This document shows, piece by piece, positions 1-64,000 of a stretch of DNA of 64,000 nt. The notes below the pieces were generated by a model. It did not search any database, had not been told where the DNA came from, and saw only the letters and a program-made list of their open reading frames with translations. Source of the stretch: Burkholderiales bacterium (GTDB taxonomy: Bacteria; Pseudomonadota; Gammaproteobacteria; Burkholderiales; Thiobacteraceae); contig JAIMAL010000016.1 in assembly GCA_023511995.1 (NCBI GenBank), forward strand, positions 1 through 64,000, written 5' to 3'. A program made the position numbers and the translations under genes. The stretch's first letter is position 1. Every line of letters begins with the position of its first letter.

Positions 1-523
1 GTCCGATGATGGCGCCGAAAAATTCGCGTCCGGATTTATGCAGTTGGTTGTTCTTGTCCTTGTAGGAGACTTCGGTCTGATTGAACTTCCGGTTGGCCGT
101 AATCACACCCGAGCCGATGCGTGCCCCGGCACCCAAGATGCTGTCTCCCACGAAGATGCCGCATTGCATCTTTGCCCCGGCCAGGCACAGCGAGCGCTTG
201 ATGTCGGCGGAATGTCCCACCACGCAATGCGAGTCGATGTAGGCCTCGCTGCGGATGATGGAATGGGCGCGGACACTGACGTTTTCGCCGATGTATACCG
301 GCCCCCGGATCGTCACGAACGGATGGATCCGCGTGCCCTTGCCGATGTAGACCGGTCCGGTAATGCTGACGTGCTCGTCCACCTCGCCCAAAATTTCCGG
401 CTCTTTGAGCTTGGTAAAAAGCTCTCCGATGTGGTTGAGTGCCGCGACGGCGTTGGGCCATTTTCTCAGCCACGCCTGAAGTTCTGGCGCGACCGTTTCG
501 TCGATGAGTTGCTCCACATCCAT
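1..523 (-). CDS. Left-handed beta-helix (hexapeptide repeat) acyltransferase-like protein, 3' end off the window
   Basis: Read on the minus strand from an ATG at 523, the frame stays open to the window edge. After a helical N-terminus of about 45 residues come imperfect hexapeptide repeats (ITGPVYIGKG, IRGPVYIGEN, then IIRSEAYIDSHCVVGHSADI) typical of the LbH fold of acyltransferases and of GlmU-like C-terminal domains. The substrate cannot be read from the sequence. The frame is open upstream to a TGA at 581-583 and would add a Val-rich stretch (VIVVGAKSVALF) without an ATG. An alternative start or a small frameshift is therefore possible. No good ribosome-binding site is seen at 523. Confidence 0.7.
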   Translation of the reverse strand, partial: MDVEQLIDETVAPELQAWLRKWPNAVAALNHIGELFTKLKEPEILGEVDEHVSITGPVYIGKGTRIHPFVTIRGPVYIGENVSVRAHSIIRSEAYIDSHCVVGHSADIKRSLCLAGAKMQCGIFVGDSILGAGARIGSGVITANRKFNQTEVSYKDKNNQLHKSGREFFGAIIG

Positions 524-839
524 TGCAATTGCCCGCTTGATGAACAGCGCGACCGACTTCGCCCCAACAACGATGACGTTTCATACCTGATACGTGAGCG
601 CGGCTCAGTATTGCCCCCAAGCCGCAGCGAACGCAAGGCGGCGGCCTCATCTCGCCCTCGGCACACGCACTGGCGGCGATACATGAGAGCGCCTTCAAAC
701 AATCGCTGTTCGGGAAATGCGCCGTGCTCCACAAGGCTGAAAGCGCCCTTGATACGTGACCGGCGGTCCCACACGAATTTTTCGACGCAGCTGCCGATGC
801 AATTCCATCCGGGATCGGAGGCCGAGCCGTCTGCCCGGA
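524..839. other. Gene-free stretch between the acyltransferase and the moaA-TPR gene
   Basis: I find no convincing coding sequence, RNA gene or terminator here. The overlapping open frames on both strands read as Arg/Ser-rich out-of-frame sequence. It presumably carries the promoter of the leftward acyltransferase gene, but no clear -35/-10 pair is visible. Confidence 0.4.
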
Positions 840-1913
840 TCAATGCCGTTTCATGTCAGCCAAAAGATTGTTGCGATTCTTTTGCGCCTGCTCGTAGTCG
901 GGTTTGATGGTGAGCGCGCGTTCGTAAGCTTCCAGCGCCTCGTTATGGCGACCGAGCTGACGCAGCACCACGCCGCGGTTGCTTAAAGCCTCGACATAGT
1001 CCGGCTTGAGCGCGATGGCTTCAAGGATCGCCGCGCGCAGGGTTTCCTCATCGGCACCCCGCCGCAGCAGAGGACGGAATTCGAAACGTTCGTCCTGTCC
1101 CAGACACAGATAGAGCGTGCCGTCCACGGCGAGGCGCACCCGGTTGCAGGTGGCGCAGAAATGCTGGGAGATGGGCGTGATGAAACCCACACTGAAGCGG
1201 CCGTCGGGGCTTTGCAGGTAACGGGCGGGCCCGCCGCCGGGCAGGTTCCCCTCGATAAGGCCGAAGCGCGCCTTGAGGGCGGCTTTCACCGGCTGCAGAT
1301 CGAGATACTGGGCATTGCGCCCCGTCTCCCCCATGGGCATGGTTTCGATGAGACGCAGGATGAAACCCCGCGCCATGCAGAAGGCGACCATGTCATCGAT
1401 CTCGTCGTCATTGACGCCGCGCATGGCCACCATGTTGATCTTGATGGGGGAGAATCCCGCCGCCTGCGCCGCCTCCAGCCCGGCGAGGATGCGTCCCAGC
1501 ACGTCGCGGCCGGCAATGCGGGCAAGGCGCTCCGGGCGCAGGGAATCCAGGCTCACGTTGAGGCGACGCACGCCTGCCGCGCGCAGGGCATGGGCGTGCT
1601 TGGCAAGCTGGGTGGCGTTGGTGCTCAGGGAAAGGTCCTCGATGCCCGGCAGGCGCGAAAGGCGCGCGGCGAGCTCCGGCAGATGACGGCGCAGAAGCGG
1701 CTCGCCTCCGGTCAGGCGCACCCGCTTCAGCCCCAGGCTGGCGAAGGCACCGATGAGCCGCTCGATCTCATCGAAGGTGAGCCAGTGTTCCGGCTCCTCG
1801 AAGTCGCGGAAACCCTCCGGCATGCAATAGGTGCAGCGCAGATCGCAGCGATCCGTCACCGAAAGGCGCAGGTATTCGATGCGGCGGCCGAAACGGTCGG
1901 TAAGGGCATTCAT
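840..1913 (-). CDS. moaA: GTP 3',8-cyclase MoaA with its C-terminus replaced by a TPR repeat
   Basis: Radical-SAM enzyme of the first step of molybdenum cofactor synthesis (GTP to 3',8-cyclo-GTP). The SAM cluster motif CDLRCTYC and the second cluster motif CATCNRVRL...LYLC are both present. The match ends at about residue 310 (LRAAILEAIALKP). The last roughly 50 residues are instead a tetratricopeptide repeat (GVVLRQLGRHNEALEAYERA then LTIKPDYEQA). The conserved C-terminal Gly-Gly, which reaches into the active site in the family, is absent. I chose the start at 1913 because the longer frame to 1961 would run through a ModE-type operator. Either the gene is a recombination chimera or a functional moaA lies elsewhere. 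Confidence 0.88.
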   Translation of the reverse strand: MNALTDRFGRRIEYLRLSVTDRCDLRCTYCMPEGFRDFEEPEHWLTFDEIERLIGAFASLGLKRVRLTGGEPLLRRHLPELAARLSRLPGIEDLSLSTNATQLAKHAHALRAAGVRRLNVSLDSLRPERLARIAGRDVLGRILAGLEAAQAAGFSPIKINMVAMRGVNDDEIDDMVAFCMARGFILRLIETMPMGETGRNAQYLDLQPVKAALKARFGLIEGNLPGGGPARYLQSPDGRFSVGFITPISQHFCATCNRVRLAVDGTLYLCLGQDERFEFRPLLRRGADEETLRAAILEAIALKPDYVEALSNRGVVLRQLGRHNEALEAYERALTIKPDYEQAQKNRNNLLADMKRH

Positions 1914-1925
1914 GGCAATCCCCGC

Positions 1926-1947
1926 GTTATATTGCGGTGAATATAGC
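1926..1947. promoter_or_regulatory. ModE-type operator upstream of moaA
   Basis: GTTATATT-N6-AATATAGC is an 8-N6-8 inverted repeat with one mismatch at the outer end. This is the geometry of the E. coli ModE operator. It lies 12 bases upstream of the chosen moaA start and shares sequence with the box before mobB. Confidence 0.7.
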
Positions 1948-2076
1948 CGAGGGGGTAGCACACGGCAACCCCGGCCGCGGCAGTTCTTTTGCCCGTCCTT
2001 GGGGTTGGCGCAGGTTCCATGCCCCTGCGACGAAACGTCCGCTTACCCGCCGGGGCCAGCGTGCGGCGAGTTGGGT

Positions 2077-2082
2077 TAAAAT
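2077..2082 (+). promoter_or_regulatory. Possible -10 box for the Thx gene
   Basis: TAAAAT lies about 30 bases upstream of the ribosomal Thx start codon. No clear -35 is visible, so this is a weak call. Confidence 0.3.
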
Positions 2083-2112
2083 AACGATTTTTCCCTGTTG
2101 AGGAGGTTCATC

Positions 2113-2238
2113 ATGGGCAAAGGCGATCTGCGCACGCGGCGCGGCAAGATTTTCAACGGCTCCTATGGCGTGAGCCGGCCGCACAAGGCGAAAAAGAAAG
2201 CGCCGCAGACTGTTCCCTCCGCCACCAAGCGCAAGTGA
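2113..2238 (+). CDS. Small ribosomal subunit protein Thx
   Basis: A 41-residue basic protein beginning [20 protein letters not shown], the signature of the bacterial Thx family that binds at the top of the 30S head. A strong ribosome-binding site (GAGGAGG) sits 5-12 bases before the ATG, and an intrinsic terminator follows directly. It is monocistronic and too short for usual ORF filters. The lysine-rich C-terminus (HKAKKKAP then ATKRK) is typical. Confidence 0.9.
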
Positions 2239-2247
2239 CCCCTTCCG

Positions 2248-2276
2248 CGAAAGCCCCACCGGGGCTTTCGTTCTTT
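2248..2276 (+). terminator. Intrinsic terminator after Thx
   Basis: A 10-bp stem CGAAAGCCCC / GGGGCTTTCG with a 3-base loop is followed by TTCTTT. It separates Thx from the molybdenum cofactor operon. Confidence 0.9.
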
Positions 2277-2440
2277 GGGGAAGGTCAAACCTCCGCTAAC
2301 GTGGGATGGCCGGCCCGTCCTCGAACCACAAGCCTTCGTCGTGAAACCGGATCAACCCTTTCCGCGGCTTGCGGCTGCTGTCGTGTGGGCATGGGTTGCG
2401 CCAGCTAAGGGTGCTTGGCAGCCCGCAGGGGGACAAGCAC

Positions 2441-2468
2441 TTGCGGGGTTGGCGGCGCGCGTTATATC
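2441..2468 (+). promoter_or_regulatory. Candidate promoter of the mobB operon
   Basis: TTGCGG at 2441-2446 and TATATC at 2463-2468 are separated by 16 bases. The -10 lies inside the ModE palindrome, so bound ModE would block RNA polymerase. The predicted transcript would start only about 10 bases before the mobB ATG, in line with the lack of a ribosome-binding site there. Confidence 0.45.
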
Positions 2469-2482
2469 GTTCAGAATATAAC
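2461..2482. promoter_or_regulatory. ModE-type operator upstream of mobB
   Basis: GTTATATC-N6-AATATAAC is an 8-N6-8 inverted repeat with one mismatch next to the spacer, preceded by C as in the classical ModE consensus. It ends two bases before the mobB ATG. The operon encodes a ModE-like protein, so autoregulation is likely. Confidence 0.8.
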
Positions 2483-2484
2483 CC

Positions 2485-2994
2485 ATGGAGCGCGGGGCAA
2501 AGCGGGTTTTCGGCGTGGCTGGGTTCAGCGGCGCGGGCAAGACGACGCTGCTGGAAAAGCTGATTGCCCGCTTCGTGGCGCAGGGGTTGACGGTGGCCGT
2601 GATCAAACAGACCCATCATGATTTCGATCTCGACCAGCCGGGCAAGGATTCCTGGCGCCATCGCGCAGCCGGTGCGAGCGAGGTTTTGCTGGCTTCTGAC
2701 CGGCGATGGGCGCTGATGCATGAAGTGCGCGGTTCAGCACCGCCCACCCTCAAGGAGCAGGTGGCGCGGCTTTCCCCCTGTGATCTCGTCCTCCTGGAAG
2801 GCTACAAGCGGGAGCCGGTACCCAAGCTGGAGGTGCACCGGCCCGCCCTGGGCGCGGCTCTCCTGTATCCGGAGGATCCCCACATTCTGGCGCTGGCCTC
2901 GGATGAACCGGTGACGACGACGCTGCCTTGGTTCGCCCTGAACGATGTGCCCGCCATCGCCGATTTCATCCTTCAGCACGCGAGACCGATATGA
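2485..2994 (+). CDS. mobB: Molybdopterin-guanine dinucleotide biosynthesis adaptor MobB
   Basis: A 169-residue P-loop GTPase, close to the usual MobB length. Walker A is GFSGAGKTTL at residues 13-22, followed by the family block VAVIKQTHHDFDLD. MobB helps MobA form the guanine dinucleotide cofactor used by DMSO-reductase-family enzymes such as arsenite oxidase. No mobA is in the window. It is first in the operon and overlaps moeA (ATGA at 2991-2994). No Shine-Dalgarno sequence precedes the ATG because the ModE palindrome occupies that space. Confidence 0.92.
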   Translation: MERGAKRVFGVAGFSGAGKTTLLEKLIARFVAQGLTVAVIKQTHHDFDLDQPGKDSWRHRAAGASEVLLASDRRWALMHEVRGSAPPTLKEQVARLSPCDLVLLEGYKREPVPKLEVHRPALGAALLYPEDPHILALASDEPVTTTLPWFALNDVPAIADFILQHARPI

Positions 2995-4208
2995 ACGCTC
3001 CCCCGCTTTCCGTCGATGAGGCCCTCGATCGCCTGCTTGCCGCTGCGGCACCCATTGCCGGGGTGGAGACGGTGCCCACCCTGTCGGCCCTGGGGCGGGT
3101 TTTGGCTGTTTCGCAGGTTTCCGCCATCGCCGTGCCGCCCCTCGATAACAGCGCCATGGATGGCTATGCGGTGCGGGTGGCCGATCTTGCCGTCGAGGGG
3201 GATACCCGTCTGCCGGTGAGCCAGCGTATCTCCGCCGGCACGCTGGGGCAACCCCTGGTCCCCGGCACGGCAGCGCGCATTTTCACGGGCGCGCCCGTTC
3301 CCCCCGGCGCCGATGCGGTGGTAATGCAGGAACAGACCACGAGAGAGGGCGACAGCGTGGTCATCCACGGTCGGGTGGCGCCGGGGACCAGTATCCGGCG
3401 CGCCGGCGAGGACATTGCCGCGGGGGCGACGGTGTTGACCGCGGGCACACGGCTAGCCCCCCAGCATCTGGGCCTGGCCGCCTCGGTGGGGCTGGCGAGC
3501 CTGCCGGTGGTGCGGCGCCTGCGCGTGGCGACCTTCTTCACCGGGGATGAGCTGGTGAACCCCGGCGAGCCGCTCCCTGCGGGAAAAATCTACAATTCCA
3601 ACCGCTACACCGTGAACGCCCTGCTGGCCGGCCTCGGCTGCGAGGTGATTGACCTCGGCACGGTGGCCGATGATCTCGAAACCACGGTGCGCGTCCTCGC
3701 GGCGGCGGCGGAGCAGGCCGATGTGGTGCTGACCAGCGGCGGTGTGTCGGTGGGTGAGGCGGATTTCGTGAAGGCTGCGGTGGAACGGCTGGGGCGCCTG
3801 GATTTGTGGCGCATTGCGGTGAAGCCGGGCAAGCCCCTTGCCTTCGGTGAGGTGGCGGGCAAGCCCTTCCTGGGGCTGCCGGGTAATCCCGTTTCGGTGT
3901 TCGTCACCTGGTGTCTTTTTGCGCGGCCGTTTCTTTTGCGCCTGCAGGGGGTGATGGAGGTCATGCCGAAGGCCTGTTGGCTTCAGGCCGATTTCGACTG
4001 GCTGCGGCCGGACAAGCGCCGGGAATTCCTGCGGGCGCGCCGCGTGGTGGACACTGAGCCCCCCGGCCGCGTGGAAATCCATCCCCACCAGGGTTCGGGG
4101 GTGCTGACTTCCACCGTCTGGGCGGAGGGGCTGGTGGATGTGCCGGCGGCCACCCCCATCCGGCGGGGCGATTGGGTGCGTTTCATTCCTTTCGCGGAGT
4201 TGCGATGA
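2991..4208 (+). CDS. moeA: Molybdopterin molybdenumtransferase MoeA
   Basis: A 405-residue MoeA, normal length for the family. It inserts molybdate into adenylated molybdopterin. Diagnostic blocks are LDNSAMDGYAV, the GAPVPPGADAVV loop, TSGGVSVGEADF and the substrate-site motif GLPGNPVS. The ATG at 2991 overlaps the mobB stop and the 3' end overlaps moaD by four bases, so translation is probably coupled along the operon. Confidence 0.95.
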   Translation: MNAPPLSVDEALDRLLAAAAPIAGVETVPTLSALGRVLAVSQVSAIAVPPLDNSAMDGYAVRVADLAVEGDTRLPVSQRISAGTLGQPLVPGTAARIFTGAPVPPGADAVVMQEQTTREGDSVVIHGRVAPGTSIRRAGEDIAAGATVLTAGTRLAPQHLGLAASVGLASLPVVRRLRVATFFTGDELVNPGEPLPAGKIYNSNRYTVNALLAGLGCEVIDLGTVADDLETTVRVLAAAAEQADVVLTSGGVSVGEADFVKAAVERLGRLDLWRIAVKPGKPLAFGEVAGKPFLGLPGNPVSVFVTWCLFARPFLLRLQGVMEVMPKACWLQADFDWLRPDKRREFLRARRVVDTEPPGRVEIHPHQGSGVLTSTVWAEGLVDVPAATPIRRGDWVRFIPFAELR

Positions 4209-4459
4209 ACGTCCGGGTTTTGTATTTCGCCCGTCTGCGGGAGGCCTTTGGTCTGGCGGAGGAAGCGCTGAGCCTGCCGGGTGAGGCGGCCAGCGCGGCG
4301 GACTTGGTGGCGTTGCTGCGGGCGCGGGGCGGAGTGTGGGCACGGGAACTCGGTGAGCGTCCCTTCCGCGTGGCGGTGAATCAGGCGCTGGTGTCCCTCG
4401 AGGCGCCCCTCAAAGCCGGCGATGAAGTGGCGATCTTTCCGCCAGTGACGGGGGGATGA
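4205..4459 (+). CDS. moaD: Molybdopterin synthase small subunit MoaD
   Basis: An 84-residue ubiquitin-like sulfur carrier. It begins MNVRVLYFARLREA and ends in the essential Gly-Gly (FPPVTGG), where the thiocarboxylate forms. The start was taken at 4205 rather than upstream because it overlaps the moeA stop and gives the normal MoaD N-terminus. It overlaps moaE by four bases. MoaD and MoaE together convert cyclic pyranopterin monophosphate to molybdopterin. Confidence 0.93.
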   Translation: MNVRVLYFARLREAFGLAEEALSLPGEAASAADLVALLRARGGVWARELGERPFRVAVNQALVSLEAPLKAGDEVAIFPPVTGG

Positions 4460-4911
4460 GCATGGTGCGGGTGCAGCAAGCGGATTTCGACGTGGGCGCA
4501 GAGCTCGCGCGCCTGCGCGCGGACCGGCGCGACATCGGTGCCATTGCCGCCTTCGTCGGTCTGGTGCGCGACATGAGCGAAGGCAGCGAAGTGCGGGAAA
4601 TGGTGCTGGAACACTATCCGGCCATGACGCAGAAGGCGCTGGAGGAGATCGTTGCCGAGGCCCGGCGGCGCTGGGACATCGCCGATGCCCTGGTCATCCA
4701 CCGGGTGGGACGGCTGCTTCCCGCCGACCAGATCGTGCTGGTGGCGGTGAGCGGTGCACACCGGGGCGATGCCTTCGCCGCCTGCGAGTTCATCATGGAT
4801 TACCTCAAGACGCGGGCGCCGTTCTGGAAAAAGGAACAGACCCCGGCAGGGGCGCGCTGGGTGGAGGCCCGCGAGACGGACGAAGCGGCGGCGGCACGCT
4901 GGCAGAGGTGA
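4456..4911 (+). CDS. moaE: Molybdopterin synthase catalytic subunit MoaE
   Basis: A 151-residue MoaE. The family blocks AAFVGLVRD, LEHYPAMTQKALE, IHRVGRLLPAD, AVSGAHRGDAF and the active-site segment KTRAPFWKKE with its conserved lysines are all present. It overlaps moaD upstream, and its TGA shares one base with the modE ATG. The short C-terminal Ala/Arg tail is unremarkable. Confidence 0.95.
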   Translation: MSMVRVQQADFDVGAELARLRADRRDIGAIAAFVGLVRDMSEGSEVREMVLEHYPAMTQKALEEIVAEARRRWDIADALVIHRVGRLLPADQIVLVAVSGAHRGDAFAACEFIMDYLKTRAPFWKKEQTPAGARWVEARETDEAAAARWQR

Positions 4912-5255
4912 TGCAGCGGCCCCGTCTGCGCATCCTGCTGGGCAGTGCCAGTTCCCTCGGTCCGGGCAAGGTGGCACTGCTGGAAGCCATTGGAGAGCAC
5001 GGTTCCATTTCCGCCGCCGCGCGCAGCATGGGCATGTCCTACCGGCGGGCCTGGCTGCTGGTGGATGCCATGAACCGGGCCTTCCGCAAGCCCCTGGTGA
5101 CCACGGCCACCGGCGGCGCGCGCGGCGGCGGCGCCCAGCTCACCGACTTCGGCCGCGAAGTGCTGCGCCGTTACCGCGCCATGGAGGAAAAGGCAGAAAA
5201 AGCGCTCGCCGGCGATCTGCGCCGTTTCGACGACTGGCTGCGCAAGGCCCCGTGA
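4911..5255 (+). CDS. modE: ModE-type molybdate-responsive regulator, DNA-binding domain only
   Basis: A 114-residue winged-helix protein of the ModE N-terminal (LysR-like) family. The helix-turn-helix block reads GSISAAARSMGMSYRRAWLL and the wing follows with GGARGGGAQLTDFG. The two C-terminal TOBE/Mop molybdate-binding domains of E. coli ModE (about 260 residues) are missing, as in other short ModE proteins. How molybdate is sensed is therefore unclear. It lies in the cofactor operon and the two matching operators are within 3.5 kb. Confidence 0.88.
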   Translation: MQRPRLRILLGSASSLGPGKVALLEAIGEHGSISAAARSMGMSYRRAWLLVDAMNRAFRKPLVTTATGGARGGGAQLTDFGREVLRRYRAMEEKAEKALAGDLRRFDDWLRKAP

Positions 5256-5297
5256 TCCCTTTCCTTTTCTGTCACACGCTTGAAGGAGAATCGTTTG

Positions 5298-5807
5298 ATG
5301 AAACCCCTCGTCCGAAGCCTGACTGTTCTTCTGCTGGCATGGGTGTTGCTGCCAGCCGCATCCGCCGCGCCCGGGTTGAAGCCGGTGACACCGGTGCAGG
5401 TGACGGCCGAGCGGGTGACCTATGTCAGCGGCGAGGATTTCGACACGGTGAAGACCCTCATCGAAGAGGCGCTCACCAGCCGGGGTCTGGTGGTCAACAA
5501 TGTCGCCCACATCGGCGACATGCTGGAGCGCACCGGGAAAGACCTGGGGGCAACCCGCCAGGTGTACCTGAAGGCGGAAGCCATCGAATTCTGCAGTGCC
5601 ACGGTGTCGCGCAAAATGATGGAGGCGGATCCCCATCACATCGTCTTCTGCCCCTACGTGATTGCCATTTACGTGCTGCCGCAGGCACCGCAGCAGACCT
5701 ATGTTTCCTTTCGCCGCCCCGCCGGCAGTGGTTCCCGCGCCGGGCGGAACACCTTACGCGAGGTGGAGCGGCTTTTGCGCGCCATCATCGAGGAGGCGCT
5801 GAGATGA
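5298..5807 (+). CDS. DUF302 family exported protein
   Basis: A 169-residue protein with a Sec signal peptide (LTVLLLAWVLLPAASAAPG, cleavage near residue 24). A DUF302-like domain follows, with the core FDTVKTLIEEALTSRGLVV and the later strand VFCPYVIAIY. DUF302 proteins are small periplasmic or membrane-linked proteins of unknown biochemical role. I chose the ATG at 5298, which has an AAGGAG site, over an in-frame TTG at 5280. It overlaps arsC by four bases, so it may act with the arsenic genes. Confidence 0.75.
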   Translation: MKPLVRSLTVLLLAWVLLPAASAAPGLKPVTPVQVTAERVTYVSGEDFDTVKTLIEEALTSRGLVVNNVAHIGDMLERTGKDLGATRQVYLKAEAIEFCSATVSRKMMEADPHHIVFCPYVIAIYVLPQAPQQTYVSFRRPAGSGSRAGRNTLREVERLLRAIIEEALR

Positions 5808-6211
5808 GCAAGACCGTTCTCATCCTGTGCACGGGGAACTCCTGCCGCAGCCAGATGGCGGAGGCCCTCGTCAATCACGACCTGGGGCCGGCGGTGCGGG
5901 CGATTTCCGCCGGCACGCGCCCACAACCGAAAGTGGCAGAAGGGGCGCTCAAGGCACTGGAAGAGCTGGGCATCCCCACGGTAGGGCTTTATCCCAAGGA
6001 CGTGGAGGCGGTGCTCAATGAGCCCATCGATCTCGTCATCACCGTCTGCGACAACGCGCGGGAGACCTGTCCGGTGTTTCCCCGTCCGATTCCCAGCGTG
6101 CACATGCCTTTCCACGACCCCCATGGGGAGCCGCTGGACAGCTTCCGCCGCGTGCGCGATGAAATCCGCGCCCGCCTGGTGCCGGAAGTGCGGCGTCGGC
6201 TCCTCGGCTGA
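5804..6211 (+). CDS. arsC: Thioredoxin-coupled arsenate reductase ArsC (LMW-phosphatase fold)
   Basis: A 135-residue protein with the phosphatase P-loop CTGNSCRS (C9-X5-R15) and the redox pair in VCDNARETCP (C82 and C89). This matches the Cys10/Cys82/Cys89 scheme of Staphylococcus ArsC, so it should reduce arsenate to arsenite using thioredoxin. It is the last gene of the molybdenum cofactor operon. That is striking because arsenate is the product of the nearby arsenite oxidase. It converges with aioR with only one base between the stop codons. Confidence 0.9.
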   Translation: MSKTVLILCTGNSCRSQMAEALVNHDLGPAVRAISAGTRPQPKVAEGALKALEELGIPTVGLYPKDVEAVLNEPIDLVITVCDNARETCPVFPRPIPSVHMPFHDPHGEPLDSFRRVRDEIRARLVPEVRRRLLG

Positions 6212-6212
6212 T

Positions 6213-7529
6213 TCAATCGTTGAGGGAGAGTTTCTTCATCTTTTCCCACAGCGTCTTGCGGCTGATGCCGAGTGCTGCTGCGGTGCGGCCGATCTGGTGG
6301 CCGTGGCGGGCGAGCGCTTCTTTCAGATAGGCCCGTTCGCATTCGCGCAGATAATCATCGAGGGCGGTGAGGGCCGGGGCTTCCCCGCCGGTTTTTTCCT
6401 GGGGCGGGAAGAGGTCCCCGGCATCGATCAGGGGCGCCGCGCTGAGGATGCAGGCCCGCTCCAGGGTGTGCCGCAGCTCGCGCACATTGCCCGGCCAGTC
6501 ATAGGCAACCAGTGCCTGTTCCGCCGCCGGGGAAAGACTCTTGGCCGCTCCTCCGTGGCTTTGCGCATATTCCAGCAGAAAGCGGCGGGCAAGCCACAGA
6601 ATGTCCTCGCGGCGCTCCCGCAACGGCGGGATGCGCAACTGGATGACATGGATACGGTAGTAGAGGTCCTCGCGGAAGCTGCCCTGCTGCACCATGGTGC
6701 GCAGATCCCGATGGGTGGCGCAGATCAGGCGCACGTCCACCGGGATGGGGCGTTCGCCGCCCACGCGCACCACCTGGCGTTCCTGGATCACCCGCAACAG
6801 CTTCGCCTGCATGGACAAGGGCATGTCCCCCACCTCATCCAGCAGCAGGGTGCCGCCGTGGGCCTGCTCGAAAACGCCCCGCCTGCTGCGGGTGGCGCCG
6901 GTGAAGGCGCCTTTTTCGTGGCCGAAGAGTTCCGCTTCCAGAAGACTTTCCGTCAGGGCGGCGCAGTTGAGGGCGACGAAGGGCGTATCGGCGCCGGCCA
7001 GACGATGTAAGGCCCTGGCCACCACTTCCTTGCCCACGCCCGATTCGCCGGTGAGGAGCACGATCTTTGCCTCCCGCGCCAGGCGGGGCAGGATTTCGGC
7101 GATGCGGGTCATGGCGGGGGAGGGGCCGAGTTCCGGATGATCGGCTGTGGTCCGCCGGCAGGGTTCGCATAGCGCCCGCAGTTTGGCCACCAGCTCGTCG
7201 AGATCGAAGGGCTTGGTGATGTAGTCGCGGGCGCCCAGTTTCAGCAGGGTGACCGCCTGATCGATGCTGCCGTAGCCGGTGATGATGACCCAGGCCGGCA
7301 CCCTCGCCAGCCGCGAGGTCGCTTCGCGGAACAGGCTCACCCCGTCGCCATCGGGCAGGCGGATGTCGGAGAGCACCAGCGTATAGTCGCGCTCCGTCAG
7401 GGCGCGCAGTGCCTCGCCCGCGGTGCGGAACCAGTGGGTGGGCAGACCTTCCAGGGCAAAGCGGTCAACCAGGCTTTCACCCATGATGGAGTCATCCTCG
7501 ATGAGACAGAGCAGGGGTTGGCTGGTCAT
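6213..7529 (-). CDS. aioR: Sigma-54-dependent response regulator AioR
   Basis: A 438-residue NtrC-class regulator. The receiver domain (residues 1-125) has acidic residues in LIEDD and the phospho-acceptor Asp in LVLSDIRLPDGDG. The AAA+ domain has Walker A GESGVGKE and the sigma-54 contact loop GAFTGA. A C-terminal Fis-type helix-turn-helix reads IGRTAAALGISRKTLWEKMK. The start at 7529 overlaps the aioS stop. Together with AioX and AioS it should activate the sigma-54 promoter of aioBA. Without the aio context it would be called only a generic NtrC-type regulator. Confidence 0.9.
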   Translation of the reverse strand: MTSQPLLCLIEDDSIMGESLVDRFALEGLPTHWFRTAGEALRALTERDYTLVLSDIRLPDGDGVSLFREATSRLARVPAWVIITGYGSIDQAVTLLKLGARDYITKPFDLDELVAKLRALCEPCRRTTADHPELGPSPAMTRIAEILPRLAREAKIVLLTGESGVGKEVVARALHRLAGADTPFVALNCAALTESLLEAELFGHEKGAFTGATRSRRGVFEQAHGGTLLLDEVGDMPLSMQAKLLRVIQERQVVRVGGERPIPVDVRLICATHRDLRTMVQQGSFREDLYYRIHVIQLRIPPLRERREDILWLARRFLLEYAQSHGGAAKSLSPAAEQALVAYDWPGNVRELRHTLERACILSAAPLIDAGDLFPPQEKTGGEAPALTALDDYLRECERAYLKEALARHGHQIGRTAAALGISRKTLWEKMKKLSLND

Positions 7530-8926
7530 GATGTCTTGATGGGCAGAAAAAGTGTGAAACGGGTGAGGCCCGGCTCGCTCGTCACATCGATGCGGCCGTC
7601 GAGCTGGCGCACCAGCTGATAGACGATCCACAACCCCAGGCCGCGGCCTTCGCCTTCCTCCTCCACGAAGGGCTCGTAGAGATGCTCCAGACGCTTGGGC
7701 GGGATGGCCCGACCATCGTTTTCGATTTGGAGCAATAGCCCATCGGCCTGTGTGTCAAGCCGCAACGCGACACGCTTTTCCGCCGCCTGGCAGGCATTGA
7801 GCAGGAGATTGAGGAGAATCTGCCGCACCGGAGTGGCCGGCAGGGGCACAGGCTCGTTGAGGGCCACCGCCCAGTCGAGCTGCAGCCGGCCGCGCACCTG
7901 GGCGTGGATGAGGGTGCGCAGATCCGCCAGATCGGCCGGGGACAGGGGATGGGATTCCAGTTTCGCCTCCACCAGCAGCGCGCCCACTGTTTCGCGAATC
8001 TGGGTGAGGCCACGCTCGATCAGACCGAGGGTGCGTTCGGCGAGGGGGTCGCCCCGGCCATGGCGGCGATAGGTGCTGATGGCATTGAGCATGCCGCCCA
8101 AGGGATTGTTCACCTCATGGGCGATCCCCGCCGTCAGGCGCCCGATGGCCGCCAGGCGCTGCGTGGCAACCATCTGTCTTTCCAGGCGCTGCTTTTCCTC
8201 CAGCTCGAGGAGCATCGCCTGGAAGCGCCGCCCCAGAAGCCCGATCTCGTCCGCGCCCGCATCGAGCCGGCATTCGCTGGGGGAAAGGGGGCCGCGGCCG
8301 GCGCGGGAGAAGCAGTCGGCCAGACGCAAAAGGGGCACCGCCAGGGCATTGCCCGCGTACCAGCCGAGGGGCAGCAGGAGCAACAGCGCGGCAGCGGTGG
8401 CAATCAGGACCTGGCGCACGGTGGCATGGAAGCGGGGCAGCACCAGGTCGCGGTGATAGCCCATCACCACGCGTCCCAGCACGGTGCCATCCTCGGCGCG
8501 GATGGGTTGGTCGAGGAGAATCCATTCCCCCACCTCGTGCAGCGGCTTGCCCTCTGTCGCCACGGTGGCCTTGAGTTCGGGCACCGCGGCCACCGGGGTG
8601 AGGGTGCGGAAACGCCTGGGGTCACTCGCGGCGTAAATGCGTCCGCCACGGTCGATGACCACGAGGAAGCGGCGGTTTTCGCCCGCTTCCAGCGGTGTGC
8701 GCAGAATCTCGAAAGCGGTCCACGCATCATCGTGCAACAGCGCCGGGGCCAGGCTTCGCGCCACCACCCGGCCCAGGGCCGCGGCATTGGTTGCGAGCTG
8801 TTCCCGCGCATCCCGCCAGGCATGGGCGAGGAGAATGAGGGAGACGATGAGGGCGGTGACGACGATGACCAGGGAAAGCGCCAGGGGCACCTTGTGCCGG
8901 TAGGAAAGATCTCGCCACAGCTTCAT
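7526..8926 (-). CDS. aioS: Arsenite-responsive sensor histidine kinase AioS
   Basis: A 466-residue membrane kinase. TM1 is at about 13-34 ([20 protein letters not shown]), followed by a periplasmic sensor region of about 140 residues and TM2 ([19 protein letters not shown]). A HAMP-like linker leads to the phospho-acceptor H-box [15 protein letters not shown]. The ATP-binding N, G1 and G2 boxes are [20 protein letters not shown] and [12 protein letters not shown]. It overlaps aioX and aioR by four bases each. It probably receives the arsenite signal from periplasmic AioX and phosphorylates AioR. Confidence 0.9.
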
Positions 8927-9768
8927 GGCCGCTCCACCTGCCGCCGCGCCTCGCGGATACCGTCGAAAAGTCGGCTGTCGCCGGCGGTGAAACCATCCAG
9001 GTTGAGATGCCGCAGCAGACGGCGCCCCTCGGCGTCATCGCTCATGCCAAGCAGCACCGAGCGCAGGCGCAGCCTGTCCACTTCGTCCACGTGGGGCGCG
9101 GCCACCAGCGGCGGAAAGCCGAAGGGCGGCGAGCGGTGCACCACCCGCGTGCGGCTGGTGATCTCCGGATGCAGGCGCGCCAGCGTCTCATACACGTAGC
9201 CATCCACTGCGCCCGCGTCGGCAAACCCCGTGGCCACGGCTTCCACCACCTTGCGATGGGACCAGGTGAAGAAGGTTCGCCCGAAATAGCGTTGCGGGTC
9301 CACCCCCATGGCTCTCAGTTGGGTCTGGGGATAGAGCCAGCCGGAGTTGGAGAGGGGGTCGGAGTAGGCGAAGATGCGTCCCGCCAGATCGCGCAGGCTC
9401 TGGGTGACGGTGTCCTCGCGGGGCACGATGAGATAGGAACGGTAGCGGGGTTCACCCTGCCAGACGGGGACGGCCACCAGTCGCAGCCGCTTTTCCTCAC
9501 GCACGAAGGGGTAGCCGCAAATCCAGGCGAAATCGATGTTGCCTTCCATGAGCTCGCGCACGATCTGCCGGTAACTCGCCCGCTGCACGAAGTGCACGGG
9601 CTGATTCAGGCGCAAGCCCAGATAGGCGGCCCACTGATCGAGGAAGCCGATCTGATCGTCGAGGAAAACCGGAGTGGTGCCGATGCGCAGGGGCGGCTGC
9701 GCTGCGGCGGCGGAGACCAGGCAGGCAAGATAGAGGACGGCGATCCAGAAGGCGCGCAGCGGCGGCAT
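8923..9768 (-). CDS. aioX: Periplasmic arsenite-sensing protein AioX (PhnD/SBP fold)
   Basis: A 281-residue protein with a signal peptide ([17 protein letters not shown]) and a phosphate/phosphonate-binding-like (PhnD) fold: [13 protein letters not shown], then [13 protein letters not shown]. The mature part has a single cysteine, C84. AioX proteins bind arsenite through one conserved cysteine, so C84 is the candidate ligand residue. It is the first gene of the leftward aioXSR operon, divergent from aioBA. No ABC permease or ATPase is nearby, which supports a sensory rather than transport role. Confidence 0.88.
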
Positions 9769-9800
9769 GACCCGTTACCAAAGGGTGACGGCCCATGTTA

Positions 9801-9818
9801 CCGATACGAAACGATCGG
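9801..9818. promoter_or_regulatory. Palindrome in the aioX-aioB intergenic region, possible AioR site
   Basis: CCGAT-N8-ATCGG is a perfect 5-bp inverted repeat about 45 bases upstream of the aioB sigma-54 promoter. It could be an activator site for AioR, though it is close for a sigma-54 enhancer. Confidence 0.3.
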
Positions 9819-9863
9819 GGTCAAGGAGCGCGCCAACCCTTTGATTTGCCGAAAGCCGTCAGC

Positions 9864-9879
9864 TGGCACGCGGTTTGCC
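9864..9879 (+). promoter_or_regulatory. Sigma-54 (-24/-12) promoter of aioBA
   Basis: TGGCACG-CGGT-TTGCC matches the consensus TGGCACG-N4-TTGCW at all but the last base. The aioB ATG is about 60 bases downstream. The adjacent operon encodes the sigma-54 activator AioR, so activator and promoter type agree. Confidence 0.93.
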
Positions 9880-9939
9880 ACTGAGCCCTCGGGGCGAGCT
9901 GCGCCCCCTGGAAAAACGATTGCCAAAGGAGAGCCATCC

Positions 9940-10458
9940 ATGACTGACATTTCCCGCAGAACCTTCCTCAAGCTGGGCGGTGCCGCGGCAGCGGGCACCG
10001 TTGCCACGGTGGCGGTGCCGGGGGCGGCCGGGGCGGCCGAAAACGCCGAAGTGGGCCGCGTCACCCTGCCCTATCCCCACAAGGTGCTGGCCAAGGGTGC
10101 CGAGCTCAAGGTCAACGTACCCGTGAGCTTCCATTATCCGGACGCCGCATCCCCCTGCACCCTGGTGAAGCTGGGGCGGCCGGTTCCCGGCGGTGTCGGT
10201 CCAGACCGGGACATCGTGGCCTATAGCAGCCTGTGTACCCACATGGGGTGTCCGGTGACCTACGACACGGCGACCCGTACCTTCCGCTGTCCCTGTCACT
10301 ACAGCACCTTCGATGCGGAAATGGGGGGACAGATGGTCTGCGGCCAGGCCACCGAGGACCTGCCGCGCATCGTGCTGAAGCACGACGCGAAGACGGACAC
10401 GGTGACGGCCATTGCCGTCGAGGGGCTCATCTACGGCCGCCAGGCCAACGTGTTGTGA
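9940..10458 (+). CDS. aioB: Arsenite oxidase small (Rieske) subunit AioB
   Basis: A 172-residue Rieske protein with a Tat signal ([15 protein letters not shown]). The [2Fe-2S] motifs are CTHMGC and CPCHYS, giving ligands C99, H101, C117 and H120. C104 and C119 can form the bc1-type disulfide, which is absent from some arsenite oxidases such as that of Alcaligenes faecalis. A high-potential cluster is therefore likely. The subunit passes electrons from AioA to a periplasmic cytochrome and carries AioA through the Tat pathway. An AAAGGAGAG site precedes the ATG. Confidence 0.96.
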
Positions 10459-10469
10459 GGAGGTGAATC

Positions 10470-12956
10470 ATGAGCAAAGGTTCCGATCGTATCGTGTTGC
10501 CTCCGGTCAACGCGCAGAAGACCAACATGACCTGCCATTTCTGCATCGTGGGCTGCGGCTACCACGTCTATAAATGGCCGGAGAACGAGGAGGGCGGCCG
10601 GGCGCCACACCAGAATGCCCTCGGCTTGGATTTCCGCAAACAGCTTCCCCCCTTTGCCGTGACGCTCACGCCGGCGATGACCAATGTCATCACCGACCGG
10701 GACGGCAAGCGTTACCACATCATGGTCGTGCCGGACAAGGAATGTGTGGTGAACCAGGGCCTTTCCTCCACGCGCGGCGGCAAGATGGCCTCCTACATGT
10801 ACCAGCCGGAAGGGCTCACTAAGGAGCGCCTGGCCTATCCGAAACTTCATACGGGGGACCAGTGGCTGGACACCACCTGGGAGAAGGCGCTGGCCATTTA
10901 TGCCGGGGTGCACAAGGCCATCCTCGACCGGGAAGGTCCGGACTGGATCGGCTTCAACTGTTTCGATCACGGTGGAGCGGGAGGCGGTTTCGAAAACACC
11001 TGGGGCACCGGCAAGCTGATGTTTTCCGCCTTCCAGACCCCCTTCGTGCGCATCCACAACCGGCCGGCCTACAACTCCGAATGTCACGCCACACGCGACA
11101 TGGGCATCGGCGAACTCAACAATTCCTATGAGGATACGGAAATCGCCGACTGCATCGTCTCCGTGGGCGCCAACCAGTACGAGACGCAGACCAACTATTT
11201 CCTTGCCCATCTGCTGCCCAACATGCAGGGTGCGACCAAGGAAAAGAAAAAGCAGTTCTTCGCCAGGAACGAACCCATGCCCGATGCGCGCGTGGTGTTC
11301 ATCGATCCGCGGCGCACCCCCACCATCACCATCCTGGAGACCGCGGTGGGCAAGGACCGCATCCTCCATCTGGAACTGGAACCCGGTACCGATATTGCCC
11401 TCTTCAACGGCGTGTTCACCTACGTGGTGGAGCAGGGTTGGATCGACCGCGACTTCATTGCCAAGCACACCACGGGCTTCGATGAGGCGGTGCGGGCGAA
11501 CCGCATGAGTCTGGAAGAGACCAGCCGCATCACCGGTGTGCCGGTGGACAAGCTCAAGCAGTTCGCGGAATGGGCCTACAAGCCGAAGGCGCCGGGCTTC
11601 ATGAAACGCACCTGCCACACCTACGAAAAGGGCATCATCTGGGGCAATGACAATTATCTGATCCAGTCCGCCCTTCTGGATCTGGTGCTGGCCACCCACA
11701 ACGTGGGCCGACGCGGCACCGGTTGTGTGCGCATGGGTGGTCACCAGGAGGGCTACACGCGGCCTCCATATCCGGGCAAGAAGATGATCTACGTGGACAA
11801 GGAGATCATCGAAGGCCGCGGCCGCACCCTGACCTTCTGGGGCTGCAACAGTTTCCAGACCACCCTCAACGCGGAAGCCTACCGCAATGCCGTACTGCGC
11901 CGTTCGGAGATCGTCAAGGAAGCGCTGCGCAAGGCCCGCGGCGCGGACACCGACGGCCAGGTCAACGCCATCGTCGAGGCGGTGATGAACAAGGGTGGGC
12001 TGTTTGTGACCCTCATCGATCTCTATCCGACGATGATCATGGATGCCGCCCACGTGGCGCTGCCCGCCGCTCATCCCGGCGAGATGAATCTCACCTCGAT
12101 GAATGGCGAACGGCGGCTGCGCCTTTCGGAAAAATTCATGGACCCGCCGGGTGTGGCCAAGCCGGACTGTCTCATCGCCGCCGACATCGCCAACACCATG
12201 AAGGCGCTGTACGAGAAAGAGGGCAACAAGGCGATGGCCGCCCGTTTCTCGGGCTTCGACTGGAAGACGGAGGAGGATGCCTTCAACGATGGCTTCCGTC
12301 GCGCCGGCCAGCCTGGCGCCGGGCCCATCGACAGCCAGGGGGGACCCACTGGGCACCTGGCCACCTACGAGCGTCTGCGCAAGGCCGGCAACAACGGGGT
12401 GCAACTGCCGATCAAGGAGTACAAGGACGGCAAGCTGATTGGCACCCCGATGCTATACACCGACAACAAGTTCGACACCAAGGATGGCAAGGCGCGCTTC
12501 CTGCCGGCGCCGTGGCCGGGCCTGCCGCAGCCGGTGGCCCTGCAGAAGCAGAAGTACCGCTTCTACATCAACAACGGCCGGCTCAACGAGGTCTGGCAGA
12601 CCGGCTACCACAACAAGTACGATCCCCATGTGAAGGACCGCTACCCCATGGCCATCATCGAGCTCAATCCGCAGGATGCCAAGGAGTTGGGGGTGGTGCC
12701 CGGCGACATCGTGGAGATCTACAACGACTATGGGGCGACCTATGCCATGGCCTACCCTGACCCGGCGATCAAACGCAACCACACCTTCATGCAGTTTGGC
12801 TGGTTCAACGGCATCGTTGGCGATGTGGTGACCAACTGGACTGACCGCAACTACGTGCCCTACTACAAAGGGACGTGGGCGAACATCCGCAAGGTGGGCG
12901 GCTCCGACCAGTTCGCGCGCACGGTGTCCTTCAAGTCCCGCCGCTATCAGACCTGA
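10470..12956 (+). CDS. aioA: Arsenite oxidase large (molybdopterin) subunit AioA
   Basis: An 828-residue DMSO-reductase-family enzyme of the length usual for AioA. The N-terminal [3Fe-4S] motif is CHFCIVGC (C22, C25, C29), with the fourth ligand position lacking Cys (GLSSTRGG). The molybdenum domain contains [13 protein letters not shown] and [17 protein letters not shown]. It has no signal peptide and is presumably co-exported with AioB. The ribosome-binding site is GAGGAGGTG. It oxidises arsenite to arsenate in the periplasm and needs the bis-MGD cofactor made with MobB/MoeA from the neighbouring operon. Confidence 0.97.
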
Positions 12957-12974
12957 GCACGAAGCCCTGCGTGT

Positions 12975-14162
12975 TCATTGTGCCGCCCTGCGGGGCGGCT
13001 TTTTTGTGTCGAACCACAGCCCGATGCCGGCGATGAGGGCGAAGAGGGCGCCGGCAAGGAAGGTGGCCGCCGCCCCCAGCGTTGCCCACAGCGCACCGGC
13101 GATGACACTGGCCAGCAGCAGGGCGAGGCCGCTGACAAGATGAAAGACACCAAAGCCCGTGCCCCGCAGCTCCGGCGGGCAATGGGCGGCGACCAGGGTG
13201 GCAAGCAGCCCCTGGCTTGCGCCCATGTGCAGGCCCCAGAGGACCGCTCCCGCCCCGGTGAGCCAGACATGGGAGGCGGCGGCAAGGACGAGATCGGCGG
13301 CAATGAGGAAAAGGAGGGCCAGCGCGAGCAAATGGCGCGGGTGGCCGCTATCTGCGAGTTTGCCGAAGGGGTAGGCGCTCGCGGCATAGGCGAGGTTCAT
13401 CACGATCAGGATGAGGGGCACCCAGGTGGCGGCAAGCCCCAGGCTTTCCGCGCGCAGAAGGAGGAAGGCTTCGGAGAAGCGGGCGAGGGTGAGCACGGCG
13501 GCGAAGGCCACCACCATCCAGTAACGCGCGGACAGTCGCGCCACCGCCTCCCGGCGGAGGGAGAAACGGGTGTCGGCGGCGGGGCGGGTGGCTTCCGGTT
13601 CCTCGACGCCAAAGAGGATCAGCAGCACGCAAACCACCGCGGGCAGCACGGCCACCCAGAAAACGAAGCGGAAATCGTCACCGCTGACTGCCATCAACAC
13701 CATGGCCACCAGGGGTCCGGCGAAGGCGCCGACGGTATCCATGGCCTGACGCAGGCCGTAGGCAGCCCCCCGCTGCGGGGCGGGGGTAATGTCGGCGATG
13801 AGGGCATCCCGCGGGGCGCCGCGGATGCCTTTGCCGATGCGGTCGGCGAAGCGGGCAAGGAGTACCGCCCCCACACTGGTGGCAAGGGGGAAGAGGGGCT
13901 TGCTCAGGGCCGCCAGCCCGTAGCCCAAAAGCACAAGGGGCTTTCTGCGACCCATCCAGTCCGAAAGCACACCGGAGAAGACTTTGGCGATGGAGGCGGT
14001 GGCTTCGGCAATGCCCTCGATCGCCCCTACCGTCATCGCTGATGCGCCCAGCACCGCCACCAGAAACACGGGCAGGAGGCTATGGATCATCTCCGAGGAG
14101 AGGTCCATGAAGAGGGAGACGAAGCCCAGGGCGATCACGCCCCGGGGCAGGCGCGCGTTCAT
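12975..14162 (-). CDS. MFS transporter
   Basis: A 395-residue, 12-helix major facilitator protein. The loop signature between helices 2 and 3 is GVLSDWMGRRKP, followed by the helix-4/5 block FADRIGKGIRGAPRDALIAD. The substrate is not evident. The RxGKGxRxxPRD block occurs in a broad MFS group often found near metal or arsenic genes. It lies between aioBA and sorAB on the opposite strand to aioBA and has its own upstream space. It does not resemble ArsB, so an arsenic role would be inferred only from position. Confidence 0.8.
   Translation of the reverse strand: MNARLPRGVIALGFVSLFMDLSSEMIHSLLPVFLVAVLGASAMTVGAIEGIAEATASIAKVFSGVLSDWMGRRKPLVLLGYGLAALSKPLFPLATSVGAVLLARFADRIGKGIRGAPRDALIADITPAPQRGAAYGLRQAMDTVGAFAGPLVAMVLMAVSGDDFRFVFWVAVLPAVVCVLLILFGVEEPEATRPAADTRFSLRREAVARLSARYWMVVAFAAVLTLARFSEAFLLLRAESLGLAATWVPLILIVMNLAYAASAYPFGKLADSGHPRHLLALALLFLIAADLVLAAASHVWLTGAGAVLWGLHMGASQGLLATLVAAHCPPELRGTGFGVFHLVSGLALLLASVIAGALWATLGAAATFLAGALFALIAGIGLWFDTKKPPRRAAQ
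12982..13005 (+). terminator. Intrinsic terminator of aioBA
   Basis: GCCGCCC-TGCG-GGGCGGC is a perfect 7-bp stem followed by six T. It lies 25 bases after the aioA stop and overlaps the last codons of the convergent MFS gene, which therefore lies partly in the hairpin. Confidence 0.92.
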
Positions 14163-14250
14163 CGTTCAGTCGGAAAACAAAGGGAAGAAGGATAACGGTC
14201 TTTGCTGCGCGGGCAAAGAAAAAGGAGAACGTGCCTTTCGCTTTCCAGGC

Positions 14251-14287
14251 AAAGAAAAACCCGCCCCGGGCTGAAGCCGTGGCGGGT
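14251..14287 (-). terminator. Intrinsic terminator of sorAB
   Basis: Read leftward, ACCCGCC-N15-GGCGGGT is followed by TTTTCTTT. It lies just after the sorB stop and before the MFS gene, which is transcribed in the same direction, so the two units are separated. Confidence 0.85.
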
Positions 14288-14310
14288 GTTTCTTGCGGCG
14301 CCCGCCGCGC

Positions 14311-14595
14311 TCAGGATTTGCCGTAGTGGCGGGTGAGGTAATCGACGATCACAGGGACATCTTCCTGGGGAATGGGTGCCCCCATCACCTTGATCATCTT
14401 GTTCACCACGCCTTCCCAGCCCTTGCGGTCGAGGAAGGGGGAATTCATGGGAATGTAGTCGGTGCTGTGGCAGACCGCACAGTGGATGGCGACCTTGTCC
14501 TTGCCCGGGCCATCCTTGAGCTTGATCTGACTTTCGTCCGCCTGGGCGGCCAGGGGCAAAAGGAGCAGGGCAGCGAGGGCGGTGAACGTTTTCAT
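14311..14595 (-). CDS. sorB: Sulfite dehydrogenase cytochrome c subunit SorB
   Basis: A 94-residue protein with a signal peptide (FTALAALLLLPLAAQAD) and one c-type heme motif CAVCH. A downstream Met in MIKVMGAP is a likely axial ligand. Size and position directly behind sorA match SorB of the Starkeya-type SorAB enzyme, which takes electrons from the molybdenum centre to a periplasmic cytochrome c. The start at 14595 overlaps the sorA stop by four bases, so the two subunits are translationally coupled. Confidence 0.88.
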   Translation of the reverse strand: MKTFTALAALLLLPLAAQADESQIKLKDGPGKDKVAIHCAVCHSTDYIPMNSPFLDRKGWEGVVNKMIKVMGAPIPQEDVPVIVDYLTRHYGKS

Positions 14596-15839
14596 ACGGC
14601 CTCCACGTCGATGCGCTGAATCACGTTGTGATGATAGCCGGCGGGATTGGCGATCCACTGGAAGGTCTGCGTGGAACCGGCGGCATTGGTGGCTTTGGCG
14701 AGGATGCCGTAACGGCCCTTGCGCGGTTTGAAGCGATAGCTCCACGACCGCCAGGCGAAGTTGCCCAGATCGCGCCCCAGTTCAGCGGGCTGCCAGCTGC
14801 GACCTCCATCCGTGGAGACCTCGACCAGACGGATGCCCCGGCCGCCATCCCAAGCGATGCCGCGCACCTCGGTCCACTGGCCAGCCCGGATTTTCTGGTT
14901 GGGTTCCAGATTGGTGATGAGGGAGTTCACCACCATTTCGGTGATGGGCGTGTTGGGTCCACCCGGTACTTCCTGGCTGATGAAGCGGTCGGTCACCGGG
15001 AATTTGCCCATGGGCACGCGGTAGGCCGTTTTCATCCAGAATCCATCGTAGGGTTTGCTCACCACATTGATCTCGGAAATCATCTTCACCCAGTAAGTGG
15101 CCGTCCACCCCGGCACCACCAGGCGGAGTGGGTAGCCGTTGTGATAGGGCAACGGCTCCCCGTTCATCTCCCAGGCGAGCAGGGTGTTTTCATCCAGTGC
15201 CTTCCACACCGGCAGGCTCTTGATGAAATCGGGGGTCTTCTCCAGCACAGGCCGGTCCAGGCCGTCGTAAACCACTTCCAGGGCTTCCTTGCGCAGGCGC
15301 GCGCGGTTGAGCACATCGCGCAGCCGAACACCCCGCCACCGGGCCTGGCCCATGGCGCCATAGCCCCACTCGATGCCCGCGACATGGGGCTGCACGAGTC
15401 CCCGTCGATTGCCGGAACACTGGCAGACGGCGACGAGTTCCACCTGTTCAAACTCCCGTTTGAGTTGTGGCAGGCTCAGGCTCAAGGGGTTCTCCACCGC
15501 ATCGCCGCCAATCTTGAGGACGTAATTGGTCTCGGCGAGGCGCGGATCGTTGGCCTCCGGCAGGTCGGCGAGGTGCCAGCGGACGAAGAAGGCATCGTTG
15601 GGTGTGAAGTCGCTGCGGTCAAAGAGCGCCACCGGCGTCTCGAAATTGGCGGGCCGCCAGGTGCGCTTGATCAGTGGCCGTTTGCCCGGCAGCGTGGCCA
15701 TGACCGACTGTTCCACATCACCTGCTGGCAGCGTCGGGACGGGGATGTCGAAAAGCCCCTCGGCCCGTCCCTGGGGCAGCCACAGCCCTGCCGCACCGAG
15801 GGCAAGCCCACGGGTGAGAAATTCCCTGCGTGTGGTCAT
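14592..15839 (-). CDS. sorA: Sulfite dehydrogenase molybdenum subunit SorA
   Basis: A 415-residue sulfite-oxidase-family protein with a Tat signal (TTRREFLTRGLALGAAG). The molybdenum-ligand cysteine lies in the block VAVCQCSGNRRG. Further family blocks are VVPGWTATYWVKM and the dimerisation domain near EVSTDGGRSWQPA. It oxidises sulfite to sulfate in the periplasm, using the Mo-molybdopterin cofactor without a nucleotide. It has a strong ribosome-binding site (GAGGAGG) and a sigma-70 promoter about 200 bases upstream. Confidence 0.92.
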   Translation of the reverse strand: MTTRREFLTRGLALGAAGLWLPQGRAEGLFDIPVPTLPAGDVEQSVMATLPGKRPLIKRTWRPANFETPVALFDRSDFTPNDAFFVRWHLADLPEANDPRLAETNYVLKIGGDAVENPLSLSLPQLKREFEQVELVAVCQCSGNRRGLVQPHVAGIEWGYGAMGQARWRGVRLRDVLNRARLRKEALEVVYDGLDRPVLEKTPDFIKSLPVWKALDENTLLAWEMNGEPLPYHNGYPLRLVVPGWTATYWVKMISEINVVSKPYDGFWMKTAYRVPMGKFPVTDRFISQEVPGGPNTPITEMVVNSLITNLEPNQKIRAGQWTEVRGIAWDGGRGIRLVEVSTDGGRSWQPAELGRDLGNFAWRSWSYRFKPRKGRYGILAKATNAAGSTQTFQWIANPAGYHHNVIQRIDVEAV

Positions 15840-15960
15840 ATTTCCTCCTCGTTTGGAAATGGGGATTGGCCTGATCGCCCCGGCAGGGGAAAAGATCTCC
15901 CCGGCCTCGTCCCAGGGGGAACGGCACGCGGGGAGTTGTCCCTCTGTTTTTGTCCCGGAT

Positions 15961-16001
15961 TTCCGGGCGCAGGCCGTGCGACAGCCAGTCCGCGCCCGGA
16001 A
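15961..16001 (-). promoter_or_regulatory. Long hairpin in the sorA 5' leader
   Basis: TTCCGGGCGC and GCGCCCGGAA are a perfect 10-bp inverted repeat with a 21-base spacer, between the sorAB promoter and the sorA start. It has no T tract. It could be a leader RNA structure or a protein-binding palindrome. Confidence 0.5.
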
Positions 16002-16040
16002 ACCCGACCCCGACAGGGCGATGCCGGCTATCGCCTTTCA

Positions 16041-16069
16041 CTATTAGACCACCCAATAAACTGCGTCAA
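16041..16069 (-). promoter_or_regulatory. Sigma-70 promoter of sorAB
   Basis: On the minus strand TTGACG and TAATAG are separated by exactly 17 bases. The predicted start leaves a leader of about 195 bases before sorA. The promoter lies just after the end of the RND gene on the same strand. Confidence 0.75.
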
Positions 16070-16123
16070 GGGATTGGACTCGGTTTAACGTTGCCTTGAC
16101 ACGGACAGGCGGGAAAAGGCGGC

Positions 16124-19100
16124 TTACGCCGGAAGTCCCCTTGGCCCGCCCGCAGGCAGGCGGAACCAGAGGGCATAGAGGGCGGGCACGAAAAGGAGGG
16201 TGATGGCGGTACCGGCGATGACACCGCCGGCGAGGACGAAGGCGACCGGCCCCCAAAAGGCGTCGAAGGTCAGAGGCACGAAGGCAAGAGCTGCTGCCAG
16301 CGCAGTGAGCACCACCGGCCGGGCGCGGGAGACCGCCGCCTCCACCACGGCGTGTTCCGCTTCCTGGCCCTGGGCCAGATTGTCTTTCACCTGCTGGGTG
16401 AGGATGAGGGTGTTGCGCATGAGGATGCCCGCCAGTCCGATCAGCCCCAACAAGGCGACGAAGCCAAACGGTTGACGGAAGAGGAGGAGGGCAGCCACGG
16501 CACCAATCAGACCGAGCGGTGCCGTGGCCACCACCATGAAGGTGCCGCTGAAGGAGCGCATCTGCAGCATGATCAAAATCAACATCACCGCCACCATCAG
16601 CGGTTGCAGGCGGCGGATGGAATTCTCCGCTTTCGCCGACTGTTCCACGGAACCGCCGGTATCGATGCGGTAACCCTCGGGCAGCCTGCGGCGCAGCTCT
16701 TCCATGTGCTGCCATAGGACCGCCGTCACGTCATTGGCTTGTGCGCCTTCCACGTCCGCCAGGACGGCCACGAAGGGCGTGCGGTTGTAGCGCTTGATCA
16801 CGGGTTCTTCATAGCGAATTTGCAACTGGCCGAGCTGGCTTAGCGGAATCTTGCGTCCTTCCCGGTTGCGCACTTCGAAGGAGGCACCCTCGGGGTGACC
16901 GCGGGCGATCACTTCCACCGCGCGCCTGCCGCGTCGGACCTGGGTGACGCTGCCGCCTTCGAGCTGGAATTGCAGCTGCTGCGCGACATGTAGGGGGGTG
17001 AGGCCGAGTCGGGCGAGACGATCGGCGTCCATGCTGATGTGCAGCACGGGCGCGCGCTCGTCCCATTCCAGGTGGGCATCGCGTACGTTGGGGTGCACCT
17101 CCATGAGCGCCCGCACGCGGTGGGCGATGTCCCTTAGGACCTGCGGATCGGGCCCCATCACGCGGAAGGTGACCGGCCAGGGTACCGGCGGACCATACAA
17201 TAACCGCGCCACCCGGATCCTCGCCTCGGGGAAATCCCCCGCCTCGATGCGCGCGCGCAAAAAGCGGATGACACGATCACGCTCGGCAGCGTTGCCGGTG
17301 ACGGCGACGAGTTTGGCGAAGGCGGGATCCGGCGGCTCCGGATTGGCAGAAATGAAAAAGCGGGGCGCACCGCCGCCCACATAGGCGGAAAGCGTCTTCA
17401 CCTCCGGCAGGGACTTGAGCAGCTCCTCCAGCCGGCGCACGGTGGCATCGGTAACCGTGATGCTGCTACCCTGCGGGGCATACACGCTCACCAGCACTTC
17501 TGGCCGGTCCGAACCGGGGAAAAACTGTTTTTGCACCGCCGTGGTCAGCAGCACCGCCGACAGGGCAAGGAGCGCGAGGGTGATGGCGACCACGGTCTTG
17601 CGCCTTTCCACACACAGCCGGATGAGGGCGCGCAGGCGCTGGTAGCCGCGTGTGGCGTAGGGGTCGGCGTGGCTTTGCGCCGGCCGCGCGGGAAGCAGGC
17701 TGACACCCAGGTAGGGGGTGAACACCACCGCCACCAGCCAGGAGATCACCAGACTCAGGCCCAGCACCCAGAAGATGTTGCCGGCGTATTCGCCTACCCC
17801 GGAACGGGCAAAACCGATGGGCAGGAAGCCTGCCGCGGTGACCAGCGTGCCCACCAGCATGGGAGCAGCGGTGACGTTCCAGGCATGGGCGGCGGCGCGG
17901 ATTTTGTCCCAGCCCTGTTCCATTTTGACCAGCATCATTTCCACGGCGATGATGGCATCGTCCACCAAAAGCCCGAGGCTGATGATGAGGGCGCCCAGGG
18001 TGATGCGGTCCAGGTTGATGCCCAGGGCCTTCATGGCGAGGAAGGTGAGGCCCAGCGTCACCGGTACGGCCACCCCCACCACGATGCCGGCGCGCAGGCC
18101 CAGGGCAAGCATGCTCACCCCCATCACGGCCACCAGGGCGGCCAGGAATTTGAGCTCAAAGAGATTCACGGCGCGGGCGATGGCATCCGCCTGATGGGTG
18201 AGCAGCGCAAGCCCCATGCCCAGCGGCAGCCGGCTGTTCTCCCGGGCGACGAAGGCGCGCAGACGCTCACCGAAGGCAAGGCCATTCTCCCCCTTTTGCA
18301 TCACCACACCGAGCAGCACCGCTTCCTCGCCGCGGGCGCGCACCAGGTAGCTGGGCGGCTCCTCGTAGCCGCGGCGCACCGTCGCGATGTCGCCGAGGCG
18401 GAACACCCGGTCGCCCACCGCGAGCGGCACCGCGGCGAGTTTCTCCGGCTCGCTCAGGTCCCGGTCCACCCGCAGGTAGAGGCGGGGACCGCGGCTGTCC
18501 ACGCGGCCGGCCGGAACCAGACGGTTGTGGGCATCGATGGCGGCGAAGACGGCATCAGGGCTTACGCCCAGATTGGCGAGGCGGGCGCTGTCGAATTCCA
18601 CGTAGAGGCGCTCCGGCCGTTCGCCGAGGAGGATGGCCTTATGCACGCCTTCCACGCCCTGCAGGCGGTCGCGCACGCCCTCGGCAGCCTCCACCAGCGC
18701 GGCATGGGGCAGCCCCGGCGCCGTGAGGGCGATGAGGGCGAAATAGACATCGGAAAAATCGTCATTGACGAAGGGCCCCAGGGCGCCGGGCGGCAGACGT
18801 GGGGCTTCGTCCTGCATGCGTTTGCGCACTTCATAGAAAAGGTCCCGTATCCGCGCCTGCGGGGCATAGTCGTGGAATTCCACCTGCAGATCGGCGCGGC
18901 CCGGCCGCACCGTGGTTTCGATGCGGTGGAGATACTCGACTTCCTGGATGCGCTTTTCCAGGCGGTCCACCACCTGGTCCTGCAGCTCCTGCGGGGTGGC
19001 GCCCGGCCACAGCACCGAAACCATCATCACGCGCACGGTGAAGGCCGGGTCCTCGGCGCGGCCCAGGGAGAGGAAGGCGAACAGTCCCCCCACCACCGCC

Positions 19101-19168
19101 AGGATGAGGAAAAACAGCGTCACCGCCCGCTCGCGCACGGCGAGCGCGGAGAGATTGGGAAAGCTCAT
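16124..19168 (-). CDS. RND-family efflux pump inner-membrane transporter
   Basis: A 1014-residue AcrB/MMPL-type permease, normal length, with TM1 near residues 15-35 and two large periplasmic loops. The TM4 charged block is LGLLVDDAIIAVEMM, with the Asp pair of the proton relay. The C-terminal half contains DVEGAQANDVTAV and LIGLAGILMRNTLI. It overlaps the upstream adaptor gene by four bases. No outer-membrane channel gene is adjacent, so a TolC-like partner must be encoded elsewhere. The substrate is unknown; it is not clearly of the CusA metal type. Confidence 0.88.
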   Translation of the reverse strand: MSFPNLSALAVRERAVTLFFLILAVVGGLFAFLSLGRAEDPAFTVRVMMVSVLWPGATPQELQDQVVDRLEKRIQEVEYLHRIETTVRPGRADLQVEFHDYAPQARIRDLFYEVRKRMQDEAPRLPPGALGPFVNDDFSDVYFALIALTAPGLPHAALVEAAEGVRDRLQGVEGVHKAILLGERPERLYVEFDSARLANLGVSPDAVFAAIDAHNRLVPAGRVDSRGPRLYLRVDRDLSEPEKLAAVPLAVGDRVFRLGDIATVRRGYEEPPSYLVRARGEEAVLLGVVMQKGENGLAFGERLRAFVARENSRLPLGMGLALLTHQADAIARAVNLFELKFLAALVAVMGVSMLALGLRAGIVVGVAVPVTLGLTFLAMKALGINLDRITLGALIISLGLLVDDAIIAVEMMLVKMEQGWDKIRAAAHAWNVTAAPMLVGTLVTAAGFLPIGFARSGVGEYAGNIFWVLGLSLVISWLVAVVFTPYLGVSLLPARPAQSHADPYATRGYQRLRALIRLCVERRKTVVAITLALLALSAVLLTTAVQKQFFPGSDRPEVLVSVYAPQGSSITVTDATVRRLEELLKSLPEVKTLSAYVGGGAPRFFISANPEPPDPAFAKLVAVTGNAAERDRVIRFLRARIEAGDFPEARIRVARLLYGPPVPWPVTFRVMGPDPQVLRDIAHRVRALMEVHPNVRDAHLEWDERAPVLHISMDADRLARLGLTPLHVAQQLQFQLEGGSVTQVRRGRRAVEVIARGHPEGASFEVRNREGRKIPLSQLGQLQIRYEEPVIKRYNRTPFVAVLADVEGAQANDVTAVLWQHMEELRRRLPEGYRIDTGGSVEQSAKAENSIRRLQPLMVAVMLILIMLQMRSFSGTFMVVATAPLGLIGAVAALLLFRQPFGFVALLGLIGLAGILMRNTLILTQQVKDNLAQGQEAEHAVVEAAVSRARPVVLTALAAALAFVPLTFDAFWGPVAFVLAGGVIAGTAITLLFVPALYALWFRLPAGGPRGLPA

Positions 19169-20199
19169 GGCGCGGCTTCCCGCACTGGCATGCCGGGATG
19201 GAGCAGATGCGTGCCGAGGGCGATCACCCGTTCACCGGCGCGCAAGGGGCCGCGCACGGTGGCGTTTTCCAGGTCCACGCTGAGCACCTCGACGGTGACG
19301 GGCTGGGCGCGTCCGTCGATGATGCGCCACACGCGGGGACCACTGCCACGCTCATCGAGGGCGGCAAGGGGCACGCGCAAGGCCGTCGACGATCCGCCGC
19401 GACGGAACACCGCCCGCACGACACCCCCCAGCGGCAGGGGGGCAGGGGCGTCCTCGATCCGGTAGCGTGCGCGGAACGTGCGCGTCACCGGATCGGCGGC
19501 GCCAGCCACTTCGCGCAGCCGCAGTCGCGCGCCGGTTTCCTTGAGCACGCCCTCCTCAGGGGGCGGGACGTGTTCGGGAAAATCCACCTCCACCTCCCGC
19601 GCCTCGCCCTGGGCGAGCACGGCCACCGTCTGGCCGGGATTCACCACCTGTCCAGGCTCCCCCGTGATGGTGGTGATCACCCCGTCGGCCGGCGCGGCGA
19701 GTCGCCCATACGCCAGCGCGTTGCGCGCCTGGGTGAGCCGGGCCTCCAGCGCGGCAAGCCGTCCGGCGGTTTCCGCCGCGGTGGACTGGGCGCGTTCCAC
19801 CGCGGCGGCGGAGACGAACTGGCGGGCGGCGAGGGATTCCATGCGCGCAAGCTCCCGGCGCGCCGCCTCGGCGCCGGTCTGGGCCGCCGCGCGTTCCGCC
19901 TCCGCGGCGCGCACCGCTTCGAGAAGATCCCGGGGGTCCAGCTCGAAGAGAAGTTGACCGGCCTTCACCCGCTGACCGGTATCCACATGTCTCGCGTGGA
20001 TCCGTCCACCCACCTGGAAGGAAAGGGGCGTTTCGAAACGGGCATGGACGATGCCAGAAAGGGTGAGCTCCGCTCCGCCGGCGGGAGCGACGACGGCCGT
20101 CCGCACCACACGGGGTGGCGGGGAGGACGGCGGTGTCGAGCGGTCCTGACAGGCGGTAGTGGCGAAAAGCAAAGCGAGTAAAACAAGACGCGCAGACAT
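19165..20199 (-). CDS. RND efflux periplasmic adaptor (HlyD/MFP family)
   Basis: A 344-residue membrane-fusion protein. The N-terminus (LVLLALLFATTACQ) looks like a lipoprotein signal with Cys17. The lipoyl-like half-motif FQVGGRIHARHVDTGQRV is followed by a coiled-coil region (about 100-170, rich in Ala/Glu/Arg). The second half-motif is LAAPADGVITTI, then beta-barrel domains. The start at 20199 was chosen because upstream residues are Arg/Ser-rich and lack a signal sequence. It forms an operon with the RND pump. Confidence 0.85.
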   Translation of the reverse strand: MSARLVLLALLFATTACQDRSTPPSSPPPRVVRTAVVAPAGGAELTLSGIVHARFETPLSFQVGGRIHARHVDTGQRVKAGQLLFELDPRDLLEAVRAAEAERAAAQTGAEAARRELARMESLAARQFVSAAAVERAQSTAAETAGRLAALEARLTQARNALAYGRLAAPADGVITTITGEPGQVVNPGQTVAVLAQGEAREVEVDFPEHVPPPEEGVLKETGARLRLREVAGAADPVTRTFRARYRIEDAPAPLPLGGVVRAVFRRGGSSTALRVPLAALDERGSGPRVWRIIDGRAQPVTVEVLSVDLENATVRGPLRAGERVIALGTHLLHPGMPVREAAP

Positions 20200-20329
20200 G
20201 ACGGGACCGATGGAAGGTGCGGCGATGATAGCAGATGCCGTCCGCGCCAAAGCAGGCCACCCTTTGGAATCGCCGGTGTCGTGTCGGCCTCGCCACTGCG
20301 AAGCGGAAAGCTCGGGTGGAGAGAGACTC

Positions 20330-20563
20330 GAGGCTGACATGCCGCACACGCGGCGAAAATCGGGCAACGACGTTGTACAACGATACCTAATCCTGCTCGC
20401 TGCCCTGGCGCGGCAGGGCGTGCGCTTCAAGGCTTGCCGCATCAGCATGCGCGCCTACGGCTAGAGGGATGCCGATTTCCCGCTGGAGGTGGAGTTCGTG
20501 CCCGCCGGTGCGCCGGAGATGATCCGGCTGCAACTAAAGGGTTACCGCTACTGGCGCCCCTGA
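20330..20563 (+). pseudogene. Truncated DsrE-family gene with an internal stop
   Basis: Read through a TAG at 20462-20464, the frame gives LAALARQGVRFKACRISMRA, then G-stop-RDADFPLEVEFVPAGA, and ends RLQLKGYRYWRP. This is the C-terminal half of a DsrE-like sulfur protein; the family cysteine sits in FKACR. The N-terminal half is not recognisable upstream. Both the nonsense codon and the missing start mark it as a decayed gene. It ends five bases from the convergent merA stop. Confidence 0.65.
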
Positions 20564-20568
20564 GGTTT

Positions 20569-22484
<1,916 letters not shown>

Positions 22485-22495
22485 AAGGACTCCTT

Positions 22496-22861
22496 TCAGT
22501 AAAAGAGGGGCGCAAGGTAAGGGAAGACGAAAGCAAAGAGCACAAGGAGGGCCACGAGCCAGAAGAGCGCCTTGTACAGGCGGCTCACACGCGGGCTTGC
22601 GCATACCGCGCCGGGGGTGCAGGCAGCAGGGGAGTAGAGCCTGCGCCAGGCGAAATAGAGGGCAGCCGCGGCGGCGGCGAGGAAGAAGGGGCGGAAGGGC
22701 TCGAGGCGGGCAAGACTCCCCACCCAGGCGCCTCCCACGCCGAGCAGCACCAGCACCAGTGGGCCGATACAGCAGAGGGAGGCGCCAAGGGCGGCGAGCA
22801 CGCCCCCGATGAGGGGCAGTCTGGGGCTACGGGTACGCGTCATGGTCTGGGCTCCAATCAT
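22496..22861 (-). CDS. merT: Mercuric transport protein MerT
   Basis: A membrane protein of 115-121 residues with three predicted helices. The first helix carries the Cys pair (ASLCCIGPLVLVLL) and a cytoplasmic loop carries further cysteines (SPAACTPGAVC), as in MerT. The start may be at 22861 or at 22843 (MTRTRS). It is the first gene of the leftward mer operon, directly behind a MerR-type promoter. Confidence 0.9.
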   Translation of the reverse strand: MIGAQTMTRTRSPRLPLIGGVLAALGASLCCIGPLVLVLLGVGGAWVGSLARLEPFRPFFLAAAAAALYFAWRRLYSPAACTPGAVCASPRVSRLYKALFWLVALLVLFAFVFPYLAPLFY

Positions 22862-22873
22862 CGAGACGCGGCC

Positions 22874-22905
22874 AGTATGGACCCTGTACTGCGGTACGGA
22901 GTCAA
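22874..22905 (-). promoter_or_regulatory. MerR-type mer promoter/operator
   Basis: On the minus strand TTGACT is followed by CCGTAC-CGCA-GTACAG and then CATACT. The spacer is about 20 bases with the dyad between the hexamers. This long-spacer layout is the hallmark of MerR-family promoters, and TTGACTCCGTAC is identical to the classical mer operator start. No merR gene is seen in the window. Confidence 0.85.
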
Positions 22906-22984
22906 GGGGTGGAAGTGGACAGGCCGCGAGGGTGGCACGCAGCCGGGCACTGGGGTAGGATGCGGGGCTTGGCCTCGGCCCCCC

Positions 22985-24700
22985 ATGCGTCGCCTCGATT
23001 TCCCCCTTTCCCTGCCTGCCCGCCCGCCCCTCACCTGGGGCGATGCGGTGGTGCTCGCGGCCATCGGCGCCGTCGTCTGGCTTGGTGCGCGTCTGGCCTT
23101 CCATGCGCCGGCGGTGGTGAAGGGACCGGAGATTTCTCTCGCCGCCTCGGCCCTGCCCTGGTATGCGGCACTGTCTTTTCTGCGGATGCTGGCGGCCTAT
23201 GGGTTGTCTCTGCTCTTTGCCGTCAGTTATGGGCTTTACGCGGCCCACAACCGGCGGGCGGAGCGGGTTCTGCTGCCGCTCCTCGACGTCCTGCAGAGCG
23301 TGCCCATCCTCTCCTTTTTGCCGGTGGTGCTCCTTTCCCTTACCGTGATCCTTCCCACGGGGGTGGCGGTGGAGCTCGCCTCCATCGTGCTCATCTTCAC
23401 TTCCCAGGCCTGGCACCTCGCCTTCAGCACTTACCAGTCGGCGCGCACCGTGCCGCGGGAACTCTTGGAGGCGGCGGCGGTGTTCCGTTTCGGCGGCTGG
23501 TTCCGCTTCAAATACGTGGAGCTACCGTTTGCCGCGCTGGGCCTCATCTGGAACAGCATCATGAGCTTTGCGGGTGGCTGGTTTTTCCTCATGGCGGCGG
23601 AGATGTTCACTGTGGGCAGCCGCGATTTCCGCCTGCCGGGCCTGGGCAGCTATCTGCAAACGGCGGCCCACCAAGGCGATACCCATGCGCTCGTTTTGGG
23701 CGTGGGCACCTTGATTGGCCTCATCGTCGCCCTCGACCAGCTTTTGTGGCGGCCCCTGCTGGCCTGGGCGGAACGCTTCAAGCTGGAAACGGTGGAAGGG
23801 GCAAACCACGTGAGCTCGTGGCTAAGGGATGTCCTCGCCCGTTCACTCCTCGTGGAGCGTTTCATCAGCCAAGCCTGGCAGCCGCTCATGGAGCGTCTGG
23901 ATCGCCGCTGGCAGGATCCCACTGCGACCGTGCACTTTGGCGAGACAACGGCGCGGGGAAGTTTCACGCGACGCGTCCTGTGGGGCGCGCTGGCCCTAGC
24001 CGTAGGCTTAGGCCTGCTGCGGCTTTTCGATATGCTGTCTACCCTGCCGCTGGCAGCCTGGGCGGACATCGGCCGCGGGCTTTTAGCCACCTTCCTGCGC
24101 GTGATGGCGGCGTTACTGCTGGCGGCGGCGTGGACCTTGCCCGTCGGCGTGGCCATCGGCACGCGGCCGCGCCTTGCCGCTCTGCTGCAGCCGGTGGCGC
24201 AGGTGGCGGCCTCGGTGCCGGCGACGGCGCTGTTTCCCCTCGTGTTGCTCTTCTTCCTCCGGCTGCCCGGCGGGCTCGATGTGTCCGCCGTTCTTCTCAT
24301 GATGCTGGGCAGCCAGTGGTATCTGCTGTTCAACGTGATCGCGGGCACCTCCGCCATTCCGCGGGATTTGCGCGATACCGCGGCATTGCTCGGCCTGTCC
24401 GGTTGGGGCCGTTGGCGCGTCCTTTATTTACCCGCGCTTTTTCCTTACGCCGTCACCGGCGCCATCACCGCCGTGGGAGGGGCGTGGAATGCCAGCGTCG
24501 TCGCCGAATACGTGGAATTCGCCGGCCAGACCCATGCCACGGAAGGCATCGGCGCCGTCATCGCGCGGGCCACTGAGCAGGGCGACTTTCCACTGCTCGC
24601 TGCCGCCACCCTGGTCATGGTGCTGACGGTGGTGCTCACCAACCGGCTTTTTTGGCTGCGTCTGTATCGTCTCGCCGAAGCGCGTTACCGTTTGGAGTGA
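22985..24700 (+). CDS. Fused two-domain ABC permease (NitT/TauT-like)
   Basis: A 571-residue protein made of two tandem binding-protein-dependent permease domains, about residues 60-270 and 320-560. Each has an EAA-type loop: EAAAVFRFGGWFRFKYVELP in the first and DTAALLGLSGWGRWRVLYLP in the second. Usual members are single domains of about 260 residues. The start at 22985 excludes a GC-rich, non-membrane leader. It is followed after three bases by its ATPase. No substrate-binding protein is adjacent, so the substrate is unknown. Confidence 0.88.
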   Translation: MRRLDFPLSLPARPPLTWGDAVVLAAIGAVVWLGARLAFHAPAVVKGPEISLAASALPWYAALSFLRMLAAYGLSLLFAVSYGLYAAHNRRAERVLLPLLDVLQSVPILSFLPVVLLSLTVILPTGVAVELASIVLIFTSQAWHLAFSTYQSARTVPRELLEAAAVFRFGGWFRFKYVELPFAALGLIWNSIMSFAGGWFFLMAAEMFTVGSRDFRLPGLGSYLQTAAHQGDTHALVLGVGTLIGLIVALDQLLWRPLLAWAERFKLETVEGANHVSSWLRDVLARSLLVERFISQAWQPLMERLDRRWQDPTATVHFGETTARGSFTRRVLWGALALAVGLGLLRLFDMLSTLPLAAWADIGRGLLATFLRVMAALLLAAAWTLPVGVAIGTRPRLAALLQPVAQVAASVPATALFPLVLLFFLRLPGGLDVSAVLLMMLGSQWYLLFNVIAGTSAIPRDLRDTAALLGLSGWGRWRVLYLPALFPYAVTGAITAVGGAWNASVVAEYVEFAGQTHATEGIGAVIARATEQGDFPLLAAATLVMVLTVVLTNRLFWLRLYRLAEARYRLE

Positions 24701-24703
24701 ATT

Positions 24704-25975
24704 ATGGCCGCCGATGCACTCGTCCATCTCGAACACGTGGGCAAGAGCTTCGGCCACTTCCACGCCCTCCGTGATATCAATCTCACCATCGAGACCGGTG
24801 AGCTCGTCTGCCTGGTGGGGCCGTCCGGCTGCGGCAAATCGACGCTGCTGCGCATCATTGCCGGTCTCACCGCACCGAGTCACGGTGTGGTGCGTTACCG
24901 GGGCAGCCGCCTGCACGGTGTCAACCCCCATACTGCCATCGTCTTCCAGACCTTCGCCCTCTTTCCCTGGCTCACCGTCCTGGAGAACGTGGAGGTGGCG
25001 CTGAAGGCGCGCGGCGTGGACAAAGCGCGGCGCACTAGGCGCGCCCAAGAACTGGTGGACTTGGTGGGGTTGTCGGGCTTCGAGTCGGCTTATCCGCGGG
25101 AGCTTTCGGGGGGCATGCGGCAGAAGGTGGGCTTCGCCCGGGCCCTGGCCGTGGAGCCAGAGCTCCTTTGCCTGGACGAACCATTCTCCGCGCTGGATGT
25201 GCTCTCCGCGGAGTCCTTGCGCGGCGAACTTTTGGAGCTGTGGCTGGCGCAGGCAATGCCTACTCGGGCCATTCTCATGGTCACCCACAACATCGAAGAG
25301 GCGGTGGAGCTTGCCGACCGCATCGTGGTGATGGCCAAGGACCCCGGCCGGGTGCTGGGGGAAATCCACGTCGGTCTGCGTCATCCCCGCGCGCGCAAGG
25401 ACGTCGCCTTCCAGGCCCTGGTGGATCGGGTGTACGCCGCCGTCACCGGCCGCACCGGCAGCGAAGCGGAAGTTCAGGGCGCCGCACCGGGGACCGGCGC
25501 GGTGCTGCGGCGGCTGCCCGATGTGCGCCTGATCGCCCTCGGCGGGCTTACAGAAAAAATCGCTGCCGAAAACGGCCGCGCCGATCTACCGCGGCTGGCG
25601 CAGGCCATCGGTGCCGACTACACTACCCTAGCGCCGCTGGTGGAGGCCGCCGAGCGGCTGGGACTGGCGCGTCTCGAGGCCGGCGACATCATCCTCACAC
25701 CGCTGGGACAGGAATACGCCGAAGCCAGTATTCCCGTGCGCAAAGAGATCATCGCCGGCCGGCTGCTGCGCGTGCCCCTGATCCGCTGGATTTACGAGAG
25801 CCTGCAACAGGACGACAACCAGCGTGTCGACCGAGATTATTTCGTCGAGCGGCTGACACCGGAATTCGGCGCCGAGGCCGAACGTCAGCTCGACATCGCG
25901 GTGGACTGGGGCCGCTTTGCTGACCTCTTCGCCTACGACCACGACAGTCACGAGCTCTATCTGGAAAGTGACTGA
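24704..25975 (+). CDS. ABC transporter ATP-binding protein with C-terminal AAA-associated domain
   Basis: A 423-residue protein. Residues 1-240 are an ABC ATPase of the NitT/TauT type: Walker A GPSGCGKST, signature LSGGMRQKVG, Walker B LLCLDEPFSALD. Residues 285-420 match the AAA-associated C-terminal domain found in a subgroup of these ATPases, with an acidic Tyr/Asp-rich end (DLFAYDHDSHELYLE). The extra domain is probably regulatory. It pairs with the fused permease upstream. Confidence 0.88.
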   Translation: MAADALVHLEHVGKSFGHFHALRDINLTIETGELVCLVGPSGCGKSTLLRIIAGLTAPSHGVVRYRGSRLHGVNPHTAIVFQTFALFPWLTVLENVEVALKARGVDKARRTRRAQELVDLVGLSGFESAYPRELSGGMRQKVGFARALAVEPELLCLDEPFSALDVLSAESLRGELLELWLAQAMPTRAILMVTHNIEEAVELADRIVVMAKDPGRVLGEIHVGLRHPRARKDVAFQALVDRVYAAVTGRTGSEAEVQGAAPGTGAVLRRLPDVRLIALGGLTEKIAAENGRADLPRLAQAIGADYTTLAPLVEAAERLGLARLEAGDIILTPLGQEYAEASIPVRKEIIAGRLLRVPLIRWIYESLQQDDNQRVDRDYFVERLTPEFGAEAERQLDIAVDWGRFADLFAYDHDSHELYLESD

Positions 25976-26041
25976 ACCGCCCCCATCTTGCGCTCATTGG
26001 GCGCAACCTGCGCCATCTTCCGTTTTCTGGCATCAAGCTGA

Positions 26042-26047
26042 TATAAT
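26042..26047 (+). promoter_or_regulatory. -10 box upstream of speD-speE
   Basis: A perfect TATAAT lies 65 bases before the ATG. The -35 region (TTCCGT at 26018-26023, 18-base spacing) is weak. Confidence 0.5.
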
Positions 26048-26111
26048 CGCGGGCTTTTCGTCCAGGCCTGTTCGGTCTGGTGGTGCAACCGATTGGATGG
26101 GGGATTGAGCC

Positions 26112-27377
26112 ATGCAGGGGCTTCATCTGACGGCTGATCTGTATGACTGCCGCTGTGCCGACGGTCTGATGACCGACGCCGAACAACTCGCAGGACTTTG
26201 CCGCGGCCACACCGTCGCCGCCGGGCTTACTCTGGTGGACGAGAAGTGGTATGCCTTTCCACCATACAACGGCGAGCCCGGGGGCGTGACCGGGATGCTT
26301 TTGCTCGCCGAATCCCACCTTGCCGTACACACCTGGCCGGAGAAACGAGCCGTCACCCTGGACGTGTACGTGTGCAATTTCACCACCGACAATTCGGGCA
26401 AGGCGGAGACGCTGCTGCGCGAAATCGTCGCCGCTTTCGACCCGGCGCGCAGTGAAATCCACCGCCTGCAGCGGGGCAGTGAGGAGCATCCGCCGGATGA
26501 GCTCATCATCGAGCCTTTGAACGATGCCGGCGATGCCGTCTATGGCTTGCGCAGCCGCCAGCGCCTGCTCACCAAACGCAGTCCCTACCAGACCATCGAA
26601 GTCTTCGACACGCCCGCCTTTGGCCGCACCCTGCGCATCGATGGCCATTTCATGACCTCGGAGGGCGAGGAATTTTTCTACCACGAGGCCCTCGTGCATC
26701 CAGCGGCGGTGGCCCATGGTGCACCGCGCCAAGTGTTGATCATCGGCGGCGGCGATGGCGGCGCGGCCGAGGAGGTGCTCAAACATGAAAGCGTCGAGCG
26801 CGTCGTCATGGCGGAGCTGGACGCGGAAGTGGTCGCCGTGGCCCGCCAGCATCTTGCCGGCATCCATCGCGGCGTGTTTGCTGATCCGCGTCTTTCGGTG
26901 CGTATCGGCGATGGTTTCGCCTATGTGCAGGAAACCGAGGACCGCTTCGACCTGATTTTGCTCGATCTCACCGATCCCGAAACGCCCGCCGGCTCCCTCT
27001 ACACCGAGGCATTCTTTCACACCGTCAAACGGGTGATGCGTCCCGGCGCTGCCGTCGTGTTGCACACCGGCACGCCCGTCTTCGAGCCGCAGCAGGTGCG
27101 CGCCATCGTGATGGCCCTGCGCCGCGTCTTTGCCGAGGTGCACTGTTTCGGCCTTTACGTTCCCCTCTATGGAGCCTATTGGGGCTTCGCGGTCGCTTCC
27201 GACCGCCTCGATCCCACCGCCGTGGAGCGGGCCGTGGTGGAAAGCCGCAGCGCCGCCCTTCCCCATCTCAACTACTACAACGCCGACGTTCACTACGCCT
27301 TGTTCGCCCTGCCCAATTTCTATCGCGAACTGGTGCGTCCTGCCGACGACATCGCCCCTCAACGCGCCACGGCGTAA
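26112..27377 (+). CDS. speD-speE: S-adenosylmethionine decarboxylase-spermidine synthase fusion (SpeD-SpeE)
   Basis: A 421-residue bifunctional protein. Residues 1-115 are a bacterial class 1B AdoMet decarboxylase. The self-cleavage site is LLAE-SHLAVHTWPE, giving a pyruvoyl group from S68. H73 and C88 match the Thermotoga catalytic trio S63/H68/C83 with a constant offset of five. Residues 135-415 are an aminopropyltransferase with the nucleotide loop IGGGDGGAAE and the catalytic block LLDLTDPETPAG. The fusion would make and use decarboxylated AdoMet in one polypeptide. Confidence 0.93.
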   Translation: MQGLHLTADLYDCRCADGLMTDAEQLAGLCRGHTVAAGLTLVDEKWYAFPPYNGEPGGVTGMLLLAESHLAVHTWPEKRAVTLDVYVCNFTTDNSGKAETLLREIVAAFDPARSEIHRLQRGSEEHPPDELIIEPLNDAGDAVYGLRSRQRLLTKRSPYQTIEVFDTPAFGRTLRIDGHFMTSEGEEFFYHEALVHPAAVAHGAPRQVLIIGGGDGGAAEEVLKHESVERVVMAELDAEVVAVARQHLAGIHRGVFADPRLSVRIGDGFAYVQETEDRFDLILLDLTDPETPAGSLYTEAFFHTVKRVMRPGAAVVLHTGTPVFEPQQVRAIVMALRRVFAEVHCFGLYVPLYGAYWGFAVASDRLDPTAVERAVVESRSAALPHLNYYNADVHYALFALPNFYRELVRPADDIAPQRATA

Positions 27378-27382
27378 AGCCA

Positions 27383-27408
27383 CCGCACGGCAGCCTGCTG
27401 CCGTGCGG
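27383..27408. terminator. Strong hairpin between convergent speD-speE and P-type ATPase genes
   Basis: CCGCACGGCAG-CCTG-CTGCCGTGCGG is a perfect 11-bp stem with a 4-base loop, six bases after the speE stop. There is no T tract, so termination strength is uncertain, but the position fits a transcription end. Confidence 0.65.
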
Positions 27409-27469
27409 TCTCGGTGCGCCTCGAATTGTCCTGTGCAAGCGGTATAGTGCCTTGCGCTTGCGCCGGGGC

Positions 27470-29998
27470 TTAGGCCCGGTGTGAGAAGGTCCTGCGTCCT
27501 TGCACCAGAGCAAGGGGAACGGTCGCGGCAAAACCTAGCAGACACGCCCCAACCACGCCCACAGCTGGCGGCGGCCGGAAGTGAAATAGGGCGGCGAGGG
27601 ACGGCACATAGAGCACGAAAAGCAGGAGCGCCAACGTGGCCACCGTCACCAGAAAAAGCACCCGGTTAGGGAGCCGCAGTGTAGCGAGGGAAAGGCCTCG
27701 TCTGCGGTTGACGAAGATCAGGGCGAGGTTGGCCGATACCAGCAGGGCAAAGAGGAAAGCACGGGCCTGCTCTGCATCGAGGTGGGACGCGGCCCAGAAC
27801 AGCGCGATGCCGGCCACGGCCAGCACGGCGGCCCCCTGGGCGAGGGCGCGGGCGAGGGTCGCGCCGCCGAAGAGCAAAGCCTGGGGATCGCGCGGCGGAC
27901 GACGCATGATGTCCTCTTCGGCGGGTTCGTTTTCGAAGGCGAGGGAACAAGCCGGGTCGATGATGAGCTCCAAGAAGGCGATATGGGCGGGATACAACAC
28001 CGGTGGCAGGCCTGCCAGCACCGGCAGCAGCGCGATGCCGGCGATGGGCACGTGCACCGCCATGATGTAGGACATGGATTTCTGCAGGTTGTCGAAGATA
28101 CGCCGCCCCTGGCGGATGGCATTGACGATGGAGGCGAAGTTGTCATCGAGGAGGACCAGGGATGCCGCCTCCCGCGCCACGTCGGTGCCCCGGTTGCCCA
28201 TGGCGATGCCCACGTGTGCGGCCTTCAGCGCCGGCGCGTCGTTCACGCCGTCGCCGGTCATGGCCACGATTTCGCCCGCGGCGCGAAAGGCTTGAACCAG
28301 GCGCAGTTTCTGCGCCGGTGTGATACGCGCGCAGACATGCACACCAGCAAGGCGTTGGCGCAATGCCGCCTCATCGAGCCGCGCCAACTCCTCGCCGGAC
28401 AGCACGTCATCGGCCGGCAATCCCGCCTTAAGGGCGATAGCGCGGGCGGTAGTGGGATAGTCGCCGGTGATCATCACCACGCGAATCCCTGCCGCGTGAC
28501 ATTGGGCGACGGCCTCCGGGATTTCGGCACGCAAGGGGTCTTCCAGTCCCACCAGCCCGAGAAAGCGGAAATCGAAATCGTGTTCCATGGCAGGCAGGAC
28601 CTCGCCGGCAAAGCGCGCCCCTGCCACGGCCAGCACACGCCGGCCGCGTGATGCCATCGCCTCCGCCGCCTCCAACACCCTTTGCGCTTCCCCCGGCGCC
28701 AAATGGCAGAGGTCCACCACGGCCTCTGGTGCGCCCTTGACCGCCACAATATGGGCCGACTCGGTAGTACTCCGCCAGACATGGGCCATGGTGCGCAGTT
28801 GCGGATGAAGACCGTAGTCGTGCACCAGCGTCCAATCTCGGTGCAGATGTTCCGTGTCGGCCAGGAGACGTTGCCCCAGAGCATGGAAAGCCTGATCCAT
28901 GGGGTCGAAGGGATCTTCTTCACTGGCGAGGATGGCGAATTCCACCAGGGGATGGAAGGATTCGGGCAGTTGCGTACAGGCCGCCACTGCGAGTCCTGCT
29001 TGCGGCTGCCACAGCTCCGCCACCTGCATGCGGTTTTCGGTGAGGGTACCGGTCTTGTCCACACACAGCACCGACACCGCGCCCAGAGTTTCGATCGCTG
29101 CCACGCGGCGCGTGAGAACCTTCTGCGCGGACAGGCGCCAGGCTCCCAGAGCGGGGAAAAGGGTCAGCACCACCGGATACTCCTCCGGCAGTAGTGCCAT
29201 CGCCAGCGCAATGCCGGCGAGCACGGCGGTGAGCCACTCACCGCGCAGAAACCCATAGATGAGGGCGAGCGTGATACTCGCGGCGAGGGCAAAGAGGGCG
29301 AGGGTGCGGATGAGACGGGCGGTCTGCTGCTTTAGAGGCGAGCTTTCCCGGGTTAGACCGGCGAGAGACAGGCCGATGCGACCCATTTCACTGCGGGGGC
29401 CGGTCGCGGTGATGCGGGCAATCCCGTGGCCGGCCACCACCAGCGTCCCGGAATAGACGAAGGGCGTGTCCTCACCCCCGGGCTGCGTCGGTGACGGTTC
29501 GCCCTCGGCGGGCAGTTTGCGCACGGGCACGGCCTCGCCCGTGAGCAGTGATTCGTCCACCATGAGCCCGCTGGCCTCAATCAACACGCCGTCGGCGGGA
29601 ACCCTGTCGCCTTCGCTCAATACCACCAAATCGCCGCGCACCACTTCGCGGCCGGGAATGCGCACCCGCTGCCCATCGCGGATCACCAGCGCACGCGGGC
29701 TCGACAGATCGCGCAGCCTGGTGATCGCTTGCTCGCTGCGGCCTTCCTGATAGAGGGTAAGCCCCAGAGTGACCAGCACGAAGCCGAGCAAAAACAGCGC
29801 CTCGCGCAGTTCCCCGAACAGGGAATAGAGGAAAGCGGCACCGAGCAGTAGCAGGAACATGGGCTCGGCCAGGGCCTCCACAAGGAGCCGTAAAAACCCG
29901 TGCCGCGCCTCACCCGGAAGGACATTGGGTCCCTCCTCCTGCAGGCGCCGCGCTGCTTCCGTCGCGTCGAGACCGGAAGGCGCCTTTGGCGTCGTCAT
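27470..29998 (-). CDS. P-type cation-transporting ATPase
   Basis: An 842-residue P-type ATPase with the actuator motif SLLTGEAVP, phosphorylation motif DKTGTLTEN and hinge MTGDGVNDAPAL. TM4 carries PEEYPV instead of the calcium-pump PEGLP, and TM6 reads LIIDPACSLAFENEP. This places it in a bacterial P2-like subgroup whose ion is not settled; calcium, magnesium or another cation are possible. The ATG at 29998 is preferred to one at 30103, which would add an Arg/Pro-rich leader. It is apparently monocistronic. Confidence 0.88.
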   Translation of the reverse strand: MTTPKAPSGLDATEAARRLQEEGPNVLPGEARHGFLRLLVEALAEPMFLLLLGAAFLYSLFGELREALFLLGFVLVTLGLTLYQEGRSEQAITRLRDLSSPRALVIRDGQRVRIPGREVVRGDLVVLSEGDRVPADGVLIEASGLMVDESLLTGEAVPVRKLPAEGEPSPTQPGGEDTPFVYSGTLVVAGHGIARITATGPRSEMGRIGLSLAGLTRESSPLKQQTARLIRTLALFALAASITLALIYGFLRGEWLTAVLAGIALAMALLPEEYPVVLTLFPALGAWRLSAQKVLTRRVAAIETLGAVSVLCVDKTGTLTENRMQVAELWQPQAGLAVAACTQLPESFHPLVEFAILASEEDPFDPMDQAFHALGQRLLADTEHLHRDWTLVHDYGLHPQLRTMAHVWRSTTESAHIVAVKGAPEAVVDLCHLAPGEAQRVLEAAEAMASRGRRVLAVAGARFAGEVLPAMEHDFDFRFLGLVGLEDPLRAEIPEAVAQCHAAGIRVVMITGDYPTTARAIALKAGLPADDVLSGEELARLDEAALRQRLAGVHVCARITPAQKLRLVQAFRAAGEIVAMTGDGVNDAPALKAAHVGIAMGNRGTDVAREAASLVLLDDNFASIVNAIRQGRRIFDNLQKSMSYIMAVHVPIAGIALLPVLAGLPPVLYPAHIAFLELIIDPACSLAFENEPAEEDIMRRPPRDPQALLFGGATLARALAQGAAVLAVAGIALFWAASHLDAEQARAFLFALLVSANLALIFVNRRRGLSLATLRLPNRVLFLVTVATLALLLFVLYVPSLAALFHFRPPPAVGVVGACLLGFAATVPLALVQGRRTFSHRA

Positions 29999-30103
29999 CC
30001 CAGCAGGAGAGCCGGAATCAGGCAGCGCCGGAGGGTGGCGCCGGGTCGGCGAAGAGACGGCCCGTGGGGGCCGGCGGTCGTTGCGATTGAACCGTGCGCC
30101 CAT

Positions 30104-30500
30104 GGCCCAGGGAGGGCCTTAAAGAAGCATGGGTTTGCATCCAAAAAGCGGGTGGCTGTCAAGCGATTGGGTATGTGTTCAGCTTTTTACTGAAGCTTTC
30201 AGAGAGAGCGTGTGCGCGGCATTTTCCCGGCCAGATGATCAGGAGCAGATCCGCGCCCCCCTTCTACTTCGCTAACCCTTTCTACAGTCTACCTGATCGT
30301 GTGCAAGTCGAAAGCGAGTGGCTCCCGGTCGACTCGTCCCGCGGAAGGTCGTCAGGCAGCTCAACGATCTGATGATCTGATACACGTGCATGTGCTTCAC
30401 CTCGATGCTGGGGCAGTTTACACATTTCGCCCGCTTCGAGGATACGCAAGGAAGTGCATGGTCTGATCCTATTGTCACGTCGAGTCTACTGATTTCTTGA
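30104..30500. other. Gene-free start of the lower-GC region
   Basis: No coding sequence is recognised. A minus-strand TTGACA (30157-30162) could be the -35 of the ATPase promoter, but its -10 is unclear. Base composition and codon texture change here from the very GC-rich left side to the cyan/thiocyanate block. Confidence 0.4.
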
Positions 30501-30517
30501 TGCACTGCTAAGGTGCA
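30501..30517. promoter_or_regulatory. NtrC-type binding site upstream of the cyn operon
   Basis: TGCACTGCTAAGGTGCA matches the NtrC consensus TGCACY-N4-TGGTGCA at all but one specified position. It lies about 120 bases upstream of a sigma-54 promoter, the usual enhancer distance. A second TGCA-rich segment at 30533-30549 is weaker. Confidence 0.82.
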
Positions 30518-30598
30518 TCGTGCCCAGTTATTGTGCATTGGGGATGATGCGGAACCTTCGCGACTCCGCTGTCACGGTGAGAAAAGGCCAGATGGATC

Positions 30599-30625
30599 GC
30601 TAGCTTTCCGCTAGCCGGATTTTTT
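30599..30625 (+). terminator. Terminator-like hairpin before the cyn promoter
   Basis: GCTAGC-TTTCC-GCTAGC is followed by CGGA and six T. It lies between the NtrC box and the -24 element and would insulate the cyn operon from upstream transcription. Confidence 0.55.
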
Positions 30626-30634
30626 CACTTGGGT

Positions 30635-30650
30635 TGGAACGCATATTGCT
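30635..30650 (+). promoter_or_regulatory. Sigma-54 promoter of the cyn operon
   Basis: TGGAACG-CATA-TTGCT differs from TGGCACG-N4-TTGCW at one base. The GG and GC dinucleotides are correctly 10 bases apart. The predicted start is about 40 bases before the cynA ATG. Confidence 0.85.
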
Positions 30651-30700
30651 ACGCGAAAGGACAGCGAGCGACTGTTCACGGTGTGTGAAAGGAGTCTGTG

Positions 30701-32062
30701 ATGTCTGCGTTCAAGAATCCATTCGACCCCAACCTGCGCCTGCACCGGCGCGGCTGCGCCTGCGGCCGCCATCACAGCCAGGCTGAACACGACGCCGAGG
30801 TGCGCGGAGAGGAGGCCGTCATTGGCCGCCTGGTGGAAGCCACAGTGGTGCGCGCCATGTTTCCGAAAGACGAGACAAGGCGCAATTTCATTCGCGCCGT
30901 GGGAGCGGGGACAGCGCTGGCGGCGATCTCTCATTTCTTTCCTCTGAGCGCCGCCAAGGCTCTAGCAGCCGAGGGTGGTGGCCCGATAGAAAAGAAGGAT
31001 CTCAAGATTGGCTTTATTCCGATCACCTGCGCCACTCCGATCATCATGGCTGAACCCATGGGTTTTTATGCCAAGCAGGGACTCAACGTAACCCTCGTCA
31101 AGACGGCGGGCTGGGCAGTGGTGCGCGACAAGGTTATCAACAAAGAATACGACGCTTCACACATGCTCTCACCCATGCCCATTGCCATGAGCCTGGGGCT
31201 CGGTTCCAGGCCGGTCGCAATTGACGTTGCCGCGATCGAGAACATCAACGGCCAGGCCATCACTCTGCACCTCAAGCATAAAGACAAGCTGTCTCCCAGC
31301 TCGTGGAAGGGCATGAAGTTTGGGATTCCCTTCGATTATTCGATCCACAATTTGCTGTTGCGCTATTTCCTGGCAGAACATGGTCTTGATCCCGACAAGG
31401 ACGTCGAGCTGCGCGTGCTGCCGCCACCCGACATGGTGGCCAACCTCCGTGCCGGAAACATAGACGGCTTCCTTGGCCCGGAACCGTTCAATCAGCGCGC
31501 GGTCTTCGAAGGTGTTGGCTTTATTCACACCTTGTCCAAGGAAATCTGGGACGGGCATCCTTGCTGCGCGTTCGGCGTGGCGGAAGGCTTCGCCAAGACC
31601 TATCCCAATACCTTTGGTGCGCTGTTCCGTGCCATTGCGCTGGCTACCCACTACGCCAGTAACAAAGCCAACCGAAGTACCATCATCCAAGCGATTGCCC
31701 CAGCCAACTACCTCAACCAGCCTGTACCAGTATTGGAGCAGGTCATGAGCGGCCGCTTTGCCGATGGTCTGGGCAATGTCAAGAACGTGCCGGATCGAGT
31801 CGACTTCGACCCCTTCCCTTGGCAGTCGATGGCGGTATGGATACTTACACAGTTAAAGCGTTGGGGATACGTCAAGGGAGATTTGGATTATCGACAGATT
31901 GCGGAAAATGTGTTTTTGGCAACGGACGCCAGAAAACGCATGATGGAACTAGGCTTGAACCCACCCAAGGAAAACTACCGTAAACACACCATTATGGGCA
32001 AGGAATTCGATCCCGCCAAACCCGAGGAATATTTGCGTTCCTTCACCTTGAGGAGGGCCTGA
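30701..32062 (+). CDS. cynA: Cyanate/nitrate-type ABC substrate-binding protein
   Basis: A 453-residue NrtA/CmpA-family binding protein. A Tat motif (TRRNFIRAVGAG, RR at 60-61) is unusually preceded by about 59 residues with a Cys/His cluster (RRGCACGRHH). The binding domain starts LKIGFIPITCATPIIMAEPM. It is followed by a permease, an ATPase and cynS, which points to cyanate as substrate; within the family, nitrate and bicarbonate are the alternatives. ATG at 30701 or an adjacent GTG at 30698 can serve the AAAGGAG site. Confidence 0.82.
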   Translation: MSAFKNPFDPNLRLHRRGCACGRHHSQAEHDAEVRGEEAVIGRLVEATVVRAMFPKDETRRNFIRAVGAGTALAAISHFFPLSAAKALAAEGGGPIEKKDLKIGFIPITCATPIIMAEPMGFYAKQGLNVTLVKTAGWAVVRDKVINKEYDASHMLSPMPIAMSLGLGSRPVAIDVAAIENINGQAITLHLKHKDKLSPSSWKGMKFGIPFDYSIHNLLLRYFLAEHGLDPDKDVELRVLPPPDMVANLRAGNIDGFLGPEPFNQRAVFEGVGFIHTLSKEIWDGHPCCAFGVAEGFAKTYPNTFGALFRAIALATHYASNKANRSTIIQAIAPANYLNQPVPVLEQVMSGRFADGLGNVKNVPDRVDFDPFPWQSMAVWILTQLKRWGYVKGDLDYRQIAENVFLATDARKRMMELGLNPPKENYRKHTIMGKEFDPAKPEEYLRSFTLRRA

Positions 32063-32065
32063 GCG

Positions 32066-32902
32066 ATGATGCGATCTCTTGCTTTTCGGTCCGGACTGCT
32101 CTCCCTGGTGATTCTGACGGCTTTTCTACTGGTCTGGCATATTGCCACAGAGGCAGATCACAAGACGTCGGCCAGAGTCACTGACGAGTACGCCACTCTT
32201 ATGGGGGGCAGTGCCCAAACTTCTGACATCCCTGGCCCAATGGCGGTCGGCAGGACGCTTCTGAGCAAACTATCCAGTCCCTTCTATGACAATGGTCCCA
32301 ATGACAAAGGGATTGGTATTCAGCTCGCGTATTCGTTGGCTCGCGTTATCTCTGGGTTTGTGCTGGCTGCCATCGTGGCGATTCCGCTTGGGTTCGTTAT
32401 TGGCATGTCGCCGGTGATGCAGGGTGCGCTGAATCCGTTCGTCCAGGTCATGAAGCCAATTTCGCCTCTGGCTTGGATGCCACTGGCACTTTATACCCTG
32501 AAGGACTCTAGTCTGTCGGCCATATTCGTGATCTTTATCTGTTCGATTTGGCCGATGTTACTCAATACCGCACATGGGGTTGCCTCTGTGAAGAAGGAAT
32601 GGCTCAACGTCGCCAGAACTCTTGAAGTCAAACCCTTACGCACCGCCTGGGGAGTGATCCTCCCTGCAGCTGCCCCGACCATCGTCACTGGCATGCGCAT
32701 CTCTATGGGTATAGCGTGGCTGGTGATTGTTGCTGCCGAGATGTTGATTGGGGGCACGGGTATAGGATATTTCGTCTGGAACGAATGGAACAATCTTAGC
32801 ATCGTCAACGTAATTGTTGCCATATTCCTGATTGGCGTGGTAGGGCTTTGCCTGGATATCGTTTTTGGCGCTCTACTCAAGCTGGTCAGCTACACAGAAT
32901 GA
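32066..32902 (+). CDS. cynB: Cyanate/nitrate-type ABC permease
   Basis: A 278-residue NrtB/TauC-like permease with about six membrane helices. The EAA loop region is VKKEWLNVARTLEVKPLRTA, and the conserved periplasmic end reads AAEMLIGGTGIGYFVWNEWN. It starts three bases after cynA and is followed closely by the ATPase. The first helix near residues 10-28 is preceded by only a short basic leader. Confidence 0.85.
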   Translation: MMRSLAFRSGLLSLVILTAFLLVWHIATEADHKTSARVTDEYATLMGGSAQTSDIPGPMAVGRTLLSKLSSPFYDNGPNDKGIGIQLAYSLARVISGFVLAAIVAIPLGFVIGMSPVMQGALNPFVQVMKPISPLAWMPLALYTLKDSSLSAIFVIFICSIWPMLLNTAHGVASVKKEWLNVARTLEVKPLRTAWGVILPAAAPTIVTGMRISMGIAWLVIVAAEMLIGGTGIGYFVWNEWNNLSIVNVIVAIFLIGVVGLCLDIVFGALLKLVSYTE

Positions 32903-32912
32903 GGGAAAGCTT

Positions 32913-33839
32913 ATGAGCACCCAGCCTTTTCTCAAAGTGGAGGGCTTAACCAAGATTTTCCCAGCCAGGCGGGGCGGCAAGCCCGTGGCGGCAATCAAAG
33001 AGGTGCACTTCACTATTGAGCGTGGTGAATTTGTTTGCATCATCGGCCATTCAGGCTGCGGCAAATCGACGATACTGAATATTCTTGCTGGGCTGGATGA
33101 GGCCACCGACGGCGTCGTGATCATGGACGGTCGGCAGGTATCAGGGCCCGGGTTGGACCGAGGCGTCGTATTCCAGGGGCATGCTCTCTTTCCCTGGCTT
33201 ACGGTGAGGGAAAACATCGAGTTCGCCATTAAATCGCGCTGGCCAGAATGGAGCAAGGACAAGGTTCGTGCCCATTGTCAGAAATACATAGACTTGGTGC
33301 ATTTGACTGGACACGAATACAAAAAGCCGGCCGAGCTCTCGGGCGGCATGAGGCAGCGGGTCGGAATTGCGCGCGCGTTTTCTATTGAACCCAAGATGTT
33401 GCTGCTGGACGAGCCTTTTGCTGCGCTCGACGCACTGACCCGCGCGATGATCCAGGATGAACTGCTGAGTATTTGCGCCAAGACCCGTCAGACTGTGTTT
33501 ATGATCACTCACGACGTGGATGAGGCCATCCGGTTGGCCGACAAGGTTTTGCTGATGACCAACGGACCAGAAGCGAGGATTGCCGAGATCGTAGTCAATA
33601 CCTTGCCGCGGAGTCGGACAAAACATGATGTATACAAGCACCCCCACTACTATCGCATCCGCAACCACTTGATTGATTTCCTGGTGAACCGTTCCAGGCA
33701 CTCTACGATGGCTGCACAGCCCGATTACGATGGCCATAGTCCGCCAATCGTTTGCCCGGGGCTTGAGGCGGACGAGGAAGCCGACGGTGGGCGGGAGTTG
33801 GTGTACCCACCTCGGCAGACTGTACCTTCTGTATCCTAA
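32913..33839 (+). CDS. cynD: Cyanate/nitrate-type ABC ATPase
   Basis: A 308-residue NrtD/CmpD-like ATPase. Walker A is GHSGCGKST, the Q-loop VVFQGHALFPW, the signature LSGGMRQRVG and Walker B MLLLDEPFAALD. The C-terminal 60 residues beyond the ATPase core are low-complexity and hydrophilic and are not recognised. The start at 32913 is preferred because the longer frame overlaps the permease. cynS follows 26 bases downstream. Confidence 0.85.
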   Translation: MSTQPFLKVEGLTKIFPARRGGKPVAAIKEVHFTIERGEFVCIIGHSGCGKSTILNILAGLDEATDGVVIMDGRQVSGPGLDRGVVFQGHALFPWLTVRENIEFAIKSRWPEWSKDKVRAHCQKYIDLVHLTGHEYKKPAELSGGMRQRVGIARAFSIEPKMLLLDEPFAALDALTRAMIQDELLSICAKTRQTVFMITHDVDEAIRLADKVLLMTNGPEARIAEIVVNTLPRSRTKHDVYKHPHYYRIRNHLIDFLVNRSRHSTMAAQPDYDGHSPPIVCPGLEADEEADGGRELVYPPRQTVPSVS

Positions 33840-33865
33840 ACTCGTTGAATTGAGGAGTAATCGTT

Positions 33866-34309
33866 ATGAATCGCGCTGACGTCACTGAAATGATTGTTGC
33901 CAACAAACTGAAGAAAGGGCTGAAGTGGAGCGAGATCGCTAAGGCAGTGGGCCAGAGCAAGGAGTGGGTCACTGCAGGGTGCTTGGGACAGATGACCTTC
34001 ACCGCAGAACAAGCCAGGGTGTTGGGGGAGTTGTTGGAGCTACCTGCCGAAGCGGTAGCTTTGTTGCAGGTGGTTCCGTATAAGGGATCGCTGCCGACCA
34101 CGGTGCCTACCGATCCCCTGATTTACCGGTTTTACGAGCTAATCATGGTCTACGGTACGACTATCAAGGAGTTGATCCACGAGGAGTTTGGCGACGGCAT
34201 CATGAGTGCGATCGATTTCTCTATGGACATCAGCCGTGAGCCCGATCCGAAAGGGGACAGGGTCAAGATCGTGCTCAGCGGAAAGTTCCTCCCCTACAAG
34301 ATGTATTGA
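33866..34309 (+). CDS. cynS: Cyanate hydratase (cyanase) CynS
   Basis: A 147-residue protein, close to the usual 156. It has an N-terminal helical bundle (KLKKGLKWSEIAKAVGQS) and a C-terminal catalytic domain. The active-site Arg and Glu lie in PLIYRFYELIMVYG, and Ser in GDGIMSAIDFSMDI. It converts cyanate and bicarbonate to ammonia and CO2. Together with the upstream importer it forms a cyanate-assimilation operon under nitrogen-type control. Confidence 0.95.
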   Translation: MNRADVTEMIVANKLKKGLKWSEIAKAVGQSKEWVTAGCLGQMTFTAEQARVLGELLELPAEAVALLQVVPYKGSLPTTVPTDPLIYRFYELIMVYGTTIKELIHEEFGDGIMSAIDFSMDISREPDPKGDRVKIVLSGKFLPYKMY

Positions 34310-34360
34310 GGCAGGATCACGGCTTGCCGGCTGTTGGCTTGGTGCACCAATTCAGAAACC

Positions 34361-34392
34361 CTGGCAGGCCCTTGATCCAAGAGGCCTGCCAG
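34361..34392. terminator. Hairpin after cynS
   Basis: CTGGCAGGCC-N12-GGCCTGCCAG is a perfect 10-bp stem about 50 bases after cynS. There is no T tract. It is probably a transcription end or an mRNA-stabilising structure. Confidence 0.55.
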
Positions 34393-35798
34393 ACGAGTGC
34401 ATCACATTGGATATCGCATGCGGGGGCCTAACCGGCTAGCCGCCTCGGGGCATCTTTGGCAGATGACTGCCAAAGACACGAGCAACCGCTTAACATTCTG
34501 CCCTTTGGAGATCGCCACGGCCTGTAAGCGACTCGCGATGCGCTTTGTGTCGCATCGCAGCCTGGGCGCCACACCCCGCGCATGCACCGCCGGGGGGAGT
34601 TGAGCCCCTCAGCCGCCACGCCAAGCCCGGGCCCCCAAGAAACGGCACGAGCAGCCGCTGCAGGTGGCGGCCTCCCGACCCTCTACCGAATCCACGACCG
34701 GCTGCGCCGTGACATCGTCGCCTTCACCGCGACCCCGTCTCCCACACAGGCTTTGCTTTTGCCCACCCTCCAAGCCCGCCCCACCGCAGCTGCCCACTCG
34801 CAACACGCTGCCCACGAACAACGCCCCTCGGTTCGACAGACGATCGGCTGCTCGAGCGGGACGGCATCGAGCGTTGGAACCCAGACACCGAAGATGAACG
34901 TCCCCCAGCGCTTCGAGCACACCATCCCGGAGTCCTTGGTCGACGATCCTTTGGCGCAGCTCTTTATGGCTGTGCGCGCATCGACCCCAAACCGGCCGAC
35001 TGGCTGGTCTTCTCCGAGGACGGCCCCCCACTTCCTCGACCAATTTTCCGTCCGCCTCAAAAGTCGGGCCGAGTGAGAAAGGCGCTGGACGGATACGCTT
35101 GGTGGATTATTTGCTTGGCAAGGTACAGATGGCTGCGCAGTACGGTATCAGTGACGGCTGCTGGGCGCAGACGGATGAGAAGTTGCGGTGCTATTCGCAG
35201 GATCCGTCGTCGGACAGGTGCGAAGCAAAAGACAGCATGCATCACCCAGGATGCGCCTGCCTCATTACCAGCAGGACAACGGGTCCGCGTGGCGGGGCCC
35301 TGGTATCGCACCGGAAATACCAGAACGCTGCCATGGCATTCTTAGGAAGATAAGGACCTAAGTGTGATAGCAGGGCGATGGCATAGGCGGCGAGAAGGTC
35401 CACGCGTGACCCAGGCAGAGCGGGCCGGTTGCGTAGGATTTACGCAGTGGCGCTTTGCCTCACAGCGTCGAATCGGGCATGGAATGGATGTGTTACGGCC
35501 GCACCCAGATGGGGGGACTGGCAGGCCTGTCGATGGTGATCGACCTGCTCAAGGGTGAAGAGGCCAGCCATGGTTAAAGAGAAAACCTGTGCTGAACTAA
35601 TTACCCACTCAGTGAGGGGAAAGCAGCGGGTACACAAACGAGGTGTTTCGGGCAGGTCTTGTCACAAACCGAATGACTTGCGCGATCAGTCGGAAGGGCA
35701 ACTACTGGAATAGGCCGGTGACACAAGCTTGTGCACAACCTTAGGAGAGAAGGGAGACACACCCTGACGAGGGCGTGATTTTATGGTGAAAGCCTGCC
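34393..35798. other. About 1.4 kb without a recognisable gene
   Basis: Several overlapping short frames exist but none has a clear start, ribosome-binding site or family. One plus-strand frame around 34850-35080 (containing DWLVFSEDGPPLPRPIF) looks more protein-like than the rest but lacks a start. Another encodes a 32-residue peptide starting at 35479 (MEWMCYGRTQMGGLAGLSMV). I regard the stretch as decayed sequence within the island. Confidence 0.4.
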
Positions 35799-36578
35799 CT
35801 ACCACCGAAACGTGAGACCGAACAGCCAGCTCGTGTTGGGAGCGCTGTCAGTCAGGCCGAAACGTAGGCCAAAATCGATATCGAAGTCCGGGGTAGGGGA
35901 GAATATCGCTCCAAGAAGGAGCGACCTGACGTAGGCCGTCTCTCCAAGCTTTGGGTTGGTCTGCTGGCTAAGGTCGCTGACGAGCCGCAAGCTGGAATTG
36001 ATATGGTACTCGGCCGCGGCCGAAAGGTGGTGTAGGTGTTTGCGCTGAGGTTCAGAGTCGTAGAAGTTGCGCGTATAGCCGACGTGAAGGTGTGTGGTCC
36101 AATGGGGCATGCGATAGGTCATGACGCCGAAAATACTGGGAATGACGCGATTGGCGCTCAGTCCGTTTTCCCCGGTAGGCAGACTAAAATCCGGGCGCAA
36201 GGCGAAACTTAGTTGTGCCTCCTCGTAGAAGCGCCATTTGAGAGCGATAGCGAGGTCAGAAAAGCCTTCGGTCTGTGTTTGCGCTGAGGGACCTCCTGAA
36301 GAGTCTCGATTGCGTTGGTAAGGCAAACCAACGATCACGTCGAGCTTATCGTCAAGTCCTGCAGAGAGCGTGATCCTATACACGTCCTGCCGCATCTTGC
36401 TACCATCAGTTTTTAACCTCGCCGAGTCGTGGGCTACTTCCAGTTGGAATCTGCCCGCACCCTGGGTCGCGGTATCTTCTGTAATCAGGGGATGCGCTGC
36501 GTGTGTCTGGTTCATCGGCCCGCTCACGAGGAGCAAGGCGGTGATCAAGCAGTAGCGCTTACGAAGCGGAAAAACCAT
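35799..36578 (-). CDS. Outer-membrane beta-barrel transporter-like protein (phenol MetA-pathway family)
   Basis: A 259-residue protein with a signal peptide ending near THAAHP. A series of alternating amphipathic strands follows, ending in an aromatic residue (FGLTFRW), the outer-membrane barrel signature. It resembles the family annotated as putative MetA-pathway-of-phenol-degradation transporters (LITEDTATQGAGRFQLEV near the N-terminus). The ligand is unknown. It lies 10 bases after the glcF-like gene and is probably cotranscribed with it. Confidence 0.75.
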   Translation of the reverse strand: MVFPLRKRYCLITALLLVSGPMNQTHAAHPLITEDTATQGAGRFQLEVAHDSARLKTDGSKMRQDVYRITLSAGLDDKLDVIVGLPYQRNRDSSGGPSAQTQTEGFSDLAIALKWRFYEEAQLSFALRPDFSLPTGENGLSANRVIPSIFGVMTYRMPHWTTHLHVGYTRNFYDSEPQRKHLHHLSAAAEYHINSSLRLVSDLSQQTNPKLGETAYVRSLLLGAIFSPTPDFDIDFGLRFGLTDSAPNTSWLFGLTFRW

Positions 36579-36588
36579 ACCTCCTCTT

Positions 36589-37944
36589 TCACTTTAGGCG
36601 AGCATCAAGGAGCTCAAGCCAATGATAGACAGGAAGGGGGGATGCTGCGGCCAGGTGTGTAAGGCAGCCGATGTTGGCTGTTGCGATGAGCTCGGCACGT
36701 CCCGTGACGAGCGTCTTAAGTTTCTGCTGCCGAAGTTGTTCTGCTATTTTCGGCTGGAACAATTTGTACGAACCAGCCGCTCCGCAGCATGTGAAACCAT
36801 AGGCCACCGGTAAGACCTTATAGCCGGTACGGCGCAGAAGAGCCTCTACAACTCCCGCCAACTTTTCTCCGTGCTGAAGGCTGCAAGGCGCCTGAAAGGT
36901 GATCCGCGTTTCCTCGCGTTGGATCACCTCGGGTGGCTGACCGGGTGCCCACTCGGCCGTAATGACCTCGGCAACGTCGCGAACCAGCGAACTCACGCGT
37001 TGTGCCTTTTCGCGGTAAGCAGGATCGTCGGCCAAGAGCTCTCCATATTCACGCAAATGCATGCCGCAGCCACTCGAGGTGACGACAATTGCCTGAGCAC
37101 CAGCATTCACATGGTGCCAGAGAGAATCAATGGCTTTTCGCATAAATTGCTGGGCTTCGTCCCACATCCCCATGTGCAGGCTGATCGCGCCGCAACATCC
37201 AGACTTCGCCGGAACGAGAGAGATACCCAAGCGATCCAACACGCGCGCGGCTGCGAAGTTGATGCCAGGAGCCAGTGCGGGTTGCACGCAGCCCTGCCAA
37301 ACCACCATCGTCCGCCTGTGTGACGGCTGTGGCCATGTGTGCCTTTTTGATCGTACAAGTGGAGGAATCAGCCGCTGTGCGCTCGCTGGTAATAAGGGTC
37401 TCAGCAGTTGCGCCGTGCGCAGCGCCAGTGTGAAGCGAGCGGGATACGGAACAATCGAGCGGACCAGCTGACGTAGAACTCTCTCCTTCAGGGGCCGCGG
37501 CATTTCCCTCTCGAGCAGCACACGTGCAAAATCAAGTAGACGGCCGTAACGCACACCCTGGGGGCAGCTTGCTTCGCACGAGCGGCAGCCCAGACAGCGA
37601 TCCAGGTAGAAGCGCACGTCCTGGCGGAAATCCGGACTAGTCAGCCTACGTAGTTCATACGCCGGCGGAAGCAAATGCAGGGTTGGTGCTCTGTCCTCGA
37701 GGAATTGCTTGGTCAGATAGATCCGACCGCGTGGGCCGTCCCATTCATCGTTGGTCAGGCGGAACGTTGGGCAACGGACTGTGCACTGCCCACACTGTAC
37801 ACATGCGTCAATAAGCCGTGCCGCCTCCCGGCCAAATGGGATTTGACGAAAACGCTCAGCGGTCTCCACAAGCATGTCCAGCGCACTCCATGGCAGCAAC
37901 TCCGGATCGTGCCGGAAGGGATTCTTCCTAGAGGTAACCCACAA
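36589..37944 (-). CDS. glcF: Glycolate-oxidase iron-sulfur subunit-like protein (GlcF family)
   Basis: A 451-residue soluble protein. Two [4Fe-4S] motifs, CVQCGQCTVRCP and CLGCRSCEASCP, are followed by two cysteine-rich CCG domains (KSGCCGAISLHMG and FTCCGAAGSYKLF). This is the GlcF/LutA/HdrD-like architecture. GlcF normally works with the FAD subunits GlcD and GlcE, neither of which is in the window, so the electron donor is unknown. It could start at 37875 (MLVETAERF). Its placement between the cyn and scn genes is unexplained. Confidence 0.82.
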   Translation of the reverse strand: MWVTSRKNPFRHDPELLPWSALDMLVETAERFRQIPFGREAARLIDACVQCGQCTVRCPTFRLTNDEWDGPRGRIYLTKQFLEDRAPTLHLLPPAYELRRLTSPDFRQDVRFYLDRCLGCRSCEASCPQGVRYGRLLDFARVLLEREMPRPLKERVLRQLVRSIVPYPARFTLALRTAQLLRPLLPASAQRLIPPLVRSKRHTWPQPSHRRTMVVWQGCVQPALAPGINFAAARVLDRLGISLVPAKSGCCGAISLHMGMWDEAQQFMRKAIDSLWHHVNAGAQAIVVTSSGCGMHLREYGELLADDPAYREKAQRVSSLVRDVAEVITAEWAPGQPPEVIQREETRITFQAPCSLQHGEKLAGVVEALLRRTGYKVLPVAYGFTCCGAAGSYKLFQPKIAEQLRQQKLKTLVTGRAELIATANIGCLTHLAAASPLPVYHWLELLDARLK

Positions 37945-38144
37945 TTAAGATGGATAGCTTTTAACGGTTTGTCTAAGAATTTTTGCGGATGGCAGCTATA
38001 GGAATCCGGTATGACTGAGGCTGCTCGTCGAATCCCGAACGCTTAGTGTTGGTTTAACGAACAGATAAGGGCTTTGAGCATACCACTTTTCATGGCTTCC
38101 ATGGGGCAGCGCGGCCAAGCGCTTTCGGCGCTAGAAGAGGGTTG

Positions 38145-38935
38145 TATGGCCAGACATAATGTGCAAGGCGGTCTCCAAGTCGTCCACACTCTTGAAGTGG
38201 TACGTGGTCAGGATCTCAGGGCTCCGACCATTGAAGCGCTCTACCAGCACGTTGGTCGGTGATGTGCGGCGCTTGGGTCAGAGGGGGCGCGATCTCGGGC
38301 GCAGCACAAGGTCGATCAAATTCGTGTTCAGCCGTCGCTTGGTGATCCTTGGAGCCAAACAGGCGGTCCGTGAACGCCGTGCCGTTTTCCCTCAGTAGCG
38401 TTTTGCTGCGCGGCGGGCAGCTCTTAGGCAGTGCGGCCCAAAAGGCACGCCCACAAGCCGCCGTCTTGTCGGCATAGAGCTTCACGAACATCCAGCGTGT
38501 TGCACGGTCGACGGCGAGAAAGAGGTGGCGGCGGTGCTCCTCTTCAGGGGTCTTAGGTAGATACTTAACGTAGAGATGCACAAAGCCCGGCTCATCGCTC
38601 TCGAACGTCTCGTGCCCCGGCTTCTCACCGACTGCAGCGGCTATGCGAGATCCCCCTTGCCGAACCAGCAGGTGGTGCAAGGGCGAGCGGCGACATGCCT
38701 TCGTGGACGAGCTCGCGCACGACGATGAAGAGATCGTCCAGAGGCAGCAACGGGGGCGCGCAGCGTGATCCCACGGCTCCCTGCGCGGGCGTGAGGGTGG
38801 TTTGCAGTGGATGCGCAGTATGCGGTCGGTCTTCGACGCTGTCGCGGCTCTTCCTGCGCCGAAGGGTGTCTGCAGAAGAAGCTAGTTCAGCCGCACCTTG
38901 CGCGACCAACAACGACGGGCTTTGCATATACGCCC
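38145..38935 (-). pseudogene. IS481-family transposase remnant, frameshifted
   Basis: Leftward fragments in different frames rebuild an IS481-type transposase. They are RDSVEDRPHTAHPLQTTL, then GEKPGHETFESDEPGFVHLY, LAVDRATRWMFVKLY, FTDRLFGSKDHQATAEHEFD, and finally VERFNGRSPEILTTYHF in another frame. The second catalytic block reads RENG where DNG is expected, so the DDE triad is also broken. No terminal inverted repeats were identified. It marks past insertion in the island. Confidence 0.85.
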
Positions 38936-40293
38936 GCCTCGCCGGCGGGGTCGCGGCGTTCTTATACTACAGTCCGATGTCCATGTCCCTTTGCTGGGGA
39001 GTTATCAATCAGCTCCCACATCACCTTGTGGCTGACGAATAATGCACGTCGTTTTGTCTCCATACAATCGTCCGGGACCTAACAGCTGGTCTTTGGCAGG
39101 ACTCGCCAGGGACGACGGCGGCTATAAGCGGTGCTGTGCGACGAAGTCGCAGGGTACCTGCTAAGCGGGGTCTTTCCCTACACGCCCGGCAGTCCGGCAT
39201 GCCAAAACAGGAGGAATTCGCAGGGCGAGGTCCCTCGCTCCACCGGGCCGTTTCAGCCGGCCGACTGCTACCGCGGGGCTAGGGGTTTTCTGTTCGTGGT
39301 CGTCTGCCGCAGTTATGCCTTGCAAAACTACGTCAAAAAATGCGCGGAGGGGATGGGGAAAGATGCTCAGGGTGCTTGGGTAAAAGAACATTGCGGACTT
39401 GAAGGCGCTCGCGCGCAGGCGTGTAAAGGCAGGATAGCTTCGTTAGGCAGGCGCGCGGAGAGCCGGGTTTGGTCGACCGGGCGGTCGGTAACGTGGTCTA
39501 GACCGCCGGGAATAGCAGCTCAACCGGCGGTTCGAAACGCCGTAGCCTGCAACTCGCAGTGTGCCGCGCAACCTTAGAGATAACGGTATCCTCGAGAAGG
39601 CCATGGCATCCTACGCAAAGGCTGTGCGTAGGGGGCCATCTATCTGTTTCGATCGGTAGGTGAAGTACGAGCCGCGGGTAACGATTCGCGCTGTCCTCTC
39701 TGTCGAGCAGCGGCCATCGAGCCTGAAAGCAGTGCGAGCCATCGGCGCTTTCCGACCGTTGGCGAGTAACTGACCCGAGTCACCTCATTCAGGAGCAGTC
39801 TTAAGGACTTGCGGCAGCCCGAGGATGATCGCTGGCTTTTGGCGGCGTGACTCCAAGGTGTCCGATGGGATGGGCAGACGGTCGGAGAGGCGACAAGGAC
39901 GGCCCACTGCCTCCGAGACACCACGAAACGCCCAGTTTGACACCAGCCACGGCCGGTCTGCGGGGAGCGTCTGCTCTCCGGAACCGCGCCATGGCAGCAC
40001 CGAATCGGGTATAGAGCGAGGATATGACAGACCTTGGAGGGAGTGATGGCTGGGTGGCTGGAGCGATGTAAATCGACCTGTTCCACCGCGGGGTGATCGG
40101 CCTGGGACCAGGCCATGCCTGACGGCGAATAAGTAATCGATGCGTTGACCACCTCCTGGTTTTCGACGTGAGTCGCCCCAGGGTTGATTCACCATTCGCA
40201 GCAAGGTAGTCAGGATGCAAGCTGCGCGCTCCACGCAACCCTTGACGAACGCGGGTGACCCATCGTCACAGCATGCCTGCGGGCGGCTCAATT
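38936..40293. other. About 1.35 kb of decayed or non-coding sequence
   Basis: No protein family is recognised on either strand. The open frames near 39131-39577 and on the minus strand at 39640-40291 lack credible starts and composition. A perfect 7-bp inverted repeat (GGCGGTC at 39480-39486 / GACCGCC at 39501-39507) and a second hairpin at 39525-39542 make a small structured patch of unknown meaning. Confidence 0.4.
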
Positions 40294-41265
40294 CTAAGAA
40301 CTACAGTTGCTTCCCGCAGGACATGGCGCAGAGTTGGAGCCAAGGGGGCATCGTTCTGTCGCCCAAGTGAGAGCGAGGGCACCAAAGGCGCGGCAGGCGG
40401 GGCTTTTGTACCCATCTTTCCTACACAGAAGACATATCGTGTGACGGGGTAGCTCCGGCAGCAGGCTTATGGGTTGTAAGCCATGCTGGGCGCACACGAG
40501 TGTCCGCGGCAGCACAGTTACTAAGTGCCCAAGCCGGACAAGTTCAAGAATGACACTCAGCGAGGTGACTTCCATCCGTGCCTGAGGAGAAACGCCATAG
40601 TCCATGCAGTACTGGTCGACCTGTCGACGCAGTTCGTAATCGGTGCTGAACATGACGAGGGGGTACTCCTCGAGTACATGTTTGGGCACCGGGCCACCAT
40701 GCGCGGAGATGGGATGATGGGCAGCAACAGCGAGAACTAGCTGCTCAACAAACAACATGACGCTGTCGACTTCATCCGTCGTGGAATGCGCTGAGAGCGC
40801 ACTGCTGAAGGCGATCCCCAGGTCGATTTCGTCGGCACCGAGTGCGGACACAATGTCGCGCTGCGGCATCTCGGTAACGCTAACGTTGATCGCAGGAAAG
40901 CGACGCGAGAACTGTTCGAGCAGCGATACCGCAAGCACATCTGTGATGGGCGTCATTCCGATCCGCAGAGAACCGCGGCTCAAGTCATCCAACTCTTGGA
41001 CTGCCCGCCGTGCCAGCTCAAGCTCTCGCAGGGCGCGCCTCGCATGGTAGACATACACCTCCCCTGCCGGGGTAAGACGCGTAGCACGCCCGGAACGGTC
41101 AAGGAGTTGGACGCCGAGAAGGTCCTCTAGTTGCTTGATCTGCTGGGACAGAGAGGGCTGTGATACGTATAGCACCTCTGCAGCGCGCGTAAAGCTCCCG
41201 GTCTCCGCAATGGCCAGCAGGTAGCGCAGAGCTCTGGGGAAGGCAGGGTTTCGGTCCATAGCCAA
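40294..41265 (-). CDS. cynR: LysR-family regulator, CynR-like
   Basis: A 323-residue LysR-type regulator. The helix-turn-helix is TGSFTRAAEVLYVSQPSLSQ, followed by the linker LLDRSGRATRLTPAGEVY and an effector domain. Segments such as DLSRGSLRIGMTPITD and IDLGIAFSS resemble CynR. The last 30 residues are Ser/Pro/Cys-rich and may reflect a changed 3' end. It is 6 kb from cynS, so it may control either the cyn or scn genes. It is divergent from the HupE-like gene. Confidence 0.8.
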   Translation of the reverse strand: MAMDRNPAFPRALRYLLAIAETGSFTRAAEVLYVSQPSLSQQIKQLEDLLGVQLLDRSGRATRLTPAGEVYVYHARRALRELELARRAVQELDDLSRGSLRIGMTPITDVLAVSLLEQFSRRFPAINVSVTEMPQRDIVSALGADEIDLGIAFSSALSAHSTTDEVDSVMLFVEQLVLAVAAHHPISAHGGPVPKHVLEEYPLVMFSTDYELRRQVDQYCMDYGVSPQARMEVTSLSVILELVRLGHLVTVLPRTLVCAQHGLQPISLLPELPRHTICLLCRKDGYKSPACRAFGALALTWATERCPLGSNSAPCPAGSNCSS

Positions 41266-41293
41266 ACCCTATAAGACCCATCGGAAATTGATC

Positions 41294-41322
41294 TTGGTGC
41301 CTCAACAGAACCCTACTATACA
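41294..41322 (+). promoter_or_regulatory. Candidate sigma-70 promoter for the HupE-like gene
   Basis: TTGGTG and TATACA are separated by 17 bases, in the gap between the divergent LysR and HupE-like genes. A LysR-type regulator commonly binds such a gap. Confidence 0.5.
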
Positions 41323-41509
41323 CTTTGATTGGGCCACGCGGAAGCGATGCCGCGTGATCGTCGAAGCAAAGGATTTTGTGTTCGCCTGCAATGGCACATT
41401 AACCGACCGTCGAGCTCCGCCCGACTTTGCCGCCTGGGCGGCGTGCTCAGGGCTGGGGTTTGGCGGGAAGACCTGATGGATGTGAACAACCAAGACGAGG
41501 AGATCAGCG

Positions 41510-42160
41510 ATGAATCTACGACTCTACTTTAACACGCACCGCTTTGGGGCACGTCTGTTGGCCGGAGGTTTGACCGCGGGAGTGGTACCAGCTGCATTCG
41601 CCCATCACATGATGGACGGGCAGACCCCAGCGACTTTTGAACAAGGGTTACTGTCTGGCTTGGCGCATCCCGTCATCGATATCGATCATCTATTTTTCCT
41701 CGTCGTCGCGATCTTTCTGACGACCGTGCTGCGAGGCACTCACCGCTGGTTAGCGCCGCTAGCTTTTGTTGTTGCAACCATAGCAGGAACAGCTATCCAT
41801 CTTGAGGCCACGAATCTGCCACTTGCAGAGGTTCTGGTGGCGACAAGCATAATTCTCGGGGCAGTCCTTGTTCTCGCGCGCTTGCACCTGCGTGCCTTGG
41901 CGTTAAGTGGGTTTTTTGCGCTGAGCGGGCTCGTGCACGGCTATGTCTATGGGGAGTCGATCGTCGGTGCTGAACCTACGCCGTTGGTTGCGTACTTGCT
42001 TGGATTTGCTTTGGTGCAATATGCAGTGATTGCCCTTGGTGCGTTCGCCATTGAGCGACTCGGGGTAGCCGCTCCCCGTGTGCAAACCTGGACTGTCCGG
42101 CTCGCTAGCGTTGCCGCGCTTGCCGTTGGCACTGTGTTTATGGCCCTTCGCGTTGCGTAA
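41510..42160 (+). CDS. HupE/UreJ-family metal permease
   Basis: A 216-residue protein with a signal-like N-terminus, the metal-site pattern AHHMMDGQTP, and HPVIDIDHLFFL equivalent to the HP-x4-DH of HupE/UreJ. About six further helices follow. Family members import nickel or cobalt. The adjacent thiocyanate hydrolase is a cobalt enzyme, so cobalt is the natural guess here. A GAGGAGA site precedes the ATG. Confidence 0.8.
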   Translation: MNLRLYFNTHRFGARLLAGGLTAGVVPAAFAHHMMDGQTPATFEQGLLSGLAHPVIDIDHLFFLVVAIFLTTVLRGTHRWLAPLAFVVATIAGTAIHLEATNLPLAEVLVATSIILGAVLVLARLHLRALALSGFFALSGLVHGYVYGESIVGAEPTPLVAYLLGFALVQYAVIALGAFAIERLGVAAPRVQTWTVRLASVAALAVGTVFMALRVA

Positions 42161-42850
42161 ATGGGGCAGGGCGGCTCAGAGCAGATCCTACCAGAGAAGG
42201 GTCTCTCTGCCCGGTGCCCCCCTAATTCCTCCCTCGCAGCTAGCCCGCAGCCGAGGCAATTGAGGGGTAGCTCAAAGAGACAGGAGGTGCGCTTTTAACT
42301 GGGTTGCCGGAAGGGATGGATGCGTAGTCGGGTGATGGGTCTCCCCCATGCGTTTGAATAGGACAGCTGAACAGCAAGAAGCGGCCAACGAGTTTGGAGA
42401 GGGATCGCACGCTTCCTGTCCCGCCGGCGCCGCCCCTGATCTTTGGCAGGTTGGGTCGAGGAGTTCCTAAGAGGGCTAGGGCGCCCCGAGCCGAGATCTC
42501 CCAGTGCGGAGGGTAGGCTGACATGCTGTGTGAGGTGTGGTCCACCATCAAAACCATGAAAACCGCAAACAGAGCCGAGTCCGAAACAGCATCTTCGTCA
42601 AATGACCAAGGGAAAAGAGCTTTCAAGTGACTCGCTTGCCCCTGAGTCCACAAGAAAGGGCCCCATTAAGTGGGGTGACGGGGGGAGACTCTGGAAAGTG
42701 CTCGTGTGGAGGAATTGAGGTTTGGCTCGGGCGGGTGACGATAGGAAACGGGAGCGCCTGGTGGGTGATAGGGCCGCGGAGTCCGGGGTGAGGGCAGCCA
42801 AGCTAAAGGTTTGGTCGCCTACCAGGCGCGGCTGGCCAACCCAGGGGGCC
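42161..42850. other. 690 bp without a supported gene
   Basis: Open frames on both strands (for example minus 42240-42653) have no recognisable family and no good start. The 5' extension of the methyltransferase frame (42722-42850) is Arg-rich and is not counted as coding. Confidence 0.4.
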
Positions 42851-43669
42851 ATGATGAGGGACCCCTATCGCTACGTTAACGATCTCGACCCGGCAGCAGT
42901 TCAGCAGTTAATCAGGCGTCTTGAGAGTCGTGCGCAAGACCCCGTTTTCACAACATTGCTTGACAAATATCTCGGCCAGCTGAATCTGGCAGAGCAACCC
43001 TTGGTTCTGGATGTCGGATGCGGCACCGGGGCTTTTTTAAGGCGCTTGCTAAAACGCGATGACTTCACAGGACTGGGTTTTGGCATCGACCAAAGCCAAG
43101 AGTTTATCGACGCTGCGGTTCACTTCGCCAACGCTGAAGGGCTGCTAGACCGGCTGACCTTTCGCACAGGAGATGTACACCAACTTGGCTATCCTAACGC
43201 CACCTTCGATATTGTCATAGCCAATACGCTCTTGAGCCATGTCACCGACCCGATGTCTGCATTAGTGGAAATGGGGAGAGTTTTGAGACCTGGTGGAACG
43301 ATGGTCATTTTTGATGGGGATTACAGTTCACTGAGTTATGCGTATCCGGACCATCACCTGGCCCAGGAAATGAATATGGCACTTGCGAATTGCACCTTTA
43401 ACAACCCTGCTCTTATTCAGGATCTGCCGCGGTTGCTACCAGCATGTGGGCTCAGGGTGCTTGACGCGTGGGGTGACGCCGTCACGGAAATTGGATATGC
43501 AAGTTACTTTCGTTCTTTTGCGGAAACATTTGTCCCCTACGTAGAACAGTCGGGCATGCTGCCGACGTCAGCGGTTGCATGTTGGTATGCTTATCAAAGC
43601 CAGGCATGGGAAAAAGGCACTTTTTTTGCATCCTGTAATTATTACACCTTTTTGATTACGAGATCCTAA
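42851..43669 (+). CDS. Class I SAM-dependent methyltransferase
   Basis: A 272-residue Rossmann-fold methyltransferase. Motif I is VLDVGCGTGAFLRRL, the post-I acidic block FGIDQSQEF, motif II FDIVIANTLLSH and motif III LRPGGTMVIFDGD. The substrate cannot be inferred. It lies alone, upstream of the scn operon and codirectional. A sulfur or thiol acceptor is conceivable given the context, but nothing in the sequence shows it. Confidence 0.85.
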   Translation: MMRDPYRYVNDLDPAAVQQLIRRLESRAQDPVFTTLLDKYLGQLNLAEQPLVLDVGCGTGAFLRRLLKRDDFTGLGFGIDQSQEFIDAAVHFANAEGLLDRLTFRTGDVHQLGYPNATFDIVIANTLLSHVTDPMSALVEMGRVLRPGGTMVIFDGDYSSLSYAYPDHHLAQEMNMALANCTFNNPALIQDLPRLLPACGLRVLDAWGDAVTEIGYASYFRSFAETFVPYVEQSGMLPTSAVACWYAYQSQAWEKGTFFASCNYYTFLITRS

Positions 43670-43794
43670 GGGCCTAAACGATGGGATGCACAGTCGAGCT
43701 GAACGCGGTGCGCGAGCTAACGTATCGGGCGCTTCGCCCCGGATGGTCGTTAGGTAGGCCGGCGGGCGCGGGGGTAGCTAGGCCAGGGTATTGG

Positions 43795-43826
43795 GAATCC
43801 CTATGACTGAGATTTTGAATCCCTAT
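43795..43826 (+). repeat. 22-bp-spaced direct repeat upstream of scnB
   Basis: GAATCCCTAT occurs at 43795-43804 and 43817-43826, two helical turns apart. It is followed by a perfect GAGGT-AA-ACCTC palindrome (43834-43845). The arrangement suggests a transcription-factor site for the scn operon. The rest of the 330-bp gap shows nothing else clear. Confidence 0.5.
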
Positions 43827-44002
43827 TGGATCTGAGGTAAACCTCGGTCTAAGTTACACATAAGAGTAGGACGTTTGCCGTGCGCTAGGGTTGCTGCGCG
43901 AATTCTTGGGGTGAGGAGCTTGGGCGAGCTTAGATGGCGGGGCCATCGAGGCTGTGTCGATCAATACCAGTACGATCAGTACGTCAATAGAGGAGAACAG
44001 CA

Positions 44003-44497
44003 ATGTCAGAGACAGTAAGGCAGGAAGTCCTTAGACATCTGGACACTACACCGCTGCTTCAACCGGCGCTACATAAACAAACCCATGCACCAGCGCCCAC
44101 CGAAATCGACCACACTCTCTTCCGGGCCTACACACGCACAGCACACGACATAGGCGGTGAGCCGGACATCCCTGGCCTGCCGCACGTGTTTCACGAAAAG
44201 GAAGAAGAACTGTGGGAGCTTAACACTTTCGCGACATGCGAATGTCTGGCGTGGCGGGGCGTGTGGACTGCCGAGGAGAGACGCAGAAGGCAAAACGTGG
44301 ATATTGGGCAAACGGCCTACCTTGGGCTCCCCTATTATGGGCGGTGGTTGCTTGCCGCTGCGCGCATCATGATCGATAAGCAGTTCATCACCCTCACCGA
44401 GCTGCACTACAAGATCATGGAACTGAGGGAGCGTGTAGCTAGAGGTGAAGGACTGGGTGAATATCTTCCCCCTAAAAACGCATCGGAGAGCAAGTGA
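44003..44497 (+). CDS. scnB: Thiocyanate hydrolase beta subunit
   Basis: A 164-residue protein matching the N-terminal half of a nitrile hydratase beta subunit (HDIGGEPDIPGLPHVFHEKE, later YYGRWLLAAARIMIDK). In thiocyanate hydrolase this region is a separate subunit, ScnB (157 residues in Thiobacillus thioparus). It is the first gene of scnB-scnA-scnC, the same order as in T. thioparus. The enzyme converts thiocyanate to carbonyl sulfide and ammonia. A GAGGAG site precedes the ATG. Confidence 0.9.
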   Translation: MSETVRQEVLRHLDTTPLLQPALHKQTHAPAPTEIDHTLFRAYTRTAHDIGGEPDIPGLPHVFHEKEEELWELNTFATCECLAWRGVWTAEERRRRQNVDIGQTAYLGLPYYGRWLLAAARIMIDKQFITLTELHYKIMELRERVARGEGLGEYLPPKNASESK

Positions 44498-44512
44498 GCG
44501 AGAGGTGGATCC

Positions 44513-44884
44513 ATGAGCACTAAACCACATTGGGACAGGGAACATCATGCCAAAATGGCCACGGGTATCGGCGACCCGCAATGCTTCAAGGGGATGGCCG
44601 GCCCACCAAAATTCAAAGTCGGCGATCGCGTGCGCATCAAGGATATTCCAGATCTGTTTTACACGCGAACGCAGACATATACACGGGGAGCGGTAGGGAC
44701 TATTGTCAGGCTGGTCTATGAGAGCCCTGCGGCAGAAGACGAGGCCTTCGGCAACGAAGAACACGTAGAATGGTTCTACAGCATTGTCTTCAAACAGAAG
44801 GACCTGTGGCCGGAGTACCTCGATGTGTACGGTAACGATAGCGTGGAAACAGAAATTCCTGAACGTTATCTCGAACTGGCATGA
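44513..44884 (+). CDS. scnA: Thiocyanate hydrolase alpha subunit
   Basis: A 123-residue protein matching the C-terminal SH3-like half of nitrile hydratase beta: FKVGDRVRIKDIPDLFYTRT and TYTRGAVGTIVRLVYE. ScnA of T. thioparus is 126 residues. It lies 15 bases after scnB and 29 before scnC. The split into ScnB plus ScnA, instead of one beta subunit, argues for thiocyanate hydrolase over nitrile hydratase. Confidence 0.9.
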   Translation: MSTKPHWDREHHAKMATGIGDPQCFKGMAGPPKFKVGDRVRIKDIPDLFYTRTQTYTRGAVGTIVRLVYESPAAEDEAFGNEEHVEWFYSIVFKQKDLWPEYLDVYGNDSVETEIPERYLELA

Positions 44885-44913
44885 GCATTGCTGTTTGATA
44901 AGGAGTCTAGGAA

Positions 44914-45636
44914 ATGACGATGGACACTCATCCCCATGAACACGAGCACGCTCCCGCCCCAATGGTAGATGAGGTGAGCGACTTTGAAATTCTTGAAATG
45001 GCGGTACGTGAACTCGCGATCGAGAAAGGGCTTTTTTCGGCTGAGGATCACCGCGTGTGGAAAGAGTACGTACACAGCTTGGGGCCACTTCCCGCGGCGA
45101 GATTGGTGGCAAAGGCGTGGCTTGATCCCGAGTTTAAGAAGCTTGCAGTGGAAGACGGTGTCGCTGCGAGCAAGGCCGTCGGCGTGGACTGGGTTCTGAC
45201 GCCTCCGACAAAATTTGGGACGCCGAGCGATTATTGCCACCTTCGCGTTTTGGAAGATACACCGAAACTCAAACACGTCGTGGTGTGTACGCTTTGCTCT
45301 TGCTACCCGCGTCCGATCTTGGGGCAATCACCAGAGTGGTATCGCACGCCAAATTATCGCCGGCGCTTGGTCAGGTGGCCTCGGCAAGTGTTGGCCGAGT
45401 TCGGTTTGCAACTTGATCCGGACGTTGAGATTCGGGTTGTGGATTCGAACCAGAAGACGCGATACATCGTTCTTCCCGTTCGGCCAGAGGGGACCGAGGG
45501 GTGGACCGAGGAGCAATTGGCGGAGATTGTGACGCGTGACTGTTTGATCGGCGTGGCCGTGCCGAAACCGGGAGTCACGACAAACGCGAAACGGCCCGTT
45601 CTCAAGGCGAGGCGGCCGGTCCATCATGACCACTAG
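44914..45636 (+). CDS. scnC: Thiocyanate hydrolase catalytic gamma subunit
   Basis: A 240-residue homologue of the nitrile hydratase alpha subunit. The cobalt-binding claw motif is VCTLCSC (C125, C128, C130). In the family the second and third cysteines become sulfinic and sulfenic acids and Co(III) is bound between them. A Thr in CTLC is the cobalt-type signature. The N-terminus has a His-rich stretch (HPHEHEHAP). Length is nearly identical to ScnC of T. thioparus (243). Confidence 0.93.
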   Translation: MTMDTHPHEHEHAPAPMVDEVSDFEILEMAVRELAIEKGLFSAEDHRVWKEYVHSLGPLPAARLVAKAWLDPEFKKLAVEDGVAASKAVGVDWVLTPPTKFGTPSDYCHLRVLEDTPKLKHVVVCTLCSCYPRPILGQSPEWYRTPNYRRRLVRWPRQVLAEFGLQLDPDVEIRVVDSNQKTRYIVLPVRPEGTEGWTEEQLAEIVTRDCLIGVAVPKPGVTTNAKRPVLKARRPVHHDH

Positions 45637-45685
45637 TAGGGGGATTGTACCGGAGGGTGACGCTTCGTGCGAGAAGGAGGGTGGC

Positions 45686-46108
45686 ATGTCTCAACAGCAA
45701 ACGGGCACGGTAGGGTACAGGACGTGGGATGGAAGCGAGCTTCGTCCGATACCCATCCTGGAGGAACTGCGGGCGAGGGGAAGAGTATGGGAGGATCTCG
45801 CTGCGCAATATGGGGTAACAAATCCAGATCCACCATGGAAGATTGATCTGGAAGCCACTTGTGATCTGCTGGCAGGGGACTCCTGTGTCAAGTCCTACGA
45901 CGAGATCGAGCCTGGTTCCTGCGCCCTGCCGTCCCTAGAAAGGCGCGCGGAAGAAGATGATCTGGCAGAAACGATTTACGCGGAAGTTCCCTATCCTGAG
46001 CGTCAGCTGCTTGCGTTAGCGCATTCCATGCTGAAACGCGGCTTCTTTACAGAAGAGGAGCTTGCGCGGAAGCTGCAGGAGGTAGGGGAACGATTGCGGA
46101 GCGTTTAA
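45686..46108 (+). CDS. Thiocyanate hydrolase activator, P15K-like
   Basis: A 140-residue acidic protein directly behind scnC, where T. thioparus has P15K, the activator that helps cobalt insertion. It resembles nitrile-hydratase accessory/beta N-terminal proteins: an early TWDGSELRPIP block and a C-terminal helix (LALAHSMLKRGFFTEEEL) that parallels the AxxxxLxxKGxxTxxEL of NHase beta. The start at 45686 was chosen for its GAAGGAGGG site. Three cysteines in CDLLAGDSC and PGSC could bind metal. Confidence 0.8.
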   Translation: MSQQQTGTVGYRTWDGSELRPIPILEELRARGRVWEDLAAQYGVTNPDPPWKIDLEATCDLLAGDSCVKSYDEIEPGSCALPSLERRAEEDDLAETIYAEVPYPERQLLALAHSMLKRGFFTEEELARKLQEVGERLRSV

Positions 46109-46203
46109 TTCAGTCTGGCCGCGTGACCCTATGCTGGCGCGTCTCTTGTGACTCGCAATGCAGGCGCACCGTACCTTAGGCGCAACCAAGGGGATTTGAG
46201 TCG

Positions 46204-47016
46204 ATGGCAATTCGTGGGACGGAAATGAGGATCGAGGGGCTTTCGCATCGCTATCCCGGGCGAAAGCAAGTGACTTTTTCGCGTGTCGATTTGGTCTCAC
46301 CGCCTGGAGAAGCACTTGCCATCATCGGGCGCTCCGGTTGCGGCAAGTCTACGCTGCTTCACATCATCGCGGGCTTACTAAAGCCTAGCGAAGGACGTGT
46401 GGTACTCAACGGGACGGAGGTTTTGGGCCCTTCACCCCGCTGGGTAATGATGTTCCAGGCGCCCCATTTGTACCCCTGGATGACCGTACGTCAAAACGTG
46501 GGGGTCGGGCTGACCTTCGGGAAATGGAGCAAGGCGGAGATTGAAAAACGTGTCAATGACGCGATTCGATTGGTTGAGCTGGAAGAGTTTGCGGAATCCA
46601 ACGTGCAGGATCTTTCTGGTGGTCAGCAACAACGGGTTGCGCTAGCGCGATCCCTGGTCATGGAACCGGAACTTCTGCTCCTTGACGAACCTTTTTCCGC
46701 TTTGGACGCGTTTACCCGGGCGGCCTTGCAAAAAGATGTGCGTTCCATCGCTAAGCGGCTAGGCTTCAATATCATCATAGTCACGCATGATATCGACGAA
46801 GCTGTCATTATGGCGGATCGGGCTGTCATCATGGCAGGTTCGCCCGGCACGATCATGCGTGAAATGACCATAGATTTGCCTGACCCAAGGGAACGTAGTG
46901 ATCCAGCGGTACAAAAACTGCGTGCACAGCTTTTGTCCGCCTTCCAGGAGGCGGTTGCAAGAGGTGGTGGCAGTGCCCAGCAGGTTGCTGCAACGGGAGG
47001 GTCAAGTAGTAGCTAG
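46204..47016 (+). CDS. ABC importer ATPase of the thiocyanate island
   Basis: A 270-residue NitT/TauT-type ATPase with Walker A GRSGCGKST, Q-loop MMFQAPHLYPW, signature LSGGQQQRVA and Walker B LLLLDEPFSALD. It is followed by its binding protein and two permeases, about 100 bases behind the scn genes. Thiocyanate is the inferred substrate. The C-terminal tail (GGGSAQQ..GGSSSS) is low complexity. Confidence 0.85.
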   Translation: MAIRGTEMRIEGLSHRYPGRKQVTFSRVDLVSPPGEALAIIGRSGCGKSTLLHIIAGLLKPSEGRVVLNGTEVLGPSPRWVMMFQAPHLYPWMTVRQNVGVGLTFGKWSKAEIEKRVNDAIRLVELEEFAESNVQDLSGGQQQRVALARSLVMEPELLLLDEPFSALDAFTRAALQKDVRSIAKRLGFNIIIVTHDIDEAVIMADRAVIMAGSPGTIMREMTIDLPDPRERSDPAVQKLRAQLLSAFQEAVARGGGSAQQVAATGGSSSS

Positions 47017-47111
47017 GAGGACGGTGCTAACTAAGCGGCAAAAAGACCCGCGGGTGATCCCGCCGAGAATCGGTATCCGCCGCGATGATTTGATGCCAAA
47101 GGAGGTTTGTC

Positions 47112-48530
47112 ATGAAACGTGAAAAAGATGAGCTGACAGAGGCGAAGCCATTGGTGCATGTCGATGGTTGCTGCTGCACTTTATGTAACAGAAAACACGG
47201 TGTAAGCGAGCGGCTGCGCAGGCTGATGCCAAAAAGTGAGGCGGTGAGAGAGGGCGCCGAAGACCCGAATCTGGCGCTTGATTACGATCCGCTTTTCGCC
47301 AAGGTGCTCGGTACGGCGGTGTCCCGTCGCGACCTCCTCAAGATTGCGGCGCTAGCGGCGGCCGGCGGCCTAGGCGCGATGTTGGCCGCGCCGCGTGCAT
47401 CGGCGCAACAGGAGCCGAGAAAGAAAAAACCTTTTGATCCTGTAATCAAGATTGGCTACATTCCGATTACCGATGCCGCAACTTTGCTGGTAGCCCATGA
47501 GCTTGGTTTCTTCAAGCGGGAGGGCCTTGAATCGGAGCCGCCGACACTGATCAGGGGTTGGTCGCCTTTGGTGGAAGCGTTCTCGGCGCAGCGATTCAAT
47601 CTCAGTCATATGCTGATACCCTTGCCGATTTACATGCGGTACTACAACAAATTCCCGATCAAAATCACCGCATGGAATCACACCAACGGCTCGGCCTTGG
47701 TGGTGAGCAAGAAATCTGGAGTAATGGCGCCCCATGAGCTAGGCGGAAAACAGTTGGCTGTGCCTTACTGGTATTCAATTCACAATATTATCGCGCAGAG
47801 AATCGTTCGCAATGCCGGACTTACCCCGGTCATTCGGCCGCAAGATGCCAAGCTGGCGCCCAACGAGGTTAACTTTTTGGTACTCAATCCGCCGGATATG
47901 CCACCGGCCCTCGCGGCGGGGCAGATCGATGCTTATATCGTGGCGGAACCTTTCAATGCCTTAGGTGAGCTCAAAGCGGGGGGCAGAATCCTTCGGTTCA
48001 CCGGTGATGTGTGGAAGGGACACCCGTGCTGCGTGGTGGTAATGCACGAGGATGATGCAATGGACCCTGCGCGTGCAGAGTGGGCGCAGGCCATACACCG
48101 CGCAATCGTCAAGGCGCAACTGCACTTGCGGGATAATCGAAAAGCAATGGCAGAGATGCTATCAAAAGATGGCAAGAAATATCTTCCATTCGATAAAGAA
48201 GTAGTCGAAAGGGTGTTGCTCTTTTATGACGCCGCCTATTATAGCCAGCCTCCGGCGATCAAGCACCCACAGTGGCAACAGCATAGGATTAATTTTCAGC
48301 CCTGGCCGTATCCCTCGGCGACCAAGCGTGTTGTTGAAGAAATGCGCGATCTGCTGGTCGGAGGGGAGATCGACTTTGTGAAGAAACTCTCTCCTGATTT
48401 TGTCGCGCAGGACCTGGTGCAGTACACATACGTTAAGAAGGCGCTTGAGGAAAATCCAGGATGGCGTGCCGACTTGAGCGTGCCCCAGACTGGTGACCCC
48501 TTCAATCGTGTTGAGGTCATTCAACTATGA
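47112..48530 (+). CDS. ABC substrate-binding protein, probable thiocyanate binder
   Basis: A 472-residue NMT1/NrtA-like protein. The Tat motif (VSRRDLLKIAALAAAGG, RR at 72-73) lies behind a 70-residue leader with a tight cysteine cluster (DGCCCTLCNRKHG). The binding domain starts IKIGYIPITDAATLLVAHEL. It is distantly related to the cynA product, including the shared HPCC block (WKGHPCCVVV here, WDGHPCCAFG there). It overlaps the first permease by four bases. The thiocyanate assignment rests on position next to scnBAC. Confidence 0.8.
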   Translation: MKREKDELTEAKPLVHVDGCCCTLCNRKHGVSERLRRLMPKSEAVREGAEDPNLALDYDPLFAKVLGTAVSRRDLLKIAALAAAGGLGAMLAAPRASAQQEPRKKKPFDPVIKIGYIPITDAATLLVAHELGFFKREGLESEPPTLIRGWSPLVEAFSAQRFNLSHMLIPLPIYMRYYNKFPIKITAWNHTNGSALVVSKKSGVMAPHELGGKQLAVPYWYSIHNIIAQRIVRNAGLTPVIRPQDAKLAPNEVNFLVLNPPDMPPALAAGQIDAYIVAEPFNALGELKAGGRILRFTGDVWKGHPCCVVVMHEDDAMDPARAEWAQAIHRAIVKAQLHLRDNRKAMAEMLSKDGKKYLPFDKEVVERVLLFYDAAYYSQPPAIKHPQWQQHRINFQPWPYPSATKRVVEEMRDLLVGGEIDFVKKLSPDFVAQDLVQYTYVKKALEENPGWRADLSVPQTGDPFNRVEVIQL

Positions 48531-49333
48531 CTGAGTTGCGGGCTCAGCCGACAAGAGCAATGCAGCTTGTCCAGACGCAGCTGCGGCGGGTAATGTTCGC
48601 CGTTGCGGGCATTGGCATCATCGCCGCAATCTGGCTTGCCGGTGGCTACTGGATCGTCAGTAACCCGGAAACCGCCAGCTTTGCCAAATTCGGGCTGGTA
48701 CCCACCCTCGGCGCGTTCCCTGAATTATGGGAGATGGGGAAGATCCAGGCGGCGTCGATCGCTAGCGGCTACCGGCTTGGCATGGGGCTGGCAATAGCGA
48801 TTGCCATCGGCGTGCCGGTGGGGGTAGTTCTGGGGCGAAGTAAATGGTTTGCGGCGTACGCGAACTCCCCTTTTCAGTTTGTGCGGATGATTAGCCCTCT
48901 ATCCTGGACGCCGCTGGCGGTACTGATCTTTGCGACATGGGATGGAGCAATTATTTTCCTAATTGCGATGGCTTCGGTGTGGCCGGTCATCTATGGAACG
49001 GCGGCTGGGCTAGCGAAGGTTGATCCGGCTTGGTTCAAGGTGGCGAGAAACCTTGGAGCCCGGCCTTCGCAGTTGCTGACGAAAATCGTTTGGCCAGCGA
49101 TTGCCTATGATGTCTTCTCTGGCATGCGGCTCGCTTTGGGGGTGGCGTGGATCGTTCTGGTTCCGGCGGAATATCTGGGCGTGACCTCTGGCCTGGGCTA
49201 CGCAATCGAGGACGCTCGCGAAACCTTGTCCTATCATCATCTAACCGCCCTGGTGTTGACTATTGGCTTAATTGGCTACACCCTGGACGGTGTGATGAAA
49301 TTCCTAGTCAAAAAGTACAGTTGGCACCATTAG
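48527..49333 (+). CDS. ABC importer permease 1 of the thiocyanate island
   Basis: A 268-residue TauC/NrtB-like permease with about six helices. The EAA loop is VDPAWFKVARNLGARPSQLL, and the conserved segment SPLSWTPLAVLIFATWDGAI is shared with permease 2. Start overlaps the binding-protein stop. The N-terminal hydrophilic leader of 20 residues precedes helix 1. Confidence 0.86.
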   Translation: MTELRAQPTRAMQLVQTQLRRVMFAVAGIGIIAAIWLAGGYWIVSNPETASFAKFGLVPTLGAFPELWEMGKIQAASIASGYRLGMGLAIAIAIGVPVGVVLGRSKWFAAYANSPFQFVRMISPLSWTPLAVLIFATWDGAIIFLIAMASVWPVIYGTAAGLAKVDPAWFKVARNLGARPSQLLTKIVWPAIAYDVFSGMRLALGVAWIVLVPAEYLGVTSGLGYAIEDARETLSYHHLTALVLTIGLIGYTLDGVMKFLVKKYSWHH

Positions 49334-49423
49334 TAGCGGCCGTCGGAAAACGAGTGGGAAAGCATTTAGGCATTGCGAAGGTGTGGGGAAAAGTCGAATA
49401 ACGATTATCCAGGGTCCTAGATA

Positions 49424-50266
49424 ATGGCACGTGCAGCGACAACAGAAATGGTGAGCGGCGGAGTGACGGGCAACTGCCTGTCACGTTTCGCAAAGAACAC
49501 CGCGCAGAAAAGCTGGTATTTCGGAGCAGGCCTTGCCGCGCTTTTTGGCTTGTGGTGGGCGGGCATTCATATAATCACTCTGAACCCGAACCTGGCCGAG
49601 TTTCGGGACTTTAGCCCTGAAGCCGCCCTGAAAGCGCTACCGGAGCTCTGGAGCAGCGGAATCATTCCGAATGCGTTGCAGAGTAGTGGCTATAGGTTGG
49701 GTAGTGGATTGCTGATTGCAATTGCGATTGGGGTTCCAATCGGGATTGCGTTAGGGCGGAGTCGGTGGTTTCAGCAGCTCAGCGATGTGCCGTTTCAATT
49801 TTTGCGTATGATTAGCCCCTTGTCCTGGGAGCCGATTGCAATCGTCGTGTTCCGGGGCTGGGATGAAGCCATCATCTTTCTCATAGCGATCGCTGCAGTG
49901 TGGCCGATTATGTTTGCGACCGCGGCTGGGCTAGGCAAGGTGGACCCAAGCTGGTTCAAGGTGGCGAAAAATCTTGGCGCGAGACCGTGGCACATGGTGA
50001 CAAAGATCGTGGTTCCAGCCATTACCTATGACATCATGACCGGGATTCGCCTTGCCATAGGGGTGGGCTGGATCGTGATCATTCCGGCGGAGTTTCTTGG
50101 GGTCACATCTGGATTTGGCTATGCCATACAGGACGCGCGCGAAAGCTTGGAATACGATAATTTGATGGGCTTAATTCTTGTGATCGGTGTGGTCGGCTAT
50201 ATACTCGACTCGGCCTGTGTGTTCGTGATTAGGCGTTTCACCTGGCAAAGAGGGGTACAAGAATGA
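49424..50266 (+). CDS. ABC importer permease 2 of the thiocyanate island
   Basis: A 280-residue paralogue of permease 1. The EAA loop is VDPSWFKVAKNLGARPWHMV and the block SPLSWEPIAIVVFRGWDEAI is nearly the same. The two probably arose by tandem duplication and form a heterodimeric channel. This differs from the single permease of the cyn transporter. Its 3' end overlaps the DsrE-like gene by four bases, which ties sulfur handling to import. Confidence 0.86.
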   Translation: MARAATTEMVSGGVTGNCLSRFAKNTAQKSWYFGAGLAALFGLWWAGIHIITLNPNLAEFRDFSPEAALKALPELWSSGIIPNALQSSGYRLGSGLLIAIAIGVPIGIALGRSRWFQQLSDVPFQFLRMISPLSWEPIAIVVFRGWDEAIIFLIAIAAVWPIMFATAAGLGKVDPSWFKVAKNLGARPWHMVTKIVVPAITYDIMTGIRLAIGVGWIVIIPAEFLGVTSGFGYAIQDARESLEYDNLMGLILVIGVVGYILDSACVFVIRRFTWQRGVQE

Positions 50267-50652
50267 GTGGTAAGCTCAGCGTGGTCTGCGTGAGCGGAAC
50301 GCTGGAGAAGCTGCAGATGGCGGCGATGGTAGCGTCGGTCGCCGCGGCGATGGGCACCGAGGTAAGGGTGTTTCTATCGATGAACGCATTAGAGTTTTTC
50401 ATAAAGGGGCATGATCTGAAGCCGGCCAGCGAAGGGCGTATCGGAGACCAACTGAGAAGACCTGGGGTTCCTGAGTTCAAGCAGTTGTTTATGCAAGCGG
50501 TGGAACTGGGCGATGCGCAACTGCTGCCTTGTTCCATGGCGATGGACATCCTCCAGCTCAAACAGGAGCAACTTGAGCAAGGACTTGGCGCGCCGACCGG
50601 GTTGACCAAGTTTCTTGGGGACGCAGAGGGCGGCCCTATACTTACGTTCTAA
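50263..50652 (+). CDS. DsrE-family protein (DsrE2-like)
   Basis: A 129-residue protein of the DsrE/DsrF-like fold. It begins KLSVVCVSGTLEKLQMAAMV, and its conserved cysteine lies in LLPCSMAMDIL as in DsrE2 persulfide carriers. It overlaps permease 2 by four bases and precedes tusA. DsrE-TusA pairs relay sulfane sulfur in sulfur oxidisers. Here the sulfur could come from thiocyanate via carbonyl sulfide and sulfide. Confidence 0.82.
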   Translation: MSGKLSVVCVSGTLEKLQMAAMVASVAAAMGTEVRVFLSMNALEFFIKGHDLKPASEGRIGDQLRRPGVPEFKQLFMQAVELGDAQLLPCSMAMDILQLKQEQLEQGLGAPTGLTKFLGDAEGGPILTF

Positions 50653-50686
50653 GATAGGTTGCGGCTAAGGGATGGGGAGTCGAAAC

Positions 50687-50917
50687 ATGAGTAGTACCAA
50701 GGTGGTTGATGCCCGTAATACGTTCTGTCCAGGGCCGCTCATGGAGCTGATTAGTAACATGAAACAGGTCAACGTCGGAGACATTGTAGAGCTGTTGTCG
50801 ACTGATGACGGGTCGGCGACCGATGTTCCAGAGTGGGTGAACAAAGTTGGGCATGAGATGGTCGGTAGCGAGAAGATAGACGGAGTGTGGCACATCAAAG
50901 TAAGGAAGGCGAAATGA
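50687..50917 (+). CDS. tusA: TusA-family sulfur carrier
   Basis: A 76-residue SirA/TusA-like protein with the motif DARNTFCPGPLMEL; C14 is the persulfide-forming cysteine. Start at 50687 (an in-frame ATG at 50672 would add five residues). It follows the DsrE-like gene and precedes the SQR-like flavoprotein, so it probably carries sulfur between them rather than serving tRNA thiolation. Confidence 0.88.
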   Translation: MSSTKVVDARNTFCPGPLMELISNMKQVNVGDIVELLSTDDGSATDVPEWVNKVGHEMVGSEKIDGVWHIKVRKAK

Positions 50918-50973
50918 AAGGCTAACTGGCTTCTGTGGGGCCGGGCGCGTGCAGGTGAAAGGAGAGATAGGGA

Positions 50974-52107
50974 ATGAAGATCGTCATTGTCGGTGGTGGT
51001 ACCGGTGGTACCGTAGCGGCGAACCACTTGGCGCGCCACCTCGCGGAAGAAATTCGACAGCATAAAGCGAAAATTGTGTTGCTGTCGGCATCACCCCGGC
51101 ACATGTACCAGCCCGGGCTGCTCTACGTGGCGTTTGGGCAGATGATGCCCAACGAGCTTTACCGCGACGAAGCGTCATTACTCGAGCAGACTGTCGAATT
51201 TCATGTCGATCCGGTGGAGAGATTTGAGCTGGATAAGAACCAGCTGTTGACGCGTTCGGGCAAAATATATGACTATGATGTGCTTATCATAGCGACGGGG
51301 TGTCGTATCGTCCCAGAGGAAATTCCCGGTTTAAATGAAGGAGCCGAACATTTTTATACAGAGGAAGGGGCAGTTCGCCTGTACCGCCGTTTGATGGAAT
51401 TTCGTGGTGGTACGGTTGCGATTGTCGTTTCTTTGCCGCACAAATGCCCGGTCGCGCCTGTGGAAGCCGTATTTATGCTGCATGATTTCTTTAAGGCGCG
51501 GGGAATACGCGACAAAGTAAAACTGCGCTACCATTATCCCATTAACCAGGTGCACGGGACCCGCAACGTCGCCGTGTGGGCGAAGCCGGAGTTCGATAAA
51601 TGTGGCATCGAGTATGAGACGTTGTTTAACGTTAAAGAGATCGATCCGGTCGAAAAGATTGTGTATAGTGAAGAAGGGACTCAATGTAAATATGATTTGC
51701 TAATCGCAATTCCGCCCCATCGAGGGATGGAGGAAATCGAAAATAATAAGCTTGGCCAAGCGGGCTGGATTCCCACCGATCGCCATAAGCTGACGATGGC
51801 AGGGCATGAGAACGTTTATGTGATTGGCGATGCGACCAATTTGCCGGTCAGCAAAACCGGCTCGGCTGCGCATTTTCAGGCGGAGATTGTTGCAGAAAAC
51901 GTCTCATCTCTGGTCAAGACTGGCTTGCCGGTCCGGGAGTACGACGGAAAGGTGTATTGTTTCATCGAAGCGGGACTAGATCGGGCGACGTACAACGCGT
52001 TCGATTACGTAAATTTGCCGGACTTGAAACCGCCATCGAAGTGGATACACTGGTTTAAGAAGGCGTACAACCAGATGTATTGGACAACGGTCCGTGGCTT
52101 GCTCTGA
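50974..52107 (+). CDS. Sulfide:quinone oxidoreductase-like flavoprotein
   Basis: A 377-residue FAD-dependent pyridine-nucleotide-disulfide family protein. The FAD-binding N-terminus is IVIVGGGTGGTVAANHL and the second flavin block VYVIGDATNLPVSKTGSAAH. Cysteines lie in ATGCRIVP, in LPHKCPVAPVEA (position of an SQR catalytic cysteine) and in VYCFIEAG. It resembles the SQR clade paired with DUF1641. A role in oxidising sulfide or a carrier-bound persulfide is inferred. Confidence 0.8.
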   Translation: MKIVIVGGGTGGTVAANHLARHLAEEIRQHKAKIVLLSASPRHMYQPGLLYVAFGQMMPNELYRDEASLLEQTVEFHVDPVERFELDKNQLLTRSGKIYDYDVLIIATGCRIVPEEIPGLNEGAEHFYTEEGAVRLYRRLMEFRGGTVAIVVSLPHKCPVAPVEAVFMLHDFFKARGIRDKVKLRYHYPINQVHGTRNVAVWAKPEFDKCGIEYETLFNVKEIDPVEKIVYSEEGTQCKYDLLIAIPPHRGMEEIENNKLGQAGWIPTDRHKLTMAGHENVYVIGDATNLPVSKTGSAAHFQAEIVAENVSSLVKTGLPVREYDGKVYCFIEAGLDRATYNAFDYVNLPDLKPPSKWIHWFKKAYNQMYWTTVRGLL

Positions 52108-52114
52108 GGGAGGT

Positions 52115-52558
52115 ATGATGAACACGCAGACGGCGAACGAGGCGGTACCTTTTAGCTTGGACGAGCCAACTATTGCGACGATCGTAGAACTTGCCAATCT
52201 GCTCGCAGCCGCGCGCGATGCGATGACCGACGAGATGGTGGGAAGGCTGGCGGCTGCCGTGAGTGAAGGACTTAATCTGCTGGACCGGCTGACCCGGAAT
52301 CAGGGTCTTGTTTACCTTTTGCATGAGCTTGATCGGCCGGAGAATCAACGGTTCTTGGTATCAATGGCTGATGCTTTTAGCCATGCGGGCCGGGAGATCG
52401 CGGCGACACCGCAGGCGCCTGCAGGGATTCTGTCTCTGCTGGAGATTATCCGGGGGCCGGGCGTGGTTGAAGGATTGCGCTTGTTGTCGTTGATTGGTGG
52501 TAAGCTTAGCGAGAACTTGAGAGAAATTCACCGAAAAGGCGTGGGCGCGCAGCCGTGA
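52115..52558 (+). CDS. DUF1641 family protein
   Basis: A 147-residue mostly helical protein of the DUF1641 family (AAAVSEGLNLLDRLTRNQGL, then GLRLLSLIGGKLSENL). Members occur next to SQR-like flavoproteins, and here it is seven bases after one with a GAGGGAGGT site. No catalytic motif is visible. A membrane-anchoring or partner role for the flavoprotein is plausible. It ends the rightward thiocyanate gene series. Confidence 0.75.
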   Translation: MMNTQTANEAVPFSLDEPTIATIVELANLLAAARDAMTDEMVGRLAAAVSEGLNLLDRLTRNQGLVYLLHELDRPENQRFLVSMADAFSHAGREIAATPQAPAGILSLLEIIRGPGVVEGLRLLSLIGGKLSENLREIHRKGVGAQP

Positions 52559-52742
52559 GAAGAGGGCCATTCAGCTGGGCCGAAGGTGATAGGCGCCCAT
52601 GGAAAGGAAAGCCGAATGTTTTCCAGCGGCCATGTTCGGGGAGAGAGAGGCAGGCTCCGCGTGACCTAATTGAGTTTGTGAACTTTTTGGGTTTCGGACT
52701 GGCGCACAGTCTGCGCCCCTCCCCCGATTCGGCGCGAGACAG

Positions 52743-53048
52743 TTATTGGCGGAAGAAACCGCGCGCCCGCATGCGGTCACAGGCATCATAGCGGGGCATG
52801 TTGAGGGTGACGCCCTTCTCTTTTGCACGCGCTTCCATCGCCTTGCGGTGTTCCTCATGAATCTGCTTGCATTCCTCATAGGTCTTGGCGGCAAGCATCT
52901 TGTTTCGATGCTCGGCCCTCTCCTCCGGAGTCATCATGCTCCAGCCGGGGGTGTTGTTCTGGTTGAAGCGGTAGTGGGGACCCTGAGCTAACGCAACTCC
53001 CGATAAAGCCAAAGTGGCCAATAGGGCTACCCGCAAAGTGGTTTTCAT
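52743..53048 (-). CDS. Small exported protein of unknown function
   Basis: A 101-residue protein with a signal peptide (LRVALLATLALSGVALAQ). The charged helical mature part is rich in Glu, Lys, His and Met (MMTPEERAEHRNKML, EECKQIHEEHRKAMEARA). It resembles many small betaproteobacterial periplasmic proteins found near metal genes; there is no firm family. It faces the DUF1641 gene and has a strong AAAGGAGAA site. Confidence 0.7.
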   Translation of the reverse strand: MKTTLRVALLATLALSGVALAQGPHYRFNQNNTPGWSMMTPEERAEHRNKMLAAKTYEECKQIHEEHRKAMEARAKEKGVTLNMPRYDACDRMRARGFFRQ

Positions 53049-53120
53049 TCGTTTCTCCTTTCGTCGTGAATGGGCGACCATCGGACGATGGTCCCTGGTT
53101 TTTTATAGCACAGTGCTCTT

Positions 53121-53474
53121 TCAGCGTGGCGAAACGAAGTGCACAGGGCTGCCAGCAGTCAAACGTTGCCAGAGGGCCGTCGCGCGCCGAATGAGGCGCC
53201 ATGCCCAAAACACACGGCCCGCCCAGCGCCAGGCACGTCGCGGACGCACCGCGACCAGGACGCCCACGAACAGGGCCAATGCCCACGGGTGGTGCGCGGT
53301 GAAGGCGTGTGCGGCGCGGATGACACCGCTCCCCAGGGCACGTAACTGATCCACCTGGCCGCAGGCGCGGGCGAGGGGCTGCGCCGCTGTGGCAAGGGCG
53401 CTCCGCTGATGGCGAATGCGTTCCCGCAGCATAGTGCGCTGGGCGAGGAGTTCAGCTTCTCTTCGGCTGATCAT
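53121..53474 (-). CDS. YqjK-like protein
   Basis: A 117-residue protein. An N-terminal Arg/Glu-rich helix (SRREAELLAQRTMLRERI) is followed by a hydrophobic segment (HHPWALALFVGVLVAV) and a basic tail. It is third in the YqjD-YqjE-YqjK-type gene set and overlaps the YqjE-like gene by 23 bases. This position and layout support the call; the function is unknown. Confidence 0.65.
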   Translation of the reverse strand: MISRREAELLAQRTMLRERIRHQRSALATAAQPLARACGQVDQLRALGSGVIRAAHAFTAHHPWALALFVGVLVAVRPRRAWRWAGRVFWAWRLIRRATALWQRLTAGSPVHFVSPR

Positions 53475-53859
53475 GGCCTGCCGCGGATCTCAACTGCGCC
53501 AGGTCTTCCTCCAGCTCGGCCAGGGTGTCGGCGAGCGGCGGCGGAGACTGCCGGCTGCTTTGCACGAGCCAGCGGGCGCACAGCAGCGCAGCCAGCAGAA
53601 AGGCAAGCCCCAGGGTGCCGACGAGGCCAACCCGCCACGCCTCGAAAAGGAGTACCAACCACCACGCGCCGAAGACGATGGCGAGCATGAGGAAGAAGAC
53701 GAAGAGCTGCGCCACGATGAGTTGACGCATCAGCCGCGCCTTCTCCACGGCGATCTCCGTGGAGAGGAGTTCAAGGCGCGTCTTCCCCATTGCGACCAGA
53801 GTGGCCGCAAGGGTTTTCAGGGAGGCGAAGAGACCTTCCCCTCCGGCGGGCGTGCTCAT
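53452..53859 (-). CDS. YqjE/holin-X-like membrane protein
   Basis: A 135-residue protein with two adjacent helices (LFVFFLMLAIVFGAWWLVLL and LVGTLGLAFLLAALLC), preceded by an amphipathic region (RLELLSTEIAVEKARL). This is the pattern of the phage-holin-superfamily III/YqjE group. It lies between YqjD-like and YqjK-like genes. An envelope stress or ribosome-hibernation-linked role is known only for YqjD relatives. Confidence 0.75.
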   Translation of the reverse strand: MSTPAGGEGLFASLKTLAATLVAMGKTRLELLSTEIAVEKARLMRQLIVAQLFVFFLMLAIVFGAWWLVLLFEAWRVGLVGTLGLAFLLAALLCARWLVQSSRQSPPPLADTLAELEEDLAQLRSAAGHDQPKRS

Positions 53860-53865
53860 GAAGGA

Positions 53866-54177
53866 TCAGCGGCGGCCGAGGATGAAGCCCACCAGGAAAC
53901 CGATGCCCGCGGCGATGCCCACCGCCTTCCAGGGATTCTCATGCACGTAGGCATCGGTGGCGCGTGCCGCGGCCTTGGTCTTTTCCACCAGCACGGCCTC
54001 CGCGGCGGCAAGCCTCGCTTTTGCTGCGTGCAGTCGTTCCTGCACCCGTGCGCGCAGGGAGGCGATTTTTTCGCCGGTCTGGTCGGCGGTGGCTTTGAGT
54101 ACCTCTTCCGCGTCGCTGATGACAGCTTTCATGTCGGCGACGAGTTTTTCCTGGGCGTTGAGTTCTTCCGTTGCCAT
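53866..54177 (-). CDS. DUF883/YqjD-ElaB family protein
   Basis: A 103-residue protein with a long amphipathic coiled coil (residues 5-75, rich in Ala, Lys and Glu). The C-terminal membrane anchor follows the typical block YVHENPWKAVGIAAGIGFLV and ends GRR. Relatives tether ribosomes to the inner membrane in stationary phase. It is first in the leftward yqjD-yqjE-yqjK set and has an AAAGAAAGGT leader. Confidence 0.88.
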   Translation of the reverse strand: MATEELNAQEKLVADMKAVISDAEEVLKATADQTGEKIASLRARVQERLHAAKARLAAAEAVLVEKTKAAARATDAYVHENPWKAVGIAAGIGFLVGFILGRR

Positions 54178-54272
54178 GGTGAGACCTTTCTTTCAGTGGA
54201 TGGGAGGGATCCGCGGAGACTTCCGCGGTTTAGAGTAATCTGCTGCCGGGAAGAGAAAATTTCAACCCCGCT

Positions 54273-54515
54273 TCATGCCGGATGCTCGCGCAGGGCGGCG
54301 TTGAGGGCATCCACCACCTCCGCCCAGTCGCTGTCCGCCTCGATGGCCTCGCGCAGGAAAGCTGCCTGGGCGGGCGTCCAGAAAGGCGCGGCGTGGAGCG
54401 GCACGTCGTGGGGCAGCGGCGAATGTTCGGCGATGAAGCGGCGGATGGCCTCCCCGTCACTGGGCAATCCCAGCTGCTCGAAGAGCTCATGAAAGGGATG
54501 AAAACCGTGCTCCAT
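54273..54515 (-). CDS. DUF2789 family protein
   Basis: An 80-residue acidic protein (HPFHELFEQLGLPSDGEAIR, then FWTPAQAAFLREAIEADSDW) matching the small DUF2789 family of proteobacteria. The function is unknown. It lies seven bases downstream of the next hypothetical gene and is probably cotranscribed with it. Confidence 0.8.
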   Translation of the reverse strand: MEHGFHPFHELFEQLGLPSDGEAIRRFIAEHSPLPHDVPLHAAPFWTPAQAAFLREAIEADSDWAEVVDALNAALREHPA

Positions 54516-54522
54516 GGGATCC

Positions 54523-55062
54523 TCAACACTCTACCTCGGGGGTGGGCGCAGCAAATAGGGCGGCTTCGATACATGCCCGCTCCTCGCGAGTGGGCAGGGC
54601 CTCGTGCGCCTCGGGCCGGCTGCGTTTCCAGTCGAGGCGGCCTTCGGCATCGAAGGCGAGATAGCCGTAGTGTTCGTTCACCACCGCCTCCGGTTCATTG
54701 TCCTTCAGGCGCACGTACCACTCGGCGATGCGCAAGATTTTGCCGGAAAATTCCGGTGCCGTGGCCACCCCGCGCACCAGGGCGAGATACAGTCCATGGG
54801 GCAGCGGATGCACCTTGCCCATTCCATCGAGAAGGAAAACGAAAGTGGCATGACCGCTCCTGACTGCTGGCAGAGCCTCCCGGCGGCGCTGGTATTCGGC
54901 CTGCAGGGCTTCCACCACGGTGAGTACTTCATCATAGGCATCGCGCGCGGCCTCGCTTTGTGCCTCATCACGACGTAGAGCGAAATCTTCATGCAGACTG
55001 TCGAGCACCTCTAGGGCGCCTGTGAGTCTGGCCCGCTCGAGGAAAATGGGGGAAGGAGACAT
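54523..55062 (-). CDS. Conserved hypothetical protein
   Basis: A 179-residue soluble protein that I do not recognise. The first 65 residues are helical and charged (EVLDSLHEDFALRRDEAQSE), followed by an alpha/beta part (FVFLLDGMGKVHPLPHGLYL) and an acidic C-terminus ending PEVEC. There is no signal or membrane segment. It is the first gene of a two-gene unit with the DUF2789 gene. Confidence 0.65.
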   Translation of the reverse strand: MSPSPIFLERARLTGALEVLDSLHEDFALRRDEAQSEAARDAYDEVLTVVEALQAEYQRRREALPAVRSGHATFVFLLDGMGKVHPLPHGLYLALVRGVATAPEFSGKILRIAEWYVRLKDNEPEAVVNEHYGYLAFDAEGRLDWKRSRPEAHEALPTREERACIEAALFAAPTPEVEC

Positions 55063-55257
55063 GGGGGTTTGCCGGCTGGACGAAAATCAAAGCGACACTA
55101 TAACCTCTTGGCCGCCGCCCGTCACCAACGATGCAGGAGCCGCGCGTGGCGGGCACAAGCCGCTATCCGCTGCCGCAAGTCGCTGTAAATTCCTGTCCCG
55201 GTGTTAGCGGCCGTGGCGTGACGGGCTGAGGCCCCGCCAGATCCTGCCGCTCTCTCA

Positions 55258-56230
55258 TTGGACCGACCACGGCTTGAGGGAATCACAATAAACCGAACGT
55301 ACCTTTGCCTTGCCGTCGCCGGTGTGGAAACGTGGTTCTTTTCCCTCGTGGCCTTGGTGATTGCGTTTTCGGCGCGACGGTGCTTATCTCCGGCGCATTC
55401 GCTGCTGCCTTTTGAGGTGAGTGTGCTGCCCTTCACCAGCATTCGGTGAGTGCCACCCGTGTCGCCTTCAAACCGGGTGCGATTCCCAGTGGTGTCTGGC
55501 GCTCGAACAGGGAAGGCCGTGTGGCATGGCCAGTGACCCGGGTCTTCGTTGCCGGGCTAGGCAGGAATCGGCATTGGCCATGACATGCGCGCCTGCTATT
55601 GCGGAAGCCGCACCAGTTCACGCACTTCGCTGGCGGCGTCCTGGTACACATGGCCCGACGCCTGCTTTCGAGTTTTTCCCTGCAAGGGCCGGTCGCAGTC
55701 GAAGCTTGACGACGCGTTGGTCACGCAGACCAAGGGGGTACCGGGGCTTCGAAAGGGGTGAGCGCCGATGTCACGATTTGGATGGGGCATTTTTGGCTCA
55801 CCAGGAATAGGAGTTCTTGAACGGAACTCTTTTTTGGCACGCCGGGCCTATTCCGCTTGGCCTTCGCGGTCGGCAACATCGGCGGTACCCACGGTCTCGG
55901 CGGCGCCTTCATCATCGCGCCGTTTGCCGTTGCCATTTGCCGGCTGTCCGTCTACACCGTTGCCGGCCCCGCCCTCGCAGGGACCCTGGCGACATCCCTC
56001 GTCCGCCCGATCCCCTTCAGCGGGTTGCCGACGCCGGCCGGGGTATCCACCCAGCGGGACTGGCCTTTGGGGCTATTGTCAGGCTTTGGCGGCATTGCGG
56101 GCATGGAGTGGCGGGGTGTCAGAAGTTGATGCCACAAAAGACGCTCACCCTCCCTTTGGGCAGCCTCGTGCTGCTACTCCTGTGCACTACGTTGCAGCGT
56201 TTTTTCCGTGATCAGGCTGGGTATCCGTAA
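55258..56230 (+). pseudogene. TauE/SafE (TSUP) sulfite/anion exporter gene, frameshifted
   Basis: Fragments in successive frames align with one TSUP permease: YLCLAVAGVETWFFSLVALV, VSATRVAFKPGAIPSGVWRS, LAFAVGNIGGTHGLGGAFII, LSVYTVAGPALAGTLATSLV and finally QKLMPQKTLTLPLGSLVLLL. Several frame changes and poor conservation between about 55580 and 55850 show decay. An intact TSUP gene of another type exists at 62575. Confidence 0.75.
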
Positions 56231-56331
56231 ACCCGTGGGCTGAGTGCAGCATGTGCGGTGCCAGCGCAGCTTGGCACCGGTCGACGGTGCTCGCACCTCG
56301 AATCCAGGCTAGCGCCATCGCCGGGTCGACT

Positions 56332-56619
56332 TCAGCAGCACTTGCCGCCGCTGCAGCAGCCGCCGGCGCTGGAGGTGGGAGCGGCTGCGCCGGCCAGCCA
56401 GGCCTCGATCTTTTCCTTCGACGGCACGCCCCCGGCATGCACCACTTTGCCGTCGATGACTACCCCAGGGGTGGTAAGGACGCCGTATCTCATGATCTCC
56501 GCGAGGTCTTCCACTTTCTCGAGCTCCACGGCCACACCCTTGGCGCGGGCGGTTTCCTCGATGAGTCTGAAGGTGGTTTTGCAGTTGGCGCAGCCGGTGC
56601 CGAGGACTTTGATGTTCAT
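56332..56619 (-). CDS. Small thioredoxin-like protein with Cys-rich tail
   Basis: A 95-residue protein of the redox-active-disulfide/thioredoxin-3 family. The active site is LGTGCANCKTTF, and the cis-Pro region is LTTPGVVIDGKVVHAGG. The C-terminus ends in GGCCSGGKCC, an extra pair of vicinal cysteines that could bind arsenite or soft metals. It is the last gene of the arsR-led operon. The start at 56619 gives the normal N-terminus. Confidence 0.85.
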   Translation of the reverse strand: MNIKVLGTGCANCKTTFRLIEETARAKGVAVELEKVEDLAEIMRYGVLTTPGVVIDGKVVHAGGVPSKEKIEAWLAGAAAPTSSAGGCCSGGKCC

Positions 56620-56659
56620 GTCAATTTCTCCGCTAGGGAAGGGTGAAATGTAGCCGCGC

Positions 56660-56950
56660 TCAGCAGCAGGAGACACCAGAGGCGGTGGGTGTGCAGCAGG
56701 CACTGTCTGGCTCGATTTCCGCAGGGACAGCGCCGCTGTAAGCTTCGTCAAACCGCGCGTCGAGCATCTGCGCCGCCTCGTCGCGGATGTGACGGGCGAT
56801 CTCGATGACGAGATCGATCTGCTCCCGCGTTACGCCGTAGGACTTCAATTTGTCCACCTGACACAGGCCCTGCTTGGGATGGTTGGCCGCGATATTGGCC
56901 GCCAGAGAGACCAGGGCGACGATGGAAGGGTGCAGAGGGGTTTCGTTCAT
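56660..56950 (-). CDS. Small helical protein with Cys-rich tail
   Basis: A 96-residue protein. The N-terminal 70 residues are helical and resemble the AhpD/carboxymuconolactone-decarboxylase-like type (LVSLAANIAANHPKQGLCQV, then IDLVIEIARHIRDEAAQ). The tail carries ACCTPTASGVSCC. The paired-cysteine tail is shared with the next protein in the operon, suggesting joint handling of a thiophilic ligand. I know no assigned function. Confidence 0.72.
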   Translation of the reverse strand: MNETPLHPSIVALVSLAANIAANHPKQGLCQVDKLKSYGVTREQIDLVIEIARHIRDEAAQMLDARFDEAYSGAVPAEIEPDSACCTPTASGVSCC

Positions 56951-56964
56951 GGGACGCTCCTTGC

Positions 56965-58035
56965 TCACAAAACGAGGTTGAACACGTAACCCACTAGCAG
57001 AATGCCAGTGGCGACCACGCCAACGAAAGTCATGGTGAGGGGAAGTTTAAGCACCTTGCGCAGGATGAGTAGCTCCGGCAGCGAGAGTGCAATAACGCTC
57101 ATCATGAAGGCCAGCGCCGTGCCCAGGGCCGCACCCTTGCCGATCAGAGCCTCGACGATGGGCAGAATGCCAGCGGCATTGGTGTACATGGGCACGCCGA
57201 TCGCTACCGCCAGCGGCAGCGACCACCAGGGCGCATCACGGCCCATGATGGAGGCCATGAAGTCCTGCGGCACGTAGCCGTGGATGCCGGCGCCTACGGC
57301 GATGCCCAGCAAGACGTAGGGCCAGACTTTGCCGACGATTTCCTTCACGTGATGCGCCCCGGCCTCGAAGCGCGCAATCCAGTCCATGTTTCCGCCATGC
57401 GTGGCGGCGGTTTCTCCCGTATGAATGGCGCGCACCCAGTCCTGCAAGTGGCGTTCCATTCTCAGCTCACCGATGACGAGCCCAGCGGCGATGGCCACGG
57501 TGAGACCAAGGACGAGATACAGCGCTGCAACTTTCCAGCCGAACAGGCCAAACAGCAGGGCGAGCGCCACCTCGTTCACCATCGGCGCGGAAATCAAAAA
57601 GGAGAAGGTGACCCCCAGGGGCACACCCGCCGAAACGAAGCCGATGAACAGGGGCACTGCAGAGCAAGAGCAAAAAGGTGTAACGATACCCAGACCGGCG
57701 GCGAGCACATTGCCGAGGCCCAGGCGTTTGCCCGAGAGTAGGGCGCGGGTGCGTTCCGGTGCGAAGAAGGTCTGGATGATGCCCATGAGGAAGACGATGC
57801 CCACGAGTAACAGCAGCACTTTGGGCGTGTCATAGAAGAAGAAATGCACCGCCTCGCCCAGATGGGTGCCGCGGGAAAGTCCCAGGCGGCTCACCACGAA
57901 ATCGGCGAACTCAGTGAGATGGGTATAGAGGGCAAGCCACAGCAGGGCGGCGAAGGCGATGCCCGCCAGCCAAAGGGCGAGGGCGCGGTTACGCACGGTG
58001 GGTGTGGCGGTGGCGGGGCTTGGCGGGAAACTCAT
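56965..58035 (-). CDS. ArsP/YraQ-type permease (DUF318)
   Basis: A 356-residue membrane protein with eight or more helices. The family block is GIVTPFCSCSAVPLFIGFVS, containing the vicinal cysteines that in ArsP bind trivalent organoarsenicals. The second block is AIGVPMYTNAAGILPIVEAL. Other YraQ-type members have unknown cargo. In an ArsR-controlled operon with thioredoxin-like and rhodanese genes, export of an arsenic or thiol-bound compound is likely. Confidence 0.88.
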   Translation of the reverse strand: MSFPPSPATATPTVRNRALALWLAGIAFAALLWLALYTHLTEFADFVVSRLGLSRGTHLGEAVHFFFYDTPKVLLLLVGIVFLMGIIQTFFAPERTRALLSGKRLGLGNVLAAGLGIVTPFCSCSAVPLFIGFVSAGVPLGVTFSFLISAPMVNEVALALLFGLFGWKVAALYLVLGLTVAIAAGLVIGELRMERHLQDWVRAIHTGETAATHGGNMDWIARFEAGAHHVKEIVGKVWPYVLLGIAVGAGIHGYVPQDFMASIMGRDAPWWSLPLAVAIGVPMYTNAAGILPIVEALIGKGAALGTALAFMMSVIALSLPELLILRKVLKLPLTMTFVGVVATGILLVGYVFNLVL

Positions 58036-58047
58036 GGCCGCTTTTTA

Positions 58048-58968
58048 TCAGAGGGCATATTCGGCATCGAAGGGTGCCTCCCCTTCCACAACCGGTAGGG
58101 TCATCGCCCGGTCCCAGATGCTCCACCCGCCATTGACCACCCGCACGTCCCGGTAGCCCAGGGATTTCAATTGCAGCCAGCCCAGACTCATGCGGAAGCC
58201 GTCGTGGCAGTAGAGATAAACCGTCTTCTCCTTGGGTACGTCCCGGTAGAGGGCGGCAAGCTGATCCTCGGGCAACCATTTCTGTGTCTGCCCGTCGGTG
58301 CCTTCCAGGCTCACCACGTTGATGGCGCCGGGAATGTGTCCGGCCTGGATGGCGTGCCGCACCACCTTGCCGGTGTACATCTCGTGCGGACGCGCATCCA
58401 CGAGCACGATGTTGGGGTCCCGCCGCGCTACCACGCTGTCGTACACCTCGGGCCACTCAACGAAAAACCGGCGATCGGCGGGCTTGAGCGTGACACGGCC
58501 TGGCCGGCGCCGGGGCGTGGGCGTTTGCGTCAGAGTCTGGAAAGCGGTCCATTCCACCGTTCCGCCCTCGAGGATTTTCACCCGGCTCATGTCATAGCCA
58601 TAAAGGGCGAGGAGGAAATAGAGCCGGGCGGCGAGCGCCGTGCGCGAGTCATCGTAGATGACGATGAGCGAATCGTTGTCGATGCCCCAGGCCCGCAGGG
58701 TCGCCTGGAATTTCTCGCGGCTGGGAAAGAGCATGATGGAACGCCCCTCGTTGTCACCCAGGTCTTTGAAGCGCTGGACCTGGACTGCGCCCGGAATGTG
58801 GCCGACGGTGAAATAGCGGTGGGGGTGGTAGCGTACTTCGAGGATCACCAACTTGGGATTTTTCATCTGGCTGGCGAGCCAATCTGCGTCCACCAGGAAG
58901 GTGCGGTCGGCATGGGCGTTGGAAGCGACACAAAACAGTGCGAAGAGGGCAATCAACCAACGTTTCAT
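58048..58968 (-). CDS. Exported tandem-domain rhodanese (sulfurtransferase)
   Basis: A 306-residue protein with a signal peptide (WLIALFALFCVASNAHA) and two rhodanese domains. The first (about 25-145) has no active-site cysteine. The second carries the catalytic loop YLYCHDGFRMS. It acts in the periplasm on thiosulfate or another sulfane-sulfur donor. The start at 58968 overlaps the arsR stop by four bases. Confidence 0.88.
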   Translation of the reverse strand: MKRWLIALFALFCVASNAHADRTFLVDADWLASQMKNPKLVILEVRYHPHRYFTVGHIPGAVQVQRFKDLGDNEGRSIMLFPSREKFQATLRAWGIDNDSLIVIYDDSRTALAARLYFLLALYGYDMSRVKILEGGTVEWTAFQTLTQTPTPRRRPGRVTLKPADRRFFVEWPEVYDSVVARRDPNIVLVDARPHEMYTGKVVRHAIQAGHIPGAINVVSLEGTDGQTQKWLPEDQLAALYRDVPKEKTVYLYCHDGFRMSLGWLQLKSLGYRDVRVVNGGWSIWDRAMTLPVVEGEAPFDAEYAL

Positions 58969-59345
58969 GTCTGAATTTCCTTCTTGCGTTTGGTTTTCAG
59001 CGGTGGCAGCACAGTGGGGGAGCAGGAGGAGGCTGCGCGCAGGCTCGCACATTCCCCCGGCTGATGGGCGCAGCATTCCTCGGTGAGATAGGCGATGAGT
59101 GTAAGCATCAGGGGAATGTTGGCGCGATAGCGCATATAGCGGCCTTCCTGGGACGCCGTCACCAGCCCCGCCTGGGCGAGGGCCTTGAGATGGAAGGAGA
59201 GGTTGCTGGGCGCCATGTCCAGCATGCCGGCGATTTCGCCCGCCACCAGGCCTTGGCTGCCATAGCGCACCAGGAGGCGGTAGATGGCAAGACGGGGTTC
59301 CGAGGCGAGGGATTCGAAAAGGGCGACGGCTTGGGCGTTGTCCAC
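58965..59345 (-). CDS. arsR: ArsR-family repressor
   Basis: A 126-residue winged-helix protein. The DNA-recognition helix is MLDMAPSNLSFHLKALAQAG and the wing region EGRYMRYRAN. The C-terminal part has cysteines in TEECCAHQPGECASL and SSCSPTV that could bind arsenite or another thiophile. It lacks the classic CxC motif in helix 3, so the sensor site is of the C-terminal type. It is first in the five-gene operon and its operator covers the promoter. Confidence 0.88.
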   Translation of the reverse strand: MDNAQAVALFESLASEPRLAIYRLLVRYGSQGLVAGEIAGMLDMAPSNLSFHLKALAQAGLVTASQEGRYMRYRANIPLMLTLIAYLTEECCAHQPGECASLRAASSCSPTVLPPLKTKRKKEIQT

Positions 59346-59347
59346 TT

Positions 59348-59381
59348 TTCAATAATACAAGCACTATTGAAATGATGTCAA
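59348..59381 (-). promoter_or_regulatory. Promoter and ArsR operator of the arsR operon
   Basis: On the minus strand TTGACA (59376-59381) and TATTAT (59352-59357) are 18 bases apart. TTCAATA-N10-TATTGAA, a perfect 7-bp dyad (59348-59371), covers the spacer and -10. This is the standard layout for autorepression by ArsR. Confidence 0.88.
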
Positions 59382-59572
59382 GGGCGGTGCGCTTTTAGGC
59401 GCACGCCGCGCCGAGGACCCGGCGGTGATCCTGATGCCGGGGCGAGCGCGGTGGATGGCTAGCCCGCTGGCAAGGCCGCCAGGCTTCCCCACCAACTGGC
59501 GGTGATGTCCGACTCACGGTGGAATGGGCGAGGGCGTGCGCGGCAGAAGACGAGACGACGGGGATGCTTGGC

Positions 59573-60160
59573 TTATGCGGTGCCAAAGAGGAGCCAGATC
59601 CCCGCTGCGGCGAGCGGAAGGCCAAACCATCCGCGGCGCTCGCCCAGCCGCTTATGCCCCAGCTGGCCCAAGGTCAAGCCGATGAGCTGCAGCGTCAGGC
59701 TGCCAGTAAGGATGCCAAGGAGGTAATGCCACAAAGACGTGCCGGGCGTCATTTCCACGCCGTGGGCATAACCGTGCAGGGCGGCAAGCATCATCACCGC
59801 CAGTACGCTCAGCGTCGGCAAGGTATGCAGCACACCGGCGATCACACCGCCCATGATGACCAGCGACCCTGCGAGGAGCAGCTCGAGGGCGGGTAGACCG
59901 CCGCTCGCCGCACCCCACAGCACGCCCAATGCGGTCGCCGCCGAGACGGCTGACAGGCCAAGTCCGTGCCGTAAAAGCCACGAGGCCCAAAGCCCGACCC
60001 CGAGCATCAGCATGATGTGGTCGACACCGCTAAAGGGGTGTAGCAGCCCCGCCAGCAGAGCCGGCGCGTCCAAATGGCTGGAATGGGCGACTGCCACTCC
60101 GGGCAGGAAAAGGCTCGCGGTAAGCGGCAAGTGTTTGCGTAGCCGTGCGGCCATGTGCAT
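59573..60160 (-). CDS. HupE/UreJ-family metal permease (second copy)
   Basis: A 195-residue protein with a cleavable N-terminus (LTASLFLPGVAVAHSSH), the HupE motif HPFSGVDHIMLMLGVGLW and the second His motif LAALHGYAHGVEM. About six membrane helices are predicted. It is closer to standard HupE than the copy at 41510. Nickel or cobalt import is the family role. The ATG at 60160 or one at 60154 can be used. Confidence 0.88.
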   Translation of the reverse strand: MHMAARLRKHLPLTASLFLPGVAVAHSSHLDAPALLAGLLHPFSGVDHIMLMLGVGLWASWLLRHGLGLSAVSAATALGVLWGAASGGLPALELLLAGSLVIMGGVIAGVLHTLPTLSVLAVMMLAALHGYAHGVEMTPGTSLWHYLLGILTGSLTLQLIGLTLGQLGHKRLGERRGWFGLPLAAAGIWLLFGTA

Positions 60161-60508
60161 CTCGTGGGTTCGATGTTGCCTTCCCGAGATTGTACTGAAG
60201 CCGCAAAGGCGGGTGGATGCCGTTTGGCTTCTGCGCGCGCAGAGGTGGCCGAGGCGGTATTTGGCCAACGGTGAAGTCGTCCGGCAAAGGGCAGGCGCAG
60301 TGGGGTTGTACAATCACGGCCTTTCAGGTTGCACCGGACGATGGCCTCTGGTGACGCGCGAGGCGCAGCGTAGAAGGCAGCCGACTTGACGACAGTGAGG
60401 CTCGAGGGACATGCCCGCCCCTTGCACGGGGTGCCGTTTCACGGGCCAAGGCACAGGAGCCCTGGGGCGGATACGTGACAGAACGGGAATGACCCAGGGA
60501 GGGGTGTT
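60161..60508. other. Gap between divergent HupE and arsB genes
   Basis: No gene is supported. The plus strand has a TACAAT (60307-60312) and the minus strand a matching ATTGTA. There is also a plus-strand TTGACG at 60384-60389. No riboswitch family could be matched. The GC-rich hairpins here are common in this genome. Confidence 0.4.
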
Positions 60509-61822
60509 TTGCTTGCCTTAGGCCTTTTTCTCGTCACTTTGGCGCTGGTGATCTGGCAGCCGCGGGGGCTTCCTATCGGTTGGAGTGCGCTGGGGGGTGC
60601 TCTCGTCGCGCTGGCCCTGGGCATCGTGCATCCCAGCGATGTGCCCACCGTCTGGCACATCGTCTGGGATGCGACTTTCACCCTCATCGGGCTGATCCTC
60701 ATCTCGCTCGTCCTGGATGCCGCGGGCTTTTTCGAGTGGGCGGCGTTGAGGCTGGCCCGGCTCGCCGGCGGCCGCGGCGGCCTGCTGTTCCTTCTGCTGT
60801 CGCTCCTCACCGCGGCGGTGGCCGCCATACTGGCCAATGACGGCGCGGTGCTGATCCTCACGCCGCTGGTACTAGAAATGTTGCATGCACTGCGGCTGCC
60901 GCCGCGTGCTTTGCTTGCCTTCGTGCTCACCACCGGTTTCATCGCCGATGCGGCGAGTCTGCCTTTCAAGATTTCCAACCTCACCAACATCATCGTCGCC
61001 AATTATTTCGGACTGAGCTTCGCCGAGTACGCCCGCGTGATGGGGGTGGTCAACTTGGTGGCCGTTGCGGTAAGCCTTGTCGTGGCGTGGTGGCTATTTC
61101 GCCACGATGTGCCGGCGCGGGTGGTGACCACGGCCCTTCCCCATCCCGGGGAAGCCATTCGCGACCGTTTCGTCTTTGCCACCGGTTTAGGGGTGCTGCC
61201 AGCCCTGTTTCTGGGTTATCTCTTTTCCCATGGGCTGGGATTGCCTACCTCCTTCATCACCGGCACGGGTGCAGCGGTGCTGATGCTCGCCGCGGGACGT
61301 GAACATTTCCTCCGCCGTCAGCCTCGGGCGGTGATTCCCCTGTTGACGCTTTTGCGGGAAGCACCTTGGCAGGTGGTAGTGTTTTCCTTGGCCATGTACT
61401 TGGTGGTCTATGGTCTGCGCAATGAGGGCTTGACGGGGCTCATCGCCCAGGGGCTGCAGAATCTTGCTCAAGCGGGACTCATGATCGCCACCCTGGGCAG
61501 TGGGCTTGTCTTCGGTTTCCTCTCGGCGGTGATGAACAACCTGCCCACGGTGCTCATCGGCAGCCTGGCCATCGAAGAGGCACACCTCAGCGTGCCCATG
61601 GCAGAGGCCATGATCTATGCCAACGTAGTGGGCTGCAACATTGGCCCCAAGTTCACCCCCATCGGCAGTCTGGCCACCCTCCTGTGGTTGCATGTGCTGG
61701 CCCAGCGTGGCCTGCGCATAGGTTGGCTGGAATACTGCCGGTACGGCCTGCTGCTCACCCTGCCGGTGCTGGTGGTGACGCTTCTAGGGCTGGCCGGCTG
61801 GCTCATGTTCCTTCGCGCATGA
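60509..61822 (+). CDS. arsB: Arsenite efflux pump ArsB
   Basis: A 437-residue ArsB/NhaD-superfamily permease with 12 helices. The diagnostic blocks ILANDGAVLILTPLVLEML, LPFKISNLTNIIVANYF and CNIGPKFTPIGSLATLLW are intact. A TTG start at 60509 with a GGGAGGGG site seven bases upstream fits best; no ATG is available near the first helix. It exports arsenite from ArsC and could balance arsenite uptake. It is followed by the crcB unit on the same strand. Confidence 0.93.
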   Translation: MLALGLFLVTLALVIWQPRGLPIGWSALGGALVALALGIVHPSDVPTVWHIVWDATFTLIGLILISLVLDAAGFFEWAALRLARLAGGRGGLLFLLLSLLTAAVAAILANDGAVLILTPLVLEMLHALRLPPRALLAFVLTTGFIADAASLPFKISNLTNIIVANYFGLSFAEYARVMGVVNLVAVAVSLVVAWWLFRHDVPARVVTTALPHPGEAIRDRFVFATGLGVLPALFLGYLFSHGLGLPTSFITGTGAAVLMLAAGREHFLRRQPRAVIPLLTLLREAPWQVVVFSLAMYLVVYGLRNEGLTGLIAQGLQNLAQAGLMIATLGSGLVFGFLSAVMNNLPTVLIGSLAIEEAHLSVPMAEAMIYANVVGCNIGPKFTPIGSLATLLWLHVLAQRGLRIGWLEYCRYGLLLTLPVLVVTLLGLAGWLMFLRA

Positions 61823-61856
61823 GTTATCCTTCGCATTTTGCGAAAGGACGCTGGGG

Positions 61857-62240
61857 ATGAACCTCTATGCGCTGGCGGCGGTCGCCGCCGGGGCGGTGCT
61901 GGGGGCGTGGCTGCGCTGGGGACTCTCTGCCTGGCTCAATCCGATCCTACCGCCCCTGCCGCTCGGCACACTCGCCGCCAATCTCACGGGCGGTTACCTC
62001 ATTGGCCTGACCATCGCCTACCTGGGGCACCATGCGGGCCTGGCACCCGAGTGGCGGCTGTTTGTCATCACCGGTTTTCTCGGAGCGCTGACCACCTTTT
62101 CCACCTTCTCGGCGGAGGTGGTGACGCTCCTTCTGCGTGAGCAGTTCGGGTGGGCGCTGGCCACCGTGGCGATGCATCTGCTTGGCTCCCTGAGCCTTAC
62201 GCTGCTCGGGATCTGGACGTTCAAACTGCTAAAGGGGTGA
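61857..62240 (+). CDS. crcB: Fluoride channel CrcB/FluC
   Basis: A 127-residue four-helix protein with GAWLRWGLS near the N-terminus, the pore Asn in TLAANLTGGYLIG, and the Phe-box TGFLGALTTFSTFS. It forms a dual-topology dimer that exports fluoride. It lies 34 bases after arsB and three bases before the DUF190 gene. No fluoride riboswitch is visible upstream. Confidence 0.93.
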   Translation: MNLYALAAVAAGAVLGAWLRWGLSAWLNPILPPLPLGTLAANLTGGYLIGLTIAYLGHHAGLAPEWRLFVITGFLGALTTFSTFSAEVVTLLLREQFGWALATVAMHLLGSLSLTLLGIWTFKLLKG

Positions 62241-62244
62241 GGTG

Positions 62245-62568
62245 ATGTCCGAAGTGTTCCTCAAGATCTACACCGAGGAGAACCGGCGTCATCACGGGCG
62301 GCTGCTCTATGAGTGGTTGCTCGAGGAGGCACATGCCATGGGAATCCCGGGCGGCTCGGCTTTTCGCGCCATTGCTGGCTATGGCCGGCACGGCGTGCTG
62401 CACGAGGAGACGTTCTTCGAGCTGGCCGGTGACCTACCGGTGGAGGTGGGTTTCGTCACCTCCGAAGCGGATGCGGAAAGACTGCTAAACCGTATCGCCG
62501 CCGAAGGGCTGGCCCTTTTCTACGCGATCCTGCCCGCGCGGCATGGTGTCACCGGGCGCAACGGCTGA
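62245..62568 (+). CDS. DUF190 family protein (PII-like)
   Basis: A 107-residue DUF190 protein: FLKIYTEENRRHHGRLLYEW, SAFRAIAGYGRHGVLHEE and a C-terminal strand-helix unit. The family has a PII-like fold and is frequently next to crcB, suggesting regulation of the channel. Start at 62245, with a GTG one codon earlier as an alternative. Confidence 0.87.
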   Translation: MSEVFLKIYTEENRRHHGRLLYEWLLEEAHAMGIPGGSAFRAIAGYGRHGVLHEETFFELAGDLPVEVGFVTSEADAERLLNRIAAEGLALFYAILPARHGVTGRNG

Positions 62569-62574
62569 GGGACG

Positions 62575-63330
62575 ATGGACCCCCTCGGCCACCTCGTCCT
62601 CTTCCTTGCTTCGTTCGTCGCCAACTGGTTCTCCGCGCTTTCCGGAGGTGGGGCGGGGCTGATCCAGTTTCCGATCTTGATCTTCCTTGGCCTGCCCTTC
62701 GGTGTGGCCTTGGCCACGCACAAGGTCGCCAGCGTGGCACTGGGGTTGGGTGCCACCCTGCGTCATTTGCGGGAAAGCACGCTGGAGAGGCGCTTTTCTC
62801 TCATCATCCTGGCTGCCGGCCTACCGGGCGTGGTCCTGGGTGCCCACACCATCCTGCGTGTGCCGGAACGCTGGGCCACCGTAGCCCTCGGGGTGCTCAC
62901 CCTGGGCCTGGGTCTGTATTCCATGGTGAAACCGCGGCTCGGCCTCGAACATGCGCCCCGTAACCGCGAGGGGGGACGACTGGCGGCGGGGATGCTGGGG
63001 CTGTTCGGTATCGGCTTCCTCAATGGTTCCATTACCTCAGGCACGGGGCTGTTCCTCACGATGTGGCTCGTGCGCTGGTTCGGGCTAGACTACAAACGCG
63101 CCGTGGCTTACACGTTGGTGCTCTGTGGGGTGTTCTGGAATGGGACGGGTGCGTTGGTGCTGGGCCTGCTTGGCCGCATCGCCTGGGACTGGATGCCTGC
63201 CCTCTTGGCGGGTTCCCTGCTGGGCGGCTATGCCGGGGCGCACTTTGCCCTGCGCAAGGGCAACGTCTGGATCAAGCGGGCCTTCGAGCTGGTGACGGTG
63301 TTGATCGGCGCCCGCTTGATCATGACCTAG
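62575..63330 (+). CDS. TSUP (TauE/SafE) permease
   Basis: A 251-residue, eight-helix permease. The two repeat halves start FVANWFSALSGGGAGLIQFP and GIGFLNGSITSGTGLFLTMW, and the signature LATHKVASVALGLGAT is present. TSUP members export sulfite, sulfoacetate or related anions. It is six bases after the DUF190 gene. Its link to fluoride resistance is only positional. Confidence 0.85.
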   Translation: MDPLGHLVLFLASFVANWFSALSGGGAGLIQFPILIFLGLPFGVALATHKVASVALGLGATLRHLRESTLERRFSLIILAAGLPGVVLGAHTILRVPERWATVALGVLTLGLGLYSMVKPRLGLEHAPRNREGGRLAAGMLGLFGIGFLNGSITSGTGLFLTMWLVRWFGLDYKRAVAYTLVLCGVFWNGTGALVLGLLGRIAWDWMPALLAGSLLGGYAGAHFALRKGNVWIKRAFELVTVLIGARLIMT

Positions 63331-63395
63331 CCGCCGGGCGGCCCTTAAGATTGCTTTAGAGGCCTTGCTGCCACAAACGAGCCAAGAGGCAAATC

Positions 63396-64000
63396 ATGAA
63401 ACTCTACTATAGTCCCGGTGCGTGTTCTCTCTCCCCCCATATCATCCTGCGTGAGGGCGGATTCGACTTTCAATTGGAGCGGGTCGATCTCCAGAGTTCG
63501 GTCACCGAAAGCGGTGCCGACTACAGGGCCATCAACCCCAATGGTTACGTTCCAGCCTTACAGCTCGACGATGGCCAGGTGCTCACCGAAGGGCCGGCCA
63601 TCGTGCAGTACCTGGCCGATCGAGTGCCGGAGAAACGTCTGGCACCGCCGGCGGGCACCATGGATCGCTACCGCCTGATGGAATGGCTCAGCTTCATTTC
63701 CATGGAGTTGCACAAGGGTTTCGGTGCGCTGTTCAACCCGAAACTGCCGGACGAGGCCAAGGCCGTGATCAAGTCGCAGTTGGTGAGCCGTATCGAGCAT
63801 GCCAACCGGCTGCTGACGGGAAAGCCCTACGTCATGGGTGATACCTTCACGGTGGCGGATGCCTATCTCTTCACCGTGCTGGGTTGGAGCAAATATGTGG
63901 ACTTCGACCTTTCGCCTTGGCCTACGCTCACGGCTTATCTCGGCCGGGTGGCCGCTCGCCCGGCAGTCCAGGCTGCGCTGACAGCCGAGGGTCTGATTCC
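63396..64000 (+). CDS. Glutathione S-transferase, 3' end off the window
   Basis: The first 201 residues of a beta-class-like GST. The N-terminal thioredoxin fold starts MKLYYSPGACSLSPHIILRE with the catalytic-region Cys10. The cis-Pro block NGYVPALQLDDGQVLTEGPA and the C-terminal helical motif MGDTFTVADAYLFTVLGW with its N-capping Asp are intact. It has its own 65-base upstream gap. Confidence 0.92.
   Translation, partial: MKLYYSPGACSLSPHIILREGGFDFQLERVDLQSSVTESGADYRAINPNGYVPALQLDDGQVLTEGPAIVQYLADRVPEKRLAPPAGTMDRYRLMEWLSFISMELHKGFGALFNPKLPDEAKAVIKSQLVSRIEHANRLLTGKPYVMGDTFTVADAYLFTVLGWSKYVDFDLSPWPTLTAYLGRVAARPAVQAALTAEGLI

Follow-up and report, generated by a model that had tools for sequence, protein, structure and literature searches.

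A short ModE without TOBE domains and its predicted boxes at three molybdenum operons in a Thiobacteraceae genome

The window, which was the whole stretch of DNA that was analysed (64 kb), contained a cofactor operon, mobB-moeA-moaD-moaE-modE, whose last gene encoded a short, TOBE-less ModE. We consider it probable that this protein is a repressor of the ModE(S) type acting at three operons, and that it follows the availability of the molybdenum cofactor, which would combine end-product feedback with negative autoregulation. Each of the three entry points of molybdenum metabolism in this small genome would in this way have a TOBE-less ModE, and both the operon and the boxes are conserved. The features of the window are listed in Table 1.

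Table 1. Positions of the predicted ModE boxes, the cofactor genes and neighbouring features in the window
Feature	Position	Strand	Remarks
moaA, GTP 3',8-cyclase	843..1913; stop codon 840-842	-	TIGR02666 positions 1-314 of 336
ModE box 1 (predicted), GTTATATTGCGGTGAATATAGC	1926..1947	no strand	12 nt from moaA start
Promoter-like site for moaA, TTGCCG-17-TATATT	1940..1968	-	sigma-70-like consensus match only
thx, 30S ribosomal protein THX	2113..2238	+	TIGR04560, PF17070; between the two boxes
ModE box 2 (predicted), GTTATATCGTTCAGAATATAAC	2461..2482	no strand	end 2 nt before mobB ATG
mobB, first gene of the operon	2485..2994	+	PF03205, TIGR00176
moeA, molybdopterin molybdotransferase	2991..4208	+	PF03453, PF00994, PF03454; overlaps mobB stop
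moaD, molybdopterin synthase small subunit	4205..4459	+	TIGR01682
moaE, molybdopterin synthase large subunit	4456..4911	+	PF02391, NF007959
modE, short ModE	4908..5255	+	winged helix-turn-helix only
Exported 169-aa DUF302-like protein (predicted)	5298-5807	+	PF03625 just below cut-off; follows modE
Arsenite-oxidase cluster	6213-12956		large subunit 10470-12956, TIGR02693; Rieske small subunit, TIGR02694
SorA-like sulfite dehydrogenase catalytic subunit	14592-15839	-	451 bits, below 600-bit equivalog cut-off

The original prediction had placed two matching palindromes before moaA and mobB and had read them as ModE operators. Both palindromes were found, and the operator reading of these predicted sites was backed by their sequence and conservation. 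When the window was searched with up to three mismatches, boxes 1 and 2 were the only two places matched, each on both strands, and shuffled sequences gave a chance expectation of 0.07 matches. The genome (2.5 Mb in 44 contigs, 99.98% complete) was scanned by patterns rather than by a matrix. At two or fewer mismatches, the scan gave four places, which were box 1, box 2, C4:96052 and C4:59677, and a reversed-pattern control in the same scan gave 0 matches. The site at C4:96052, GTTATATCCAGATTGGTATAAC, was located on another contig, had one mismatch, and ended 37 nt before the likely start codon (ATG) of modA, which was followed downstream by modB and then modC. The site at C4:59677 was a weak one with two mismatches. 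Occurrence of the palindrome at random sites of the genome had been named as the finding that would speak against the original prediction; the near-perfect boxes numbered only three genome-wide, each just upstream of an operon for molybdenum uptake or cofactor synthesis. The regulon had also been described as local. The boxes at moaA and mobB agreed with this description, but the third box, before modABC, was located on another contig. Therefore, the predicted regulon comprised moaA, mobB-moeA-moaD-moaE-modE, and modABC, and was not purely local.

The E. coli ModE consensus is ATCGNTATATA-N6-TATATANCGAT, as quoted in PMC545781, and box 1 matched it at the core positions. All three sites had the TATAT and ATATA cores of the E. 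coli-type ModE box, CGNTATATA-N6-TATATANCG, correctly spaced, and the modA box had one mismatch. It is extremely improbable that the boxes are chance palindromes or functionless relics. Chance was rejected because of the low expectation in the window and the position of every near-perfect genome site at a molybdenum operon, and the boxes were kept in relatives whose flanking DNA had diverged. In the congener G001, box 2 occupied the same position.

The genes from mobB to modE were tightly packed, with stop and start codons overlapping by a few bases at each junction. The thx gene between the two boxes had been missed in the original prediction. In the genus of the window, thx was flanked by the two boxes, one per promoter, and the location of thx between moaA and mobB was found only in this genus. 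The divergent moaA and mobB of the sister genus had one box in common, and no thx lay between them. Comparison of the two genera suggests that the arrival of thx was accompanied by a duplication of the box.

The -10 hexamer (1940-1945) of the moaA promoter-like site was located inside box 1, and in G001 the modA box covered the -10 of a TTGACA-18-TATATT site. Between box 2 and the ATG of mobB there was almost no space for a leader. In the genome of the window itself, the promoters of mobB and modA matched the sigma-70 consensus poorly. Because the boxes fell on the promoter core, we infer that ModE binding would cause repression. Full-length E. coli ModE acts as a repressor of modABCD and an activator of moaABCDE (PMC11980592), and repression of moaA in the present genome is therefore not certain. 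However, an E. coli-like arrangement, in which the short ModE would repress modABC yet activate the cofactor genes from their boxes, is highly improbable, since activator sites are normally located upstream of the -35 hexamer, whereas box 1 overlies the -10 hexamer of the putative moaA promoter and box 2 directly adjoins the start codon of mobB.

The ModE of the window was 115 aa long when read from the GTG at 4908, or 114 aa from the ATG at 4911. It was composed of the winged helix-turn-helix (HTH) domain alone, in agreement with the original prediction that the mobB operon encodes a ModE with only the DNA-binding domain. It matched PF00126 with 34.8 bits (cut-off, 26.6) and TIGR00637 with 95.7 bits, slightly below the cut-off of 98.5. 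In a full-length ModE, the HTH is followed by two TOBE domains in the C-terminal part, and the window protein had neither. The best solved homologue was PDB 2ijl, named 'Molybdenum-binding transcriptional repressor' (E 2.9e-31), which we take to be the A. tumefaciens short ModE, Atu2564. The E. coli ModE structures (PDB 1b9m and 1o7l) were next, with an E of 2.3e-13.

In the 60 relatives that were compared, the short ModE was common, and its gene was often the last in a mobB-moeA-moaD-moaE-modE operon divergent from moaA. The ModE lengths were bimodal, with short proteins of 112-141 aa and full-length proteins of 256-269 aa. In a ModE tree of 111 columns only, with some long full-length branches, the short and full-length proteins were split cleanly with a support of 100/100, and the 2ijl protein and the window ModE were both placed among the short ones. 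When 80 short-ModE loci from named records were searched for boxes, counted at a minimum of 12 of the 14 fixed positions, 36 boxes were found against 0.33 expected. Of these 36 boxes, 19 were located within 350 bp upstream of modA, among them two before modA in Rhizobium subbaraonis and Mycoplana. Of 113 short ModEs, all or nearly all shared Pro19, Lys21, Arg47, Leu50, Leu51, and Tyr89, which were not conserved to this degree in 9 full-length ones, and Gly18 and Gly20 were likewise invariant in the short set. These residues are candidates only for a role in following cofactor status.

A single copy of ModE was present in the genome, and the only TOBE domain was the tail of ModC. The idea of a further protein with Mop or TOBE as a partner was rejected for this genome, as TOBE was confined to ModC. 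Molybdate might instead be sensed by the TOBE tail of ModC (by Mop in some relatives), which would signal to ModE(S) by contact. Such an arrangement would be consistent with ModC as the sole TOBE protein and with the HTH-less TOBE proteins found in the mod operon of some relatives, such as G003. It is very unlikely, however, given several near-complete relatives that have boxes and a short ModE but in which neither TOBE nor Mop was detectable. The short ModE and a box were present in G002, G005, G025, G027, G052, and G057, G052 being one complete contig. No match to PF03459 (TOBE) was found at E 0.01 in these six genomes, and no match to Mop at E 10 in G002, G005, G027, G052, and G057, with a weak match (0.34) in G025. 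Therefore, barring a TOBE partner so divergent that it escapes detection, no such partner can be a general requirement of the clade, and the TOBE-free relatives argue against any dependence of the short-ModE clade on the classic molybdate-binding domain. An in-frame fusion of the short ModE to a partner that could hint at its ligand was also considered and rejected, as no upstream extension in the examined loci matched the neighbouring proteins. A TOBE-like match (E 0.005) in a 68-aa frame of G001, located upstream of modA, was discarded as well, because the one mod-strand frame read contained stop codons and showed no clear Mop protein.

The signal proposed for the window ModE was taken from Agrobacterium. 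In the work of Hoffmann and colleagues, the A. tumefaciens ModE(S), which consists of the DNA-binding domain only, reportedly needs the cofactor genes to repress modA and is said to respond to cofactor status, not to molybdate itself. The finished cofactor, rather than molybdate, is what close relatives reportedly sense, so that the window system looks like an end-product feedback switch. In the proposed mechanism, a ModE(S) dimer would bind the E. coli-type palindrome CGNTATAT-N8-ATATANCG at the promoters of moaA, mobB-moeA-moaD-moaE-modE, and modABC, and the bound protein would block RNA polymerase. This block would lower molybdate uptake, cofactor synthesis, and the level of ModE(S) itself. 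The original prediction that ModE controls its own operon is likewise supported by box sequence and conservation. By analogy with A. tumefaciens ModE(S), repression would follow molybdenum-cofactor availability rather than TOBE-bound molybdate, so that plentiful cofactor would shut off uptake, synthesis, and modE together. Binding as a dimer, the repressive effect, and the response to cofactor are probable but inferred parts of this mechanism. The Agrobacterium cofactor-status study (Hoffmann et al. 2016, Mol Microbiol 101:809) is cited in PMC7294313.

A repressor that needs no signal would also be compatible with the HTH-only protein. ModE(S) would then be always bound, and its autoregulated level would hold the expression of the three operons steady at a moderate level. 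The lack of a ligand domain and the location of modE in an operon under its own probable control are consistent with this alternative, and truncated E. coli ModE variants reportedly repress without molybdate. It is nevertheless unlikely, because the Agrobacterium relative, a member of the same clade, is said to need cofactor synthesis for repression. Within the cofactor-following repressor favoured here, direct sensing of the cofactor or a late precursor by ModE(S) itself is a tentative possibility; the site would be formed in the winged helix by clade-specific residues such as the GPGK segment (residues 18-21) and Arg47, and such feedback might occur in many Proteobacteria.

The window protein is of the Agrobacterium type, a known but under-studied kind of repressor. 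The two proteins share the HTH-only composition, a similar length, and the same clade, and both systems have E. coli-type boxes, with two of them before modA in related Rhizobiaceae loci. However, modE adjoins modABC in the Rhizobiaceae loci that were compared, whereas it ends the cofactor operon in the window, and the window genome has boxes before moaA and mobB as well. When compared with full-length E. coli ModE, the window ModE had a homologous winged helix, the same box with 6-nt spacing, and modABC and moa as predicted targets, but it lacked both molybdate-binding TOBE domains and belonged to a separate clade. Single-domain ModEs of Desulfovibrio were noted in Rodionov et al. 2004, where the mechanism of molybdenum sensing was called unclear (PMC545781). 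They resemble the window ModE in having the DNA-binding domain only. The box predicted for Desulfovibrio, CGGTCACG-N14-CGTGACCG, differs from the E. coli-type box of the window, and the Desulfovibrio mod clusters, unlike the window, contain an integrase-Mop fusion gene (PMC545781). What the present genome adds to the known kind is a predicted three-operon regulon that includes cofactor synthesis and modE itself, together with the TOBE-free relatives. How a bare winged helix might follow cofactor status becomes testable in a simple system of three promoters.

The MoaA protein, which is the only copy in the genome, carried at its C-terminus (window 840-1010, - strand) a TPR motif at residues 308-340 instead of the Gly-Gly tail that its relatives retain. 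This tail is important for catalysis. The MoaA proteins of relatives that were readable to the end, including that of an 83%-identical congener, all finished in Gly-Gly, and the moaA of G009 carried a stop codon. A literature search on the MoaA Gly-Gly motif gave no papers. The TPR DNA of moaA was unique in the genome, and the homology with G001 broke near window position 1000. Because this break falls near the beginning of the contig, at a distance of about 1 kb, it may reflect either a true MoaA-TPR fusion or an assembly join.

A homologue of the DUF302-like gene that follows modE adjoined modE or modC in many relatives, and this gene may therefore belong to molybdenum metabolism. It was followed by an LMWPc-family (arsenate-reductase-like) gene, the arsenite-oxidase cluster, and the SorA-like gene. 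Molybdenum-cofactor enzymes include sulfite dehydrogenase and the large subunit of arsenite oxidase, and this organism thus clearly needs the cofactor. Beside the arsenite-oxidase genes, a divergent response regulator, a histidine kinase, and a phosphonate-type binding protein were encoded, which resemble AioR, AioS, and AioX. Elsewhere, a molybdopterin oxidoreductase frame (G000:C1:263627-265276, - strand) contained an internal TGA, which is perhaps a selenocysteine codon or the mark of a pseudogene.
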